Part shown: positions 1-56,344 of the stretch, piece after piece
Numbering within the stretch: the stretch's first letter is position 1
Layout of the letters: each line of letters begins with the position of its first letter
NCBI RefSeq assembly: GCF_016817355.1
Contig: NZ_JADOTT010000002.1
Coordinates: 1 to 56,344 of the forward strand
Direction of reading: 5' to 3'
Origin: Maricaulis parjimensis
GTDB lineage: Bacteria > Pseudomonadota > Alphaproteobacteria > Caulobacterales > Maricaulaceae
DNA length: 56,344 nucleotides
Notes under the pieces: generated by a model
Told to the model about the DNA's origin: nothing
The model's input: the letters and a program-made list of their open reading frames with translations, nothing else
The model's database searches: none
Made by a program: the position numbers and the translations under genes

Positions 1-5
1 CGCGG

Positions 6-29
6 CCCCTTCTCCCCGGGGAGAAGGGG
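6..29. repeat. Perfect 24-bp palindrome at window edge
   Basis: Twelve bases ending in CTCCCC are followed directly by their exact reverse complement. There is no T-run next to it, so it does not look like a simple terminator, and it sits just beyond the terminator of the M16 gene. It could be a REP-like extragenic palindrome or the end of a second terminator from a gene outside the window. Confidence 0.5.
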
Positions 30-50
30 GGGCTGGCCTGCATCCCAAAG

Positions 51-83
51 AAAAAGGGCGCTCCGGCCGGAGCGCCCTTTCTT
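51..83. terminator. Bidirectional intrinsic terminator
   Basis: A perfect 28-bp palindrome (AAAGGGCGCTCCGG and its complement, 53-80) is flanked by an A-run on one side and a T-rich stretch on the other. Read on the minus strand it lies 25 bases past the stop of the M16 peptidase gene, so it probably ends that transcript. It could also serve a plus-strand gene to the left of the window. Confidence 0.8.
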
Positions 84-104
84 GTTTCATCCTGTCGCTG
101 AGCC

Positions 105-2837
105 TTACTGGCCCAGGCGGCGGACTTCGATTTCGCCCATGTCGAGTTCGCGGATGCTGTCCTCGATCTGGGCGGCGTCGCCGACGATGAGCCAGACGAG
201 GTTGTCGGTGTTGACGACTTCCTCGGCGGCCTCATGGATCGGGCCGAGTTCCAGGGCGCGATAGCGCTCGGTCAGCGTGGCCGGATAATTCCAGTCACGG
301 CCATAATTATAGCTGGAAACCAGCGAGCCGCGGACGGCGGACGCGGTTTCGAACTGACCGGGCAGGGAGCGCGTGGAATTGTTCACCGACCGCTCCAGCT
401 CGGCTTCGGTCGCCGGGTTGGTGGAGGTGAATTCCGTGAACTCGCGCAGGAGTTCCGACAGGCTGTCGGCGGTGCGGTCGGTCTGGACCGGCGCATAGAC
501 GATCCACGGACGCTGGCCGCGGGCACCCCAGAGCAGGGTCTGGGCACCATAGGACCAGCCCTTGTCTTCGCGCAGATTCATGTTGACCCGGGCCGTGAAG
601 GACCCGCCGATGGCGTCATTCATCGCGGAATAGACTTCCGGATTGTCGACATTGCCTTCCGGACCGATCAGGCCGGCCAGGATCAGCGATTGCGGCGAGT
701 TCGGACGGTCCACGATGATCACGCGCGGCTGACCGGAATTGGACGCTTCGCCCATATTCTTCACCGGCAGCGGCGTGGAGGGCGCATCCCAGCGGCGGAA
801 GGCGCGTTCCAGCATCGGCGTGATTTCTTCCAGCGTCGTGTCACCGACGATGAAGAGGGTGGCATTGTCCGGACGCAGCCAGGTCTGCTGGTGGGCGACC
901 AGGGCTTCACGGGTGAAACCGGCGACGGATTCCGGCGTGCCGGACCCCGTGAAGGGCACCGAATAGGCATGGCCTTCGCCATACATTTCCGGCGGCAGGG
1001 TGCGCAGGGCAATGGCAATCGGATTGGCCATTTCCTGGCGGATGCCGTTGAGCGTCTGCTCGCGAACGCGCTCGATGTCTTCATCCGCGAAGGTCGGGTC
1101 CGTGATCACCGTCGCCATCAGGTTCAGCGAAGGCTGCAGGTTGGAGGCCAGGGCCGACAGGGTCACCGTGGACAGGTCCAGATTGGCCCCCGTCGACAGA
1201 TTGGCCCCGAGGCTCTCGGCTTCCGCCGAGATTTCCAGCGCATCCATGCGGCCGGCGCCTTCATCCAGCATGTTCATCATGAAGGAGTTCAGGCCCAGCA
1301 TGCCGCCTTCGGCACTGTCGGCGGCATAGCCGGCATCGAAGACCATCTGCATCTCGACAACCGGAACCGCGTCACGGCGCACGAAGACGATGTCGACGCC
1401 ATTGGACAGCTCGGCCGTCTGAACGTCCGGCCAGACCAGGTCCGGCGTGGTGTCCACGACGGGCAGGGCGGAACGGTCGGCATCGGTCTCGACCGAGGCG
1501 TATTCCCCAAACGGCAGGACATTGATCTGGTGCGAACCCGATGTCAGCCACTCATTCGCCGTCGCTGTCATTTCGTCGGCCGTGGCATTGTTCATGCGCT
1601 CCAGATTGGTGCGCCAGAAGCCCGGATCACCGGCATAGAGCTGACCTTCAGCCAAGGCGACAGCCTTGCCGCCAAAGCCGCCGATCTGTTCCAGACCGCG
1701 GATCGTGCCGGCATTCATGCGCGTGCGCGCGGCATCCAGCTCGTCCTGGGTCGGACCGTCTTCCAGAAGCTCACCCAGGATTTCGTCGATGCGGGCGCTG
1801 GCTGCGGCGACATCCTCGCCCGGGTTCAGCGTCACTTCGATATGGAACTGGCTGGCCAGCTGGTGTTCCTCGACATAGGCCACGGCGCGGGTTGCAACCT
1901 GGCGATCGAAGACGAAGTCACGATAGAGGCGCGACGTGCGGCCGCCACCCAGAACGGTGGCGAAGACTTCCAGCTCGGCGCGTTCCTGCGTGATGCGGCC
2001 CGGCACGACCCAGGTGCGGTAGATGCGCGGCTGGGGCACGTCGTCATACATCACTTCGGTCGTGTCGTATTCGCGCTCCGGGATCCACTGTTCCATGCGG
2101 GAGAGCGGCGGGCCGACCGGGGCGTCACCGAAATAGCGCTCGACCAGCGGGCGGGCTTCCTCGGCATCGATATCACCGGCCAGGACCAGAACGGCGTTGG
2201 AGGCGCCGTAATACTGGCGGAACCACTCCTGCACGTCTTCCAGGGACGCGGCCGACAGGTCTTCCATCGAGCCGATCGTGGAGTGGGCATAGGGGTGGCC
2301 TTCCGGGAAGAGGGCGGCCAGCTGGGAATACTCGACCATGCCGTAGGGCTGGTTGTCGCCCTGGCGCTTCTCGTTCTGCACCACGCCGCGCTGCTCATCC
2401 AGGCGTTCCTGGTCGACGGCGCCGAGCAAATGGGTCATGCGGTCGGATTCCATCCACAGCGCCATTTCCAGGGCCGGGGTGGGCACGGTCTGGAAGTAGT
2501 TCGTGCGGTCGAACCAGGTTGTGCCGTTCATGCCGGTCGCACCGACCTGTTCGAAGGGCCCGAAATAATCGTCATTATAGTTTTCCGACCCGTTGAACAT
2601 CAGGTGTTCGAACAGGTGCGCAAAACCGGTACGGCCGGCCGGCTCATTGGCCGAGCCGACGCCATACCAGATGGACACGGCGACGATCGGCGCCTTGCGA
2701 TCCTCATGGACGACAACGGTCAGCCCGTTCTCGAGCTGAAAACTCTCATAGGGAATATCGACATCGGGCACTTGCGCTGTCGCCAGGCCGGTAAAGGCCA
2801 GCGCAGCGGTGAGCGCCGCGGTAAAGACACGGGTCAT
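105..2837 (-). CDS. Secreted M16 family zinc metallopeptidase
   Basis: This 910-residue protein has a cleavable signal peptide (about residues 1-21, ending LATAQ) and is probably periplasmic. The inverted zinc motif HLFEH is at residues 74-78, and Glu156 in NEKRQ is a good candidate for the third zinc ligand. The length fits the two-lobed, pitrilysin-like M16 architecture: an N-terminal catalytic half and a C-terminal half that lacks HxxEH and would be the non-catalytic partner. Family members degrade peptides inside a closed chamber. The natural substrate cannot be read from the sequence. It is transcribed alone, ends at a strong terminator, and a second, lipoprotein M16 peptidase lies about 17 kb away. 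Confidence 0.93.
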   Translation of the reverse strand: MTRVFTAALTAALAFTGLATAQVPDVDIPYESFQLENGLTVVVHEDRKAPIVAVSIWYGVGSANEPAGRTGFAHLFEHLMFNGSENYNDDYFGPFEQVGATGMNGTTWFDRTNYFQTVPTPALEMALWMESDRMTHLLGAVDQERLDEQRGVVQNEKRQGDNQPYGMVEYSQLAALFPEGHPYAHSTIGSMEDLSAASLEDVQEWFRQYYGASNAVLVLAGDIDAEEARPLVERYFGDAPVGPPLSRMEQWIPEREYDTTEVMYDDVPQPRIYRTWVVPGRITQERAELEVFATVLGGGRTSRLYRDFVFDRQVATRAVAYVEEHQLASQFHIEVTLNPGEDVAAASARIDEILGELLEDGPTQDELDAARTRMNAGTIRGLEQIGGFGGKAVALAEGQLYAGDPGFWRTNLERMNNATADEMTATANEWLTSGSHQINVLPFGEYASVETDADRSALPVVDTTPDLVWPDVQTAELSNGVDIVFVRRDAVPVVEMQMVFDAGYAADSAEGGMLGLNSFMMNMLDEGAGRMDALEISAEAESLGANLSTGANLDLSTVTLSALASNLQPSLNLMATVITDPTFADEDIERVREQTLNGIRQEMANPIAIALRTLPPEMYGEGHAYSVPFTGSGTPESVAGFTREALVAHQQTWLRPDNATLFIVGDTTLEEITPMLERAFRRWDAPSTPLPVKNMGEASNSGQPRVIIVDRPNSPQSLILAGLIGPEGNVDNPEVYSAMNDAIGGSFTARVNMNLREDKGWSYGAQTLLWGARGQRPWIVYAPVQTDRTADSLSELLREFTEFTSTNPATEAELERSVNNSTRSLPGQFETASAVRGSLVSSYNYGRDWNYPATLTERYRALELGPIHEAAEEVVNTDNLVWLIVGDAAQIEDSIRELDMGEIEVRRLGQ

Positions 2838-3054
2838 TGGTTTCTCCCACCTCGAATGCGTGTGGGCGCAAAGTGCAACGGGCTGGTCGTGGGGGTGAAA
2901 TTAATTGCCTGTAATGTTCCGTTGGCTGGCGGACCGGAGCCGGGAATCTCCCATATTTGCATTCTGGCGATACGGTCACGAGCATACCCGGGGCTCGACA
3001 CGCCCTGTGCTCAGGGCTACGCCATAGGCCACACAAAACGGGGAGAAAGACATC

Positions 3055-3828
3055 ATGGAAAACCTGTTCAGCCTGAAAGGCCGCACCGCCCTGATCACCG
3101 GCGGGTCGCGCGGGATTGGCGAGATGATCGCCGAGGGCTATCTGCGGGCCGGCGCGAAAGTCTATATCTCCTCGCGCAAGGCGGAGGATTGCTTTGCGAC
3201 GGCGGAACGCCTGTCGGAATTCGGTGAGTGCATTCCGCTGCCGGAAGATGTCTCCGGGGCCGATGGCGCCAAGCGTCTGGCCGAGAAATTCCTCGCCCAG
3301 GAAAGCCAGCTGGACATCCTGGTGAACAATGCCGGGGCCGCCTGGGGTGCGCCGCTGGAAGAGTTTCCGGAAAGCGGCTGGGACAAGGTGATGGATCTCA
3401 ATGTGAAATCCCCCTTCTTCCTGGCCCAGGCCCTGCTCGGTGCGCTGAAGGCGGCGTCCTCGCCGGACCAGCCGGCCAAGATCATCAATATCGCCTCGAT
3501 CGACGGTCTGTCGGTCTCGATGATGCAGACCTATTCCTATGCGGCCTCCAAGTCCGGCCTGATCCATCTGACCAAGCGGATGGCGCTGGAACTGGCACCG
3601 CAGAATATCATCGTCTCGGCGATCGCACCGGGGGCCTTTGCCTCCAAGATGAACAAGGTGGCCCGGGATCATGCTGATGCGGTGGCGCCGCACATTCCTT
3701 CGCGCCGGATCGGGGCACCGGAAGACATGGCCGGTGCCGCCATTTTCCTGGCCTCGCGGGCCGGCGATTATGTCGTGGGGTCCACGCTGACCGTGGATGG
3801 CGGCGTGTCGCACACGCGCGGCGGCTAG
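3055..3828 (+). CDS. Short-chain dehydrogenase/reductase (SDR)
   Basis: This is a classical SDR of 257 residues. The dinucleotide-binding motif TGGSRGIG is at 15-22, NNAG at 91-94, the catalytic serine near 148, and the YxxxK pair at Tyr162/Lys166. The C-terminus has the usual VDGG stretch. The family reduces or oxidises carbonyl/alcohol groups with NAD(P)H. The sequence is closest in feel to 3-oxoacyl-ACP reductase or gluconate 5-dehydrogenase-like members, but substrate is not determinable. The ATG is preceded by GGGGAGAAA, a good ribosome-binding site. It ends 4 bases inside the convergent TetR gene. Confidence 0.9.
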   Translation: MENLFSLKGRTALITGGSRGIGEMIAEGYLRAGAKVYISSRKAEDCFATAERLSEFGECIPLPEDVSGADGAKRLAEKFLAQESQLDILVNNAGAAWGAPLEEFPESGWDKVMDLNVKSPFFLAQALLGALKAASSPDQPAKIINIASIDGLSVSMMQTYSYAASKSGLIHLTKRMALELAPQNIIVSAIAPGAFASKMNKVARDHADAVAPHIPSRRIGAPEDMAGAAIFLASRAGDYVVGSTLTVDGGVSHTRGG

Positions 3829-4430
3829 ATTTCCGCGATGGCTTCCTCGACCAGCCGCGTGAGCCGTTCCAGCATGGCTTCGCGCGGCAGGTCGCCGAGG
3901 AAGCGGGTCCCGTGAATCTTGCTGGAAATGATCAGTCCCATCAGGGCTGAACCGAACATGCGCGCCCGCAACAGGGCGTCGCGTCCGCCCAGCAGCTCCG
4001 CCATGGGTTCGTTATAGCGCTCATGGATCGAGCGGCGGACCATCTCGCCGGCGGTTTCCGATCCGGCGGAATTGAGCAGGACGAGCAGATCGTCCAGCGG
4101 TTTGTCGCCGCCATGATTGTCGATCAGATGCTCCGCCGTGCGCCGGGCCAGACCTTCACGTCCGCCCTGGAACAGGTCGGACTTCTTGGCGCTGTCCAGC
4201 ACCTGGGCGAAGAGTTCTTCCTTGGAGCCGAAATAGCGCGAGATCAGCGCGGAATCGACGCCGGCCTCGGACGCGATCTCGCGGATGCCGACATTGTCAT
4301 AGCTGTTGTGGGCAAAGCGGTTCCGCGCTGCTTCCAGGATGGCACAGCGCGTCGCTTCGGCATTCCTCGCCCGGGTCGTTGCCGGTTTTGTTTTCATCGA
4401 CCGAAATCTTTTGTGATTGTTCTTTGTCAT
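3825..4430 (-). CDS. TetR/AcrR family transcriptional regulator
   Basis: The protein is about 201 residues with an N-terminal three-helix DNA-binding domain (helix-turn-helix around residues 48-69, with VDSALISRYFGSKEELF typical of TetR) and a variable C-terminal ligand domain. I chose the ATG at 4430; an in-frame TTG lies just upstream and an internal ATG at 4397 is also possible. It is divergent from the RND efflux operon that begins at 4542, a standard arrangement for a local repressor of the pump. Two palindromes in the shared 111-bp region are candidate operators. Confidence 0.9.
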   Translation of the reverse strand: MTKNNHKRFRSMKTKPATTRARNAEATRCAILEAARNRFAHNSYDNVGIREIASEAGVDSALISRYFGSKEELFAQVLDSAKKSDLFQGGREGLARRTAEHLIDNHGGDKPLDDLLVLLNSAGSETAGEMVRRSIHERYNEPMAELLGGRDALLRARMFGSALMGLIISSKIHGTRFLGDLPREAMLERLTRLVEEAIAEI

Positions 4431-4436
4431 CAAGTG

Positions 4437-4464
4437 TTGACATCCGTGCGGACGAATGTCAAAT
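4437..4464 (+). promoter_or_regulatory. Candidate RND-operon promoter with TetR operator
   Basis: TTGACA (4437-4442) is a perfect -35 match, with a weak -10 (TCAAAT, 4459-4464) at 16-bp spacing. An imperfect 22-bp palindrome (4439-4460, 18 of 22 positions symmetric, arms GACAT/ATGTC) covers the spacer, as expected of a TetR operator that blocks RNA polymerase. It also lies directly upstream of the tetR start, allowing autoregulation. Confidence 0.5.
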
Positions 4465-4466
4465 AA

Positions 4467-4486
4467 AAGTCATCCGCCGATGACTT
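4467..4486. promoter_or_regulatory. Second palindrome, possible operator
   Basis: Perfect 8-bp arms AAGTCATC and GATGACTT are separated by CGCC. The site is 6 bp from the first palindrome and downstream of the proposed promoter, so it could be a second repressor site or a hairpin at the start of the efflux mRNA. Confidence 0.4.
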
Positions 4487-4541
4487 AGAGGCCTGAAGGT
4501 CCCGTCTCCGGTGCCAGACAGTCAAGTAAGGGCTCCTCCCC

Positions 4542-5735
4542 ATGCCTTATCGCCTCGCCGCTCTGTGCGGCGCTTTTTTTGCGTCTTTTGCCCTGGCCGC
4601 CTGCAGCGCAGGCGAGGCCGAGCCGGTCGCGGCCCAGCAGCCCATGCCCAATGTCGAGATTGCGGCGCCCCTGGTGCAGGAGGTCGCCGACTGGGATGAG
4701 TTCACCGGCCGGTTTGAATCGCCGCAGCATGTCTCGATCCGGGCGCGGGTGAGTGGGTATCTGGAAACCGTGCATGTGCGCGATGGCCAGACGGTTGAGG
4801 CCGGGGATCTGCTCTTCACGCTGGATCGCCGCCCCTATGAGGCGGCCTATGATGCCGCGCGCGGTCGCGCCGCCATGGCGCAGGCCAATGCCCGCCAGGC
4901 TCAGGCTGATCTGCAGCGCGCCGAGGAGCTGCGGGGCGTTGATGCCATCTCCCAGGAAAGCCTGGAACAGGCCCAGACCGCGCTGGCCAATGCCCGCGCT
5001 TCGCTGGCCACGGCCCAGGCCGATGCCGAAGCGGCCCGGCTGAACCTCGAATTCACCGAGATCCGGGCGCCGATCTCCGGCCAGTTGTCCGCACGGACCA
5101 GTGATCCGGGTGATCTGGTCCAGGGCAGCACGGCCCAGGGTGATCCGCTGATCACGATCGTCAGCTCCGACCCGCTCTACTTCCCCTTCTATGCTTCCGA
5201 GAGTGTGCTGCTGCGCTACCAGCGCTCCAGCGGCACCGGGGAGGGGGCGCCGGTGGAAGTGCGCCTGCAGGACGAGGCGGACTATTCGCGCTCCGGCGAG
5301 ATCGTCTTCGTGGACAACCAGATCCAGCCCGGCTCCGGCACCATCCTGATGCGCGCCGAAATCGCCAATCCGGACGGCTTCATCCGGCCCGGCATGATAG
5401 GCACGATCCGCGTGCGCGGATCTGACCCCTATGAGGCACTTCTGGTGCCGCGGACCGCGATCCTCTCGGATGCGACGCGCCGTCTGGTCTATGTCGTTGA
5501 TGCTGAGAACAAGGTCTCCGTCCGGTCCGTGGTGCTGGGACCGACGAGCGACAATCTCCAGGTCGTGCAAAGCGGTCTGAACCGGTCGGACCGCGTCATC
5601 ATTGCCGGCCTGCAGGGGCTGCGCCCGGGCATGAGCGTGACGACACATTCCGGTTCGATCACCCGCGACGTCCAGCCCGCAGACGTCACTGCGGCCCTCA
5701 ACCGGCCGGCCGGTACGGCCCGCGTGACGGACTGA
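4542..5735 (+). CDS. RND efflux periplasmic adaptor (membrane fusion protein), lipoprotein
   Basis: This 397-residue adaptor of the AcrA/MexA/MexE type begins with a lipoprotein signal (LAAC, Cys21), so it is probably anchored in the inner membrane facing the periplasm. The order is a barrel-sandwich (lipoyl-like) half near residues 60-100, a long coiled-coil hairpin rich in Ala/Gln/Glu (about 100-170), the second lipoyl half (IRAPISGQ), then beta-barrel and membrane-proximal domains. It would link the pump at 5851 to the outer-membrane channel at 9045. It is the first gene of the efflux operon, divergent from tetR. Confidence 0.94.
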   Translation: MPYRLAALCGAFFASFALAACSAGEAEPVAAQQPMPNVEIAAPLVQEVADWDEFTGRFESPQHVSIRARVSGYLETVHVRDGQTVEAGDLLFTLDRRPYEAAYDAARGRAAMAQANARQAQADLQRAEELRGVDAISQESLEQAQTALANARASLATAQADAEAARLNLEFTEIRAPISGQLSARTSDPGDLVQGSTAQGDPLITIVSSDPLYFPFYASESVLLRYQRSSGTGEGAPVEVRLQDEADYSRSGEIVFVDNQIQPGSGTILMRAEIANPDGFIRPGMIGTIRVRGSDPYEALLVPRTAILSDATRRLVYVVDAENKVSVRSVVLGPTSDNLQVVQSGLNRSDRVIIAGLQGLRPGMSVTTHSGSITRDVQPADVTAALNRPAGTARVTD

Positions 5736-5787
5736 AACCCAGAATGCGGCGGTCGGCCCAGCCTGCCCCCGGATCCGATCTGCCGTT

Positions 5788-5816
5788 GGTCCGGACCCAG
5801 CCCTAGGGTCCGGACC
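5788..5816 (+). promoter_or_regulatory. Strong intra-operon RNA hairpin
   Basis: A perfect 11-bp stem (GGTCCGGACCC and its complement) with a 7-base loop lies between the adaptor and the pump genes. No T-run follows, so it is not a canonical terminator. It could set the adaptor:pump ratio by RNA processing or 3'-end protection. Confidence 0.5.
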
Positions 5817-5850
5817 CCCTCCCTCGCTACCCGAGAAAAGAGTTCCGCCC

Positions 5851-8800
5851 ATGCGGCTTTCCCACTTCTTCATCGACCGCCCGATCTTTGCCGGCGTGAT
5901 CGCGATCTTCATCACGCTGATGGGGGTGTTCGCCTACCCGTCCTTGCCGCTGGCCCAGTATCCGGAGATTGCGCCGCCGACCATCCGTGTGGGCGCCAAT
6001 TATCCGGGCGCCACGGCTGAGGATCTGGCTGAACAGGTCGCCGCTCCGCTGGAGCAGGAGATCAATGGCGTGGAGAACATGCTCTACATGACCTCCTCGG
6101 CGACCGCGACGGGACAGGTCAATATCACGGTCACCTTCCAGCCGGGCACGGATCTGGATACGGCCCAGGTCCTGGTGCAGAACCGCGTCAACCGGGCCGA
6201 GCCGCGCCTGCCCGCCCAGGTCCGCCAGACCGGTGTGGCGGTGGCCCAGGAATCCTCCGGCTTCCTGCTGATCATCGCGCTGCGCGCCGAGGATGACGCG
6301 GTGGACCGCGCCTATCTGGGCAATTACGCAAACTCCGTCCTGCGCGACCAGCTGCTGCGCCTGGAAGGCGTCGGCAATGTGCGGATTTTCGGCAGCGGCA
6401 ATTACTCCCTGCGGGTCTGGATCGACCCGGAACGCGCCGCCGCCAATGACATGACGGCCAGCGATATCGTCGCGGCCCTGCGCGCCCAGAATATCCAGGC
6501 CGCCGGTGGCCGTCTGGGCCAGCCGCCCTTCACCGATGCCGGTGCCGTGCCGTTCGAGATCCCGATCTCGGTCCAGGGCCGTCTGATCGCGGAAGACGAG
6601 TTCGAGAATGTCGTGATCAAGCGTGGCGCGGATGGCCAGGTCACCCGGCTCAGCGATGTGGCCCGTGTCGAGATCACCGGTGAAGACTTCTCCGTGAATG
6701 GCTATTTTGGTGGCCAGCCCGGTGTCGGCATGGCCATCGTGCAGCAGCCGGGTGCCAATGCGCTGGAAGCTGCGGCCGCCGTGATGGAGGCGATCGAGAC
6801 CGCGGCGGAAAGCTTCCCGCCGGGTGTCGATTACATCATTCCCTACAACCCATCCGAATTCGTCGAGGAATCCGTGGAGGCCGTCCAGCACACGCTGATC
6901 GAGGCCGTCTTCCTGGTCGTTCTCGTCGTGATGATCTTCCTGCAGAACTGGCGGGCGGCCTTCATCCCGATCGTGGCCATTCCGGTGTCCATTGTCGGCG
7001 TGTTCGCCATCCAGCTGGCGCTGGGTTTCTCGATCAATTCGCTCTCGCTCTTCGCGCTCGTCCTGGCGGTCGGCATCGTGGTCGATGACGCCATCATCGT
7101 GGTGGAGAATGTGGAACGTCTGATGCGGGAGGGTCTGAGCCCGCGCGAGGCGGCCCGGGAATCCATGACGGAAGTGTCCGGCGCCCTGATCGCCATGACG
7201 CTCGTCCTGGTCTCGGTCTTCGTGCCGACGGCTTTCATTCCGGGCATTCCGGGGATTTTCTATCGCCAGTTTGCCGTGGCCATCGCCTCGGCCGCGTTGA
7301 TCTCCCTGATCGTCTCCCTGACCCTGTCACCGGCCCTGTGTGCCCTGATGCTCAAACCGCACAAGGATCATGGCGACGAGACCGGTCCGGCCTGGCTCGC
7401 CCCGCTGCGTATCCTGTCCAAGGCCTTCAATGACGCCTTCAACTGGCTATCGACCAAATACTCTCTTCTGGTGGCCCGCCTCCTGCGTGTCGTCGTGATG
7501 ATGCTGGTGGCCTATGCCGGTCTTCTGGCCGTCACCGGCTGGCGCCTGGCGGAAACGCCGACCGGCTTCATCCCTGATCAGGACCAGGGCACGCTGATCG
7601 GTGTGGTCCAGCTGCAGCCCGGCGCCTCCCTGGCGCGGACGGACGCCGTGATGAATGAGGCGATGAATGCGCTGCTCCAGACCGAGGGCGTCGAAACCCT
7701 CGTGGCGCTCGCCGGGATGAATGGCGCAACCTTCTCACCGGCCTCCAATGCCGGCCTGATGTTCATCCGCCTGGACAGTTTCGAGGATCGCCGCGGCCAT
7801 CCGGACCTGACGGCCGAAGCGCTGGCCGGGCGTCTGACCGGTGTCATCAACCAGGCCATTCCGGAGGGCTCGGCCTTCATCATCGCACCGCCGGCCGTCC
7901 GTGGCCTGGGTCGCGGGGGTGGTTTCAAGATGATGCTGCAGGCCCGCAACGGGCAAAGCTTTGACGAGCTGCAGCAGGCCGCTTTCGCCATGATGGGAGC
8001 CGCGAACCAGGATGGCCGCGTCACCCGCGTCTATTCCACCTTCGACACGACCTCGCCGCGCCTGCGCGTCGATGTCGATCGGGAACGGGCCTTCCAGCTG
8101 GGGGTCGCGCCGTCGGAAATCTACGCCACGCTGGGGACCTATCTCGGCTCCACCTATGTGAATGATTTCAACTTCCTGGGCCGGACGGTCCGGGTGACGG
8201 CCCAGGCCGATGCGCCCTTCCGGGACGAAGCGGCTGATGTCGGCCAGCTCCAGGTGCGCTCCAGCTCCGGCGAAATGGTGCCGCTCTCGGCTCTGGCCCG
8301 GATCATTGACGATACCGGTCCGGTCCGTGTGGTCCGTCACAATCTCTTCCCCTCCATCGAGCTTCAGGGCCAGGCCGCGCCGGGCGTGTCCTCGAATGAA
8401 GCGCTGGTGGCGATGGAAGAGATCGCGGCACGCGTCCTGCCCGAAGGCGTCGGCTATGAATGGACCGAGATCGCCTATCAGCAGAAGGCGGCGGGCAATT
8501 CCGGATTGTTGATCTTCGTCTTCGCCGTGGTCTTCGTCTTCCTGGTCCTGGCAGCCCAGTATGAAGCCTTCACCCTGCCCTGGGCGGTGATCTTCATCGT
8601 GCCCATGTGCGTGCTCGCGGCGATGATCGGCATCAATCTGGCGGGCATGGAGAATAATATCCTCACCCAGGTCGGTCTGGTCGTTCTGATCGCCCTGGCG
8701 GCCAAGAATGCCATCCTCCTGGTCGAGTTCTCCAAACAGGCCGAGGAGAAACAGGGGCTGACACCGACCCGGGCCGCCGTGGAAGGTGCGCGCATCCGCC

Positions 8801-9048
8801 TGCGTCCGATCCTGATGACCTCCTTCGCCTTCATCTTCGGCGTCATGCCGCTGGCCTTCGCCCATGGCGCGGGTGCGGAGATGCGCCAGGCGATCGGTAT
8901 TGCGGTCTTCTCCGGCATGATCGGGGTGACCCTGTTCGGTCTTCTCTTCACCCCGGTCTTCTATGTGATCGGCCGTTTCATCTCCCGCCTCTTGCCCAAG
9001 GGCCCCGCTCCGGAAGGTTCGGACGGATCGCAAGGAGACCAAGCATGA
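5851..9048 (+). CDS. RND efflux pump permease (HAE1/AcrB-like)
   Basis: At 1065 residues this has the normal length of hydrophobe/amphiphile RND pumps. It starts with the typical FIDRPIFAGVIA first membrane helix and is expected to have 12 membrane helices with two large periplasmic loops. The proton-relay pair Asp412-Asp413 sits in VVDDAIIVVEN in helix 4. AcrB-type pumps export drugs, dyes, detergents or lipids in exchange for protons. The actual substrate here is unknown; control by TetR suggests inducible defence. The C-terminus overlaps the next gene by 4 bases (ATGA), indicating translational coupling. Confidence 0.96.
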   Translation: MRLSHFFIDRPIFAGVIAIFITLMGVFAYPSLPLAQYPEIAPPTIRVGANYPGATAEDLAEQVAAPLEQEINGVENMLYMTSSATATGQVNITVTFQPGTDLDTAQVLVQNRVNRAEPRLPAQVRQTGVAVAQESSGFLLIIALRAEDDAVDRAYLGNYANSVLRDQLLRLEGVGNVRIFGSGNYSLRVWIDPERAAANDMTASDIVAALRAQNIQAAGGRLGQPPFTDAGAVPFEIPISVQGRLIAEDEFENVVIKRGADGQVTRLSDVARVEITGEDFSVNGYFGGQPGVGMAIVQQPGANALEAAAAVMEAIETAAESFPPGVDYIIPYNPSEFVEESVEAVQHTLIEAVFLVVLVVMIFLQNWRAAFIPIVAIPVSIVGVFAIQLALGFSINSLSLFALVLAVGIVVDDAIIVVENVERLMREGLSPREAARESMTEVSGALIAMTLVLVSVFVPTAFIPGIPGIFYRQFAVAIASAALISLIVSLTLSPALCALMLKPHKDHGDETGPAWLAPLRILSKAFNDAFNWLSTKYSLLVARLLRVVVMMLVAYAGLLAVTGWRLAETPTGFIPDQDQGTLIGVVQLQPGASLARTDAVMNEAMNALLQTEGVETLVALAGMNGATFSPASNAGLMFIRLDSFEDRRGHPDLTAEALAGRLTGVINQAIPEGSAFIIAPPAVRGLGRGGGFKMMLQARNGQSFDELQQAAFAMMGAANQDGRVTRVYSTFDTTSPRLRVDVDRERAFQLGVAPSEIYATLGTYLGSTYVNDFNFLGRTVRVTAQADAPFRDEAADVGQLQVRSSSGEMVPLSALARIIDDTGPVRVVRHNLFPSIELQGQAAPGVSSNEALVAMEEIAARVLPEGVGYEWTEIAYQQKAAGNSGLLIFVFAVVFVFLVLAAQYEAFTLPWAVIFIVPMCVLAAMIGINLAGMENNILTQVGLVVLIALAAKNAILLVEFSKQAEEKQGLTPTRAAVEGARIRLRPILMTSFAFIFGVMPLAFAHGAGAEMRQAIGIAVFSGMIGVTLFGLLFTPVFYVIGRFISRLLPKGPAPEGSDGSQGDQA

Positions 9049-10469
9049 CCCGTGCGATGAAAACCCTGCTGCCCCTCCTGCTGGGGGCATCGGCCCTGAC
9101 CGCCTGCGCCAGTCTGCAGCCGGCACCGGCCAATCCGTCCCGACTGGCGGACCTGTCCGGCGAAGCCCTGCTGGCCACCCAGGCCGGCGAGCTGACGGAT
9201 GCGGCGCCCGAGGCGGTCTGGTGGCAGCTTTATGAAAGCGCCGCCATCAACCAGCTGGTCAGCGATGCCCTGGCGTCCAACCCCTCCCTCGCCGAAGCCC
9301 GCGCCAGCCTGGAACAGGCCCGTGCCGGACTGGGCGAAGCACGCTCCGCGCTGCTGCCACAGACCAGTGTGTCGGGCTCCGGAGGCTATGTGCGGCGCCC
9401 CTCCACGACGGGCGGTGACCCGGTGGAGAGCGATGCCTATTCCGCCGGTCTGGATGTCAGTTATGAGCTGGATTTCTTCGGCCGTGTCCGGGGCAGCGTC
9501 GGTGCCGCCCGCGAAAGCGTGCTGGAGGCCGAAGCGGCGCGCGATGCGGCCCATATCCTGGTGATCGCCAATACGGTGCGCGCCTGGACGGATTACTGCG
9601 CCAGTGCCGCCCTGCTGGATGTGGCCTCGCAGAATGTCGAAATTGCCCGCCAGTCCTATCAGCTCACCGAGCGCCTCTATGAGGCCGGACGGGGCTTGCG
9701 GCTGGATGTGGTCCAGGCGCAGTCGGCTCTGGAAACAGCGTCTGCCGAATTGCCCAGCCTGCAGGCCGCCCAGGCCTCGGCCTTCTTCCGCCTGGGCACG
9801 CTGACCGGCCGGACCCCGGTCGAGATGCGCAGCGCCATTCCGGCCTGTGACGGTATCCCGGTGCTCACCCGGCCAATCGCAGCCGGTGATGCCGGCAGTC
9901 TGATCGCCCGGCGTCCCGATGTCCGCCAGGCGGAACACGCCCTGGCCGGTGCTGCCGCCCGCGTTGATATCGCCACGGCGGGTCTCTATCCCAGCGTCGT
10001 GCTGGGCGGGTCCGTTTCCTCCAGTGCCCTGGATATCGGCGATCTGGGCGATAGTGACGGCCTTACCCTTTCCCTGGGCCCGGTGCTGTCCTGGTCCTTC
10101 CCGAACCTGTCCGCCTCCCGCGCCCGTCTGGCTGCGGCTGAAGCGGGGGCTGATGCCGCCCTGGCCCGGTTCGACCGGACCGTGCTGACCGCCTTGCAGG
10201 AGACAGAAACCGCGCTGGCGGCCTTCGTGTCCGAGCGTGAGCGCCTGCACTCGCTCGAGGTCGCCCGCAATGCGGCACAGGAAGCGGCCGAACTGGCGCG
10301 GGTGCGCTATCGCGCCGGGGCTGACAGTTTTGTGGTCGTGCTGGACGCCGAGCGGACACTGGCGAATGCCGAAACCGCGCTGGTCCGGTCGCAGGCGGCG
10401 GTCGCCAGTGCCCAGGTCGATATTTTCCTGGCGCTCGGTGGCGGCTGGCCTGGCAATGAGGTCGGCTAG
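9045..10469 (+). CDS. NodT/OprM-type outer membrane efflux lipoprotein
   Basis: This 474-residue protein has a lipoprotein signal (LTAC, Cys21) and two OEP repeats made of long helices, with the characteristic WWQLYES start and YELDFFGRVRG motif. It should form the trimeric TolC-like channel that completes the tripartite pump with the two preceding genes. It overlaps the pump gene by 4 bases and ends 4 bases into a convergent small membrane-protein gene. Confidence 0.94.
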   Translation: MTRAMKTLLPLLLGASALTACASLQPAPANPSRLADLSGEALLATQAGELTDAAPEAVWWQLYESAAINQLVSDALASNPSLAEARASLEQARAGLGEARSALLPQTSVSGSGGYVRRPSTTGGDPVESDAYSAGLDVSYELDFFGRVRGSVGAARESVLEAEAARDAAHILVIANTVRAWTDYCASAALLDVASQNVEIARQSYQLTERLYEAGRGLRLDVVQAQSALETASAELPSLQAAQASAFFRLGTLTGRTPVEMRSAIPACDGIPVLTRPIAAGDAGSLIARRPDVRQAEHALAGAAARVDIATAGLYPSVVLGGSVSSSALDIGDLGDSDGLTLSLGPVLSWSFPNLSASRARLAAAEAGADAALARFDRTVLTALQETETALAAFVSERERLHSLEVARNAAQEAAELARVRYRAGADSFVVVLDAERTLANAETALVRSQAAVASAQVDIFLALGGGWPGNEVG

Positions 10470-10825
10470 CCGGACGGGATGAGGCTGACCAGGTTGAGGA
10501 TGATGGCGGCGTTGAACAGCAGGCCGGCCAGGCTCATGGCGGCTGCGATGGCGGCGACCATTGCCAGCATCAGGGCCCGCACCGGTATCATCGCGGCGGC
10601 ATGGAGTTTCTCCCGGGCCGACCAGCGTGGGCGTGTCATCCGCTCCACCAGATCGCGGAAACCGCCGCGCCACAAGGCAACCGTGATCAACAGCCAGATC
10701 GCCACGCCGGCAATCGGGGACGCCTTGAGGGCGAGGCCCATGCCGGGCACGTCCAAAAGGGCTCGAAAATCTTCCACGCTGTACTCTCTGACCGATCTGA
10801 TGGGATTGCATAGCCTTTCCACCAT
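10466..10825 (-). CDS. Small membrane protein of unknown function
   Basis: I do not recognise a family. The 119-residue product has a hydrophobic segment around residues 36-52 (SPIAGVAIWLLITVALW), a basic linker, and a longer hydrophobic C-terminal stretch (about 82-117) that could form one or two helices. A membrane location is therefore likely. It converges on the efflux operon with a 4-base overlap, and its start faces the macA-like gene across about 107 bp. Confidence 0.65.
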   Translation of the reverse strand: MVERLCNPIRSVREYSVEDFRALLDVPGMGLALKASPIAGVAIWLLITVALWRGGFRDLVERMTRPRWSAREKLHAAAMIPVRALMLAMVAAIAAAMSLAGLLFNAAIILNLVSLIPSG

Positions 10826-10932
10826 CAGCGCGCTACATCCCTCGATGTGCCGCAGGAGCGACGGAATTGTCCGTGTGCTGCGTTGGCAGAGAGCGATACG
10901 GATTGCGGGGGCATCCGCTGAAGGGGTTAGGC

Positions 10933-12408
10933 ATGCTTGAAAACAAGCGTTTATGGGCTGCGGTTGCGGCCGTGATTGTGCTGCTGGCGGCTGGCTGGTG
11001 GATGTTCGGCCGGTCCGGCGGTGACAGTGGTGAGATCGTCATCGAGACGGAAGCCGCTGCGACGGGCGATGTCCGGCGCATCGTGGCCGCTTCCGGTGCC
11101 GTGCGTGCGCTTGTCACGGTGGAGGTCGGGTCGCAATTGTCCGGCCAGATCGCCGAGCTGATGGCCGATTACAATGACACGGTGGAAGCCGGACAGGTCA
11201 TTGCCCGCCTTGATCCCCAGACATTTGAAACCCGGGTTCGCGAAGCCGAGGCCTCGCGGGCCACGGCCGCCGCCAGTCTGGAGCTGCAGCAGGCCTCGCT
11301 TGCCCGCGTCCAGGCCAATCTGCGCGAGGCGCAGCTGGAATATGACCGCATGGTCACCCTGCATGACCGCGGCACTGTGGCCCAATCGGCCCTGGATACC
11401 GCCGAAACCACGCTCGCCGCTGCCCAGGCGGAACTGGGTGTGGCCCGCGCGCAGATTACCAATGCCCGCGCCGTCCTGGCCCAGCGCGATGCGACCCTGG
11501 AAGGCGCCCGCATCGACCTGGAACGCACCACGATCCGCGCGCCGATCAATGGCGTGGTCGTCGATCGCGCCGTGGATGTGGGCCAGACCGTGGCCGCCAG
11601 CCTGTCGGCCCCGGTCCTGTTCACCATCGCCCAGGATCTCGGCCAGGTTCAGATCGATGCCCAGGTGGATGAAGCCGATATCGGCCAGATCCGTCAGGGC
11701 CAGGCCGTGCGCTTCACGGTGGATGCGCATCCGGATACCGAACTGACCGGTCAGGTTGAACAGATCCGCCTCGCACCGCAGACGCTGAACAATGTCGTCA
11801 CCTATACGGTGGTCGTCTCGGCCGCCAATCCGGGCCAGCGTCTCCTGCCGGGCATGACGGCCAATATGGACATCATCACGGGCGAGCGCTCCGGCGTTCT
11901 CACCGTGGGCAATGGCGCGCTGCGCTTCCGCCCGTCTCCGGCGCTGGAAAGCCGGGCCCGTCCGCTGCAGGCCCCGACGCCGGGCGGCGGACAGCGCGGC
12001 GGACCGCCCCAGGGCGGTGGCCAGAACCCGATGGCCCGCATGGCCGAGGAATTGGGGATGAGCGAGAGCCAGCAGGAACAGGCGCGCAGCGTCTTCATGC
12101 AGGCGATGGGCCGTGCCCGGGCCGCCGCTCAGGCGGGCGGTGAGTTCGACCGCGACGGTCTGCAGGCGGAGATCGCCCGTGGCATGGAAGCCATCCTCGA
12201 TGCCGACCAGCTGACCCGCTATCGCGAGATGATGCGTGAAATGCGGGATACCCGGGCGGCCACGCTCTGGGTGGAGATGGCGGACGGTACGCTGGAAGAA
12301 CGCCGTGTGCGCCTGGGCATTTCCGACAGTCAGACGACCGAAGTGGTCGGCGGTGATCTGGAAGTCGGCGAGGCCGTGGTGACGCGGGCCCGTGAGGTTC
12401 GCGAATGA
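10933..12408 (+). CDS. macA: MacA-like ABC exporter adaptor with Spy/CpxP-like insert
   Basis: The start at ATG 10933 is preceded by AAGGGG; an upstream in-frame ATG lacks a ribosome-binding site. The product (491 residues) has an N-terminal membrane anchor, lipoyl halves flanking a coiled coil (about 70-190), and a beta-barrel region as in MacA/HlyD adaptors. Unusually, a Gly/Pro/Gln-rich linker and a helical segment (about 347-442) are inserted before the last beta domain (ATLWVEMADG). This segment contains MSESQ and LDADQ about 50 residues apart, resembling the LTxxQ repeats of Spy/CpxP periplasmic chaperones. The next two genes supply the ATPase and permease. Confidence 0.9.
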   Translation: MLENKRLWAAVAAVIVLLAAGWWMFGRSGGDSGEIVIETEAAATGDVRRIVAASGAVRALVTVEVGSQLSGQIAELMADYNDTVEAGQVIARLDPQTFETRVREAEASRATAAASLELQQASLARVQANLREAQLEYDRMVTLHDRGTVAQSALDTAETTLAAAQAELGVARAQITNARAVLAQRDATLEGARIDLERTTIRAPINGVVVDRAVDVGQTVAASLSAPVLFTIAQDLGQVQIDAQVDEADIGQIRQGQAVRFTVDAHPDTELTGQVEQIRLAPQTLNNVVTYTVVVSAANPGQRLLPGMTANMDIITGERSGVLTVGNGALRFRPSPALESRARPLQAPTPGGGQRGGPPQGGGQNPMARMAEELGMSESQQEQARSVFMQAMGRARAAAQAGGEFDRDGLQAEIARGMEAILDADQLTRYREMMREMRDTRAATLWVEMADGTLEERRVRLGISDSQTTEVVGGDLEVGEAVVTRAREVRE

Positions 12409-13085
12409 GCGGACTGATCGAATGCCGTGACCTGGTCAAGACCTATACGATGGGCGACCAGACCGTGCGCGCGCTGGACGGGGTCAGCCTCGACATCGCG
12501 CCCGGCGATTACGTCGCCATCATGGGCGCGTCAGGGTCGGGCAAGTCGACCCTGATGAACCTCATGGGCGCGCTGGACCGGCCCACCTCCGGTTCCCTGC
12601 GCATTGCCGGTGAGGAGCTGGCAGGTCTGGATGCCGACCGGTTGGCGGCCTTCCGCAATCGCACGATCGGGTTCGTCTTCCAGCAATTCAATCTCCTGCC
12701 GCGAACCTCGGCGCTGGAGAATGCGGCCCTGCCGCTGGTCTATGCTGGCGTGGCGCCCGCGGAGCGCCGGCAGCGGGCTCTGGCCCGTCTGGAACAGGTC
12801 GGGCTGGGAGAGCGCACCGATCACCATCCTTCGCAATTGTCCGGCGGTCAGCAGCAGCGCGTGGCGATTGCCCGGGCGCTGGTGAATGATCCGAAAATCC
12901 TGCTCGCCGACGAGCCGACCGGGGCGCTGGACAGCCAGACCTCCGACGACATCATGGGGATTTTCGACACGCTGAACCGCGAGGGCATCACGATTATCCT
13001 CGTGACACACGAACAGGAGGTGGCCGATCATGCCCGCCGCCAGATCGTGTTCCGTGACGGCCAGATCCTGGAGGACCGGTCATGA
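12405..13085 (+). CDS. MacB/LolD-type ABC transporter ATP-binding protein
   Basis: The 226-residue ATPase shows Walker A GASGSGKST (41-49), the signature LSGGQ (about 145-149) and Walker B ILLADEPTG, followed by the switch histidine in LVTHE. The sequence is typical of the MacB/LolD/FtsE group that drives mechanotransmission rather than classic transport. It overlaps both neighbours by 4 bases, so adaptor, ATPase and permease are probably made in fixed proportion. In enterobacterial MacB this domain is fused to the permease; here it is separate. Confidence 0.95.
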   Translation: MSGLIECRDLVKTYTMGDQTVRALDGVSLDIAPGDYVAIMGASGSGKSTLMNLMGALDRPTSGSLRIAGEELAGLDADRLAAFRNRTIGFVFQQFNLLPRTSALENAALPLVYAGVAPAERRQRALARLEQVGLGERTDHHPSQLSGGQQQRVAIARALVNDPKILLADEPTGALDSQTSDDIMGIFDTLNREGITIILVTHEQEVADHARRQIVFRDGQILEDRS

Positions 13086-14317
13086 ACCTTCTATCCTCGC
13101 TGCGCGTCGCGCTGATTGCGCTTCGGGTCAATGCCCTGCGCAGCGCGCTGGCCATGCTGGGCGTGATCATCGGGGTGGCGTCGGTGATCGTCCTCGTCTC
13201 CATCAGTGAAGGCACCAAGCGTGCGGTCGAGGAACAGATCGCCAGTTTCGGGGCCAATCTCCTGATCATTCGTCCGGGCTCGTCCATGTTCGGTGGCCGC
13301 CGCGGCGGGGCCGGCACGGCCGATCCGCTCACCGACGGGGATGTTCAGGCGATCCGCAATGAAATTGCCGGTCTGGCCGGGGTGTCCGGAGAGGTGAGCT
13401 CTGCCTCGACCGTCGTATTCGGTGGTGTGAACTGGTCGACCCGGATCCAGGGCGTGAACCCGGACTATTTCTCCGCACGCGGCTGGACCATCGCCGATGG
13501 GCGGGCCTTTTCCGGTGCCGAGGAAACCTCAGGCCGCCGCTATGCGCTGGTCGGACAGACCATCATCACGGAACTCTTTGACGGGGCCGACCCGCTAGGG
13601 CAGTCGATCCGGATCGGGGGGCAGCCCTTCGAGGTGATCGGCACGCTGGCCCGCAAGGGCGAGACCTCCTGGGGACAGGACCAGGATGATGTGATTTTTG
13701 CGCCCCTGAATACGGTCAGGCAGCGCTTCGGAGCTGGTATCCAGGTGACGCGCCGTGATGCCGTGCAGACCGTCTATGCGGACATTGCACCGGGCGAATC
13801 CACCAGCCGGGTGATTGCCGACATCCAGGACCTGCTGCGGATACGGCGAGAGATCGCGCCGGGCGCCGAGGATGATTTCAATGTCGGATCGCTGGCCGAA
13901 TTCATCCGCGCGCGCAATGAGACGGAAAGCCAGCTGGGCCTGCTATTGGCGGTCGGGGCGGGCATTGTCCTGCTCGTGGGCGGGATCGGCATCATGAATA
14001 TCATGCTGGTCTCGGTGACCGAACGGACCCGGGAGATCGGGCTGCGCCTGGCCGTCGGTGCAAAACGGCGCGATGTGCGCAATCAATTCCTGATCGAAAG
14101 CATCGTGCTGTGCCTGATCGGCGGTCTGGCCGGCCTGGTTGCCGGTGTCGGGGGCACGCTGGTCTATGCGGAAGTGGGTCAGCTGGAGATCGTGATCGAT
14201 CCGATGATTGTCGGTATCGCGATCGGGGCCTCGGCCATGGTCGGCGTGTTCTTCGGCCTCTATCCGGCGCACCGTGCCTCGCGTCTGGACCCGATCGAGG
14301 CCCTGCGCTTCGAATAG
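13082..14317 (+). CDS. MacB-type ABC transporter permease (FtsX domain)
   Basis: This 411-residue permease has one N-terminal membrane helix (about 20-42), a large periplasmic MacB core domain (about 50-270), and three C-terminal helices of the FtsX domain ending PAHRASRLDPIEALR, a family hallmark. With the preceding ATPase and MacA-like adaptor it should form a tripartite exporter for peptides, toxins, lipids or macrolides, using an outer-membrane channel such as that at 9045 or another TolC. The stop is directly adjacent to the stop of the convergent kinase gene. Confidence 0.95.
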   Translation: MNLLSSLRVALIALRVNALRSALAMLGVIIGVASVIVLVSISEGTKRAVEEQIASFGANLLIIRPGSSMFGGRRGGAGTADPLTDGDVQAIRNEIAGLAGVSGEVSSASTVVFGGVNWSTRIQGVNPDYFSARGWTIADGRAFSGAEETSGRRYALVGQTIITELFDGADPLGQSIRIGGQPFEVIGTLARKGETSWGQDQDDVIFAPLNTVRQRFGAGIQVTRRDAVQTVYADIAPGESTSRVIADIQDLLRIRREIAPGAEDDFNVGSLAEFIRARNETESQLGLLLAVGAGIVLLVGGIGIMNIMLVSVTERTREIGLRLAVGAKRRDVRNQFLIESIVLCLIGGLAGLVAGVGGTLVYAEVGQLEIVIDPMIVGIAIGASAMVGVFFGLYPAHRASRLDPIEALRFE

Positions 14318-17300
14318 CTATTTGGCGGGCTCTTCGTGAAGCGCGTCCGGGGCGGGCTGGGGCAGTTTGCCCGGAAGCAGAACGGAGAAGGTCGAACCGC
14401 GGCCTTCTTCGCTCTCAACCCAGATCTTGCCATTATGCCGCTCGACGGCCTGGCGAACGATGGCCAGGCCGATCCCGGTTCCCTTGTAGGCGTCGCGTGA
14501 ATGCAGACGCTGGAAAGGCGCGAAGATCTTCTCGGCGAATTTCACGTCCAGGCCGATCCCGTTGTCCTGCACAGAGACCACCCATCCGGACGTGTCCGGG
14601 TGGGCAGACACAATGATCTCGGGCGTGGCTTCACCCCGGTATTTCACGGCATTGGATATCAGGTTCTGGAGAATCTGGGCCAGCAAGGTCGGGTCGGCCT
14701 GAACAATCGGCATGTCGCCAATCGTGATCTGCGCGCCGCTTTCACTGATTGCGGCGTCGAGATTGGCCAGCACGTCGTCCAGGCATTGGCGCACATCGAC
14801 CGGCTGGGGTTTGATTTCCAGGCTGGCCAGCCGTGAATAGGCGAGCAGGTCGTCGATCAGGCGCTGCATGCGGTGGGCCGCGTCGACCAGGAATTCCAGA
14901 TTGCGGATGCCGTCCGCATCGAGTTTTTCCGCATAGCGTCTTTGCAGCAGGCTGGAGAAGGCCGCGATCTTGCGCAGCGGTTCCTGCAAGTCGTGGGAGG
15001 CGACGGTGGCAAACCGGTCCAGCTCACGATTGGTCCTGGCCAGGTCCTCATTCGCCTTGTGCAGGGCGGACACGTCGGTGATCACGGCATAGGAGCGCAG
15101 CGGATCGCCATTCTCGTCCCGCTCCAGGAAGGAGGAGAGCAGGCCCCGCATGACGCTGCCATCCTTGCGGAGCATGCCGTAGGAGAGATTGGTGTTGTAG
15201 CCATGCTCGAACAGGAAGGGGAGGTTCTCCTCGATCGCCTGAGCGCGAGATTTTTCATCCAGGAAGTCGACGGATTTCCGGCCGATCACTTCATGGCGCT
15301 GATAGCCCAGCTGGGCCAGCCAGTAATCGGAGACTTCGACGATATATCCGTCCTTGTCGATCGTGTGCATCATGGCCGGAGAGGCACGGTAAATCCGCTC
15401 GAAGCGTTCGCGCTTTTCCTCGAGTTCGATCTCCACGCGCCGGGCGGCATCGATATTCCAGACAACGCCACTTCCGGCCGTGGGGCGGCCGTTTTCATCG
15501 GTTTCCACGACCTTGCCGGTGACCTTGTACCAATACCATTTGCCGTCGGGATGATGCAGCCGGTATTCGGCATCCAGCCGTGCGGTTTTGCCGGCCATCA
15601 CGTCTTCATACATCTGGCCCAGGCCGGGCAGGTCCTCGGGATGGATGAGGTCTGTCCAGCTCTGCTGCGGGAATTCGATCTGGGTGCCGGAACCGGTCAG
15701 GGCCGCCACGACGGAACCGCTGAGCGTGATCCTGTTCTTGTTGTAGTCGTAGCGCCAAGTGCCCAGGGCGGCGGCGTCAACAGCTTCGGAAATTTGCTGG
15801 TCACGTTCGGCCAGGCGTTTCTCCGCTTCGATCCGGTCGCTGGCATTGGTGATGAAGCCGGTCGCCTTCAGGGCCTTGCCGGACTCCGCGCGCTCGGACA
15901 CGCGTCCGCGATTGTGGACGTGGATCCAGCCATCCTTCTCCGACCGGTAGCGCACAATGTAATCCACCGTGTCACTGCTGCCGTCGATCAGGGCATCCAG
16001 ACCCTCATTGCAGATTTTGCGGTCTTCCGGATGGACCCGTTCCAGCCAGTCATCATAGCTGATCCGGGCATCGGAAGCCGGCAGGCCCACCATTTCCGAT
16101 ATGACGGCGGTGATTTCGGCGATCCGCTGGCGCAGATCGAGCCGCCAGGCCCCTTCATTGGCGGCCCGCAGGGCGTCGCGCAGGCGGGACTCGCTCTGGC
16201 GTAGCGCTTCAGAGAGCCGGTGTTCCTCGGAAATATTGGTGATCACGCCGGTCAGGCGCTTGGGGTGGCCATTCGCTGTCCACTCCACGATGCGCCCCTG
16301 GGAGCGGAGCCAAACCTCGCTGCCATCGGCGGAAATCATCGGAAACTCACCGAACATCCCGCCCAGGATCTCCTGGGGAGAATTGCGCGTGGCGTTTTTC
16401 AGGGCTTGGTGGCGCTCGAACACCCGATCCTTGTCGTAATTGGGCGCATTCTTCATCCAGTCGTCGAAGCTGAGCTCCGCGTCCAGTTCGCCCAGCCCCA
16501 GCAGGGGTACGACGAAGCCTGACACACGCAGCATGCCGGACTGGACATCCCAGTTCCAGGTGCCGGCATTGGCGGAATCCACCGCCTCGCGCAGCACGAC
16601 TTCACTTTCCGCGATGGCGGCTTCCATCTCCTTGCGTTCGGTGACGTCGGTCAGGACCCCGGCAACCACGGCTTCATTGTTGCTTGACCGCGTCATCCGG
16701 CCCCGCGAGCGCAGCCACACCCATTCATTCGTCCGGATGTCTTGAAAGCGGTATTCCAGGTCCATGGCCGTTTCATCGCCGGCCACGAGGTCACGAATCC
16801 GCTGGGAGACGGCTTCGCGCTCATCCGGATGTGTGCGCTCGGTCCAGCGCTCCGCTGCAATGGCGACTTCGTCGTCTTCCAGACCCAGCATGTCGCGGAT
16901 TTCGCCGAAGGGTGTGATCTGCCGTGTGCTGGGCCGGAATTCCCAGACCCCGCAGGAACCGGCCTCGATGGCATTGGCGAGCTGGCGTTCCCGTTCGGCG
17001 AGTTTTTCTTCCAGCGCCTGGCGTTCGGTGACATCGGAAACCACGCCGGAAATGCGCTGCGATGTGCCGTCCCGCATGAATTCGGTGACCCGGCCGCGCA
17101 TGTGCAGCCAGCGCCAGACCCCGTCGGCCCGCTTGGCGCGGAAGATCTGGTCCAGGGCTTCGGTCGGGTGTTTGCGCAGGCGCTGGATCGCCTCGTCGAC
17201 CGTGTCCCGCATATTCGGCGCGATCACGCCCAGCCAGCGGTCCAGGCTGATCGTGGCGTCCGTGGTCGCGATGCCGAGAAACTCGTTGATGAAGCCGCGT

Positions 17301-17779
17301 GTCGAGCCGAGCCCGGTGACCAGGTTGAGGGAGAAGGCCCCCTCATTGGCCGAGGCCAGGGCGGCGCGCAGCTGGATGTCACTGGCCTCCAGCTTGGCCT
17401 TCAATGTCAGTTCGGCGGACACATCCCGGATGATCAGCATCACGTCCGGCGCGTTGACGGGATCCTCCGCCTCGACCCGGACAGCGACGGTTTCGCCATC
17501 GAACACCCGGCCGCCCAGACTGCGATAGCGGGCATTGAAGGTATTTTCGATCCGGTCATGGTGGAGGCCGAAGCCCCGTTCCGCCTGCTGGTCGAAATCG
17601 CGGGGATAGGCGAACAGGATCTGCGCCGTCTTGCCGGTCATCTCGGTCAGGGCCGGTCCGAACAAGCGCTGGGCGGCGGGATTGCAGGAGCGCAGGCAGA
17701 GCGCATCATCCAGCAGGATCACGGCGTTCGGCGTGCTTTGATAGAGCGCGCGCAGACGGTCGTCGGTTCGCCGGGTCAC
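14318..17779 (-). CDS. Multi-PAS sensor histidine kinase (cytoplasmic)
   Basis: I place the start at GTG 17779, preceded by GGGGGTACA; an upstream TTG at 17902 would add 41 residues without a ribosome-binding site. The 1153-residue product has no membrane segment or signal peptide. It contains about seven PAS-like units: an N-terminal one, five PAS_3-type repeats that each start with a motif like LRxAxxxANxGxW, and a seventh beginning RFERIYRASPAMM. Then come a HisKA domain with the phosphorylated histidine near 929 (SHDLQEPLRK) and an HATPase domain (NLISNAVKY, DNGIGLD, GTGIGLAIV). No response regulator is adjacent, so it is an orphan kinase. Ligands of the PAS domains are unknown. Confidence 0.93.
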   Translation of the reverse strand: MTRRTDDRLRALYQSTPNAVILLDDALCLRSCNPAAQRLFGPALTEMTGKTAQILFAYPRDFDQQAERGFGLHHDRIENTFNARYRSLGGRVFDGETVAVRVEAEDPVNAPDVMLIIRDVSAELTLKAKLEASDIQLRAALASANEGAFSLNLVTGLGSTRGFINEFLGIATTDATISLDRWLGVIAPNMRDTVDEAIQRLRKHPTEALDQIFRAKRADGVWRWLHMRGRVTEFMRDGTSQRISGVVSDVTERQALEEKLAERERQLANAIEAGSCGVWEFRPSTRQITPFGEIRDMLGLEDDEVAIAAERWTERTHPDEREAVSQRIRDLVAGDETAMDLEYRFQDIRTNEWVWLRSRGRMTRSSNNEAVVAGVLTDVTERKEMEAAIAESEVVLREAVDSANAGTWNWDVQSGMLRVSGFVVPLLGLGELDAELSFDDWMKNAPNYDKDRVFERHQALKNATRNSPQEILGGMFGEFPMISADGSEVWLRSQGRIVEWTANGHPKRLTGVITNISEEHRLSEALRQSESRLRDALRAANEGAWRLDLRQRIAEITAVISEMVGLPASDARISYDDWLERVHPEDRKICNEGLDALIDGSSDTVDYIVRYRSEKDGWIHVHNRGRVSERAESGKALKATGFITNASDRIEAEKRLAERDQQISEAVDAAALGTWRYDYNKNRITLSGSVVAALTGSGTQIEFPQQSWTDLIHPEDLPGLGQMYEDVMAGKTARLDAEYRLHHPDGKWYWYKVTGKVVETDENGRPTAGSGVVWNIDAARRVEIELEEKRERFERIYRASPAMMHTIDKDGYIVEVSDYWLAQLGYQRHEVIGRKSVDFLDEKSRAQAIEENLPFLFEHGYNTNLSYGMLRKDGSVMRGLLSSFLERDENGDPLRSYAVITDVSALHKANEDLARTNRELDRFATVASHDLQEPLRKIAAFSSLLQRRYAEKLDADGIRNLEFLVDAAHRMQRLIDDLLAYSRLASLEIKPQPVDVRQCLDDVLANLDAAISESGAQITIGDMPIVQADPTLLAQILQNLISNAVKYRGEATPEIIVSAHPDTSGWVVSVQDNGIGLDVKFAEKIFAPFQRLHSRDAYKGTGIGLAIVRQAVERHNGKIWVESEEGRGSTFSVLLPGKLPQPAPDALHEEPAK

Positions 17780-18051
17780 TGTACCCCCCGGGAGAATGTC
17801 CGCCGGATGTTCAATCCCATGTTTTTGCGGTCCGACTGGTGAATGACGCCATTTTGCATCAAGCGCATCCGGTTGGAAAAGAATTCTCGTCGCATACTGC
17901 AATTATTTGATTTGCCGGGAAAGCTGCCCGCTGGTTCGCCCATTGCCGCAAGCAGGAAGCCGGTCCGGATGCGTCAGGCCTGAAGCGAAGGCTGGTCAAG
18001 GCGGAATCCGCCGATATGCTCTGCCCTTCGCCAGGGGTGAGGAGTAGTGAA

Positions 18052-19911
18052 TTGACGACAACCGGTGCCGCTTCGAGCGATCAGGGCCCGATCCTCCAGG
18101 TTTCAGACTTGGCGGTGAATTTCAGCACACCCGATGGTGTCGTGAATGCTGTGAAGGGCGTGTCCCTGGAGATCAGCGCGGGCGAATGCCTGGCTGTTGT
18201 GGGTGAATCCGGTTCCGGCAAGAGCCAGACCTTCCTGGCGGCCATGGGCCTGCTGGCGTCCAACGGCAAGGCGGAGGGCTCGATCAAGTATCGCGGCCAG
18301 GAAATCCTCGGCCTCTCGCCCAAAAAGCTCAACACGGTGCGCGGCCGGAAGATGACGATGATCTTCCAGGATCCGCTGACCTCGCTGACCCCGCACATGC
18401 GGATCGGCGCCCAGATGGAAGAAGTCCTGGGCATCCACATGAAGCTCAAGGGCAAGGCGGCCGAGCAGCGCGCCCTGGAATGGCTCAACCGTGTACGCAT
18501 TCCCGAAGCCGCGCGCCGTCTCAACCAATTCCCGCACGAATTGTCCGGCGGCATGCGCCAGCGCGTCATGATCGCCATGTCCATGCTGTGCGAGCCCGAC
18601 CTGCTGATCTGCGACGAGCCGACCACGGCGCTGGATGTGACCGTGCAGGCGGAAGTCCTGGACATCATGGACGAGCTGAAGCGCGAGACCGGTGCGGCGC
18701 TGGCCCTGATCACCCATGATATGGGCGTGGTCGCCCGCATGGCGGACCGGGCCCAGGTGATGAAGAATGGCGTCTATGTCGAGGGCGGCAAGATCGAGGA
18801 TATCTTCACCGCACCCAAGGACGATTATACCCGCATGCTGCTGGACGCGATGCCGCGCCTGGACCAGCCGGACCGTCCGGGTCACACCCCGCTGCAGCCC
18901 GTGCCGGACGCCGAGACCGCTGATCCGCTGCTCAAGGTCGAGGATGTGAAAGTCCAGTTCCCGATCCGGGTCTCCGGCGGGTTCAAGCCGCAATTCAAGA
19001 CGCTGCGGGCCGTTGACGGGATCAGCTTTGATCTCAAGCCCGGCGAGACGCTGGGCGTGGTGGGGGAGTCCGGCTGTGGCAAATCCACCCTGGCCCGCGC
19101 CGTTCTGCGTCTCGTGCCGGCTGCTGCGGGAACCGTGTCCTGGATCGGCAAGGACCTGCTGGGCATGAAGTCGAACGAGCTGCGCAAATCCCGCGAGGAT
19201 TTGCAGATCGTATTCCAGGACCCGCTGGCCTCGCTCAATCCGCGCATGACTATCGGGGCCTCGATCGAGGAACCCATGCTGACCTTCCGCAAGTCGATGA
19301 AGAAGAAGGAACGCACCGAAGCGGTCCGCTCGATGATGGAAAAGGTCGGCCTCGACCCGAACATGATCAACCGCTATCCGCACGAACTCTCCGGTGGTCA
19401 GAACCAGCGTGTCGGCATTGCCCGCGCGATGATCCTGAACCCCAAACTCGTGATCTGCGACGAGGCGGTTTCGGCCCTCGACGTGTCGATCCAGGCCCAG
19501 ATCGTGCGCCTGCTGATCGAGCTCCAGCAAGAGCTGGACCTGTCCATGATCTTCATTTCCCACGACCTCTCGGTCGTGCGGGAAATCTCACACCGCGTGA
19601 TGGTGCTCTATCTTGGCCGCGTGGTGGAAATGGCTGATCGCGACCAGATCTATGAAGACGCCCGCCACCCCTATACCAAGGCGCTGATTTCTGCCGTGCC
19701 GGTGCCGGATCCCGCCATCGAGAAGGCCAAGGTCCGCATCAAGCTGGACGGGGAATTGCCCTCGCCGATGGATACGCGAGCCCAGCTGCGCTTCATGAAG
19801 TCCAAACTGGTCGATGATCCGGACGCCGAGCAATACCGGCCCGAGCTGATCGAGGTGGAGACCGGCCACTGGGTGGCCGAGCATGACCCGGTCGCTGAAG
19901 ACGCGGCCTGA
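18052..19911 (+). CDS. Fused dipeptide/oligopeptide ABC ATPase (OppD-OppF type)
   Basis: The protein (about 619 residues from TTG 18052) carries two complete nucleotide-binding domains, each with Walker A (GESGSGKS, then GESGCGKST), LSGG signatures and Walker B, with the C-terminal oligopeptide-transporter extension ([13 protein letters not shown]). TTG is preferred because GAGGAG lies 7 bases upstream; an in-frame ATG at 18016 has no such site. Fused forms occur in YejF/GsiA-like systems for peptide or glutathione uptake, but no permease or binding-protein genes are nearby. It must therefore work with membrane partners encoded elsewhere. Confidence 0.92.
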
Positions 19912-19995
19912 GGTAACGCAGTCCTTTCCGCTAATTTACTCGACACATGGCCATGCCCCGCTAGGTTCCAATGGGGATCGAAACGGGAGCTGTGA

Positions 19996-22863
19996 ATGAT
20001 TTTTCCGCGCGAGATGAAGTGGCTGGCCGCACCTGTGGCCGGTCTGGCCTTGCTGGGCCTGGCCGCCTGCCAACCGGCCGAGGCGCCTGAACCGGTCGCG
20101 GACTACAGTTTCGTTCACGAGGTTTCCGATCTGCCGGCCGATCCGGCGATCCGTTATGGCGAGCTGGAAAACGGGATGCGTTACGCCATCCTGGCCAACC
20201 AGACCCCGCCGAACACGGCGGCTGTGCGTCTGGTCTTCAATGTCGGTTCCATGGCCGAGGCCGATGATCAGCGTGGCCTGGCGCATTTCATCGAACACAT
20301 GGCCTTCAACGGTTCCACCGAAGTGCCCGAGGGCGAAATGGTGCCCCTGCTGGAGCGTTTCGGCCTGCAATTCGGTCCGGACACCAATGCCTTCACCGGT
20401 CGTGACACGGTCGGCTATCAGCTCGATATTCCCGAAGTGGACACCGAGACGGTGGACACAGCGCTCTTCCTGATGCGCCAGACGGCCAGCGAGCTGCTGA
20501 TGGACAGCGAGGCGATCGACCGCGAGCGCGGCGTCATCCTGTCGGAAGAACGCTTCCGCAATACGCCGATCCGCCGCTGGAACAATGCGCTCTGGCGCTT
20601 CCGCCTGCCGGACACGCTGATCGCCGACCGCGACGCCATCGGCACGGTTGAGGTGATCGAGACCGCCCAGCGTGAGCGCTTTGTCGACTATTACGAGAAT
20701 TACTACGTGCCCGAGCGCGCCATTCTGGTGGTGACCGGCGATATCGATCCGGACATGATCGAACCGAAAATCCGCGAAGGCTTTTCCAGCTGGACCTCGA
20801 TCGAGGATCCGCGCGGCGATCCCGATGTCGGCAGCTTCGATGCGGAACGCCCCATGTCGGTGGGCTATTTCAACGATCCGGAAATCTACACCATCTTTAC
20901 GGTGGACGTGATGCGGCCCCATGTGCCGCAGTTGGATACGGCCGCGGCCCGGTTCGAGAACAATCTCGCTTCGCTGGGCGACCGGATCCTGTCACGCCGT
21001 TTCGCCACGCTGACCAGTTCCGGCACCTCGCCGCTGATCCAGGCGTCGGCGGCCCATTCCACCGATTTCGAACTGGCGGACCGCGCCAGTGTCCTGGCTG
21101 TGGCCCGTCCCGACCAGTGGCGCGAAGCCGTCGCCAGCGTCGAGCAGGAATTGCGCCGGGCGCTGGAATACGGTTTCACCGAAGCCGAACTGGCCGAGCA
21201 ATTGGCCAATATGCACACCTCCCTGCGTGATGCGGCCGATCAGGCCGGTACCCGGACCAGCTCCGGCCTCGCCGACCAGATCTGGTCCAATTGGCGCCAG
21301 GACCAGGTCATGACGACGCCGGCCTCCATGCTGGAACGTTTCGAGGCGACGCTGGACGATGTCACGGTGGAAGCGGTGAATGCCGCCTTCCGCGAGCAAT
21401 GGGATGGTAGCGCACCGCTGCTCTTCCTGGCCTCGCCCCTGGCCTTGCCGGACGCGGAAACCGCGATCCGGGACGCCTGGGAGGTCAGTGCCCAGCAAGC
21501 GGTCACGCCGCCGGAGGAAAGCGGTGCGATCGAGTTTGCCTATACCGATTTCGGCCCGGCCGGTTCCGTGGTTGAGCGTGAGGCGGTTGAGGATCTCGGC
21601 CTGGTGCGCTTCCGGTTCGGCAATGGTGTGGCTGTGACCTTCAAACAGACCGATTTCGAGGATGGCACGGTGCGGATCCGGGTCGATTTCGGCCGTGGCG
21701 AACTTGAGCCGCGGGCTCAGGACGGCGTGGATATCATTGCCGGTTCCGTCTTCACCTCGGCCGGTCTGGGCGAGCACAGCCAGGACGAGCTTGGCCGGGT
21801 TCTGGCCGGACGCAATGTCGGCGCGGGCTTCGGCGTGGGGGATGACAGTTTCTCCTTCCAGGCCGGCACGACCCCATCGGATCTGCGTGTGCAGTTCGAC
21901 CTTTTGACCGCCTATCTCACCGATCCGGGCTGGCGCCAGGAAGGCCTGGACCAGTTCCGCGCCGTGATCCCGGAAATCCGCCGCAATCTCTACGCCTCGC
22001 CGAGCGGCGTGCTGCAGGCCGACGTCACCCGCATGATCCGGTCCGGTGATCCGCGCTATGGCCTGCCCGATGCGGAACAGGTTGCCGCGATCGACATGGA
22101 CGCGATCCGTGCCTTCCTGAGCCCGGCCCTGACCGAGGCCCCCATCGAGGTGACCGTGGTGGGCGATATCAGTGAAGAGGCGCTGATCGCCGCCATGGCA
22201 CCGACGCTGGGGGCGCTGCCGGCCCGCGCGGCAGACTGGCCGGACTATCCGGAAGCCCGCACCGTGCGCTTCCCGGACCCGGTCATCGAGCCGGTGGTCC
22301 TGCATCATAATGGTCCAGACTATCAGGCCATGGCCAATGTCTACTGGCCGACCTTTGACGACAGTGATGCGCATCGCACGCGCACCCTGTCCCTGCTGCG
22401 TGCCGTGTTCGACCTGAAACTGACCGAGCGTCTGCGCGAAGCGGAGGGCTTTACCTATTCCGCCTTCAACAATGACACCGCCTCGGAGGTTTATCCCGAT
22501 TACGGCTATCTCTATGTCGGGGCGGATGTCCGCGTGGAGAATGTCGACGCGACCTATGCGGCGATCGACGAGCTGGCGGCCGAACTGGCCAATGGCGGGA
22601 TTTCCGAAGACGAACTCCTGCGGGCCCGCCGCCCCCTGCTCGAACAGATCGAGAATGCCTTCGAGAGCAATGGCGCCTGGATGAGCTGGCTGGCCCAGTC
22701 CTGGGCACATCCGGAGCGGCTGGACCGTATCCGCGCCCTGACCGAAGACTATGAGACGATCACGCAGGAAGAATTGGTGGCCATGGCCGCAGAATACCTG
22801 CAGCCTGACACGAGCTGGCGGGTGACCATCCTGCCGCGCGAAGGTGACACGTCCGAGGAGTAG
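19996..22863 (+). CDS. M16 family zinc metallopeptidase, lipoprotein
   Basis: This 955-residue peptidase has a lipoprotein signal with LAAC (Cys25). The zinc motif HFIEH is at 97-101, followed by AFNGST as in PqqL/pitrilysin relatives. A second, non-catalytic M16 half follows. It is likely a periplasm-facing, lipid-anchored peptidase that digests peptides or misfolded fragments. GGGAG precedes the ATG. The FKBP-type isomerase gene begins 5 bases after its stop, so the two are almost certainly co-transcribed and may act together in envelope protein quality control (inference). Confidence 0.94.
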   Translation: MIFPREMKWLAAPVAGLALLGLAACQPAEAPEPVADYSFVHEVSDLPADPAIRYGELENGMRYAILANQTPPNTAAVRLVFNVGSMAEADDQRGLAHFIEHMAFNGSTEVPEGEMVPLLERFGLQFGPDTNAFTGRDTVGYQLDIPEVDTETVDTALFLMRQTASELLMDSEAIDRERGVILSEERFRNTPIRRWNNALWRFRLPDTLIADRDAIGTVEVIETAQRERFVDYYENYYVPERAILVVTGDIDPDMIEPKIREGFSSWTSIEDPRGDPDVGSFDAERPMSVGYFNDPEIYTIFTVDVMRPHVPQLDTAAARFENNLASLGDRILSRRFATLTSSGTSPLIQASAAHSTDFELADRASVLAVARPDQWREAVASVEQELRRALEYGFTEAELAEQLANMHTSLRDAADQAGTRTSSGLADQIWSNWRQDQVMTTPASMLERFEATLDDVTVEAVNAAFREQWDGSAPLLFLASPLALPDAETAIRDAWEVSAQQAVTPPEESGAIEFAYTDFGPAGSVVEREAVEDLGLVRFRFGNGVAVTFKQTDFEDGTVRIRVDFGRGELEPRAQDGVDIIAGSVFTSAGLGEHSQDELGRVLAGRNVGAGFGVGDDSFSFQAGTTPSDLRVQFDLLTAYLTDPGWRQEGLDQFRAVIPEIRRNLYASPSGVLQADVTRMIRSGDPRYGLPDAEQVAAIDMDAIRAFLSPALTEAPIEVTVVGDISEEALIAAMAPTLGALPARAADWPDYPEARTVRFPDPVIEPVVLHHNGPDYQAMANVYWPTFDDSDAHRTRTLSLLRAVFDLKLTERLREAEGFTYSAFNNDTASEVYPDYGYLYVGADVRVENVDATYAAIDELAAELANGGISEDELLRARRPLLEQIENAFESNGAWMSWLAQSWAHPERLDRIRALTEDYETITQEELVAMAAEYLQPDTSWRVTILPREGDTSEE

Positions 22864-22868
22864 AGCCT

Positions 22869-23462
22869 GTGAGACCGCAATTTGCCCTTCTGGCCGCTGT
22901 GCCGGCCCTGGCCCTTGTCGCCTGCAGCAGTGCGCCACCGGAAACCCCGGAAGAAATCCTGGCGGCGGCACGCCGCTGCAGTACGCCGGAGAGCACCGCC
23001 ATCCTGACGGTCGATGGTCCGGCTTCGAGCCGGGTCGGGGCTGCCAATACGGAAGCCTCCGAGGCCTATCTGGCCCAGATTCTTGAAGAGCGTTGCGTCT
23101 ATGAACTGCCGTCCGGCCTTATCATCCGGATCCGTCAGTCGGTGGATGAGGGACCCTCGCCGGAACGCGGCGATCTGGTCACCGTCCACTACACGGGACA
23201 ATTCCCCAATGGCGAAGTGTTCGACAGTTCGCGCACGCGCGGTGAGCCGGCGACCTTCCCCTCCGACCGTCTGATCGCGGGCTGGGTCGAGGCGCTTCCG
23301 CTGATGCGCGAAGGGGAAAGCTGGGAACTCTATATCCCGGGCAATCTGGCCTATGGCGCGCGCGGAACCGGTCCGATCGGGCCGAACCAGGCGCTGGTCT
23401 TCGAGCTGGAGCTGGTTGATCTGCCCGGCGTTGAAGATGACGCTGAGGACGGGGCGGAATAA
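22869..23462 (+). CDS. FKBP-type peptidyl-prolyl isomerase, lipoprotein
   Basis: This 197-residue protein starts with GTG, and has a lipoprotein signal ending LVAC (Cys19). The C-terminal half is an FKBP domain with VTVHYTGQFPNGEVFDSS, LIAGWVEALPLMREGESWELYIP and LAYGARG, which line the prolyl-binding pocket. The N-terminal half is a short linker that may support dimerisation, as in Mip/FkpA proteins. The enzyme speeds proline isomerisation in envelope proteins. It lies 5 bases downstream of the M16 lipoprotein gene. Confidence 0.93.
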   Translation: MRPQFALLAAVPALALVACSSAPPETPEEILAAARRCSTPESTAILTVDGPASSRVGAANTEASEAYLAQILEERCVYELPSGLIIRIRQSVDEGPSPERGDLVTVHYTGQFPNGEVFDSSRTRGEPATFPSDRLIAGWVEALPLMREGESWELYIPGNLAYGARGTGPIGPNQALVFELELVDLPGVEDDAEDGAE

Positions 23463-23471
23463 CCGCCTCGC

Positions 23472-25025
23472 CTAGCGCGAAATCCGCAGATTGGTCAGGT
23501 CCGAGGCGATCGTCTCAAAGGCCGATGTCAGGGCTTCGTTCGACGGCGAGTCGAAATACAGGCTCGGATGCGTGGCGCAGTCTTCCATCAGCTGCCGCGT
23601 CGAGGACGAAGAGACCTGGAAGGTGATCGTGTAAACGCGAATGCCCAGGGATTTGGCATAGTCGCAGGCCGCTTCGGTGCGCTCATTCAATTCACGGTTC
23701 AGCACATTGCCGCTGGAGCTGCGCACGCCCAGGCGTCCATCGGTGACGTAGCCATAGGCTTCATAGTCGGACATGAGGTTGGTGTTGCGACCGGACATGA
23801 CATTGTCGCCATCGGTCAGGATCACCATCGCCTTGATGACTTCGTCTTCATCCCAGCTGACGCCTTCGGTGAAGGGCATGCCCGGCGAAATCACGCGCAC
23901 GCCCCAACCAATTCCGTTCGGGATGTTCGTGGTGCCGCTGGCGTCCATGGCGTCGATCGCGTTCTGGACCGTGCGCTCATTCGTGGTCAGCGGCGTGATC
24001 GGCGTCGTGGTGCAGGAGCGGTTCGTGTAGCGGTTCTGGGCCGAAGCGCCGTCATATTTGGGCATGTAGACTAGGCGCTCACCGACACCACCTGACGTCT
24101 GGTCGTTCAGATAGGAATTGCTGAAACGCCCATTGTCCGGCTCGTCCGGCGAGAAATAGGGCACGAACAGGGTTTCCGGCCGGCTGTTGGACGGCGGCGT
24201 GTCGTCAATATCATAGGGGATGGCCCGGGCCTCGACACAGCCCTGCCAAGACGAGTTCCGGATCTGGTCGAACAGATCCCAGTGATTGATCTGGTATTCC
24301 TCGGTCGTGCAGGTGCGGCGCCAGCCCCAGCCGGTGCAGGTCTCCACCTCGACCGTATTGCCACCCCATTCGCCATGCTGCGGCGAGAGGGCATCCGGGT
24401 CGAGCCACCAGTCACGCTCATATTCCGTGCCGACATTCACGGTGGCCGCGAAGGGCACAAGGCCGATCTTCACATCACCGGTTTCATCGGCGGCGTCATA
24501 GAGGATCTCGGTCAACAGTTCGGCACTGTCGCGCAGGGAGCGGATCTTGGACCCGCCCATCGAGCCGGTATTGTCCAGCACCATGACGAGTTCCAGGCGG
24601 CTTCTGGCCCGCTGGACTTCGCTTTCCCAGTGCACGGTGATGTAGTCGATCCCCGCCAGGCCCAGCATGGTCGTACGCACGCGCGCGGCCCCGGACACCA
24701 TGACGCTGTCATTCTCGTCATCAATGATGACGGCGACATCGACCACCGTGCCCAGCTCACGGCCGGGATAATTGGCGGAAATGAAATTGTTCGCGATTTC
24801 CATCGCGTCTTCATTCGACAGCGATGTGTTCACGCCGACAGCCAGGGCTGCCGCATCCAGCGCCTGGGACAGGCGCGAGCGCGCATTCATGGCCTGGCTC
24901 AGATCCACAGCACCGCCGGACAACAGGGTCACCGGCAGCAGGGAGAGCGCAAAAATCATGGCAACATTGCCCCGGCGATTGCCGAGCATGTCCCCGAATT
25001 TCGAAACCAGCCGTTTGAAGGCCAT
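23472..25025 (-). CDS. TadG-like pilus assembly protein with vWA domain (copy 1)
   Basis: The 517-residue product has the TadE/TadG N-terminus: a short basic segment, RRGNVAMIFALSLLP and one membrane helix with a conserved motif that ends in AVDLSQAMNARSRLSQALDAAALA. A von Willebrand A domain follows, with the metal-site motif DNTGSMGGS and downstream ILTDGDN. TadG-type proteins are membrane-anchored components of Flp/Tad pilus machines and vWA domains often bind ligands. It is closely related to the next minus-strand gene (25122-26618), sharing almost every block, so the pair arose by duplication. Confidence 0.9.
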   Translation of the reverse strand: MAFKRLVSKFGDMLGNRRGNVAMIFALSLLPVTLLSGGAVDLSQAMNARSRLSQALDAAALAVGVNTSLSNEDAMEIANNFISANYPGRELGTVVDVAVIIDDENDSVMVSGAARVRTTMLGLAGIDYITVHWESEVQRARSRLELVMVLDNTGSMGGSKIRSLRDSAELLTEILYDAADETGDVKIGLVPFAATVNVGTEYERDWWLDPDALSPQHGEWGGNTVEVETCTGWGWRRTCTTEEYQINHWDLFDQIRNSSWQGCVEARAIPYDIDDTPPSNSRPETLFVPYFSPDEPDNGRFSNSYLNDQTSGGVGERLVYMPKYDGASAQNRYTNRSCTTTPITPLTTNERTVQNAIDAMDASGTTNIPNGIGWGVRVISPGMPFTEGVSWDEDEVIKAMVILTDGDNVMSGRNTNLMSDYEAYGYVTDGRLGVRSSSGNVLNRELNERTEAACDYAKSLGIRVYTITFQVSSSSTRQLMEDCATHPSLYFDSPSNEALTSAFETIASDLTNLRISR

Positions 25026-25121
25026 GGCAGAATCCCACCTCTAATCGGTAAAATTCTAGCGGATGTGCATTAAGGTCCCGTTATTTCGCAGGGTTTCCTT
25101 CCGGTTAACAGCGCGGGCGCT

Positions 25122-26618
25122 TTAGCGGGACAGGCGCAGATTGGTCAGATCGCCGGCGATCATCTCAAACGCCTCGCGCAGGGCCTCTTCCGACGGGCTG
25201 TCATAATACAGCCAGGGCGTGGTAGCGCAGTCGCGCATCATGTTGCGGGTCGTGTTCGACGAGACCTGGAAGGTGATCGTGTAGACGCGGATATCGAGGG
25301 ATTTTGCATAGTCGCAGGCGTCCGCCAGCCGGTCATCCAGCGCGTCGGCCAGCGTGGAGGAGCTCGACGAGACCACGCCCAGCCGCCCGTCCCGCGAATA
25401 GCCATAGCCGGAATAGTCGGAATAATTCTGGTTGGACCGACCGGTCATGACATTGTCGCCATCGGTCAGGATCACCATCGCCTTGATGGTCTCCTCATCA
25501 TCAAACGCCACGCCTTCGGTGAAGGGGGCTTGCGGGGAGAGGACGCGGATACCCCAGCTCACCCCGATCGGGATATTGGTCGTGCCGCTGGCAATCATGT
25601 TTCCGATCGCCGTGTCGATGGTCGTCCGGCGGTCCGTCAGAGGCGTGATGGGACGTGCGGAACAGCCCCAGTTCGGCCCGGCACCGCTGGCGCGTTCCCC
25701 GGGATATTTGGCACTGTTGCGCATGCGGGCGCGCTCGTCATACCCGCCCATCTGGTCATCCATATAGTCATTGGAGTAGGAGCCGCGATCGGATTCATCC
25801 GGTGCGAAATAGGGCAGGAAGAGGGTTTCCGGCCGCCCGGGATCGGGCAGCGTATCCTCGATATCATGCGGAATGGCACGGGCCTCGACACAGCCGCCCC
25901 AATCGCGGTTTCTCACGGCATCGAACATGTCCCAGCGATTGGCCGCCGGGGTGAAATTCTCGCTGTGCAGCGGGTTCAGCCCGTCCGGGTCCAGCCACCA
26001 TTCGCGCTCATACTGGGTGCCCACATTCACGGTGGAGGAAAAGGGTACCAGTCCGATATGGAGCCGGCCCGGGTCGGAGCTCTCGAACAGGATCTCGGTG
26101 AGCAGCTGGGCGGCATTGCGCAGGCTTTCGATCTTCGATCCGCCCATCGAGCCGGTATTGTCCAGCACCATGACGAGTTCCAGCGCACTGCGGGCCCGCT
26201 GGACCTCGCTCTCCCAGTGCACGGTCAATTCCTCGATCCCGATCAGGCCCAGAAAGAGCGTATCAACCGCGGCCTCGGCCTGGACGGTGACCCGGTCATT
26301 CACCCGGTCCTGCGTCACGGTGAGATTGCGAACCGAGCCGATCTCGCGGGCAGGATAGTTCGCCGTCACAAAATTGGTAGCGAGCACGGTGGCGCTCTCG
26401 GTGCTGATATCGGTCTGCACGCCGACGGCCAGGGCGGCAGCATCCAGTGCCTGGGACAGACGGGTGCGCGCATTCATGGCCTGGTTGAGATCCACGGCGC
26501 CACCGGCCAGGACCGCCAGGGCGACCAGGAGAAGCGAAAAGATCATCGCGACATTGCCCGAATGGTCGCGGGCAAAGCGGCGGATCAGCCTGTCGGCAAG
26601 GTGTGAAAGCGTGGGCAT
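25122..26618 (-). CDS. TadG-like pilus assembly protein with vWA domain (copy 2)
   Basis: This 498-residue paralogue of the preceding protein has the same TadE/G-type N-terminal helix (SGNVAMIFSLLLVALAVLA), the QAMNARTRLSQALDAAALAVG segment and the vWA motif DNTGSMGGS. Both copies share a cysteine-containing block (WGGCVEARAIPHDI here) not expected in a simple vWA domain. It lies upstream of copy 1 with about 96 bp between them and diverges from the plus-strand pseudopilin genes across 228 bp, so the two groups may be co-regulated. Confidence 0.9.
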   Translation of the reverse strand: MPTLSHLADRLIRRFARDHSGNVAMIFSLLLVALAVLAGGAVDLNQAMNARTRLSQALDAAALAVGVQTDISTESATVLATNFVTANYPAREIGSVRNLTVTQDRVNDRVTVQAEAAVDTLFLGLIGIEELTVHWESEVQRARSALELVMVLDNTGSMGGSKIESLRNAAQLLTEILFESSDPGRLHIGLVPFSSTVNVGTQYEREWWLDPDGLNPLHSENFTPAANRWDMFDAVRNRDWGGCVEARAIPHDIEDTLPDPGRPETLFLPYFAPDESDRGSYSNDYMDDQMGGYDERARMRNSAKYPGERASGAGPNWGCSARPITPLTDRRTTIDTAIGNMIASGTTNIPIGVSWGIRVLSPQAPFTEGVAFDDEETIKAMVILTDGDNVMTGRSNQNYSDYSGYGYSRDGRLGVVSSSSSTLADALDDRLADACDYAKSLDIRVYTITFQVSSNTTRNMMRDCATTPWLYYDSPSEEALREAFEMIAGDLTNLRLSR

Positions 26619-26846
26619 CCGGTTTCATTAAATTAAGCGGTCATTGCGCGGGATGCTCGCATGGGTTGGGCCGGGTCGCACCGGCAATCCATGGCTTGGG
26701 TAAAGGTCTGGATAACCGCCGAAAAACCCTCATGAAATCAATGCGTTAAAATCATTCTATTTTGATCTAAAACCCTTGAAATCTTTCCGAAAAATGGGCC
26801 TCCGGGTTTCACGTCCGGCGAAGGAATCAGCGCGATAATCCGGAGC
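26619..26846. promoter_or_regulatory. AT-rich divergent promoter region of the TadE/G cluster
   Basis: The 228 bp between the divergent Tad gene groups is clearly richer in A and T than its surroundings, especially 26725-26790. I see no unambiguous -35/-10 pair or strong palindrome, so promoters are inferred from gene orientation only. Confidence 0.4.
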
Positions 26847-28121
26847 ATGTTTCACCGGGTCGCCACCATGATCACCAACTGGCTCAAAAACCGCCGCGGC
26901 AATACCACCGTCGTTTTTGCCCTCTGCCTGCCCATCGTCATGGGCTGCGCCGGCCTCGGCGTGGAAGTGGGATTCTGGCAATACCGTCAACGCGAAGCCC
27001 AGACCGCTGCCGACCTGGCCGCCTATGCCGGCGCTGTCTCCCTGCGCAATCACGAACCGGTCACCCAGGCCCGCGAAGAAGCCGCCGCGGAGGCCCGGCT
27101 GCACGGTTTCATGGCAACTGCCGGTGTGATCAACGCCATGTCGCCGCCCCAGTCCGGCAACTACCAGGACAGCCGTTCCATGGAAGTCGTGCTGAGCCAG
27201 ACCCTGCCGCGTTTTTTCTCCTCGATCATCTCCCAGGAACCGCTGACCGTGTCGGTGCGCGCCGTGGCGACCTATCAGGAAGAAAGCGACGCCTGCCTGC
27301 TGGCTCTGAGCCCGGATGCCGGCGCGGCGATCGACCTGTTCGGCTCGTCCAATGTGGCGATGATTGCCTGCGAGATCATGTCCAACTCGATCGCGGAGGA
27401 TGCGGTGACCCTGCGCGGGTCCACCGAGGTGCTGACGCCCTGCATCAATTCGGTGGGCGGGTTCGATGTGAGTGGCAGCGCTGGCTATACGCTGACCGAT
27501 TGTCGCGAGGCGCGGGTCAATCTGCCGCGCGCGCAGGATCCCTATGAGGATGTGCCGCCGCCGACGCTGCCGTCCTCCTGTTCCAATATCAATGGCGGTG
27601 GCGGCGGCCCGAATGGCGGGCTGGTCACGGTCAGTGCCGGAGCCTCAGGCGTGAAGCGCTTCTGCAATGGTCTGAACCTGTCCGGCGATTACGAGTTCGA
27701 ACCGGGTGTCTATGTCATTGATGGCGGTGACTTCCGGATCGGTGCCCAGGCCAATGTCTATGGCGAGGGTGTGACCTTCTATTTCACCGACGGTGCCCGG
27801 GCGCGCTTCAATGGCGGCGCCACGGTTCAGCTTTCGGCGCCCAGCACCGGTGATTATGCCGGTCTCGTCTTCTTCGGGGATCGTGATGATTATGGTGTCG
27901 ATCATGTCTTCAACGGCACGGCCGATAGCTTGATCACGGGCGCTATCTACACGCCTGCCAGCGATATCAGCTTTCTGGGCGATTTCTCCGGCCAGGAAGG
28001 CTGCATGCAACTGGTCGGCTATACGGTCGAGATCGGCGGCAATGCCAATATCACGACCGACTGCACAGGCGTTGGCCTGACCTTCCCGAAAATCCCTGGC
28101 GATGTCCGCTTGGTGGAGTGA
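26847..28121 (+). CDS. TadG-like protein with possible beta-helix C-terminal domain
   Basis: The 424-residue protein starts with a TadE/G-type anchor (RRGNTTVVFALCLPIVMGCAGLGVEVG) and AQTAADLAAYAGA, then lacks a vWA domain. Its C-terminal part is Gly/Asn-rich with repeating short beta-like segments (FEPGVYVIDGGDFRIG, VTFYFTDGARARFNGG), suggesting a parallel beta-helix; this is inference. An alternative ATG lies at 26868. It overlaps the downstream TadE gene by 4 bases, so they are translated together. Confidence 0.85.
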   Translation: MFHRVATMITNWLKNRRGNTTVVFALCLPIVMGCAGLGVEVGFWQYRQREAQTAADLAAYAGAVSLRNHEPVTQAREEAAAEARLHGFMATAGVINAMSPPQSGNYQDSRSMEVVLSQTLPRFFSSIISQEPLTVSVRAVATYQEESDACLLALSPDAGAAIDLFGSSNVAMIACEIMSNSIAEDAVTLRGSTEVLTPCINSVGGFDVSGSAGYTLTDCREARVNLPRAQDPYEDVPPPTLPSSCSNINGGGGGPNGGLVTVSAGASGVKRFCNGLNLSGDYEFEPGVYVIDGGDFRIGAQANVYGEGVTFYFTDGARARFNGGATVQLSAPSTGDYAGLVFFGDRDDYGVDHVFNGTADSLITGAIYTPASDISFLGDFSGQEGCMQLVGYTVEIGGNANITTDCTGVGLTFPKIPGDVRLVE

Positions 28122-28570
28122 TGCTGATGACACGTTTCTTTCCCCAAATCCTGCAGACCCTGTCCGCTTTCCGTGCCTCCAAGGCCGGCACGGCTGCGGT
28201 GGAATTCTCGCTGATCGTTCCCGTGCTCGCCGCGCTCCTTCTGGGCGTGTTCGATCTGGGCCGGATGACCTATGACCGAACCGACCTGCATGCCGCCGTG
28301 CGGGGTGGGGCCCAGTATTTCATGGCGGGCGGCGAGGATATTGATGAAGCCATCTCGATCGTGAACCGATCCTGGACCAATCGTCCGGAAAATGCCGCTG
28401 TCACCGTGGTGAAGTGCTGCCTGTGCGCGGAAGCCGATGCGCCCTGCGGCCAGCTTTGCCCGGACGGCAGTGTGCCGGACATTGTGCATGAGCTGGAAGC
28501 TACGGCTTATTTCACCGGCGTGTTCGGTGAGTATGAAGTGAGTGTGGAGGAGGTTGTCCGTGCGCGCTGA
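28118..28570 (+). CDS. TadE-like pseudopilin
   Basis: This 150-residue protein has the TadE signature near its start: KAGTAAVEFSLIVPVLAALLLGVFDLGRM, with Glu near +5 of the mature protein as in type IV-like pilins. The rest is a small periplasmic domain with a cluster of cysteines (CCLCAEADAPCGQLC), which could form disulfides. Prepilin-type processing would need a TadV peptidase encoded elsewhere. It overlaps both neighbours. Confidence 0.9.
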   Translation: MMLMTRFFPQILQTLSAFRASKAGTAAVEFSLIVPVLAALLLGVFDLGRMTYDRTDLHAAVRGGAQYFMAGGEDIDEAISIVNRSWTNRPENAAVTVVKCCLCAEADAPCGQLCPDGSVPDIVHELEATAYFTGVFGEYEVSVEEVVRAR

Positions 28571-28973
28571 TTGGAACCTTCTGCGGCGTTTCGGCCGCGA
28601 CCGCTCCGGGGCCGGCGCCCTGGAATTTGCCCTGATCTCCCCGGCACTGATCTTCATGATCATTGGCGTGATCCAGGTCTCGCTGGCGCTTTACAAGGGC
28701 TCCACCGTGCAATGGATCGCTGAGCGGGCTGTCCGTACCGCCATGATCGATGCCAGTGTCGACGCCTCGGCCCTGACCCAGATCATCCAGACCGATCTCG
28801 CCGAGATGGGCGAGGACCTCCAGGTCGAGGTAGCCTTCCAGGTCGATGATACCGGCGCCGTGCCGATCGGCCGGATCCAGGTGGATTACGCCTATCCGGT
28901 GACGCTCCCCCTGGTGGAAACCTTCTATGCCACTTTCTCGGTCGACAGTGTCGTGCCGATGCCCCAGGTGTGA
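28560..28973 (+). CDS. TadE/TadF-like pseudopilin
   Basis: I choose GTG 28560 because GGAGGAGG ends 7 bases upstream; a GTG at 28542 is possible but lies before that site. The 137-residue product has a basic N-terminus, RSGAGALEFALISPALIFMIIGVIQ and a membrane helix, as in minor Tad pilins. It overlaps the preceding TadE gene by 11 bases. With the two preceding genes it forms a three-gene operon of pseudopilin-like proteins without the assembly ATPase or secretin in the window. Confidence 0.87.
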   Translation: MRADWNLLRRFGRDRSGAGALEFALISPALIFMIIGVIQVSLALYKGSTVQWIAERAVRTAMIDASVDASALTQIIQTDLAEMGEDLQVEVAFQVDDTGAVPIGRIQVDYAYPVTLPLVETFYATFSVDSVVPMPQV

Positions 28974-29048
28974 TCAGACGGTTGGCGAGGGCAGGCGAGG
29001 ACCGCAAAATCCGTTGACGGCGGTCATCGGCCTTGCCAGACGAGAGGC

Positions 29049-30209
29049 ATGACCCATCTCGATACCGCCATCGACGAATTGCGCGAGCTTGTCGCGTTCG
29101 ACACGACCTCCCGAAACAGCAATCTGGCCCTGATCGACCATGTCGAGGCCAAGCTGACCGCGCTCGGCGCGGTGTGTGAGCGCATCCCTTCTGATGATGG
29201 GCTAAAAGCCAATTTGCACGCCCGCTTTGGTCCGGCCGTGGACGGCGGGGTGATCCTGTCGGGGCATACGGATGTCGTGCCGGTTGATGGTCAGCCCTGG
29301 ACGTCTGACCCGTGGGTGCTGACGGACAAGGGTGATGGCAAGCTCTATGCCCGCGGCACGTGCGACATGAAGGGCTTCTCGGCCTGCATCCTGGCGCTGG
29401 CGCCGAAAATGGCGGCGGCCGATCTCCAAAAACCCATCCATATCGCGCTCTCCTATGATGAGGAGGTTGGCTGTCTGGGGGCACCGGCCCTGATCGACCG
29501 GATCATGGAAGGCCCGATCAAGCCGGCCATGGTTGTGGTCGGTGAGCCGACCGACATGAAAGTCGTCACGGCGCACAAGGGCCTCTTCTCCATGGTGGTG
29601 AAGCTGCGCGGACGCGAGGCGCATTCCTCCCTGGTCAAGGATGGCGCCTGCGCGGTGACCCATGCCGTGCCGCTGATGAATTTCCTGGTCGAGGAAGCCG
29701 CGAAAATGGAAGCCGCGGCTCCGGCGGACAGCCTTTTCAGCCCACCCTATGGCACGCTGACGATCGGCGAGGTGAAGGGCGGGACGGCGCTCAACATCCT
29801 GGCGCTGGACTGCGAGTTCGGAACGCTGATGCGGCCCTGCCCCTGGGATGATCCGCACGGCCTGGCCGAGCGTCTGCGCGAGAAAGCGGCCGGCATTGAG
29901 GCCGAGATGCGCAAAGCCGCGCCGGAAGCGAAGATCGAGATTTCCGTGCGCTCCGACGTGCCGGCTTTCGCGCCCGAGGAAAATGGTCTGGCCGAGCGCC
30001 TGGCGCGCCAGCTGACCGGGGACAATTCCACCCGTGTCGTCAGCTATGGCACCGAGGCGGGGCAGTTCCAGAAAGCGGGCCTCTCCGTCGTGGTCTGCGG
30101 CCCCGGCTCGATCAGCCAGGCTCACCAGCCGGATGAATTCGTGGCGATCAGCCAGCTTCAGGAATGCTGCGGGTTCCTGGAGAATATGGTCGGCGTGCTG
30201 GAGGGTTAG
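29049..30209 (+). CDS. argE: Acetylornithine deacetylase (M20 family)
   Basis: At 386 residues this is a full-length M20 metallohydrolase. SGHTDVVPVDGQPW provides the first metal histidine and Asp, CDMKG follows, and EEVGC carries the catalytic glutamates; the dimerisation domain is in the middle. The close fit to ArgE, including AHKGLFSMVVKLRGREAHSS, supports removal of acetate from N-acetylornithine in arginine synthesis. Other M20 amidases are possible but less likely. It ends 4 bases into the convergent hydrolase gene. Confidence 0.9.
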   Translation: MTHLDTAIDELRELVAFDTTSRNSNLALIDHVEAKLTALGAVCERIPSDDGLKANLHARFGPAVDGGVILSGHTDVVPVDGQPWTSDPWVLTDKGDGKLYARGTCDMKGFSACILALAPKMAAADLQKPIHIALSYDEEVGCLGAPALIDRIMEGPIKPAMVVVGEPTDMKVVTAHKGLFSMVVKLRGREAHSSLVKDGACAVTHAVPLMNFLVEEAAKMEAAAPADSLFSPPYGTLTIGEVKGGTALNILALDCEFGTLMRPCPWDDPHGLAERLREKAAGIEAEMRKAAPEAKIEISVRSDVPAFAPEENGLAERLARQLTGDNSTRVVSYGTEAGQFQKAGLSVVVCGPGSISQAHQPDEFVAISQLQECCGFLENMVGVLEG

Positions 30210-31174
30210 GGGCCTTGCGGCAGGTCCGCGTCGCACTGGCCCCCGGCGATGGATGCAGACAGTGTCTCGCTGATGAATGTGATGGCGGTCGCGCGGGCGT
30301 CTTCATCCGAAAGAACGAAGTGATTGAGCTGACGGATGTCGGCAGAGACGGGCGCCGTCGGTGCCCGTCTTTCCAGGCGCGCGTTGGCGGCACGAACCAT
30401 ATCGGCGGACGGCCACATCTCGTCGAGTTCGCCGGCCAGCATCAGGGTGGGTTGGGTGATGTTTTCGACCGGGATCATCGCCCGGCTCACGGCGCGCTCA
30501 TTCTGCAAGGCATCCTGCAGGTATCGGCCCACGCGCCAGCGATCAAAAAACACGTCCGGCAGATGCCGGGACAGCCAGGGGTGCGGGACGAAGTCGAGAG
30601 GTTCGCCCGCAATGGACCAGCTGGAACGCGATCGTAGTGTGATGTGGGGTGATTGCCAGACAACATGGCTGGGGGAGGCGGCGACATAGGCGTCTGCCAA
30701 TGGGGTGTTGTTGATGGACAGCTCGCCTGAATAGGCCGCCAGAAGAAGGGCAAGCTCGCCACCCTTGGACGCGCCAATGATGGCGATGCACCGATTGTGG
30801 GCATTTCTCGAGCGGCGCGCTTGCGCCAAGGCATCAGCGATCGGTTCGAGCGGGCGTTCGATCAAGTGGGATGACTGTAGCTCATGTCCAAAATAGGAAA
30901 GGCTGAGCGTGGAGTAGCCGGCGCGCGTCAGATCAACGCCGATCTGACCAAACCAAAGCCCGCCATCGGAGCCTCCCAGCAAAACGACCAGAGGCGGCAA
31001 TCGTTCGGCGGACAGGTCAACTTCTGTCATTTGCAGAACGAGCGTGTTCTGTTCGACCGGATGCGAAACAGCAATTGACTGAACAGGTTGAGCATTCCCC
31101 GCCGTCGTGCCGACCAGGGCCAGTACACAAGCCAGCATGCTGGATCCCGGAAATTTGGACACGAGCGCCCCCAC
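30206..31174 (-). CDS. Secreted BAAT-like alpha/beta hydrolase
   Basis: The 322-residue product has an N-terminal hydrophobic signal (ACVLALVGTTAGNA) and an alpha/beta hydrolase core like the C-terminal domain of bile acid-CoA:amino acid N-acyltransferase/acyl-CoA thioesterases: GGSDGG in the oxyanion region, GASKGGELAL as nucleophile elbow, and LAGELDEMWPS for the acid loop. The histidine may be in QLNHF. Start is the GTG at 31174; the ATG at 31138 would give a shorter signal peptide. Substrate is unknown; probably esters or thioesters in the periplasm. Confidence 0.78.
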   Translation of the reverse strand: MGALVSKFPGSSMLACVLALVGTTAGNAQPVQSIAVSHPVEQNTLVLQMTEVDLSAERLPPLVVLLGGSDGGLWFGQIGVDLTRAGYSTLSLSYFGHELQSSHLIERPLEPIADALAQARRSRNAHNRCIAIIGASKGGELALLLAAYSGELSINNTPLADAYVAASPSHVVWQSPHITLRSRSSWSIAGEPLDFVPHPWLSRHLPDVFFDRWRVGRYLQDALQNERAVSRAMIPVENITQPTLMLAGELDEMWPSADMVRAANARLERRAPTAPVSADIRQLNHFVLSDEDARATAITFISETLSASIAGGQCDADLPQGP

Positions 31175-31218
31175 ACGTTCTGCGTGTTGTTCTAAGTGGG
31201 GGCGGTTGGACCAGCAAC

Positions 31219-31248
31219 AAAAAAGGGCGCCGCAACGGGCGCCCTTTT
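31219..31248. terminator. Intrinsic terminator downstream of sqdB
   Basis: An 11-bp perfect stem (AAAAGGGCGCC with its complement) and a 6-base loop lie 23 bases past the sqdB stop. A T-run follows on the minus strand. Confidence 0.85.
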
Positions 31249-31270
31249 CGCATTCGATATCGTGACAGAC

Positions 31271-32482
31271 CTATTCGGCAGCGGTCGTTTCGGCTTCCGG
31301 CTTGGCGGCAGCCTCTTCGCGGCCCTTGCCCCAATAGGAGATGCACGGGATTTTGGTCTTGTCGCAGCGCCCGGCATATTTGCGGGCGATGTCGGTAACT
31401 TCTTCCATCAGGCCGTCGGCCAGCGTGGTGGGTTTCAGGCCCATCTGCAGGAAGGTGTCGTTTTCCACGTGCAGGTCGTTCTCGTCCGCCTCATTGCGCG
31501 GATTGGGGACCAGCTGCATCTCGGCATTGGCCAGATCGGCAATCATCTTGGCCAGATCGCGGACGCGGTGCGTCTCGGTCATCTGGTTCATGATGCGGAC
31601 CTTTTCGCCATGCTGCGGCGGGTTCTCAACCGCCAGCTGGACGCAACGCACCGTGTCCTGGATATGGATGAAGGCGCGGGTCTGGCCGCCCGTGCCATGC
31701 ACGGTCATCGGATAGCCCACGGCGGCCTGCATCAGGAAACGGTTCAGCACCGTGCCGTAATCGCCATCATAATCGAACCGGTTGATCAGGCGCTCATCGC
31801 GCTTGGTCTCTTCCGTTTGCGTACCCCAGACGATGCCTTGGTGGAGATCGGTGATCTTCACCTGGTCGTTCTTGTTGTAGAAATGGAAGAAGAGCTGATC
31901 CTGGGTTTTCGTCATGTGGTAGATCGAGCCCGGATTGGCCGGGTAGAGGATTTCCTGGTCCTTGAGACCTTCATCCGTTTCGATCTTCACCTTGAGATAG
32001 CCCTCGGGAATTTTCATCCCGGCCGTGCCATAGCCATAGACGCCCATCGTGCCGAGGTGGACCAGATGGATGTCGCGGCCGCTCTCGACGATGGCGGCGA
32101 GCACGTCATTGGTGGCGTTGAGGTTGTTGTCGACCGTATAGCGCTTGTGGCGGGCCGACTTCATGGAGTACGGCGCGGCGCGCTGTTCGGCGAAATGGAC
32201 GATCGTGTCCGGCGTCTCGTCGGCAATCAGGTCCACCAGTTCCTGGTAGTCCTTGCCGATATTCATGTTCACGAATTTGATGTCGCGACCGGAAACCTCT
32301 TTCCAGGCCGCCAGTCGTTCCGACATCGGACGGATCGGTGTGAGGCTCTCGACTTCGAGTTCCACATCAATCTTGCGGCGGGACAGATTGTCCACGATGA
32401 CCACGTCGTGGCCCAGATTGGAAAGGTGAAGCGCCGTCGGCCATCCGCAGAAGCCGTCTCCACCAAGAACGATAACTTTCAT
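31271..32482 (-). CDS. sqdB: UDP-sulfoquinovose synthase
   Basis: This 403-residue extended SDR has the N-terminal Rossmann motif GGDGFCGWPTA, TMGVYG, the catalytic Tyr-Lys pair in IYHMTKTQ, and the long FHFYNKND segment, all diagnostic of SQD1/SqdB. The enzyme converts UDP-glucose and sulfite to UDP-sulfoquinovose, the head-group donor of the sulfolipid SQDG. The C-terminal Ala/Glu-rich tail (about residues 388-403) is probably disordered. No sqdA, sqdC, sqdD or sqdX gene is next to it, so the glycosyltransferase step must be encoded elsewhere. Confidence 0.93.
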   Translation of the reverse strand: MKVIVLGGDGFCGWPTALHLSNLGHDVVIVDNLSRRKIDVELEVESLTPIRPMSERLAAWKEVSGRDIKFVNMNIGKDYQELVDLIADETPDTIVHFAEQRAAPYSMKSARHKRYTVDNNLNATNDVLAAIVESGRDIHLVHLGTMGVYGYGTAGMKIPEGYLKVKIETDEGLKDQEILYPANPGSIYHMTKTQDQLFFHFYNKNDQVKITDLHQGIVWGTQTEETKRDERLINRFDYDGDYGTVLNRFLMQAAVGYPMTVHGTGGQTRAFIHIQDTVRCVQLAVENPPQHGEKVRIMNQMTETHRVRDLAKMIADLANAEMQLVPNPRNEADENDLHVENDTFLQMGLKPTTLADGLMEEVTDIARKYAGRCDKTKIPCISYWGKGREEAAAKPEAETTAAE

Positions 32483-32882
32483 GTACGTCTGCCCTCGACG
32501 TGTTGATCAATTGACCAAGGGTTCTCGCAAGGGGGCGGCCGTAATTCAAGTCCCGGCCTGCGCCACAGGCTGCCGAGACGCTGATTCAAAAATAAAACAG
32601 CACATTGTGACTGCGATCCGTACCGCTGCGGCGAGCGTGCTGGCCCCGGTAGCGTTATCATGGGTAATATTTCGCCAGCTTATGACAAAGCGCGATCTAT
32701 ATTTTGCGCACCTTGATCCGTGCTCGAATGATTGGCGCGCCTGCATCAGAAAATGAAAAACTTCCGTTTTCCGGGATTTCGTCACACTCCATCGGTGGAC
32801 GGGGGCGGGAAAGGCCGCTAAATCCGCGCCAGATTTGCCGGACTGGTTTGCAGATCCGGTGGCTGTCAAGGAGATGAAAAGC
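32483..32882. promoter_or_regulatory. 400-bp divergent intergenic region sqdB/gap
   Basis: This holds the promoters of both divergent genes. The part at 32580-32720 is AT-rich relative to the rest and contains TATATT at 32698-32703, a possible -10, but I could not pair it with a good -35. TTGATCAATTGA (32500-32511), which includes the palindrome TTGATCAA, sits close to the sqdB start. AAGGAG at 32868-32873 is the gap ribosome-binding site. I see no convincing extra gene. Confidence 0.4.
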
Positions 32883-33896
32883 ATGGCTCTTCGCGTCGCG
32901 ATCACCGGTTTTGGCCGTATTGGCCGCCTGGCACTGCGTGCCGTCCTGGAAAACAAGCGCTGGGACGAGATTGAAGTTGTCGCCATCAATGACAGCTCGA
33001 CGCCCGAGACCAATGCGCACCTGCTGACCTATGACAGTGTCCACGGCCGCTATCCGGGTGAGATCAAGGTGGGCGATGACTGGATCGATGCCGGCTTCGG
33101 CAAGATCCAGAAAGTCTCCAACCGCGATCCCAGCCAGCTGCCCTGGAAAGATCTGGGCATCGACATCGTCCTGGAATGCACCGGCAAGTTCAATTCCAAG
33201 GAAGCCTCGATGGCCCACATCGAAGGCTCCGGCGCCAAGAAGGTGCTGTGCTCGGCCCCGGCCAAGAATGCGGACAAGACCATCGTCTACGGTGTGAACC
33301 ACGACCAGCTCTCCGCCGACGACCTCGTCGTCTCCAACGCGTCTTGCACGACCAATGGTCTGGCCCCGGTGGCCAAGGTGCTCAATGATGCCGTGGGTAT
33401 CGAGCGCGGTCACATGACCACGATCCACGCCTATACGGGCGACCAGCCGACCCTGGACCGCAATCACAAGGATTTGCACCGTGCCCGCGCCGCGGCCATG
33501 TCCATGGTCCCGACCTCGACCGGTGCCGCCAAGGCTGTCGGCCTGGTCCTGCCGGAACTCGTTGGCAAGCTGGACGGTGCCGCGGTGCGCGTGCCGACCC
33601 CGAATGTCTCGCTGATCGATCTGGTCTTCACGCCGGGCCGTGCGACGACGGAAGCGGAACTGGCCGAAGCCGTGAAGGCCGCGGCCGATGGTCCGATGAA
33701 GGGCGTGCTGGGCTATGACAGCATCCCGCTCGTCTCCATCGACTATAATCATGACAGCCGTTCCTCGATCGTCGCCATCGACAAGATCAAGGTGATCGAT
33801 GAGCGCCTCGCCCGCGTGATGACCTGGTATGACAATGAGTGGGGCTTTGCCTGCCGCATGATCGATACCGCGGTCGCCATGGGCCGCTTTCTGTAA
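32883..33896 (+). CDS. gap: Glyceraldehyde-3-phosphate dehydrogenase, type I
   Basis: The ATG at 32883 lies 9 bases after AAGGAG; upstream in-frame starts have no site. The 337-residue enzyme has the NAD-binding GFGRIGR motif (10-16), the catalytic Cys155 in SNASCTTNGL, and the substrate-binding stretch SMVPTSTGAAKAVG. It oxidises glyceraldehyde 3-phosphate to 1,3-bisphosphoglycerate. The next gene, pgk, takes the product, 24 bp downstream, as in many proteobacterial gap-pgk operons. Confidence 0.97.
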   Translation: MALRVAITGFGRIGRLALRAVLENKRWDEIEVVAINDSSTPETNAHLLTYDSVHGRYPGEIKVGDDWIDAGFGKIQKVSNRDPSQLPWKDLGIDIVLECTGKFNSKEASMAHIEGSGAKKVLCSAPAKNADKTIVYGVNHDQLSADDLVVSNASCTTNGLAPVAKVLNDAVGIERGHMTTIHAYTGDQPTLDRNHKDLHRARAAAMSMVPTSTGAAKAVGLVLPELVGKLDGAAVRVPTPNVSLIDLVFTPGRATTEAELAEAVKAAADGPMKGVLGYDSIPLVSIDYNHDSRSSIVAIDKIKVIDERLARVMTWYDNEWGFACRMIDTAVAMGRFL

Positions 33897-33920
33897 GCCG
33901 AACTGACAGGGCTGGACGAC

Positions 33921-35132
33921 ATGACCGAGATCCGCCGCATCCAGGATGCTGACGTCGCCGGCAAGCGCGTGCTTGTCCGCGTCGATTTCAACGTGCCGAT
34001 GAAAGATGGCGAAGTGACGGACGATACCCGTCTGCGCGCGGCCCTGCCGACCATCGAATACCTGACCGAGGCGGGTGCCAAAGTCGTCCTGCTGGCGCAT
34101 TTCGGCCGTCCCAAGGGACAGGTCGTGCCGGAAATGTCGCTGGAACCGGTCTGCCAGCCGCTGGCCGACCTTCTGGGTGAAGCGATCAGCTTCTGCACGG
34201 AAACCGTGGGTGAGCACGCCGCCTCTGCCGTCGCCGATCTGGAAGACGGCGACGTGATGCTGATGGAAAACACGCGTTTCCATGCCGGTGAAGAGAAGAA
34301 TGACTCGGCCTTCGCCCAGCTCCTGGCCGAACTTGGCGATCTCTATGTTGACGATGCTTTCTCCGCGGCCCACCGCGCCCATGCCTCCACCGAGGGCGTG
34401 GCCCAGCTCCTGCCGGCCTTCGCCGGCCTGGCCATGCAGCGCGAGATCGACCATCTGGTCGCCGCCCTGGAAGCGCCGCAGCGTCCGGTGATTGCTCTCG
34501 TGGGCGGTGCCAAGGTCTCCACCAAGATCGATCTCCTGCAGAATCTGGTGAAGAAGGTCGACATCCTCTTCGTCGGTGGCGGCATGGCGAACACGCTTCT
34601 GCATGCGCAGGGCGTGAAAGTCGGGGCCAGCCTGTGCGAGAAGGATCTGGTCGACACGGCCCGCGCCATCCTCGCCGCGGCTGAGGAATCCGGCTGCAAG
34701 CTGATGCTGCCGAGCGATGTCGTTCTGGCCAAGGAATTCAAGCCCAATCCGGACACCCGCTTGGCGGCCGTCACGGATGTGGCTGATGATGAAATGATCC
34801 TGGATTGCGGTCCGGCGACCGTCGTGGCCCTGTCGCTCGCGATGGAAAGCGCCAAGACGCTGATCTGGAACGGTCCGCTGGGGGCCTTCGAGACCAAGCC
34901 CTTCGACACGGCAACTGTGGCGGCTGCCGAGCACGCGGCCAAGATGGCCAAGTCCGGCGATCTGGTCGCGGTGGCCGGTGGCGGCGACACGGTCGCTGCA
35001 TTGAACCAGGCCGGTGTGGCCGATGATTTCACCTTCATCTCGACGGCGGGCGGTGCCTTCCTGGAGTGGATGGAAGGCAAGGAATTGCCGGGCGTGGCCG
35101 TTCTCCTCGAAGCCGAGGGTGTCGAGGCCTGA
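33921..35132 (+). CDS. pgk: Phosphoglycerate kinase
   Basis: The 403-residue protein contains the PGK signature [11 protein letters not shown] near the N-terminus, [20 protein letters not shown] and the C-terminal nucleotide-binding loops GGGDTVAAL and [18 protein letters not shown]. It catalyses ATP formation from 1,3-bisphosphoglycerate. It sits between gap and fba, completing a lower-glycolysis cluster; fba is separated by 189 bp and may have its own promoter. Confidence 0.97.
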
Positions 35133-35321
35133 CCGGAAGCCGATTGCCTCCCTGCGAGGCGGATGGTAACGATAACATGAATTCTGCCGGGACGGACGAA
35201 TGCCTATTCGCCTGACCCCGGTGGGCAAGCGAGCCGCACCGTATTACAACGGTCCGGACGACAGTTTGGGCGGGCCTGGGGTCCGCGCCGCGGAAGCAGA
35301 TCACGAACTGGGGTAGATGTG

Positions 35322-36359
35322 ATGGATCTCGATCAACTCAACGAAATCGCCTGTGGCATGGTGGCACCCGGCAAGGGTCTCCTCGCCGCGGACGAATCCA
35401 CCGGCACGATCGGCAAGCGCTTTGCCTCGATCAATCTGGACTCCACGCCGGACAATCGGCGCGACTGGCGCGAAATGCTGTTCCGCACCGAGCCGGCCAT
35501 GTCCGAGCGGATTTCCGGCGTCATCCTGTATGATGAAACCATTCGCCAGACCGCCAAGGATGGCACGCCGCTGGTCAAGCTGATCCAGGATGCCGGTTCC
35601 ATTCCGGGCATCAAGGTCGATACGGGTGCCAAGCCGCTGGCCGGTGCCGAAGGCGAGACCATCACGGAAGGCCTGGACGGGCTGCGTGACCGCCTGGCCG
35701 ATTATTACGAGCTGGGTGCGCGCTTCGCCAAATGGCGGGCCGTGGTCAATATCGGGGCCCAGGGTGATGAGAGCATCCCGTCCCAATACTGCATCAACAC
35801 CAACATGCATGCCCTGGCCCGTTACGCCGCGCTCTGCCAGGAAGCCAATATCGTTCCGATCGTCGAGCCGGAAGTCATCATGGACGGCGATCACTCGATC
35901 GAGCGCTGCTATGAAGTCACCGAGTTCGCGCTGAAGACGCTGTATCGCGAACTGTTCGATCAGGGCGTCGTGCTGGAAGGCACGATCCTGAAGCCGAACA
36001 TGGTGATCTCCGGCACCAAGGCCGCTGATCGCGCCAGCCCGGAAGAAGTCGCCGACATGACCGTCCAGTGCCTGGCCAATTGCGTGCCGGCCGCTGTTCC
36101 GGGCATCGCCTTCCTGTCGGGCGGCCAGTCCGACGAGGAAGCCACGCATCACCTGTCTTTGATGAACGGCTCCTACGACCTGCCCTGGCCGCTGACCTTC
36201 TCCTATGGCCGCGCCCTGCAGGCCGCACCGCTGGCCGCCTGGGCCGGCAAGCCCGAGAATGTCGCGGCCGGCATGGCAGCCTTCAACCACCGCGCCAAGA
36301 TGAATGGTCTGGCCGCGCTGGGCGAATACGAGCCGGACATGGAAAAAGAACTGGCCTAA
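35322..36359 (+). CDS. fba: Class I fructose-bisphosphate aldolase
   Basis: The 345-residue protein matches the class I (Schiff-base) aldolase family: GLLAADESTGTIGKRF near the start and GTILKPNMV holding the Schiff-base lysine. No class II zinc motifs are present. It splits or forms fructose 1,6-bisphosphate. A GTG directly before the ATG (35319) is an equally possible start. It ends at a strong palindromic terminator shared with the convergent secreted-protein gene. Confidence 0.95.
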   Translation: MDLDQLNEIACGMVAPGKGLLAADESTGTIGKRFASINLDSTPDNRRDWREMLFRTEPAMSERISGVILYDETIRQTAKDGTPLVKLIQDAGSIPGIKVDTGAKPLAGAEGETITEGLDGLRDRLADYYELGARFAKWRAVVNIGAQGDESIPSQYCINTNMHALARYAALCQEANIVPIVEPEVIMDGDHSIERCYEVTEFALKTLYRELFDQGVVLEGTILKPNMVISGTKAADRASPEEVADMTVQCLANCVPAAVPGIAFLSGGQSDEEATHHLSLMNGSYDLPWPLTFSYGRALQAAPLAAWAGKPENVAAGMAAFNHRAKMNGLAALGEYEPDMEKELA

Positions 36360-36385
36360 GTCAGTCGTTTTTTGAATGCCGAACA

Positions 36386-36415
36386 CAAAAAACGGGGCCC
36401 CGCGGGGCCCCGTTT
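36386..36415. terminator. Bidirectional terminator, copy 1
   Basis: A perfect 24-bp palindrome (36391-36414; half site AACGGGGCCCCG) has A-run and T-run flanks, so it can end both fba and the convergent gene at 36439. The same 30-bp block recurs at 36967-36996. Confidence 0.85.
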
Positions 36416-36438
36416 CCGTTTGAGCGGTGTGAACCGGA

Positions 36439-36876
36439 TCAGAATTCGGTGAAGTAGAGCGTGGCGTTGGCCGTGCCACCACCATAGACGCCCACCCAGA
36501 TGTCGTACTGGCCGGAGCCGGACATGACGAGGGCCGGATCGAAGCCGTTCACGTCATCGGAGCAATACCAGGACCCGTCCGGGGCGTTGACCACCAGTGT
36601 GGTGTCGGAACCGGAGGTGGCGCCGATCGTGATCCGGCCGCCGCTCCATTGCAGGCGCACGTCCGGAGCGTTCGAGATCATGCCGGCGCAGCCGACATTT
36701 GACGCATTGATGGAACCACCGGCGACCACTTCGACGCCGTACGGGTCCGGCGCAAAGCCGGCGCTCAGCGAGGCCGTGCCGAAATTCGGGCTCAGCGACC
36801 AGTCCTGAGCGAAGCTGGCACCCGACAGGGCCAGAGCGGCGACAGCAGCCGTGGCTGCGATTTTGTTGAACATCAT
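36439..36876 (-). CDS. Small secreted protein, tandem paralogue A
   Basis: This 145-residue protein has a signal peptide (cleavage near GASFAQ) and a single beta-rich domain of about 120 residues with four cysteines' worth of potential disulfide pairing (visible Cys in VGCAG and WYCSD). Motifs SAGFAPDPYGVEVVAGG, VVNAPDGSWYCSDD and GQYDIWVGVYGG recur in alphaproteobacterial proteins that are sometimes labelled peptidase S1 without catalytic residues; I see no Ser-His-Asp triad. Function is unknown; the fold resembles a pre-peptidase-C-like or carbohydrate-binding beta sandwich (inference). Confidence 0.85.
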   Translation of the reverse strand: MMFNKIAATAAVAALALSGASFAQDWSLSPNFGTASLSAGFAPDPYGVEVVAGGSINASNVGCAGMISNAPDVRLQWSGGRITIGATSGSDTTLVVNAPDGSWYCSDDVNGFDPALVMSGSGQYDIWVGVYGGGTANATLYFTEF

Positions 36877-36966
36877 GTTCCCCCTTGAAGAAAATGCGCG
36901 ACGTCGCGCGGCGGGACGTTAGGACAGTCCGCCTAAGCATTGAAGGAAAAACGGGAAATCTTCCCA

Positions 36967-36996
36967 ACAAAAAACGGGGCCCCGCGGGGCCCCGTT
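36967..36996. terminator. Bidirectional terminator, copy 2
   Basis: This repeats the 24-bp palindrome (36973-36996) of copy 1, including six preceding bases. It lies 86 bases past the stop of the 37083-37547 gene on the minus strand and would end its transcript. Confidence 0.82.
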
Positions 36997-37082
36997 CTCG
37001 TTTCAGCTGAGCTTTGGTCTGGTTTCTTGGTGGTCGGTTTGCCGAACCGCGAAACCGGTGCCCGCTTTCGCTGGCAATCCGA

Positions 37083-37547
37083 CTAGTGGCCCAGCTCGGA
37101 AATGGTCAGCGTCGAGGACGCCATGCCGGAACCGGAGCCATAGGTGCCGATCCAGATGTCGTACTGGCCGGATTGCGGGTTGGACCACCAGACCTGCGGG
37201 TTCAGGCCATTGGCGTCGTCATTGCAGTACCAGCGGCCGTCCGGCGCGTTGACGACGATGGTCGTGTCGGCATTGGAGCGGGCACCGATATAGAGCGGCA
37301 GGCTGCCGGCGTTGTAGTTCAGACGATAGTCCGGAGCGTTGGCGATCATGCCGCGGCAGGAACCGCCCAGCGCAGAGCCGGCGTCGATATTGCCGCCCGC
37401 CGTGATCGACACGGTGTACGGGTCCGGCGCGAAACCGGCGGACAGGGTGGTGGAGCCGAAGGTCGGGTTCAGCGACCAGTCCTGGGCGAAGGACGCACCG
37501 GCGCAAGCAGCGACAGCAACCGTGGCGGCGAGAATTGTTTTCATCAT
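37083..37547 (-). CDS. Small secreted protein, tandem paralogue B
   Basis: This 154-residue protein is a close paralogue of the gene at 36439-36876: same signal peptide end (ASFAQDWSL), FAPDPYTVSITAGGNIDA, VVNAPDGRWYCNDDANGLNP and GQYDIWIGTYGSG. Cys residues in GSCRG and WYCND align with those of paralogue A and probably form a disulfide. No catalytic motif is seen. Each copy has its own promoter space and its own copy of the same terminator, pointing to duplication of a whole gene-plus-terminator unit. Confidence 0.85.
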   Translation of the reverse strand: MMKTILAATVAVAACAGASFAQDWSLNPTFGSTTLSAGFAPDPYTVSITAGGNIDAGSALGGSCRGMIANAPDYRLNYNAGSLPLYIGARSNADTTIVVNAPDGRWYCNDDANGLNPQVWWSNPQSGQYDIWIGTYGSGSGMASSTLTISELGH

Positions 37548-37701
37548 TTGGATATCCCCTCAAGCGTTATGGGTAATCGAGCCTACAATGATCGATCTGG
37601 AATGCACACTGTAATGTTGAACATGAAGCGGTGATGAACACGCGGAATTTCCCGGGAAAAATTCATTGTCACGTCCGGGGTCAGCTGTCACAAGGCCCGC
37701 C

Positions 37702-38319
37702 ATGACCAGTCAGCTTTACCTGATTACGCCCCCCCGTATTGATGCCGGCTTTGCGGCCCGCCTGGCCGATACGCTGGATGCGGGTGAGGTGGCGGCCCTG
37801 CAGATCCGCCTGAAGGATCACGACCAGGCCGACATCCGCAAGCTGGCGCCCGACCTGATCCGGATCGCCCAGGCCCGCGGTGTCGCTGCCATCCTCAATG
37901 ATGACGCGGAACTGGCGGACGCGCTGGGGTGTGACGGGGTGCATATCGGCCAGCAGGACGGAACGGTGAAAGCGGCCCGTGCCATCATGGGCAAGGATCG
38001 TACGGTGGGCGTGACCTGCCATGACAGCCGCCACCTGGCCATGGTCGCTGGCGAGGCGGGGGCCGACTATGTCGCGTTCGGCGCCTTCTACCCGACCGCC
38101 ACGAAGGATGTCGCCCATCAGGCCAGTCCCGATGTTCTCACCTGGTGGACCGAATTGTTCGAGCTGCCCTGTGTCGCGATTGGCGGGATCACGGTCGAGA
38201 ATGCGGCGCCCCTGATTGCGGCCGGTGCGGACTTTCTCGCCGTGTGCGGTGGCGTCTGGCAGCATCCGGATGGACCGGAAGCCGCCGTCAAGGCCTTCAA
38301 CGCGCTGTGTGAGGCCTGA
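37702..38319 (+). CDS. thiE: Thiamine phosphate synthase
   Basis: The ATG at 37702 gives a 205-residue TIM-barrel protein starting [53 protein letters not shown] and [10 protein letters not shown] are ThiE/TenI motifs for binding the pyrimidine pyrophosphate and thiazole phosphate. The last synthesis step of thiamine phosphate is expected. No TPP riboswitch is visible upstream and no other thi genes are close. TenI-like function is a less likely alternative because the ThiE motifs look intact. Confidence 0.88.
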
Positions 38320-38387
38320 GACTGGTCCGGACCGGATGACGGCCTTGTCACTTGACCCGGACCCCATCCCGGCGCTGAAAGACTGAC

Positions 38388-39533
38388 ATGATCACGCGTT
38401 TTCTCTCCAGCTTCGCCCTTGTGTTTTTTGCTCCGGCCAGTCTCGCGCAGACCGCACCGGACAGCGAGGAAGCGCCGGCTTTTCCGAACGAGCTGATCCT
38501 GCTGCCGCAGGACGTGCAGGATGCTGCGGCCGACGGGCTGGACGCGGAGGCGGCGGAATTGCCGTCAGAAATGACGCCGGTGGATGAAGCCTGGTACCGC
38601 GCCCAGATCGCCTATATGGGCGGTGATTGGGTGCTGGCGCGCCGTTATGCCGAGACGGCGGCGGTGGCGGGCCAGGCCGATGCGGCCGCTTTGGCGGGCA
38701 TCATGGCGCGCGATGGTGTCGGTCAGGCCCAGAATATTCCCGCTGCCGCCGACTGGTTCGGCCGGGCGGCCGAAACCGATCACCCGGTTGCGCTCTATCA
38801 GCTCGGCCTGCTGGCCCGGCTGGGTGATGAAAGCTTGGGCCTGGGTACGCCGCGCCGCTGGTTCGATCGGGCCGCGCGCGCCGGTCATATCGATGCGATG
38901 GTCGCCTATGCGCTCGCCCTGAAAACCTCCGGCATTCCGCAGGAAGCCGTCCTGGCCCGTGAATGGGCGGAGCGCGCGGCCCAGCAAGGCTCCGCAGAGG
39001 CCAAGTATCAGCTGGCCATGATGCTGGACGAAGGTGTGGGCGGTCCGCGCGATGCGGAAGGCGCCCGGGTCTGGTTTGAACGGGCTGCCGAAGCGAATAT
39101 CGCCGAAGGCGCCTTCCAGGCCGGCATGATGTGGGCGGATGGCGAAGGCGGGCCGGCCGGTGATGTCGAAGCACGCCGCTGGCTGCGCATTGCCGCGGAA
39201 AGCGGCTATGCCCCGGCGGAGGGCCAGTACGGGCTGATGCTCTATCAGGGCCGCGGCGGCGAGATGGATCGCAGCGCTGCGGCACACTGGTTCGGCGAAG
39301 GGGCCCGGGGCGGTGATGCGGAAAGCCAGTATCTTTACGCCTTCGTCCTTGCCCAGGGTGAAGGTGTCGAGCAGGATCTTGAAACCGCCTATCGCTGGGC
39401 GGTTGCGGCGGCCAGCGATGTGATGGGCGTGCCGGTCCACAATCCGGATCGCGACCGCCTGCAGGCGGCGCTCGAGCGGGTTCTGCCCCTGGATGTTCAG
39501 GCGCGGATGCGCGAATTGGGTGAAACCGACTGA
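38388..39533 (+). CDS. Secreted Sel1-repeat protein
   Basis: The 381-residue protein has a signal peptide (ends ASLAQ) and then six to seven Sel1-like repeats (TPR-type, about 36 residues each) with the consensus AxWFxxAAxxGxxxAxxxLG; examples are AADWFGRAAETDHPVALYQLG and ARVWFERAAEANIAEGAF. Such repeats form a curved helical scaffold for protein binding, here in the periplasm. Partners are unknown; Sel1 proteins often act in envelope, exopolysaccharide or signalling complexes. It begins about 70 bp after thiE. Confidence 0.88.
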   Translation: MITRFLSSFALVFFAPASLAQTAPDSEEAPAFPNELILLPQDVQDAAADGLDAEAAELPSEMTPVDEAWYRAQIAYMGGDWVLARRYAETAAVAGQADAAALAGIMARDGVGQAQNIPAAADWFGRAAETDHPVALYQLGLLARLGDESLGLGTPRRWFDRAARAGHIDAMVAYALALKTSGIPQEAVLAREWAERAAQQGSAEAKYQLAMMLDEGVGGPRDAEGARVWFERAAEANIAEGAFQAGMMWADGEGGPAGDVEARRWLRIAAESGYAPAEGQYGLMLYQGRGGEMDRSAAAHWFGEGARGGDAESQYLYAFVLAQGEGVEQDLETAYRWAVAAASDVMGVPVHNPDRDRLQAALERVLPLDVQARMRELGETD

Positions 39534-39650
39534 GGCGATATCGGCCCGTCGCTTGCCGTTCTGCGTCCTCACTGATAGGAGAGCGCCAAATTTGGCGGCA
39601 GCGCGCGGCAGGGGCCGGCGCGTCTTGCTCTCGGCTCGACAGGTGAGTTC

Positions 39651-40217
39651 ATGAAAATCAACGGCAATGAAATCCGTCCCGGCAATGTGCTGATGCACCA
39701 GGACACGCTCTGGGTGGCGGTGAAGACCGATCACGTGAAACCGGGCAAGGGCGGCGCTTTCGCCCAGGTCGAGCTGAAGAACCTGCTCGATGGCCGCAAG
39801 CTGAATGAACGCTTCCGCGCCGCCGACAAGGTCGAGCGCGTGCGTCTGGAACAGAAGGACCACACCTTCCTGTTCGACAGCGGCGACATGCTGACCTTCA
39901 TGGACAGCGAGACCTATGAGCAAATCGAGCTGCAGAAGGATTTCGTCGGTGAAGATCGTGCGGCCTATCTGCAGGAAGGCATGACCGTGGTCGTGGAATT
40001 CCACGAAGAGCGTCCGATCGGCATCTCCCTGCCGCAGCACGTCACCCTGGAAGTTGCCGAGACCGAGCCGGTCGTTAAGGGCCAGACCGCGGCCAATTCC
40101 TACAAGCCGGCCATTCTGGACAATGGTGTGCGGTCCTCCGTTCCGCCTTTCGTGGGTGTTGGCGAGAAGGTCATCGTCGCGACCGAGGACGGTTCCTACG
40201 TCCGCCGCGCGGACTGA
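39651..40217 (+). CDS. efp: Elongation factor P
   Basis: At 188 residues this is a standard three-domain EF-P with N-terminal KOW-like domain and two OB folds. Lys33 in PGKGGAF is at the loop that is beta-lysylated in E. coli. It binds ribosomes stalled at polyproline stretches. The suhB-type gene starts 6 bases downstream, so they are co-transcribed. Confidence 0.97.
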
Positions 40218-40223
40218 TCCGTC

Positions 40224-41018
40224 ATGGGTGCGCTCTCTCCCCTCCTCACCGTGATGACCGAAGTGGCTGCCCGCGCCGGGCGGTCGCTGAACCGGGACTT
40301 CCGCGACATCGAACACCTGCAGGTCTCCCGCAAGGGGCCGGCGGACTTTGTTTCGGTGGCAGACAAGAAGGCCGAGGACATCATCTATGACCGCCTGACC
40401 ACGGCCCGCCCGGGCTATGGCTTCCTGATGGAAGAGCGCGGCATTGTGGAAGGGTCGGACCGCTCCCACCGCTGGATCGTCGATCCGCTCGACGGCACGC
40501 TGAACTTCCTGCATGGCATGCCGCATTTCGCCATCTCCATCGCGCTGGAGCGTGAGGGAGAGCTGGTGGCGGGTGTCATCTACAATCCGGCCACTGACGA
40601 GATGTTCCATGCGGAAAAGGGCCGGGGTGCCTGGCTGGCCGATCGCCGCCTGCGCGTGGCCGACCGCAAGCATTTCGATGAAGCCGTGTTTGCCACCGGC
40701 ATGCCCTTCCTGGGCAAGACGGGGCATGCCTCCTTCCTGAAAGAACTGCATCAGATCATGCCGCATTGCGCCGGCATCCGCCGCATGGGCTCAGCCGCGC
40801 TGGACCTCGCCTGGGTGGCTGCGGGTCGTTATGACGGGTTCTGGGAACGCAATCTGAAATCCTGGGACATTGCTGCCGGCATTGTCCTGGTGAAGGAAGC
40901 CGGGGGCTTTGTCGCCGAGATTGATGGTGGCGAGGATATCCTGCGCACCGGCAATATCGTGGCGGGCAATGAGGCCATGCTGGGCGAACTCAACAAGCGC
41001 CTCATCGCCGCCAAGTAA
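40224..41018 (+). CDS. suhB: Inositol monophosphatase family protein
   Basis: This 264-residue phosphatase has the metal-binding motifs of the family: E in MEERG, DPLDGTLNFLHGMPHF, and the C-terminal WDIAAGIVLVKEAGG. In alphaproteobacteria such genes are usually named suhB; activity on inositol 1-phosphate or a related sugar phosphate is likely, but the substrate and any RNA-related role are unproven. It is tightly linked to efp and ends 6 bases before the convergent azoreductase gene. Confidence 0.92.
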   Translation: MGALSPLLTVMTEVAARAGRSLNRDFRDIEHLQVSRKGPADFVSVADKKAEDIIYDRLTTARPGYGFLMEERGIVEGSDRSHRWIVDPLDGTLNFLHGMPHFAISIALEREGELVAGVIYNPATDEMFHAEKGRGAWLADRRLRVADRKHFDEAVFATGMPFLGKTGHASFLKELHQIMPHCAGIRRMGSAALDLAWVAAGRYDGFWERNLKSWDIAAGIVLVKEAGGFVAEIDGGEDILRTGNIVAGNEAMLGELNKRLIAAK

Positions 41019-41024
41019 TCCGGC

Positions 41025-41633
41025 TTATGCCGCGAGCGTCTCGATGGTTTCGCTCGCGGCCGCCACACGCTCATCCGCACCGAAGGCCAGCCCGCCGGCA
41101 TTGATGAAGTCGATGTCGGTGATGCCGATGAAGCCGAGGATGTAGCGGAGATAGTCTGACGCGAAGTCATTCTCCCCGCCCAGATCCGTGCCGCCGGACG
41201 TAAAGACGATGATGGCGCGCTTGCCCTTGAGGAAGCCTTCCGGACCGTCTTCGGTGTAGCGGAAGGTTTCGCGGGCCCGCACCACCATGTCGATCCAGGC
41301 CTTCAGGGCTGCCGGGATGGTGTAGTTGTAGATGGGCGTGCCGATCACGATCGTGTCGGCCTGGCGCAGCTCCTCGACGAGAGCATCAGAGCGGGCCAGC
41401 GCGGCTTTCTGATCATCATTGCGTTCGGCCGGGTCGGTGAAATTGGCATTGATCCAGGCTTCATCGATGAAGGGCAGGCCCGGCTCGGCCAAGTCGCGGA
41501 CCTGGACTTTGAGATCCGGCTGCGCGGCGCGCAATCGTTCGATCACACGATCGGTCAGGGCGCGTGATTGCGAGCCGTCGCGGCGCATGCTGGCATCGAT
41601 CCGCAGAACGCGGTTCCGGTTTGCAGAGGACAT
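41025..41633 (-). CDS. azoR: FMN-dependent NADH:azoreductase/quinone reductase
   Basis: The 202-residue flavodoxin-fold enzyme shows the AzoR features RIDASMRRDGSQSRALT (FMN phosphate site), GTPIYNYTIPAALKAWIDMVVRARETF and FTSGGTDLG. AzoR-type proteins reduce quinones and azo compounds with NADH and protect against thiol or quinone stress. It is transcribed alone and diverges from the MotA-like gene over about 230 bp. Confidence 0.9.
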   Translation of the reverse strand: MSSANRNRVLRIDASMRRDGSQSRALTDRVIERLRAAQPDLKVQVRDLAEPGLPFIDEAWINANFTDPAERNDDQKAALARSDALVEELRQADTIVIGTPIYNYTIPAALKAWIDMVVRARETFRYTEDGPEGFLKGKRAIIVFTSGGTDLGGENDFASDYLRYILGFIGITDIDFINAGGLAFGADERVAAASETIETLAA

Positions 41634-41865
41634 GGTTCCACTCCTGTTTCGGGGCCCTGTGGGGGCAAAATCCTGATCCGGGAAATGGGTCTGCCCCGGG
41701 TGGAAATAAGTCCGGAGAGCGGAAGCTTATTGTTTCCAGATCGGATAATGTTTCGCGCGGGTTTCCACGTCCGAAGCGGGACGGCGGGAATGAAGGCTTT
41801 GACCTCGCCTCCAAAATGTCCCAATCGGGGGTGAGGAAGGTCGTACGCTGCCATAAGGGGAAAGC

Positions 41866-42861
41866 ATGCCTGTACTGGACCGGAATGATGAGCCGCGTGA
41901 CACGGCACCGGAAGTGCGTTTCACCGGCCCGTGGCGCTACATCATCTGGATGGCGATGTTCACCGCCGTGGTCATCGCGCTGGCCGTCTTCCTGATCGGC
42001 CCGCTGGAAGCGGCTTTCCTGGCCAATCCGGCGATCAATGGCCTGATCATCGGCGTTCTGGTGATCGGCGTGCTCTACACCTATGCCCAGGCGCTGGGGA
42101 TCGGTCCGGCGGCGCGCTGGCTGATGCGTTTCCGTTCTTCCGAAGACCCCGCCGCTCTGGGTCGTCCGCCGGCGCTGATCGCGCCCATGGCGTCGATGAT
42201 CGGGGCGACGGGCAAGAAAGTCTCCCTCTCCGCCGGCTCGGTCCGCACCGTGCTCGACTCCGTGGCTGCCCGCATGGCGGAGGCTGGCGCCTTTACCCGC
42301 TATTTCGGCCGCCTGCTGATTTTCCTTGGCCTGCTGGGCACGTTCTGGGGCCTGTTGCAGGTGGTCGGTGATGTCGGTGAGGCCGTGCGCGCCGTGACGG
42401 AAAGCTCCACCGGCGGTGAAGCGGATGTGATGCGCCTCATGTCGGCCATTGAAGAGCCGATCCAGGGCATGGGCACCGCCTTTGCCTCCTCGCTCTTCGG
42501 TCTGGCCGGTTCGCTGGTGATCGGCTTCCTCGATCTGCAGGCCGGGCGCGCCCAGAACCGTTTCTACAATGAGATTGAGGAATGGCTCTCTTCCATCTCC
42601 CGCCTGGCGGCGGCGGGTCCGGCCACGGACGGCGATGGTGAAGTGTCATCCGCATATGTTGGTGCCTTGCTGGAGCAGACGGCCGAGACGCTGGACCGGC
42701 TGGCGCACACGCTGGAACGTCATACCCGCCAGCTCGACACCACGCTGCAGCGCTTTGCCGATGACAGCCGTGCCTCCAATGAAGAGGCGGCCCGCGCCCT
42801 GCGCGATGAAATCCGGGTCCTGATCCGAACCCTGCAACAGCGGGAGCGGGGAGGGGAGTAA
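41866..42861 (+). CDS. MotA/TolQ/ExbB-family proton-channel protein
   Basis: The 331-residue protein has two N-terminal membrane helices (about 25-45 and 55-75) and two later ones near 145-165 and 205-225 (FGRLLIFLGLLGTFWGLLQV, GLAGSLVIGFL), the MotA/TolQ arrangement. A C-terminal coiled-coil tail of about 100 residues extends into the cytoplasm. It is followed at 3 bp by an OmpA/MotB-type gene, so the two probably form a proton-driven channel anchored to peptidoglycan. No flagellar or tol genes are nearby, so the role is open. Confidence 0.85.
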   Translation: MPVLDRNDEPRDTAPEVRFTGPWRYIIWMAMFTAVVIALAVFLIGPLEAAFLANPAINGLIIGVLVIGVLYTYAQALGIGPAARWLMRFRSSEDPAALGRPPALIAPMASMIGATGKKVSLSAGSVRTVLDSVAARMAEAGAFTRYFGRLLIFLGLLGTFWGLLQVVGDVGEAVRAVTESSTGGEADVMRLMSAIEEPIQGMGTAFASSLFGLAGSLVIGFLDLQAGRAQNRFYNEIEEWLSSISRLAAAGPATDGDGEVSSAYVGALLEQTAETLDRLAHTLERHTRQLDTTLQRFADDSRASNEEAARALRDEIRVLIRTLQQRERGGE

Positions 42862-42864
42862 GCC

Positions 42865-43854
42865 ATGTCTTCGCCCCGGTTCGCGCGTTTCCAGGAAGCC
42901 GATAATGGCGACCACTGGCCCGGCTTCGTCGATGCCCTGGCCACGCTTCTGCTCGTCATCATCTTCCTGCTGGCGATCTTCGTAGCGGGTCAGTTCGCCC
43001 TGTCCCGTGCCCTGACCAATCGTGACGACCAGCTGGCCGATCTCAATGCCCAGCTCGCCCAGCTTGCCGACGAGCTGAATATTGCCCGCGACGAGAATGC
43101 CCAGCTGGAACTGACCATCACCGGTCTGGAAGAAGAGCGCGATGCCCTGCAGGGCGCGCTCACCCTGGCCACCAGCCAGGCGGCCGAGCTCCAGGCCGAG
43201 CTGACGGCAGAACAGGAACTTTCCGAATCCAGCCGGCGGGCTCTCGCCCTGCTGAACCAGCAGATGCAGGTCCTGCGCGACCAGATCGCCACGCTCAATG
43301 CAGCGCTGGATGCCGCTGAACAGCGGGCGGAAGAGGCTGAGGCCCAGGTCGTCAATCTGGGGCGCCGCCTGAATGCGGCCCTGGCCGAACGGGCTGCAGA
43401 ACTGGCCGCTTACCGGTCCGACTTCTTCGGGCGTCTCCAGGCCATTTTGGGCAACCGCACGGGGGTCCGCGTGGTCGGGGACCGTTTTGTGTTCGAGACC
43501 GATGTCCTCTTCCCGTCCGGCTCGGCAGCCCTGTCCAGTGAAGGGCGCGAGAGCCTGCGCCCGATCGCCAATGCGATCATCCAGCTGACCGAAGAAATCC
43601 CGGAGGACCTGGAATGGGTGATCCGGATTGATGGCCATACCGATCCGGTGCCGATCCGCACGACATATCCGTCCAACTGGCACCTCTCTGCCGCGCGGGC
43701 GATCTCGGTGGTGAACTGGTTCGAGGAATTGGGTGTGCCCTCCGACCGGCTCGTAGCCGCCGGTTTCGGTGAGCACTACCCGATCGCCGAGGGGCGCACG
43801 GCCGAAGCCAATGCCCGCAATCGCCGGATCGAGCTGAAACTGACCTCGCGCTAG
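42865..43854 (+). CDS. MotB-like OmpA/peptidoglycan-binding protein with coiled coil
   Basis: The 329-residue product has one N-terminal membrane helix with an Asp just before it (WPGFVDALATLLLVIIFLLAIFV), as in MotB plug/channel helices, then a coiled coil of about 120 residues and a C-terminal OmpA domain with IRIDGHTDPVPI and ARNRRIELKL for peptidoglycan contact. Together with the MotA-like protein it would form a stator-type unit. The long coiled coil is more extensive than in flagellar MotB and would span far into the periplasm. Confidence 0.88.
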   Translation: MSSPRFARFQEADNGDHWPGFVDALATLLLVIIFLLAIFVAGQFALSRALTNRDDQLADLNAQLAQLADELNIARDENAQLELTITGLEEERDALQGALTLATSQAAELQAELTAEQELSESSRRALALLNQQMQVLRDQIATLNAALDAAEQRAEEAEAQVVNLGRRLNAALAERAAELAAYRSDFFGRLQAILGNRTGVRVVGDRFVFETDVLFPSGSAALSSEGRESLRPIANAIIQLTEEIPEDLEWVIRIDGHTDPVPIRTTYPSNWHLSAARAISVVNWFEELGVPSDRLVAAGFGEHYPIAEGRTAEANARNRRIELKLTSR

Positions 43855-43860
43855 GTCGGT

Positions 43861-44166
43861 TCAGAACCCCTGGAACAGGAAGTCCATCGCGGCGGTGATC
43901 GTGTCGCGATGCTGGCGGATATTGCCGACGGGTTGGCCAAGCCACCTCAGTGGTTGGGCGCCGATCTCGCTGGTCATGAGCCAATAGGGCTGGCCTTCAA
44001 TAATCAGGGTCGGTGTCAGCCGGGGAAGGTCGGGGCCCGACGTGTTCGCCTGTGATTTGAGCGGAATGACGACCCGGCTGGACAGGTCATCGAGAAAGTC
44101 TGCCTGAACATCGACCAGCAACGGAATGGGCCAGTTGTGCACCCTGTAGAGGTCGAACCGTGCCAT
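43861..44166 (-). CDS. ccdB: CcdB family toxin
   Basis: Starting at the ATG that shares one base with the ccdA stop, the product is 101 residues. MARFDLYRV, the PLLVDVQADFLDDLSSRVVIPL block and the C-terminal MDFLFQGF match CcdB, where the last residues contact DNA gyrase. In CcdB toxins the protein poisons GyrA; activity here is inferred. The usual C-terminal Trp-Gly-Ile is replaced by Gln-Gly-Phe. Confidence 0.87.
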   Translation of the reverse strand: MARFDLYRVHNWPIPLLVDVQADFLDDLSSRVVIPLKSQANTSGPDLPRLTPTLIIEGQPYWLMTSEIGAQPLRWLGQPVGNIRQHRDTITAAMDFLFQGF

Positions 44167-44429
44167 CAGTCGTCTTTGGGAATGGCCCACCAAGGCGTTG
44201 GCAACAACATGCCCTCCCGCTCGATCCGCTCATTGTGGGCCTTGATTGCGTCGGCATTCTCTTCCAGCCAGCGGCGTTCTTTCTCGGCCTTCACTGCGGC
44301 GGCTATACCGGCTTCCGCGGCGCGTGAGGTATTCAGGCCCAAGGCCTTGGCTTCGGCCATGATGTCTTCGCGCACGGTCAGATTGGTGCGCTTGCGGCGG
44401 CTTGGTTGCGTGTAGTCCGGATCGCTCAT
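44166..44429 (-). CDS. ccdA: CcdA family antitoxin
   Basis: From ATG 44429 the protein is 87 residues: an N-terminal ribbon-helix-helix DNA-binding part (RRKRTNLTVREDIMAEAKALG) and a C-terminal flexible tail (WLEENADAIKAHNERIEREG) that should wrap the toxin, ending with the CcdA-like WWAIPKDD. Upstream in-frame starts exist but lack a good site. TGATG links it to ccdB. It is a chromosomal copy with no plasmid genes nearby. Confidence 0.87.
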   Translation of the reverse strand: MSDPDYTQPSRRKRTNLTVREDIMAEAKALGLNTSRAAEAGIAAAVKAEKERRWLEENADAIKAHNERIEREGMLLPTPWWAIPKDD

Positions 44430-44444
44430 CGCGGCCTCGCTGGA

Positions 44445-44462
44445 TGTATGTATAAGCATACA
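44445..44462 (-). promoter_or_regulatory. ccdAB operator palindrome
   Basis: Perfect arms TGTATG and CATACA are separated by TATAAG, 15 bases upstream of the ccdA start. The palindrome contains an AT-rich -10-like segment on the minus strand, so binding by the CcdA-CcdB complex could block the promoter, as in known ccd autoregulation. Confidence 0.5.
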
Positions 44463-44628
44463 CACATTGCGGCCCCCATCCAAGGTCCGGTCCGGCGCAT
44501 TCCATAAGACTCACAAGCCTGCTTGCCCTTTTCGCGCACATCCTGTATCAGCCCCGCTCCTGAGTTTATTGAGCTGCGTGCCCGGCTGTGGATCGGTGTG
44601 GCGCGGCGGATGAAAGAAAGCCGGACCG

Positions 44629-44847
44629 ATGAAAAAGGATATCCATCCCGAATACCACGTCATCACCGTGAAGATGACCGACGGGAGCGAGTTTCAGACC
44701 AAGTCGACCTGGGGCAAGGAAGGCGATGTCCTGACCCTGGATATCGACCCGACGTCTCACCCGGCCTGGACCGGCGGCAATCAGCAGTTGATGGACCGCG
44801 GTGGCCGCGTGTCCCGCTTCAAGGACAAGTTCAAAGGCTTCGTCTGA
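44629..44847 (+). CDS. rpmE: 50S ribosomal protein L31
   Basis: This 72-residue protein matches bacterial L31 ([31 protein letters not shown]). It has no cysteines, so it is the zinc-free form with no CxxC. A strong terminator follows 43 bases after the stop. Confidence 0.95.
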
Positions 44848-44890
44848 GCCTGACGCGCGACAGAGCGCGCATAAAACTTGTCATGCAAAG

Positions 44891-44919
44891 GCGCGGTACC
44901 GGAAGGTGCCGCGCTTTTT
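44891..44919 (+). terminator. rpmE intrinsic terminator
   Basis: A 10-bp stem with one G-T pair and a GGAA tetraloop is followed by five T. It ends the rpmE transcript before the AT-rich promoter region of the chemoreceptor operon. Confidence 0.88.
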
Positions 44920-45076
44920 CGTGTCCAAGCTTGCATAATTGTATCGTTGTTGCTCGATGAAACTACTATTTTACTAGCAAGTCACTGAATTATTTTAGTA
45001 ATTTGGGGGTCATTAAGGAGCTGTTTACCGCGTTTTCTTCACCGTCGGTTGAAATAAGCCACCAAGGGGAAGGGCC
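44920..45076 (+). promoter_or_regulatory. AT-rich promoter region of globin-chemoreceptor operon
   Basis: The stretch 44930-45010 is unusually AT-rich for this window, with TATTTTACTAG (44967-44977) and TTATTTTAGTAATTT. I infer a promoter here but cannot fix -35/-10 boxes. The ribosome-binding site is AAGGGGAAGGG just before ATG 45077. Confidence 0.4.
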
Positions 45077-46429
45077 ATGTCTGATCAGCTCAAGGCCGAA
45101 CGCATTTCCAATTTTGCGATCACCGCAGAGACGCGCGACAGCTTGTGCGACATGCAGGATGTCCTGCCCAGTGTTCTGGAAGGCGCACTGACAGAATTCT
45201 ACGCGACTTTGTCCCGCGCGCCGGGCGTCGCGGAGTTCTTCCGGGATGACGCCCATCGCGATCATGCCAAACAGCATCAGATCTCCCACTGGCAATCAAT
45301 CCTGTCCGGCGAGTTTGATGATTGTTATTTCGAGAATGTCCGAAGGATTGGCGAGGTCCATTGCGAGATCGGACTGGAGCCGCGCATCTATGTCGCCGGC
45401 TATGCCGGGATTGCATCCCATCTGGTCCGGGGCGCGATGAAGGCGGGCGCGCGTCGCGGGCTGTTTTCACGCGGGCAGGAGGACAAGGCGGACGCCTGGG
45501 TGGACGCCCTGATCCGGGCGGTCTTCCTGGATATGGAATTGGCGCTTTCAACCTATCTGGAAGCCGGTGAGGCCCAGGCCCGTGAAGCGCGGGTTCGCGT
45601 GGCCGATACGCTGGATGCCAATGTTTCGGCGACGCTCGACGAGCTGGCCGACACCTCCAACCGCCTGGACGAGCTGGCGGGCCGGGTCGGCGAGGCCGTC
45701 AATGCCTCGCTGGAGGATGCGGCAACCACTTCGCGCGAAGCCCAGGCTGCGTCCCAGAATGTCCAGTCTGTCGTTGTTGCGGCCGAGCAGATGCGCGGCG
45801 CGGTCGATGAAATTTCCGGTCAGGTCAACCAGACCAGCGACCGGGCCCGGGAAGCGGTGGATCAGGTTGGCTCTGCCGGCCAGGTCATGGACACGCTGAA
45901 CGGCGCTGCCCAGGAGATCGGCAATATTGTCGGTCTGATCCAGGACATCGCCGAACAGACCAATCTTCTCGCGCTCAATGCCACCATTGAAGCCGCCCGT
46001 GCCGGCGAAGCCGGTGCCGGTTTTGCCGTTGTCGCGGGAGAGGTGAAGCATCTGGCCCAGCAGACGGCGAACGCGACGGAGCGGATCAGCCAGCAGATCG
46101 GGGCCGTGCAGCAGGGTGCCTCCACGGCCGGCGATGCGATCCGCAATATCCGCCAGACCATCGACGCGGTGAATGAGGCCTCGGTCAGCATCAATGCTGC
46201 GATCGAGGAGCAGTCTTCCGCGATCCGTGAAATCGTTCGGAGCGCGAATGAAGCCGCGACGGGCAATGCGGCCGGAGCCAAGTCTTCCGCGAAACTGGAG
46301 GAAAGCGTGCGCGAATGCTCCCAGTCCTCCGACTTCGTGAAGGCGGAGGCCCAGAGCGTTCGCCAGGCCGTGACCTCCTTGCGCGAGAAAGTGCATGGCT
46401 TTCTCGAACAGACCCGGGCCGCTGGCTGA
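45077..46429 (+). CDS. Globin-coupled methyl-accepting chemotaxis protein
   Basis: This 450-residue soluble chemoreceptor has an N-terminal globin domain (about 1-165) with the proximal heme histidine at 95 in [19 protein letters not shown], the hallmark of globin-coupled sensors such as HemAT. A methyl-accepting signalling domain follows, its tip at about 285-320 ([31 protein letters not shown]). There is no membrane helix and no C-terminal CheR-binding pentapeptide. It probably reports oxygen or redox gas state to a chemotaxis kinase. Its stop shares one base with the start of the BLUF gene. Confidence 0.93.
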
Positions 46430-46890
46430 TGCTGCTGTCCCGACTGCTCTATTTCAGCCGGCGGCGCTGGCAGGGTACAGACCCGGCCGATGCCGAGCGG
46501 ATGCTGGAGAACATTCTGGAAGCGGGACGCCGCAACAATCCCCGCGACGGGCTCAGCGGTGTCCTGATCGTCGATGACGACCTTTTCGTGCAGGTCCTCG
46601 AAGGACCTCGCTCGACATTGACGCGGACTTTCTCAAGGATCCAGACGGATGCCCGGCACGAGAAAGTCGTGCTGGCCGGTCTGGTGGAAGTTGGAGACCG
46701 CCTGTTCGATGGCTGGAATGTGCATGTCCGGCGCAAGCCCGGAGAGTCGGCGCGTCCGCCCTGGTTCGCCAGTCCGGAGGTCACCACGTTCGACGCCTTT
46801 CAGGTGAGTATTGAGAGATTGTTATGCACGGAGGGCGAAACTTCGGCACTCCTCTCCCGGACTAGTAAAATAACGCTGGATTTCGCATAG
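46429..46890 (+). CDS. BLUF-domain blue-light photoreceptor
   Basis: The 153-residue protein matches BLUF (sensors of blue light using FAD) at key positions: Tyr8 in LLYFS, Asn37 in RRNNPRDGLSGVL and Gln55 in FVQVLEGP, with Trp96 in RLFDGWNV. The Met that normally follows Trp two residues later is Val98 here. The C-terminal 50 residues (after about 100) have no obvious second domain, so output is probably by protein contact. It is translated from an ATG overlapping the chemoreceptor stop (TGATG), making a light/oxygen sensor pair. Confidence 0.87.
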   Translation: MLLSRLLYFSRRRWQGTDPADAERMLENILEAGRRNNPRDGLSGVLIVDDDLFVQVLEGPRSTLTRTFSRIQTDARHEKVVLAGLVEVGDRLFDGWNVHVRRKPGESARPPWFASPEVTTFDAFQVSIERLLCTEGETSALLSRTSKITLDFA

Positions 46891-46946
46891 CCTTCCGGGC
46901 ACAAGGCAAGTGTGATAAATACACAATAAAAGTACGTGTTTGGGGC

Positions 46947-47573
46947 ATGGACTGGGCAAGAAAAATCAAGGAATTGCGCTATTTTGAGGACCTCAAACAG
47001 GATGTCCTCGCGCGGCAATTGGGCGTAAGCCAAGCCAGTGTGAGTCAATGGGAGCGCGGGGTTGCAGAGCCACCGGAGAGCGCCCAGCGCCGCCTGCTTC
47101 GCCGCTTGGCCCAGACCCCGCCCGAGCGCTTTCTGCGCGCCCTCAAACAGAGTGTCCGCTCCAGTCCCAACGTTGCTTTCCTGATGGCGCGGCGTGATGG
47201 GACTGTCCATATCGAGCTGGTCAGTGAAGGTCTGGAGGCCCGCACAGATTTCCTGCGTGCCGATGATGTCGGACGTCCCCTGCGCGGACTGTTCGGTGAA
47301 CAGGTCGATGCCCAGCTGGCGGAGCTGGAGAAGGCGGGTCTGTTTGACGGCAAGCTTGAGGGCGTCCAGGCGATGGCCATGCTGACCCGCGAAGGGCGCT
47401 CACGCCCCGTCCAGGTCAGTATGATCCCGTTCCGCATCGAGAGTGCGGACATTGATTTCGTCGTTCGCGTGGAAGTGCGCTATCCGTCCCTGACCGTTGA
47501 CAATGTGCAGCATGTCGAGCCTGAGCTCATCATGCTGCCGCACCGTCGTTCCGAGCTGGAACCGGACTTCTAG
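46947..47573 (+). CDS. XRE-type regulator with possible PAS-like sensory domain
   Basis: The 208-residue product begins with an XRE helix-turn-helix (KIKELRYFEDLKQDVLARQL, GVSQASVSQWERG; about 1-55). The rest (about 75-190) alternates beta-like and helical segments (FLMARRDGTVHIELVSEGLE, GRPLRGLFGEQV, VSMIPFRIESADIDFVVRVEV), resembling a PAS fold, though I do not recognise a named family. It begins 56 bp after the BLUF gene, in the same orientation, and may be the transcriptional output of that unit. It ends 4 bases into the convergent rcdA gene. Confidence 0.8.
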   Translation: MDWARKIKELRYFEDLKQDVLARQLGVSQASVSQWERGVAEPPESAQRRLLRRLAQTPPERFLRALKQSVRSSPNVAFLMARRDGTVHIELVSEGLEARTDFLRADDVGRPLRGLFGEQVDAQLAELEKAGLFDGKLEGVQAMAMLTREGRSRPVQVSMIPFRIESADIDFVVRVEVRYPSLTVDNVQHVEPELIMLPHRRSELEPDF

Positions 47574-48097
47574 CGGTCGCCGAAAGCGCCGCGCAGCATG
47601 GCCATCTGATCCGCAACGGGATTGCTGTCGGCTTCGACCAGACCATCAATGTAGAGATTGTCGTCGATCCGCTTCAGCCGCTCATAGAGACGACGTGACC
47701 GGGTCACCAGATCCATCAGCGTGCGCGGTGCGTCTTCGCCTTCCGGCCAGAGACCATCGGTCGGTTTGTCGGTGCTGAGACGGTATTTGCCGTCCGTGGC
47801 ATCCTCGGCACTCATTTCACCTTCGGAGACCGCGCGCTGGGCGAGCAGCCAGGAGGCGGCCTGCATCAGGCGTGTGGTGAGCTTCATGCTCTCGGTGGCG
47901 TAGGACAGGGCGCCGGCGCGGTCGAGCGATTTGGAATCGTCGCGGCCCGGCCCATCCAGATAGGCGGCTGTCTCCTCGACCAGATCCATGCCTTCCCGGA
48001 AGAGTTTCTGGAACATCTCCGAATTGGCAAAATCCTGGGCTCGGGCGGCAGGTGCGCCCCCGGCGGGGAAGAGGGTCGGCGTCGTATCAGTCATCAC
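47570..48097 (-). CDS. rcdA: RcdA-like protein (DUF1465), ClpXP adaptor
   Basis: The 175-residue helical protein has NSEMFQKLFREGMDLVEE, AAYLDGPGRDDSK and TRLMQAASWLLAQRAV, the conserved DUF1465 blocks. In Caulobacter the family member RcdA is an adaptor that helps deliver CtrA to the ClpXP protease at the cell pole during the G1-to-S change. The same role here is by homology. Acidic/disordered C-terminal residues fit a protein-contact tail. Confidence 0.88.
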   Translation of the reverse strand: MMTDTTPTLFPAGGAPAARAQDFANSEMFQKLFREGMDLVEETAAYLDGPGRDDSKSLDRAGALSYATESMKLTTRLMQAASWLLAQRAVSEGEMSAEDATDGKYRLSTDKPTDGLWPEGEDAPRTLMDLVTRSRRLYERLKRIDDNLYIDGLVEADSNPVADQMAMLRGAFGDR

Positions 48098-48173
48098 GCG
48101 TCCGTTTATCGGTCGATCTCAGGGTTCGAACGAATCAAAGCAATCCGCGGGCCAGCTTCCCAAAAGAGTTTGA

Positions 48174-48371
48174 TCAAAACTTAAACACGGCGTCGGCAGC
48201 GGACCGTCCGGCCTGTTTTTTCTCAGTCATCGCGTCGATGCGCAGGATTTCCTCCTGCAGGAGGCGTTTGCGTTCCGCCAGATCCTCCAGAGAAAGCTCC
48301 GAGAGGTCTTCGCCCGGTGTGATCGTGTGCTTGGCCTTGGCACCGGCGGCGCTATCTTCATCATGAAACAT
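48174..48371 (-). CDS. DUF1192 family small protein
   Basis: The 65-residue product matches the short DUF1192 family of alphaproteobacteria: PGEDLSELSLEDLAERKRLLQEEILRIDA followed by a Lys-rich segment. A single amphipathic helix or coiled coil is expected. The function is unknown. It lies 76 bp upstream of rcdA on the same strand and may share its transcript. Confidence 0.82.
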   Translation of the reverse strand: MFHDEDSAAGAKAKHTITPGEDLSELSLEDLAERKRLLQEEILRIDAMTEKKQAGRSAADAVFKF

Positions 48372-48433
48372 GACCGTCCCACCTGTTTGTTGCGGTTCGC
48401 CCGATCATATAGCGCGAGAGCGGAGCTATTCCC

Positions 48434-49420
48434 ATGTCCCAGCCCCAGATCAATCATATCGTGATAACCCGCGAGCCCGGTGGTCCGGACGTGCTGGAGC
48501 TGGTGGAACGGGACATTCCGGTACCGGGGCCGGGCGAAATCCTGATCCGGAACACCGCTTGTGGCGTCAATCGCCCGGACCAGATCGAGCGGCTTGGTTT
48601 CTATCCCGCGCCGCCCGGTGCTCCGGAAGGCCTGGGGCTGGAGGTTTCCGGACATGTCGTGGCTCTGGGGGAAGGCGTAACGGGGCACACGATCGGTGAT
48701 GCGGTCGTCGCACTGGTCGCTGGCGGCGGTTATTCCGAACATGTGGTGGCCCCAGCAGGTTCCGTTCTCCCGGCCCCCTCCGGCGTTGATCTCGTCGATG
48801 CGGCCGGACTGCCCGAAACCGTGTTCACGGTCTGGACGAATGTGTTCGAGATTGGCGCATTGTCGCGGGATGAAACACTCCTTGTGCATGGCGGGACCAG
48901 CGGGATCGGCACGACCGCCATCCAGATGGCCAAGGCGCACGGAGCCCGTGTGATCGCGACGGCGGGGACACCGGACAAGCTTGCTCTGTGCCGCAAGCTC
49001 GGCGCGGATATCGCGATCAATTACCGCGAGGAAGACTTCGAGACTGTTGTGAACGAGGCCGGCGGCGCCGATGTCATCCTGGACATGGTGGGCGGCAGCA
49101 ATGTGCAGAAGAACATCAATTGCGCCCGGGCCGGCGCCCGCATTGTCTCCATCGCCTTCCTGCAGGGCAGCCGGTGCGAGTTGGACCTGATGCGTGTCAT
49201 GCTGAAGCGGATCACCCTGACGGGCTCCACCCTGCGGGCCCGGCCGGTCGAGGAGAAGGCGCGGCTGGCGGCGGCCATTCACAAGACGGTCTGGCCCTGG
49301 ATCGAGGCCGGCCAGGTGATCCCCGTCGTCGACAGCCGGTTTGCGCTCGCTGACGCCGCGTCGGCGCACGAACGTCTCGATAGTGGCCAGCACTCGGGAA
49401 AGATCCTTCTGACCTGCTGA
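48434..49420 (+). CDS. NAD(P)H:quinone oxidoreductase, zinc-free MDR family
   Basis: The 328-residue enzyme is of the PIG3/quinone oxidoreductase group of medium-chain dehydrogenases: CGVNRPDQIERLGFYP, LGLEVSGHVV, TVFTVWTNVF, and the nucleotide-binding HGGTSGIGTTAIQMAKAHG. The zinc ligands of alcohol dehydrogenases are not apparent. It probably reduces quinones or enones with NADPH. It diverges from the DUF1192/rcdA genes across 62 bp. Confidence 0.9.
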   Translation: MSQPQINHIVITREPGGPDVLELVERDIPVPGPGEILIRNTACGVNRPDQIERLGFYPAPPGAPEGLGLEVSGHVVALGEGVTGHTIGDAVVALVAGGGYSEHVVAPAGSVLPAPSGVDLVDAAGLPETVFTVWTNVFEIGALSRDETLLVHGGTSGIGTTAIQMAKAHGARVIATAGTPDKLALCRKLGADIAINYREEDFETVVNEAGGADVILDMVGGSNVQKNINCARAGARIVSIAFLQGSRCELDLMRVMLKRITLTGSTLRARPVEEKARLAAAIHKTVWPWIEAGQVIPVVDSRFALADAASAHERLDSGQHSGKILLTC

Positions 49421-49439
49421 CAATCTCCGCCCTGACCGC

Positions 49440-49490
49440 TTTCCAGTAACGCGAAAACGCGATATAAAAGTCTCAAATCGCTTTGAGACT
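49440..49490 (+). promoter_or_regulatory. Promoter with operator-like palindrome upstream of trcR
   Basis: TTTCCA (49440-49445) and TATAAA (49463-49468) are spaced by exactly 17 bp, predicting a start near 49475. A perfect 9-bp inverted repeat (49469-49490, AGTCTCAAA/TTTGAGACT, 4-base gap) overlaps that start, the position of a repressor operator; it could also be an RNA hairpin if transcription begins upstream. Confidence 0.5.
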
Positions 49491-49520
49491 GGCTCCGCCA
49501 CTTCAGAGCGTCGGAAGCCC

Positions 49521-49549
49521 AAGCCCGGCCGCCGTGTCGGGCTTTTTTT
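49521..49549 (+). terminator. Intrinsic terminator in the trcR leader
   Basis: AAGCCCG (49521-49527) pairs with CGGGCTT (49538-49544) across a 10-base loop, followed by seven T. It lies between the promoter at 49440 and the trcR start at 49576, so it either ends the upstream oxidoreductase message or acts as an attenuator. Confidence 0.75.
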
Positions 49550-49575
49550 GTTTCTCCCCAACGAAGAGGGAATCC

Positions 49576-50244
49576 ATGACCGAGATCCTGATGCCGAAAG
49601 CCACGGCTGTCTGGCTCGTCGACAACACGTCGCTGACCTTTGACCAGATCGCCGGTTTCTGCGGCCTGCACCCGCTGGAAGTCAAAGGCATTGCTGACGG
49701 TGATGTGGCCGTGGGCGTGCGGGGCGCTGACCCGATCTCCAACGGTCAGCTGACGCGTGAGGAAATCGAGAAGGCCGAAGCCAATTCGGACTACCAGATG
49801 ACGGTGGTGAAGCCGAAATATGCCGATCTCCACTCCCCGTCCAAGCGCCGCGGTCCGCGCTATACGCCGCTGTCGCGCCGCCAAAACCGTCCGGACGCGA
49901 TCGCCTGGCTTGTCCGCAACCACCCGGAATTGTCCGACGCGCAAATCTCCAAACTGATCGGCACGACGAAGACGACGATCGGTGCCGTGCGGGACCGTAC
50001 GCACTGGAATTCCGCCAATATCAAGCCGACCGATCCGGTTTCGCTCGGCCTGTGCACCCAGATCGACCTCGACGAGCAGGTGAAGAAGGCTTCGGCCCGC
50101 CGCCGCAAGCTGGAAGAGGAAAATCCGGAAATGCTTGCCGATACGCTCAAGGCCCAGGAAGACCTGCACGCCGAGCAGGAAGACGAGTTCAAGTCCAATG
50201 ATGATATCGACCTGGAAACGCTGTTTGGCGGTTCCAAGGACTAG
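49576..50244 (+). CDS. trcR: TrcR-like cell cycle transcriptional regulator (DUF1013)
   Basis: From ATG 49576 the product is 222 residues and matches DUF1013 (MPKATAVWLVDNTSLTFDQIAGFCGLHPLEVKGIADG; then PLSRRQNRPDAIAWLVRNHPEL). Two helix-turn-helix-like segments are visible (about 15-40 and 118-140), with an acidic/helical tail after 165. The family is named TrcR in databases because of a cell-cycle transcription role in alphaproteobacteria. A terminator follows 27 bases after the stop. Confidence 0.88.
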   Translation: MTEILMPKATAVWLVDNTSLTFDQIAGFCGLHPLEVKGIADGDVAVGVRGADPISNGQLTREEIEKAEANSDYQMTVVKPKYADLHSPSKRRGPRYTPLSRRQNRPDAIAWLVRNHPELSDAQISKLIGTTKTTIGAVRDRTHWNSANIKPTDPVSLGLCTQIDLDEQVKKASARRRKLEEENPEMLADTLKAQEDLHAEQEDEFKSNDDIDLETLFGGSKD

Positions 50245-50268
50245 TCCCTGCGGACATCGGATTGTGAA

Positions 50269-50298
50269 GAGGGCGGCTCGGTCGGGCCGCCCTTTTTC
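50269..50298 (+). terminator. trcR intrinsic terminator
   Basis: GGGCGGC (50271-50277) pairs with GCCGCCC (50286-50292) over an 8-base loop, followed by five T. Confidence 0.85.
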
Positions 50299-50418
50299 TG
50301 TCTGGCGTGTCACTGGCGGGTGTCTGGCGGGTCCGTGACGCAAGACTGGCGTGGCGGCGCGGCGCGGGAGGTGGTCTTCCGGGGCAATCGGATTACAACA
50401 GCCCGCAAGGAGAGTTTC

Positions 50419-50880
50419 ATGGCCTTCAAGGCAGACGCAGCGAAGATCAGACGCTGGCGCGAAGAGCGGCACTGGTCGCAGGAGCACCTGGCTGAACTGG
50501 CCGGTATCGGCCTGCGCACCCTGCAGCGAATCGAGAAGGGCGAGCCCGCCTCCAAGGACACGCTGATGGCGCTGGCGGCGGCCTTCGGTGTCGAGGTCCT
50601 GGCGCTGTGCATCGATCCGGAGGCCGAGGCGGCCGAGATTGTTCGCAAAAAGGACGCGAAAGTCGTGTCTGGCTTGCGCCTGTCGGTTGGCATCCACTTC
50701 GCCGGTTATGTCATCGGCATGGCGGTCTTTGCAGCGATCAGCCTGGGGGACACATCCGGCTATTGGATCATGAAATGGCCGACCCTGTGGTGGTCCGTCG
50801 GCATGGTCGCTCACGCTGCGACGCTGGGCATGGTCGAGCTTGTTGCGCGGACCCGGCAGGCCCAGGCCAATTGGAGCTAG
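50419..50880 (+). CDS. XRE regulator with C-terminal two-helix membrane anchor
   Basis: ATG 50419 follows AAGGAG by 8 bases. The 153-residue protein has an XRE helix-turn-helix (WSQEHLAELAGIGLRTLQRIEKG; about 15-65) and a linker, then two hydrophobic segments (about 93-110 and 122-140; FAGYVIGMAVFAAISLG and WWSVGMVAHAATLGMVELV), resembling the 2TM domain of membrane-bound regulators. Thus DNA binding at the membrane is implied. It overlaps the convergent dctM stop by 4 bases. Confidence 0.85.
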   Translation: MAFKADAAKIRRWREERHWSQEHLAELAGIGLRTLQRIEKGEPASKDTLMALAAAFGVEVLALCIDPEAEAAEIVRKKDAKVVSGLRLSVGIHFAGYVIGMAVFAAISLGDTSGYWIMKWPTLWWSVGMVAHAATLGMVELVARTRQAQANWS

Positions 50881-52157
50881 CGCATCAGGTTGACCAGGCT
50901 CATCGAGATGGCGGGGAAATAGGTCACTGCCATCAGGGCCACGAAGAGTGCGCCGTAGAAGGGCCAGATCGTCTTCACGGTCTCTTCCACCGGGACCTTG
51001 CCGATGGCGGAGCCCACGAAGAGGACAGAGCCCACGGGCGGCGTGACCAGGCCAATCCCCAGATTGAGCATCATCACCACGCCGAACTGGACCGGGTCCA
51101 TCCCCAGGCCCGAAACGATCGGCAGGAAGATGGGTGTGGTGATCACGATCAGCGGTGACATGTCCATGAAGGTGCCCAGCACCAGCAAGATCACATTGAT
51201 GATCAGCAGGATCAGGATCGGATTGTCGGTCAGCGTGGTGATCAGGCTGGCCAGCTGGGCCGGCGCTTCCAGCAGGGCCAGTGTCCAGCCGAAAGCCGAG
51301 GCCGAACCGATGATGAGCAGGACCATGGCGGTGGTCCGCACGGCCTGCACGGCCGCTTCCAGAAAGGCCTTCGCCCCCATGGAGCGATACAGAAGGGCCG
51401 CCACGGCGACCGTGTAGATGACGGCAATGGCCGAGCTTTCCGTGGCGGTGAAGAAACCACCCAATACGCCGCCGACGATGATGATCGCGGTCATCAGGCC
51501 CGGCAGCGCCATGATCAGGGCCCGCAGGAAGACCATCCAGCCCGGGAATTCGCCGCGCGGATAACCGCGCTTCACGGCGACGGCCCAGGCCGCCACCATC
51601 AGGGCGCCGCCGGTTAGCAGGCCCGGCACGATCCCGGCCACGAAAAGCTCGCCGATCGACACGCCGACACCCGCCGCGGCCGCATAGATGATCATGTTGT
51701 GCGAGGGCGGGATCAGCAGGCCGCAGATCGCCGAGGTCGAGGTGACATTGACGGCATAGTCCGCGTCATAGCCCCGCGACTTCATCATCGGCATCAGGGT
51801 GGATCCCATGGCCGAGACCGAGGCAATGGCCGAACCAGAGACAGCGCCGAACAGCATGGAGGCGCCGACATCGACCTGACCCAGACCGCCCCGCGCCCGG
51901 CCGAAGGCGGCTTCAGCCACCCTGACCAGTCTTTCGGCGATGCCGGATCGGTGCATGAGTTCGCCGGCAAAGACGAAAAAGGGAATGGCCATGAGCGAGA
52001 ACACGCTCATCCCGCCCGCCATGCGCTGGAACACGCCGATGGCCGGCAAATCCATGAAGAAAAAGGTGACCAGGGTCGCGCCCAGCAGGGAGAAGGCGAC
52101 GGGCACACCGCAGACCAGAAGCAGGGTGAGAACTCCGAGGAGAATGGCGAGTTCCAT
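50877..52157 (-). CDS. dctM: TRAP transporter large permease
   Basis: The 426-residue protein starts at ATG 52157 (MELAILLGVLTLLLVCG) and has the many membrane helices of DctM (PPSHNMIIYAAAAGVSIGELFVAG-type motif; SVLFVGSAIG near the end). A longer open frame upstream lacks membrane character and is excluded. It is the ion-driven transport subunit that pairs with DctQ and takes cargo from DctP. Confidence 0.93.
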   Translation of the reverse strand: MELAILLGVLTLLLVCGVPVAFSLLGATLVTFFFMDLPAIGVFQRMAGGMSVFSLMAIPFFVFAGELMHRSGIAERLVRVAEAAFGRARGGLGQVDVGASMLFGAVSGSAIASVSAMGSTLMPMMKSRGYDADYAVNVTSTSAICGLLIPPSHNMIIYAAAAGVGVSIGELFVAGIVPGLLTGGALMVAAWAVAVKRGYPRGEFPGWMVFLRALIMALPGLMTAIIIVGGVLGGFFTATESSAIAVIYTVAVAALLYRSMGAKAFLEAAVQAVRTTAMVLLIIGSASAFGWTLALLEAPAQLASLITTLTDNPILILLIINVILLVLGTFMDMSPLIVITTPIFLPIVSGLGMDPVQFGVVMMLNLGIGLVTPPVGSVLFVGSAIGKVPVEETVKTIWPFYGALFVALMAVTYFPAISMSLVNLMR

Positions 52158-52159
52158 GC

Positions 52160-52654
52160 CTACGCCTCCGTTTCGCCGGCGGCGGCCGGATTGAGGATTT
52201 CCAGGATGTTTTCCAGCGCGAACAGGGTGATCAGGGCACCGGAAACGGGCAGGGGCAGATAGGCCGCGCCGCGCGGAATACCCAGGGTCGGGATGACATG
52301 TTCCCAGGTGCGGGTGATCAACTCCCCGCCCCAGACGGCCATGGCGACACCGACCAGGGCGACCACGAGCTGGGCACCGATATTGATCAGTTTCTGCGGG
52401 CCGGAGGGCAGGGCATTCACCAGGGCGGAAATGCGGATGTGGAAGCCTTCCTTCACGCCGGCGGCTGCGGCGAAGGAGACATACCAGATCATCAGCACAA
52501 GCGAGGCCTGTTCGGACCAGGACGGGCTGGCATTGAGGACATAGCGGGCGAAGACCTGCCAGCCGATGATCAGTGTCATCACACTCAGGCCGATCCCGCC
52601 GAGCACGAGCAGGCTGCGACTGGCCAGGCGCAGGAAATGGGCAATGGCAGACAT
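52160..52654 (-). CDS. dctQ: TRAP transporter small permease
   Basis: The 164-residue protein has four membrane helices typical of DctQ, with WQVFARYVLNASPSWSEQASL and GVKEGFHIRI. It lies 2 bases before dctM and shares one base with the end of dctP, so the three TRAP subunits are translationally coupled. Confidence 0.92.
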   Translation of the reverse strand: MSAIAHFLRLASRSLLVLGGIGLSVMTLIIGWQVFARYVLNASPSWSEQASLVLMIWYVSFAAAAGVKEGFHIRISALVNALPSGPQKLINIGAQLVVALVGVAMAVWGGELITRTWEHVIPTLGIPRGAAYLPLPVSGALITLFALENILEILNPAAAGETEA

Positions 52655-53637
52655 CAGACCGCGGCCCCCATATTGCGGATATCCTCGACCAGGCGGCGCT
52701 GGACATCGCTGGTCACATACCGGTCCCAGACATCGCCCATGCGTTCGGAAAAGGCACCGATATCGGGGATTTCATTGGCCTGGATGCCGGCATCCAGCAC
52801 GCGCTGCCGCGAGGCATCAACCCGGGCATCCCACAGCGCCCGCATGACCGGCACGCTGTCGCGGGCCGCCTGGCGGAACAGGTCCTGATCGTCCGGTGAC
52901 AACCGGTCCCAGCTGCGCCTGGACATGACCAGGGCTTCCGGTGCCATGACATGGCGTGACAGGGAGTAATAGCGGGCCGCCTCGAAATGCCGGGTGGCCT
53001 CATAGGAGGGCCAGTTATTCTCGGCCCCGTCGATCACGCCCTGGACCAGGCCCTGATAGACCTCGCCGAAGGACATGGGCGTCGCATTGGCGCCCAGAGC
53101 ACCGACCATGGAGACATAGACGTCCGAATTGGGCACGCGGATCTTCAGGCCCTGCAGGTCGGCCGGTTCCATGATCGGGCCGCGCGTATTGTAGAAGCTG
53201 CGGGCACCGCTGTCATAGAAGCACAGCCCGATCAGCCCGTGCGGTTCCAGCGAATCCAGGATGGCCTGACCCGGTGCGCCATCCAGGGAGCGGCGCATAT
53301 GGTCGATCGAATTGAACAGGAAGGGCAGGGCGGGAACCACGGTTTCCGACGCAATCGAGTTGAGCGGCGCCAGATTGACCCGGTTGAGGTCGAGCGCGCC
53401 GAACACGGTGAGTTCCAGCGTGTCACGCTCGGAGCCCAGCTGTCCGCCGGCAAAGATCTTCATCGACAGCCGGCCGCCGGACCGTTCGGCGATCATGTCG
53501 GCCATCGCTTGCACGCCCTGAACGGTCGGATAGTCCGCCGCATGGGCGTCGGCCGAATTCAGGGCGCGTTCGCCGCGACCGCATCCGGCTACAGCCAGGG
53601 CTGCACCCGAGGCAATCAGATGTCGTCGGTTGATCAT
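52654..53637 (-). CDS. dctP: TRAP transporter solute-binding protein, Tat-type lipoprotein
   Basis: The 327-residue binding protein has an N-terminus with twin arginines (NRRHLIASGAALAVAGC) and a VAGC lipobox (Cys19). DctP landmarks are YPTVQGVQAMADMIAERSGG, GGQLGSERDTLE, LKIRVPNSDVYVSMVGALGANATPMSFGEVYQGLVQGVIDGAENNWPS. The arginine in KIRVP normally forms a salt bridge with the carboxylate of an organic acid, so an acidic sugar is plausible. It begins 26 bp after the pectate lyase gene. Confidence 0.93.
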   Translation of the reverse strand: MINRRHLIASGAALAVAGCGRGERALNSADAHAADYPTVQGVQAMADMIAERSGGRLSMKIFAGGQLGSERDTLELTVFGALDLNRVNLAPLNSIASETVVPALPFLFNSIDHMRRSLDGAPGQAILDSLEPHGLIGLCFYDSGARSFYNTRGPIMEPADLQGLKIRVPNSDVYVSMVGALGANATPMSFGEVYQGLVQGVIDGAENNWPSYEATRHFEAARYYSLSRHVMAPEALVMSRRSWDRLSPDDQDLFRQAARDSVPVMRALWDARVDASRQRVLDAGIQANEIPDIGAFSERMGDVWDRYVTSDVQRRLVEDIRNMGAAV

Positions 53638-53663
53638 GGCGTCTCCTCCCCGGATCCGCAGCG

Positions 53664-55190
53664 TTATCCGTTCGCCGGGACCAGGCTGTTCAGCCAGTCT
53701 TCCAGATTTGTGTAGCCGTCGCCATCGCTGTCCAGCGCACCGTCGGCGGGATCGGCGGCGTCCAGGCCATGGGTTTCTTCCCAGGCATCCGGCATGCCGT
53801 CCCCATCGCTGTCCGGGCGCGGATCACCACCGGGCAGGTCCGGCCATCCGCCGACTTCCGCTTCGGAGGAAATGATCTGGCCCGTGCCATTGCGGACATC
53901 ATTGATCACGCGCTCATCCACGGCATCGCGCCACAGCGAGGCACCGACCCCATTGAGGACAGCCTCATAGGCATCCAGCGCGGTCTGGGTCTCGCCGAAG
54001 ACGACATCATAGGGTTCATCCACCCAGCTCAGCTCATGGGCGGCGGAGCGCAGCATGGGCATTTGCTCGCCCAGTTCGCCATCCATCGTATTGCCGGCGA
54101 AATAGGCGCGCCCCGTCGTGTTGCGCATGTAGAAGATGATCGGACCCAGCGTGTCGGGGCCCTGGACATAGGCATTATTGACGAAATTGTAGCGGGCGAC
54201 CGAGGCGGGATCGAGATCCGTACCGGCGGCATAGTGGAAATCCGTGCCCTCGCGGCCATAGAGCGGCGGCTGGTTCAGGCCCATGTGCTGGCTGGGATCA
54301 AAGGAGGCGCTTTCCGGCACCCAGTCCCAAAAATCGGTCTGCGCGCCATGTCCCCAATTGTAGAAGACATTATTGCGGAAATCGATCAGCAGCCCGTCCG
54401 GATCATCGAAGGGCGTCGCGTAATTGCCGATGCGCGGCATGCGGGAATGGTTGTTGGCCCACAGATTGTGGTGCCAGGAATAGCGGGCCCCATTATTGCC
54501 CCGGATCAGGCTGCCATAAGCGCGGTCGCCCTTTTCATGGCCGGCATCATACAGGCCCTCGGAAATGATCGACCATTGCACCGTCAGATTGGTCAGGTGT
54601 TTCTGCCCGGGCAGGCCGCGGAAGCTCTGCGAGGAGGACAGGACTTCGTCGATGGCCCAGCTTGTCGAGACGTGATCGACGATGATGTCGGAGCCGCCGA
54701 CGATGGAAATGCTGTCATCCTCGACCAGGCTTTCGCCACCGATCCGGGAGCGGATATAGCGCACGATGACATTGTTGGCATTGATCCGCAGCGGATAGTC
54801 GCGCAGCGCAATACCGGCGCCTGGAGCGGTCTGTCCGGCGATGGTGATATTGTCATTCTCGATCGTCAGCCGGTCTTCCAGCTGGATGGTGCCGGAGACG
54901 GCAAATACGACCGTGCGCGGCCCCTCGGCCTCGACGGCCTCGCGCAGGGAGCCCGGTCCGCTGTCATTGAGATTGGTGACTGTGTAGACCCGGCCGCCGC
55001 GACCGCCGACCGCGTAACGTCCGAAACCGTCTGCGCCCGGGAAGGCGATGATCTGCGGGGCCGCCGCGTGATTGTCTGACGTTGCGGCGTGCGGTGATGC
55101 GGGGGCTTCAAGGGCGGTATCGGGCTGCGGCGTATCGCTGCAACCGGTCGCGATGGCGCAAACGCCAATGAGCAAAGCGCTTCTCAACAT
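53664..55190 (-). CDS. Pectate lyase-like lipoprotein with calcium-binding C-terminus
   Basis: The 508-residue protein has a probable lipoprotein signal (ATGC, Cys17) and a parallel beta-helix domain (about 45-400) starting AFPGADGFGRYAVGGRGGRVYTVTNLNDSGPGSLREAV, with IIVDHVSTSWAIDE and NNHSRMPRIGN, which holds the likely catalytic arginine of PL1-type lyases. Two DSDGDG calcium-type motifs at about 460 and 487 form a C-terminal module. It would cut pectate by beta-elimination at the cell surface. The TRAP genes follow on the same strand. Confidence 0.87.
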   Translation of the reverse strand: MLRSALLIGVCAIATGCSDTPQPDTALEAPASPHAATSDNHAAAPQIIAFPGADGFGRYAVGGRGGRVYTVTNLNDSGPGSLREAVEAEGPRTVVFAVSGTIQLEDRLTIENDNITIAGQTAPGAGIALRDYPLRINANNVIVRYIRSRIGGESLVEDDSISIVGGSDIIVDHVSTSWAIDEVLSSSQSFRGLPGQKHLTNLTVQWSIISEGLYDAGHEKGDRAYGSLIRGNNGARYSWHHNLWANNHSRMPRIGNYATPFDDPDGLLIDFRNNVFYNWGHGAQTDFWDWVPESASFDPSQHMGLNQPPLYGREGTDFHYAAGTDLDPASVARYNFVNNAYVQGPDTLGPIIFYMRNTTGRAYFAGNTMDGELGEQMPMLRSAAHELSWVDEPYDVVFGETQTALDAYEAVLNGVGASLWRDAVDERVINDVRNGTGQIISSEAEVGGWPDLPGGDPRPDSDGDGMPDAWEETHGLDAADPADGALDSDGDGYTNLEDWLNSLVPANG

Positions 55191-55288
55191 GTCCGTCTCC
55201 TCCCGGGCCTGCCCTTATACCCCTGCAGCGCCCCAATTGCTGGCCGCAGATTTGTGCTTGCGGCTTGATCTTGAGGGAATACCGTGAA

Positions 55289-55308
55289 AAATGACACCGG
55301 TTTCCTTT
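55289..55308. promoter_or_regulatory. LacI/GntR-like palindrome between lyase and hydratase genes
   Basis: A 20-bp site centred on ACCGGT has 8 of 10 symmetric positions. It sits 98 bp upstream of the lyase start and 85 bp upstream of the hydratase start, so one repressor could govern both divergent units. No regulator gene is in the window. Confidence 0.45.
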
Positions 55309-55393
55309 TTTGGAACCGTAACCCAAAACGAAGGCGGTTCAAGCCCCTTCGTCAGACCAACCCGCCGCACAACAAGGCGAGGAAAACCGGGGA

Positions 55394-56230
55394 ATGCACG
55401 CTTTGACGCCTAACCAGAAATCCATCTCGGATGCCTTCGTGTCGGCTCGCCGAAAGGCGGCTGGCCTGCCGCAATATCCCGGCACGCTGCCCGGCAGTAT
55501 GGCGGAAGGTTACGAGATCCAGGATTACTCCATTTCGCGCTGGCCGGACGCGGTTGCGGGCTGGAAGATCGGCCTTGTGCCCCCCGATTTCCGCGAAGCG
55601 GTCGGGGCGGAGCGACTGGTGGGGCCCATCTTTGCGGACTTGGTGCATTCCCATACGGAAGGCCAGCTCCACGACATGCCGGTTTTTGCCGACGGGTTTG
55701 CTGCGGTCGAGGCGGAATTCGTCGTCAAGCTGGGTGCGGACGTGCCCGTCGGGACCGAGATCACCCCGGAACTGGCCCGTGAGGTTGCGGCGTCCCTGCA
55801 TGTGGGTGTCGAGATCGCGTCCAGCCCGTTTCCGGGCATCAATGATCTGGGCCCGATCTGCGTGATCAGTGATTTCGGCAATAATTACGGTTTGATCCTC
55901 GGCCCGGAAATCGCGAACTGGCGCACCCGTCCGCTAACGGATCTGCCGGCCAAGGTGGAGATTGATGGTGTCACGGTTGGTGAAACCACGGCCGCCTCTC
56001 TGCCGGGCGGTCCGCTCGGGGCGCTGGAATTCATTCTGCGTCTGATGCAGGTCCGCGGGATCGCCCTGCCCCGGGGAAGCCTGATTTCGACGGGTGCCGT
56101 CACCGGCGTTCACCAGGCCGAAGTGGGCGCCAAAAGCCGGGTGAGCTTCGGCGCTGACGGCGCGTTCGATCTTGAGCTGAGTGCCCTGTCACCCATGGCT
56201 GAAACCGGCAGCAAGGCCGCCAGCGCCTGA
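55394..56230 (+). CDS. 2-keto-4-pentenoate hydratase-like protein (FAH superfamily)
   Basis: The 278-residue protein has the FAH/MhpD-type fold motifs [11 protein letters not shown] and GWKIGL, plus [21 protein letters not shown] and [17 protein letters not shown], which match hydratases rather than fumarylacetoacetases. Members hydrate or dehydrate 2-oxo acids; in a pectin locus a role on a 2-keto-3-deoxy sugar acid is possible but not shown. It faces the lyase operon across 203 bp and is the last gene in the window. Confidence 0.83.
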
Positions 56231-56344
56231 TTTTCCCGAAGCCCAAAAAAGAACGAGGGGTTGGTCGGCATTGTCCGCCCGCAAGGTCAGCCGGTATTCA
56301 GCCCGAGAAGTGAACATCCGATAGGGTTCGCTGACACCCCGGGT

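Follow-up and report, generated by a model that had tools for sequence, protein, structure and literature searches.

PpsR, the DNA-binding repressor of Rhodobacter sphaeroides, carries PAS domains. In the AppA-PpsR system a BLUF domain and a haem sensor feed this repressor, which joins light and oxygen signals (as described in PMC4844311). AppA however carries its BLUF and haem (SCHIC) domains on one polypeptide and the targets of the system are photosynthesis genes. In the unit described here the haem part is encoded by a separate protoglobin chemoreceptor gene and the regulator is of the XRE type. A second comparison is PixD-PixE of Synechocystis, where a short BLUF protein is described as steering motility via contact with a partner (PMC5899715, PMC5812497), but there the partner is of the PATAN-CheY type and is neither a globin receptor nor an XRE regulator, and PixD has the signalling Met93. 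The best solved-structure match of the BLUF profile used here is Slr1694/PixD.

Globin-coupled chemoreceptors of the HemAT type resemble the receptor of the present unit in having a Protoglobin domain together with an MCP signalling domain. We know of no HemAT gene that is coupled to a BLUF gene. In Spongiibacter sp. CSC3.9 a BLUF gene is located immediately upstream of blue-light-responsive chemotaxis and stator genes; the main text of that report does not contain the words "globin" or "operon", and no XRE gene is noted in its passages on this BLUF gene (PMC8805636). E. coli YcgF is described as a BLUF protein that acts via a partner, as a direct anti-repressor, and in the PapB-PapA system of Rhodopseudomonas the BLUF protein PapB is described as acting on an EAL protein (PMC8846402), but the partners of both are different and neither system has a globin receptor.

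Searches of the open literature for BLUF with globin or chemoreceptor yielded no title or abstract opening that describes the unit (most subscription papers lie outside the scope of these searches), which gives weak support to the original prediction that this arrangement may be undescribed. The unit is conserved and is apparently an undescribed sensory module.

Gene unit in Maricaulis parjimensis

The unit is found in a 56,344-nt stretch of the M. parjimensis genome, termed the window. The genome itself is designated G000, and other G codes refer to compared genomes. Positions 45077-46429 (+ strand) encode a globin-coupled chemoreceptor (GCS) of 450 aa, positions 46429-46890 (+) a BLUF protein of 153 aa, and positions 46947-47573 (+) an XRE-type regulator of 208 aa. 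The GCS stop codon TGA (46427-46429) and the BLUF ATG (46429-46431) have one base in common (TGATG), and the XRE ATG at 46947 is 56 bases past the BLUF stop. The convergent neighbor, rcdA (47570-48097, - strand), encodes a protease adaptor (NF051867, above cut-off); it is outside the unit and its open reading frame overlaps that of XRE by 4 bases. An antitoxin gene, ccdA (PF07362, E = 5.6e-20), adjoins a CcdB-like open reading frame (named by eye) elsewhere in the window, at positions 43861-44483 (-).

The GCS amino acid sequence matches Protoglobin (PF11563) at residues 8-165 (E = 4e-32) and MCPsignal (PF00015) at residues 250-416 (E = 4.3e-32), both above cut-off. The BLUF protein matches PF04940 with 79.1 bits (E = 2.7e-22; cut-off 25) and displays no second domain above the Pfam cut-off. 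The XRE sequence has an HTH at positions 5-61, with matches to HTH_31 (34.5 bits, E = 2.5e-8; cut-off 27) and HTH_3 (28.1 bits; cut-off 23); both matches are also found in 28 of 28 XRE relatives at E = 0.01, a set from which two XRE sequences, the second one of G299 and that of G011:C30, were left out. The predicted identities of the three genes, the one-base overlap and the 56-base spacing are thus confirmed. The C-terminal part of XRE gives a weak signal (PAS_9, E = 0.0043, below cut-off), which is a hint of a PAS-like domain. Among the 28 relatives PAS_9 matches are present in two and a PAS match (1.8e-5) in one, and a comparison of the XRE profile with solved structures gave no PAS match.

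The globin part of GCS matches the HemAT structure 1or4 (E = 2e-6). His95 and Tyr42, positioned by alignment, are presumably the proximal His and the distal Tyr; both residues, as well as the canonical chemoreceptor tip, are kept in 14/14 intact module GCS sequences. No hydrophobic stretch is visible and GCS is predicted to be soluble. The window BLUF has Tyr8, Asn37 and Gln55, i.e. the Tyr, Asn and Gln of the flavin hydrogen-bond network, and also Trp96. Thus all the residues named in the original prediction (His95, Tyr8, Asn37 and Gln55), and the receptor tip, are present in the window copies. Position 98, which was not part of that prediction, is Val in place of the usual Met.

Values of dN/dS for GCS, BLUF and XRE against the two closest relatives are 0.08-0.14, which are rough values as dS is at least 1. 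For BLUF they are 0.10 and 0.08 (also rough, dS being ~1.7; for the pair G000-G005 the ratio could not be computed), and values this low indicate that BLUF is not in decay among these close relatives.

The same genome carries another BLUF-like gene, which is divergent (L105:6058-6462, on G000:C6), with a PF04940 match of E = 9e-8 and 30% identity. Four XRE-type paralogues, of which three are arranged in tandem, are clustered at ~168.6-172.6 kb of G000:C10 (L098:5625-9624).

Recurrence of the unit in the family

A search with the BLUF protein gave matches that include Maricaulis alexandrii LZ-16-1 and Maricaulis MAG IN27. GCS is directly ahead of BLUF in 6 of 19 Maricaulis genomes (G000, G001, G003, G005, G006 and G014) and the pair is absent from the other 13. 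BLUF adjoins XRE in six (G000, G001, G003, G006, G008 and G014). G005 differs in having an XRE-type gene upstream of GCS. XRE-type genes are common in the genus, with 1 to 8 matches per genome.

In four of the 19 genomes the unit is located between rpmE and rcdA (in G006 it is split over two contigs). The rpmE-rcdA gap contains other cargo in G004, G009, G010 and G015, and is short in the remaining 11 genomes. The presence of other cargo in other species shows this gap to be a variable insertion site. The cargo includes a different chemoreceptor in G009 and G010 (L121:6046-7593 and L122:3122-5380); at L127 the gap is occupied by an amylase-like gene and at L117 by a restriction-like one (these two named by eye). 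A second site is beside a LON-domain gene. Here G008 has BLUF-XRE, G013 one XRE gene and G014 two; the XRE of G009 is degenerate, and G011 has a GCS of the module type. G012 has an XRE among the same upstream neighbors, on a contig without LON. No module gene was seen at the LON-domain site of 12 other Maricaulis genomes (in G006 the site is truncated by the end of the contig), and LON was without a match in G018. The contents of the two sites indicate that the genes, as related parts, have been acquired, lost and relocated. Maricaulis genomes also have XRE by itself, GCS by itself, or BLUF with XRE but without GCS; thus the three genes are not strictly interdependent.

A profile made from seven Maricaulis BLUF sequences was searched against 137 family genomes. 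Outside Maricaulis, XRE and/or GCS adjoin BLUF at 12 of the 14 best-scoring places, the exceptions being G407 and G210:C30. Intact GCS-BLUF pairs are present in eight family genomes beyond Maricaulis (G057, G094, G210, G052, G144, G264, G279 and G220), and most family genomes are without the pair. An XRE-type gene is beside all 14 pairs (six in Maricaulis and eight in the rest of the family). Six of the eight non-Maricaulis pairs have the order XRE-GCS-BLUF; in G279 and G220 XRE is downstream and convergent. G177 has retained a GCS remnant of 67 aa, flanked by XRE and BLUF. Altogether 22 module-type BLUFs were found: 14 with an intact GCS adjoining, one with the GCS remnant (G177), 21 with an XRE-type gene and one with neither (G134:C25). 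Six, including that of G008, keep XRE only. At the GCS-BLUF junction the spacing is -1 nt in four of 13 measured pairs and +9 to +26 nt in the other nine; G006, where GCS is split over two contigs, was left out of this count, and its GCS end is seen beside BLUF.

A search of 398 genomes of the order yielded 21 places with at least 144 bits and a next best score of 118, a gap that is partly circular in that 19 of the 21 top places had gone into the profile. XRE is nearby at 20 of these places, an intact GCS at 13 and a GCS remnant at one. The unit was not found at the best-scoring loci outside the family in 398 order and 385 class genomes; the loci comprise 20 from the order (~6-9 kb each) and 29 from the class (no longer than 3.4 kb; two of these belong to the same order). 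Together with 20 lower-scoring loci of the family these make up 69 control BLUF loci, and a GCS or XRE match is present at none of them. In the sampled genomes the putative sensory module is specific to one bacterial family. The original prediction called for a check on neighbor conservation in relatives, and the unit does recur there, at different sites.

A different pair, a chemoreceptor without a globin domain directly ahead of a BLUF with the usual Met, is found at L190:2584-4984 (G371) and L259:3370-4956 (G264); L259 is the one control locus with a globin-less chemoreceptor.

In a BLUF tree ten control sequences separate from the module side with support of 88/92, which is below the star level of the tool; G407 and G210:C30, which have Met and are without module neighbors, are on the module side with long branches. 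In a GCS tree, from which the G177 remnant was left out, the module GCS sequences cluster with weak support and other GCS sequences fall among them.

In five genomes outside Maricaulis the unit adjoins cydB (cytochrome bd oxidase), with matches above cut-off, and in G177 a truncated CydD-like fragment, with a match below cut-off, is beside it. Six neighbors, picked by eye, were covered by this test. These neighbors place the unit in an oxygen-related context in part of the family.

The TAGTAAAATA element and regulation

A dyad-like element, CTACTATTTTACTAG, is located ~100 bases before the GCS start at positions 44963-44977, with TAGTAAAATA on the - strand at 44967-44976. A second copy with one mismatch, TACTAAAATA, is at 44991-45000 (-). 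Both copies are conserved in G001 and G006, and the dyad-like element has diverged in G003. A further TAGTAAAATA is in the BLUF 3′ end, ahead of XRE, at 46863-46872 (+). When up to one mismatch is allowed, the window has three TAGTAAAATA sites (two before GCS and one in the BLUF 3′ end) vs. 0.05 expected; the loose dyad CTACTATTTTACTAG by itself is not significant. The pattern CTAGTAAAATAAC, with up to two mismatches, has three matches in the M. parjimensis genome, two of them at the unit, and the reversed pattern has 22. Since the CTAGTAAAATAAC pattern came from this locus, it is the conservation that provides independent evidence for the element.

The third genomic match, at G000:C10:247639 (L144:7640), has two mismatches and a different spacing and is ~75 bases before a small gene for a Flp-like pilin (named by eye). 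It is probably a chance match; it is also a lead that XRE might act on Tad-type pili.

The sequence GTAAAATA is present before 7 of 13 Maricaulis XRE genes (G000, G001, G003, G006, G008, G012 and one of those in G014), altered before one and absent before five; the seven aligned XRE-upstream sequences were chosen for carrying the element. In other genera, where the regions before 17 XRE genes were compared, nothing but a shorter TAAAATA was detected, in two cases. GTAAAATA is located beyond the BLUF stop in G003 and G008, and G012 has GTAAAATA but no BLUF gene; it is thus a DNA element and not a coding sequence.

A promoter-like site (TCGGCA-17-TAAAAT) is at 46843-46871, and the TAAAAT of the TAGTAAAATA element forms its second hexamer. 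The element could act as an operator, as a -10 region or in both ways. It is quite conceivable that TAGTAAAATA is no XRE operator but simply a conserved -10 region, or the target of some other regulator: the TAAAAT is part of the sole promoter-like site of region 44800-48200, where 0.4 are expected by chance. Against this, the same element is present before GCS in the opposite direction, as a 15-base dyad, and two of just three matches in the genome are at the unit. The presence of TAGTAAAATA before both GCS and XRE suggests local regulation and a separate XRE promoter. The original prediction of one translated pair thus fits GCS and BLUF, while the conserved element ahead of XRE indicates that this gene probably has its own start too.

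BLUF residues and proposed function

The signalling Met of the W-x-M motif is on strand beta 5 and corresponds to Met93 of PixD and Met106 of AppA. It is absent in all 22 module-type BLUFs, where 18 have Val and one each has Ala, Thr, Leu and Ile. Among 77 distinct other BLUFs, Met is found in 75 and Leu in two (sets of 41/43 and 40/40, with six genes common to both). Met is therefore typical of the BLUF family but not decisive for membership, in view of the two others with Leu. Of the flavin network residues, Tyr8 is kept in 19 of the 22 and replaced by Phe in G003, G005 and G008; G215 and G234 have lost Asn37, and G234 also Gln55. With a BLUF set that lacks the signalling Met, and in some members also the Tyr, Asn or Gln, the joint control by oxygen and blue light that had been predicted is not supported as formulated.

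PixD M93A and Y8F are described as behaving as if locked in the signalling state, and M93A as retaining the red shift (PMC5899715). Loss of Met106 in AppA is described as disrupting signalling while the red shift remains (PMC4630285). From these data the window BLUF is predicted to be still capable of photochemistry, with an output route that is either different from those studied or missing. To judge from its residues, it is possibly not a conventional light sensor.

The interpretation proposed, with a probability of about 0.5, is a three-gene sensory module in which a variant BLUF acts by contact on XRE and, if present, on GCS, and in which XRE controls the module via TAGTAAAATA. GCS would be a soluble, haem-binding globin chemoreceptor of the aerotaxis type, and BLUF would be made from the same message by translational coupling. 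XRE would probably control the module through TAGTAAAATA ahead of the receptor gene and ahead of its own gene. The likeliest partner of BLUF would be XRE, its most persistent neighbor, since BLUF stays with XRE in six genomes without GCS and in G177 with its GCS remnant. GCS would be the second likeliest, because of the tight GCS-BLUF junction, and BLUF may act on it by contact wherever the receptor is present. Oxygen, via haem, and the state of a putative BLUF-bound FAD, set by light or redox, could in this way influence both taxis and the module's own expression.

Co-expression without contact is a rather improbable alternative. The genes would then move and be expressed as a group since oxygen and blue light are relevant in one and the same setting, with GCS alone performing aerotaxis, BLUF having another target and XRE being only a local regulator. 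The occurrence of every gene type without the others, and the probable separate XRE promoter, are in line with this; the distance of no more than 26 nt between GCS and BLUF in 13/13 measured pairs, and the retention of XRE by BLUF in the six genomes without an adjoining GCS, are not.

It is unlikely that BLUF has ceased to be a light switch and now serves as a flavin or redox sensor, or as a fixed partner of XRE and/or GCS. Such a role would agree with the signalling Met being found in 0/22, with the Tyr8, Asn37 and Gln55 losses listed above and with the seemingly locked PixD M93A and Y8F. Tyr8 is however kept in most of the set, the window copy also has Asn37, Gln55 and Trp96, and the red shift of PixD M93A (PMC5899715) implies that photochemistry may persist and the signal may take another route. 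A chance neighborhood at the variable rpmE-rcdA insertion site, to which the other cargo in G004, G009, G010 and G015 could point, is refuted almost completely, because the same genes recur together at different sites (G005, G008, G014 and other genera) and no control locus (0/69) gave a match to GCS or XRE.

Within the three-gene module, a tentative and rather doubtful suggestion is that this BLUF lineage gave up Met-dependent light output and became a flavoprotein (light or redox) dedicated to partnership with XRE and a haem chemoreceptor. It would form a split, AppA-PpsR-like integrator of oxygen and flavin signals for taxis, naturally locked in those species that have Phe in place of the key Tyr.

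If the proposed module is correct, it would be a naturally occurring case of tight genetic linkage between a chemoreceptor that senses oxygen via haem and a BLUF sensor with flavin. It would also represent a natural experiment on the disputed role of the BLUF methionine, in that a whole conserved BLUF set works without Met. The module makes it testable whether BLUF proteins may serve as redox or constitutive partners and not as light switches.
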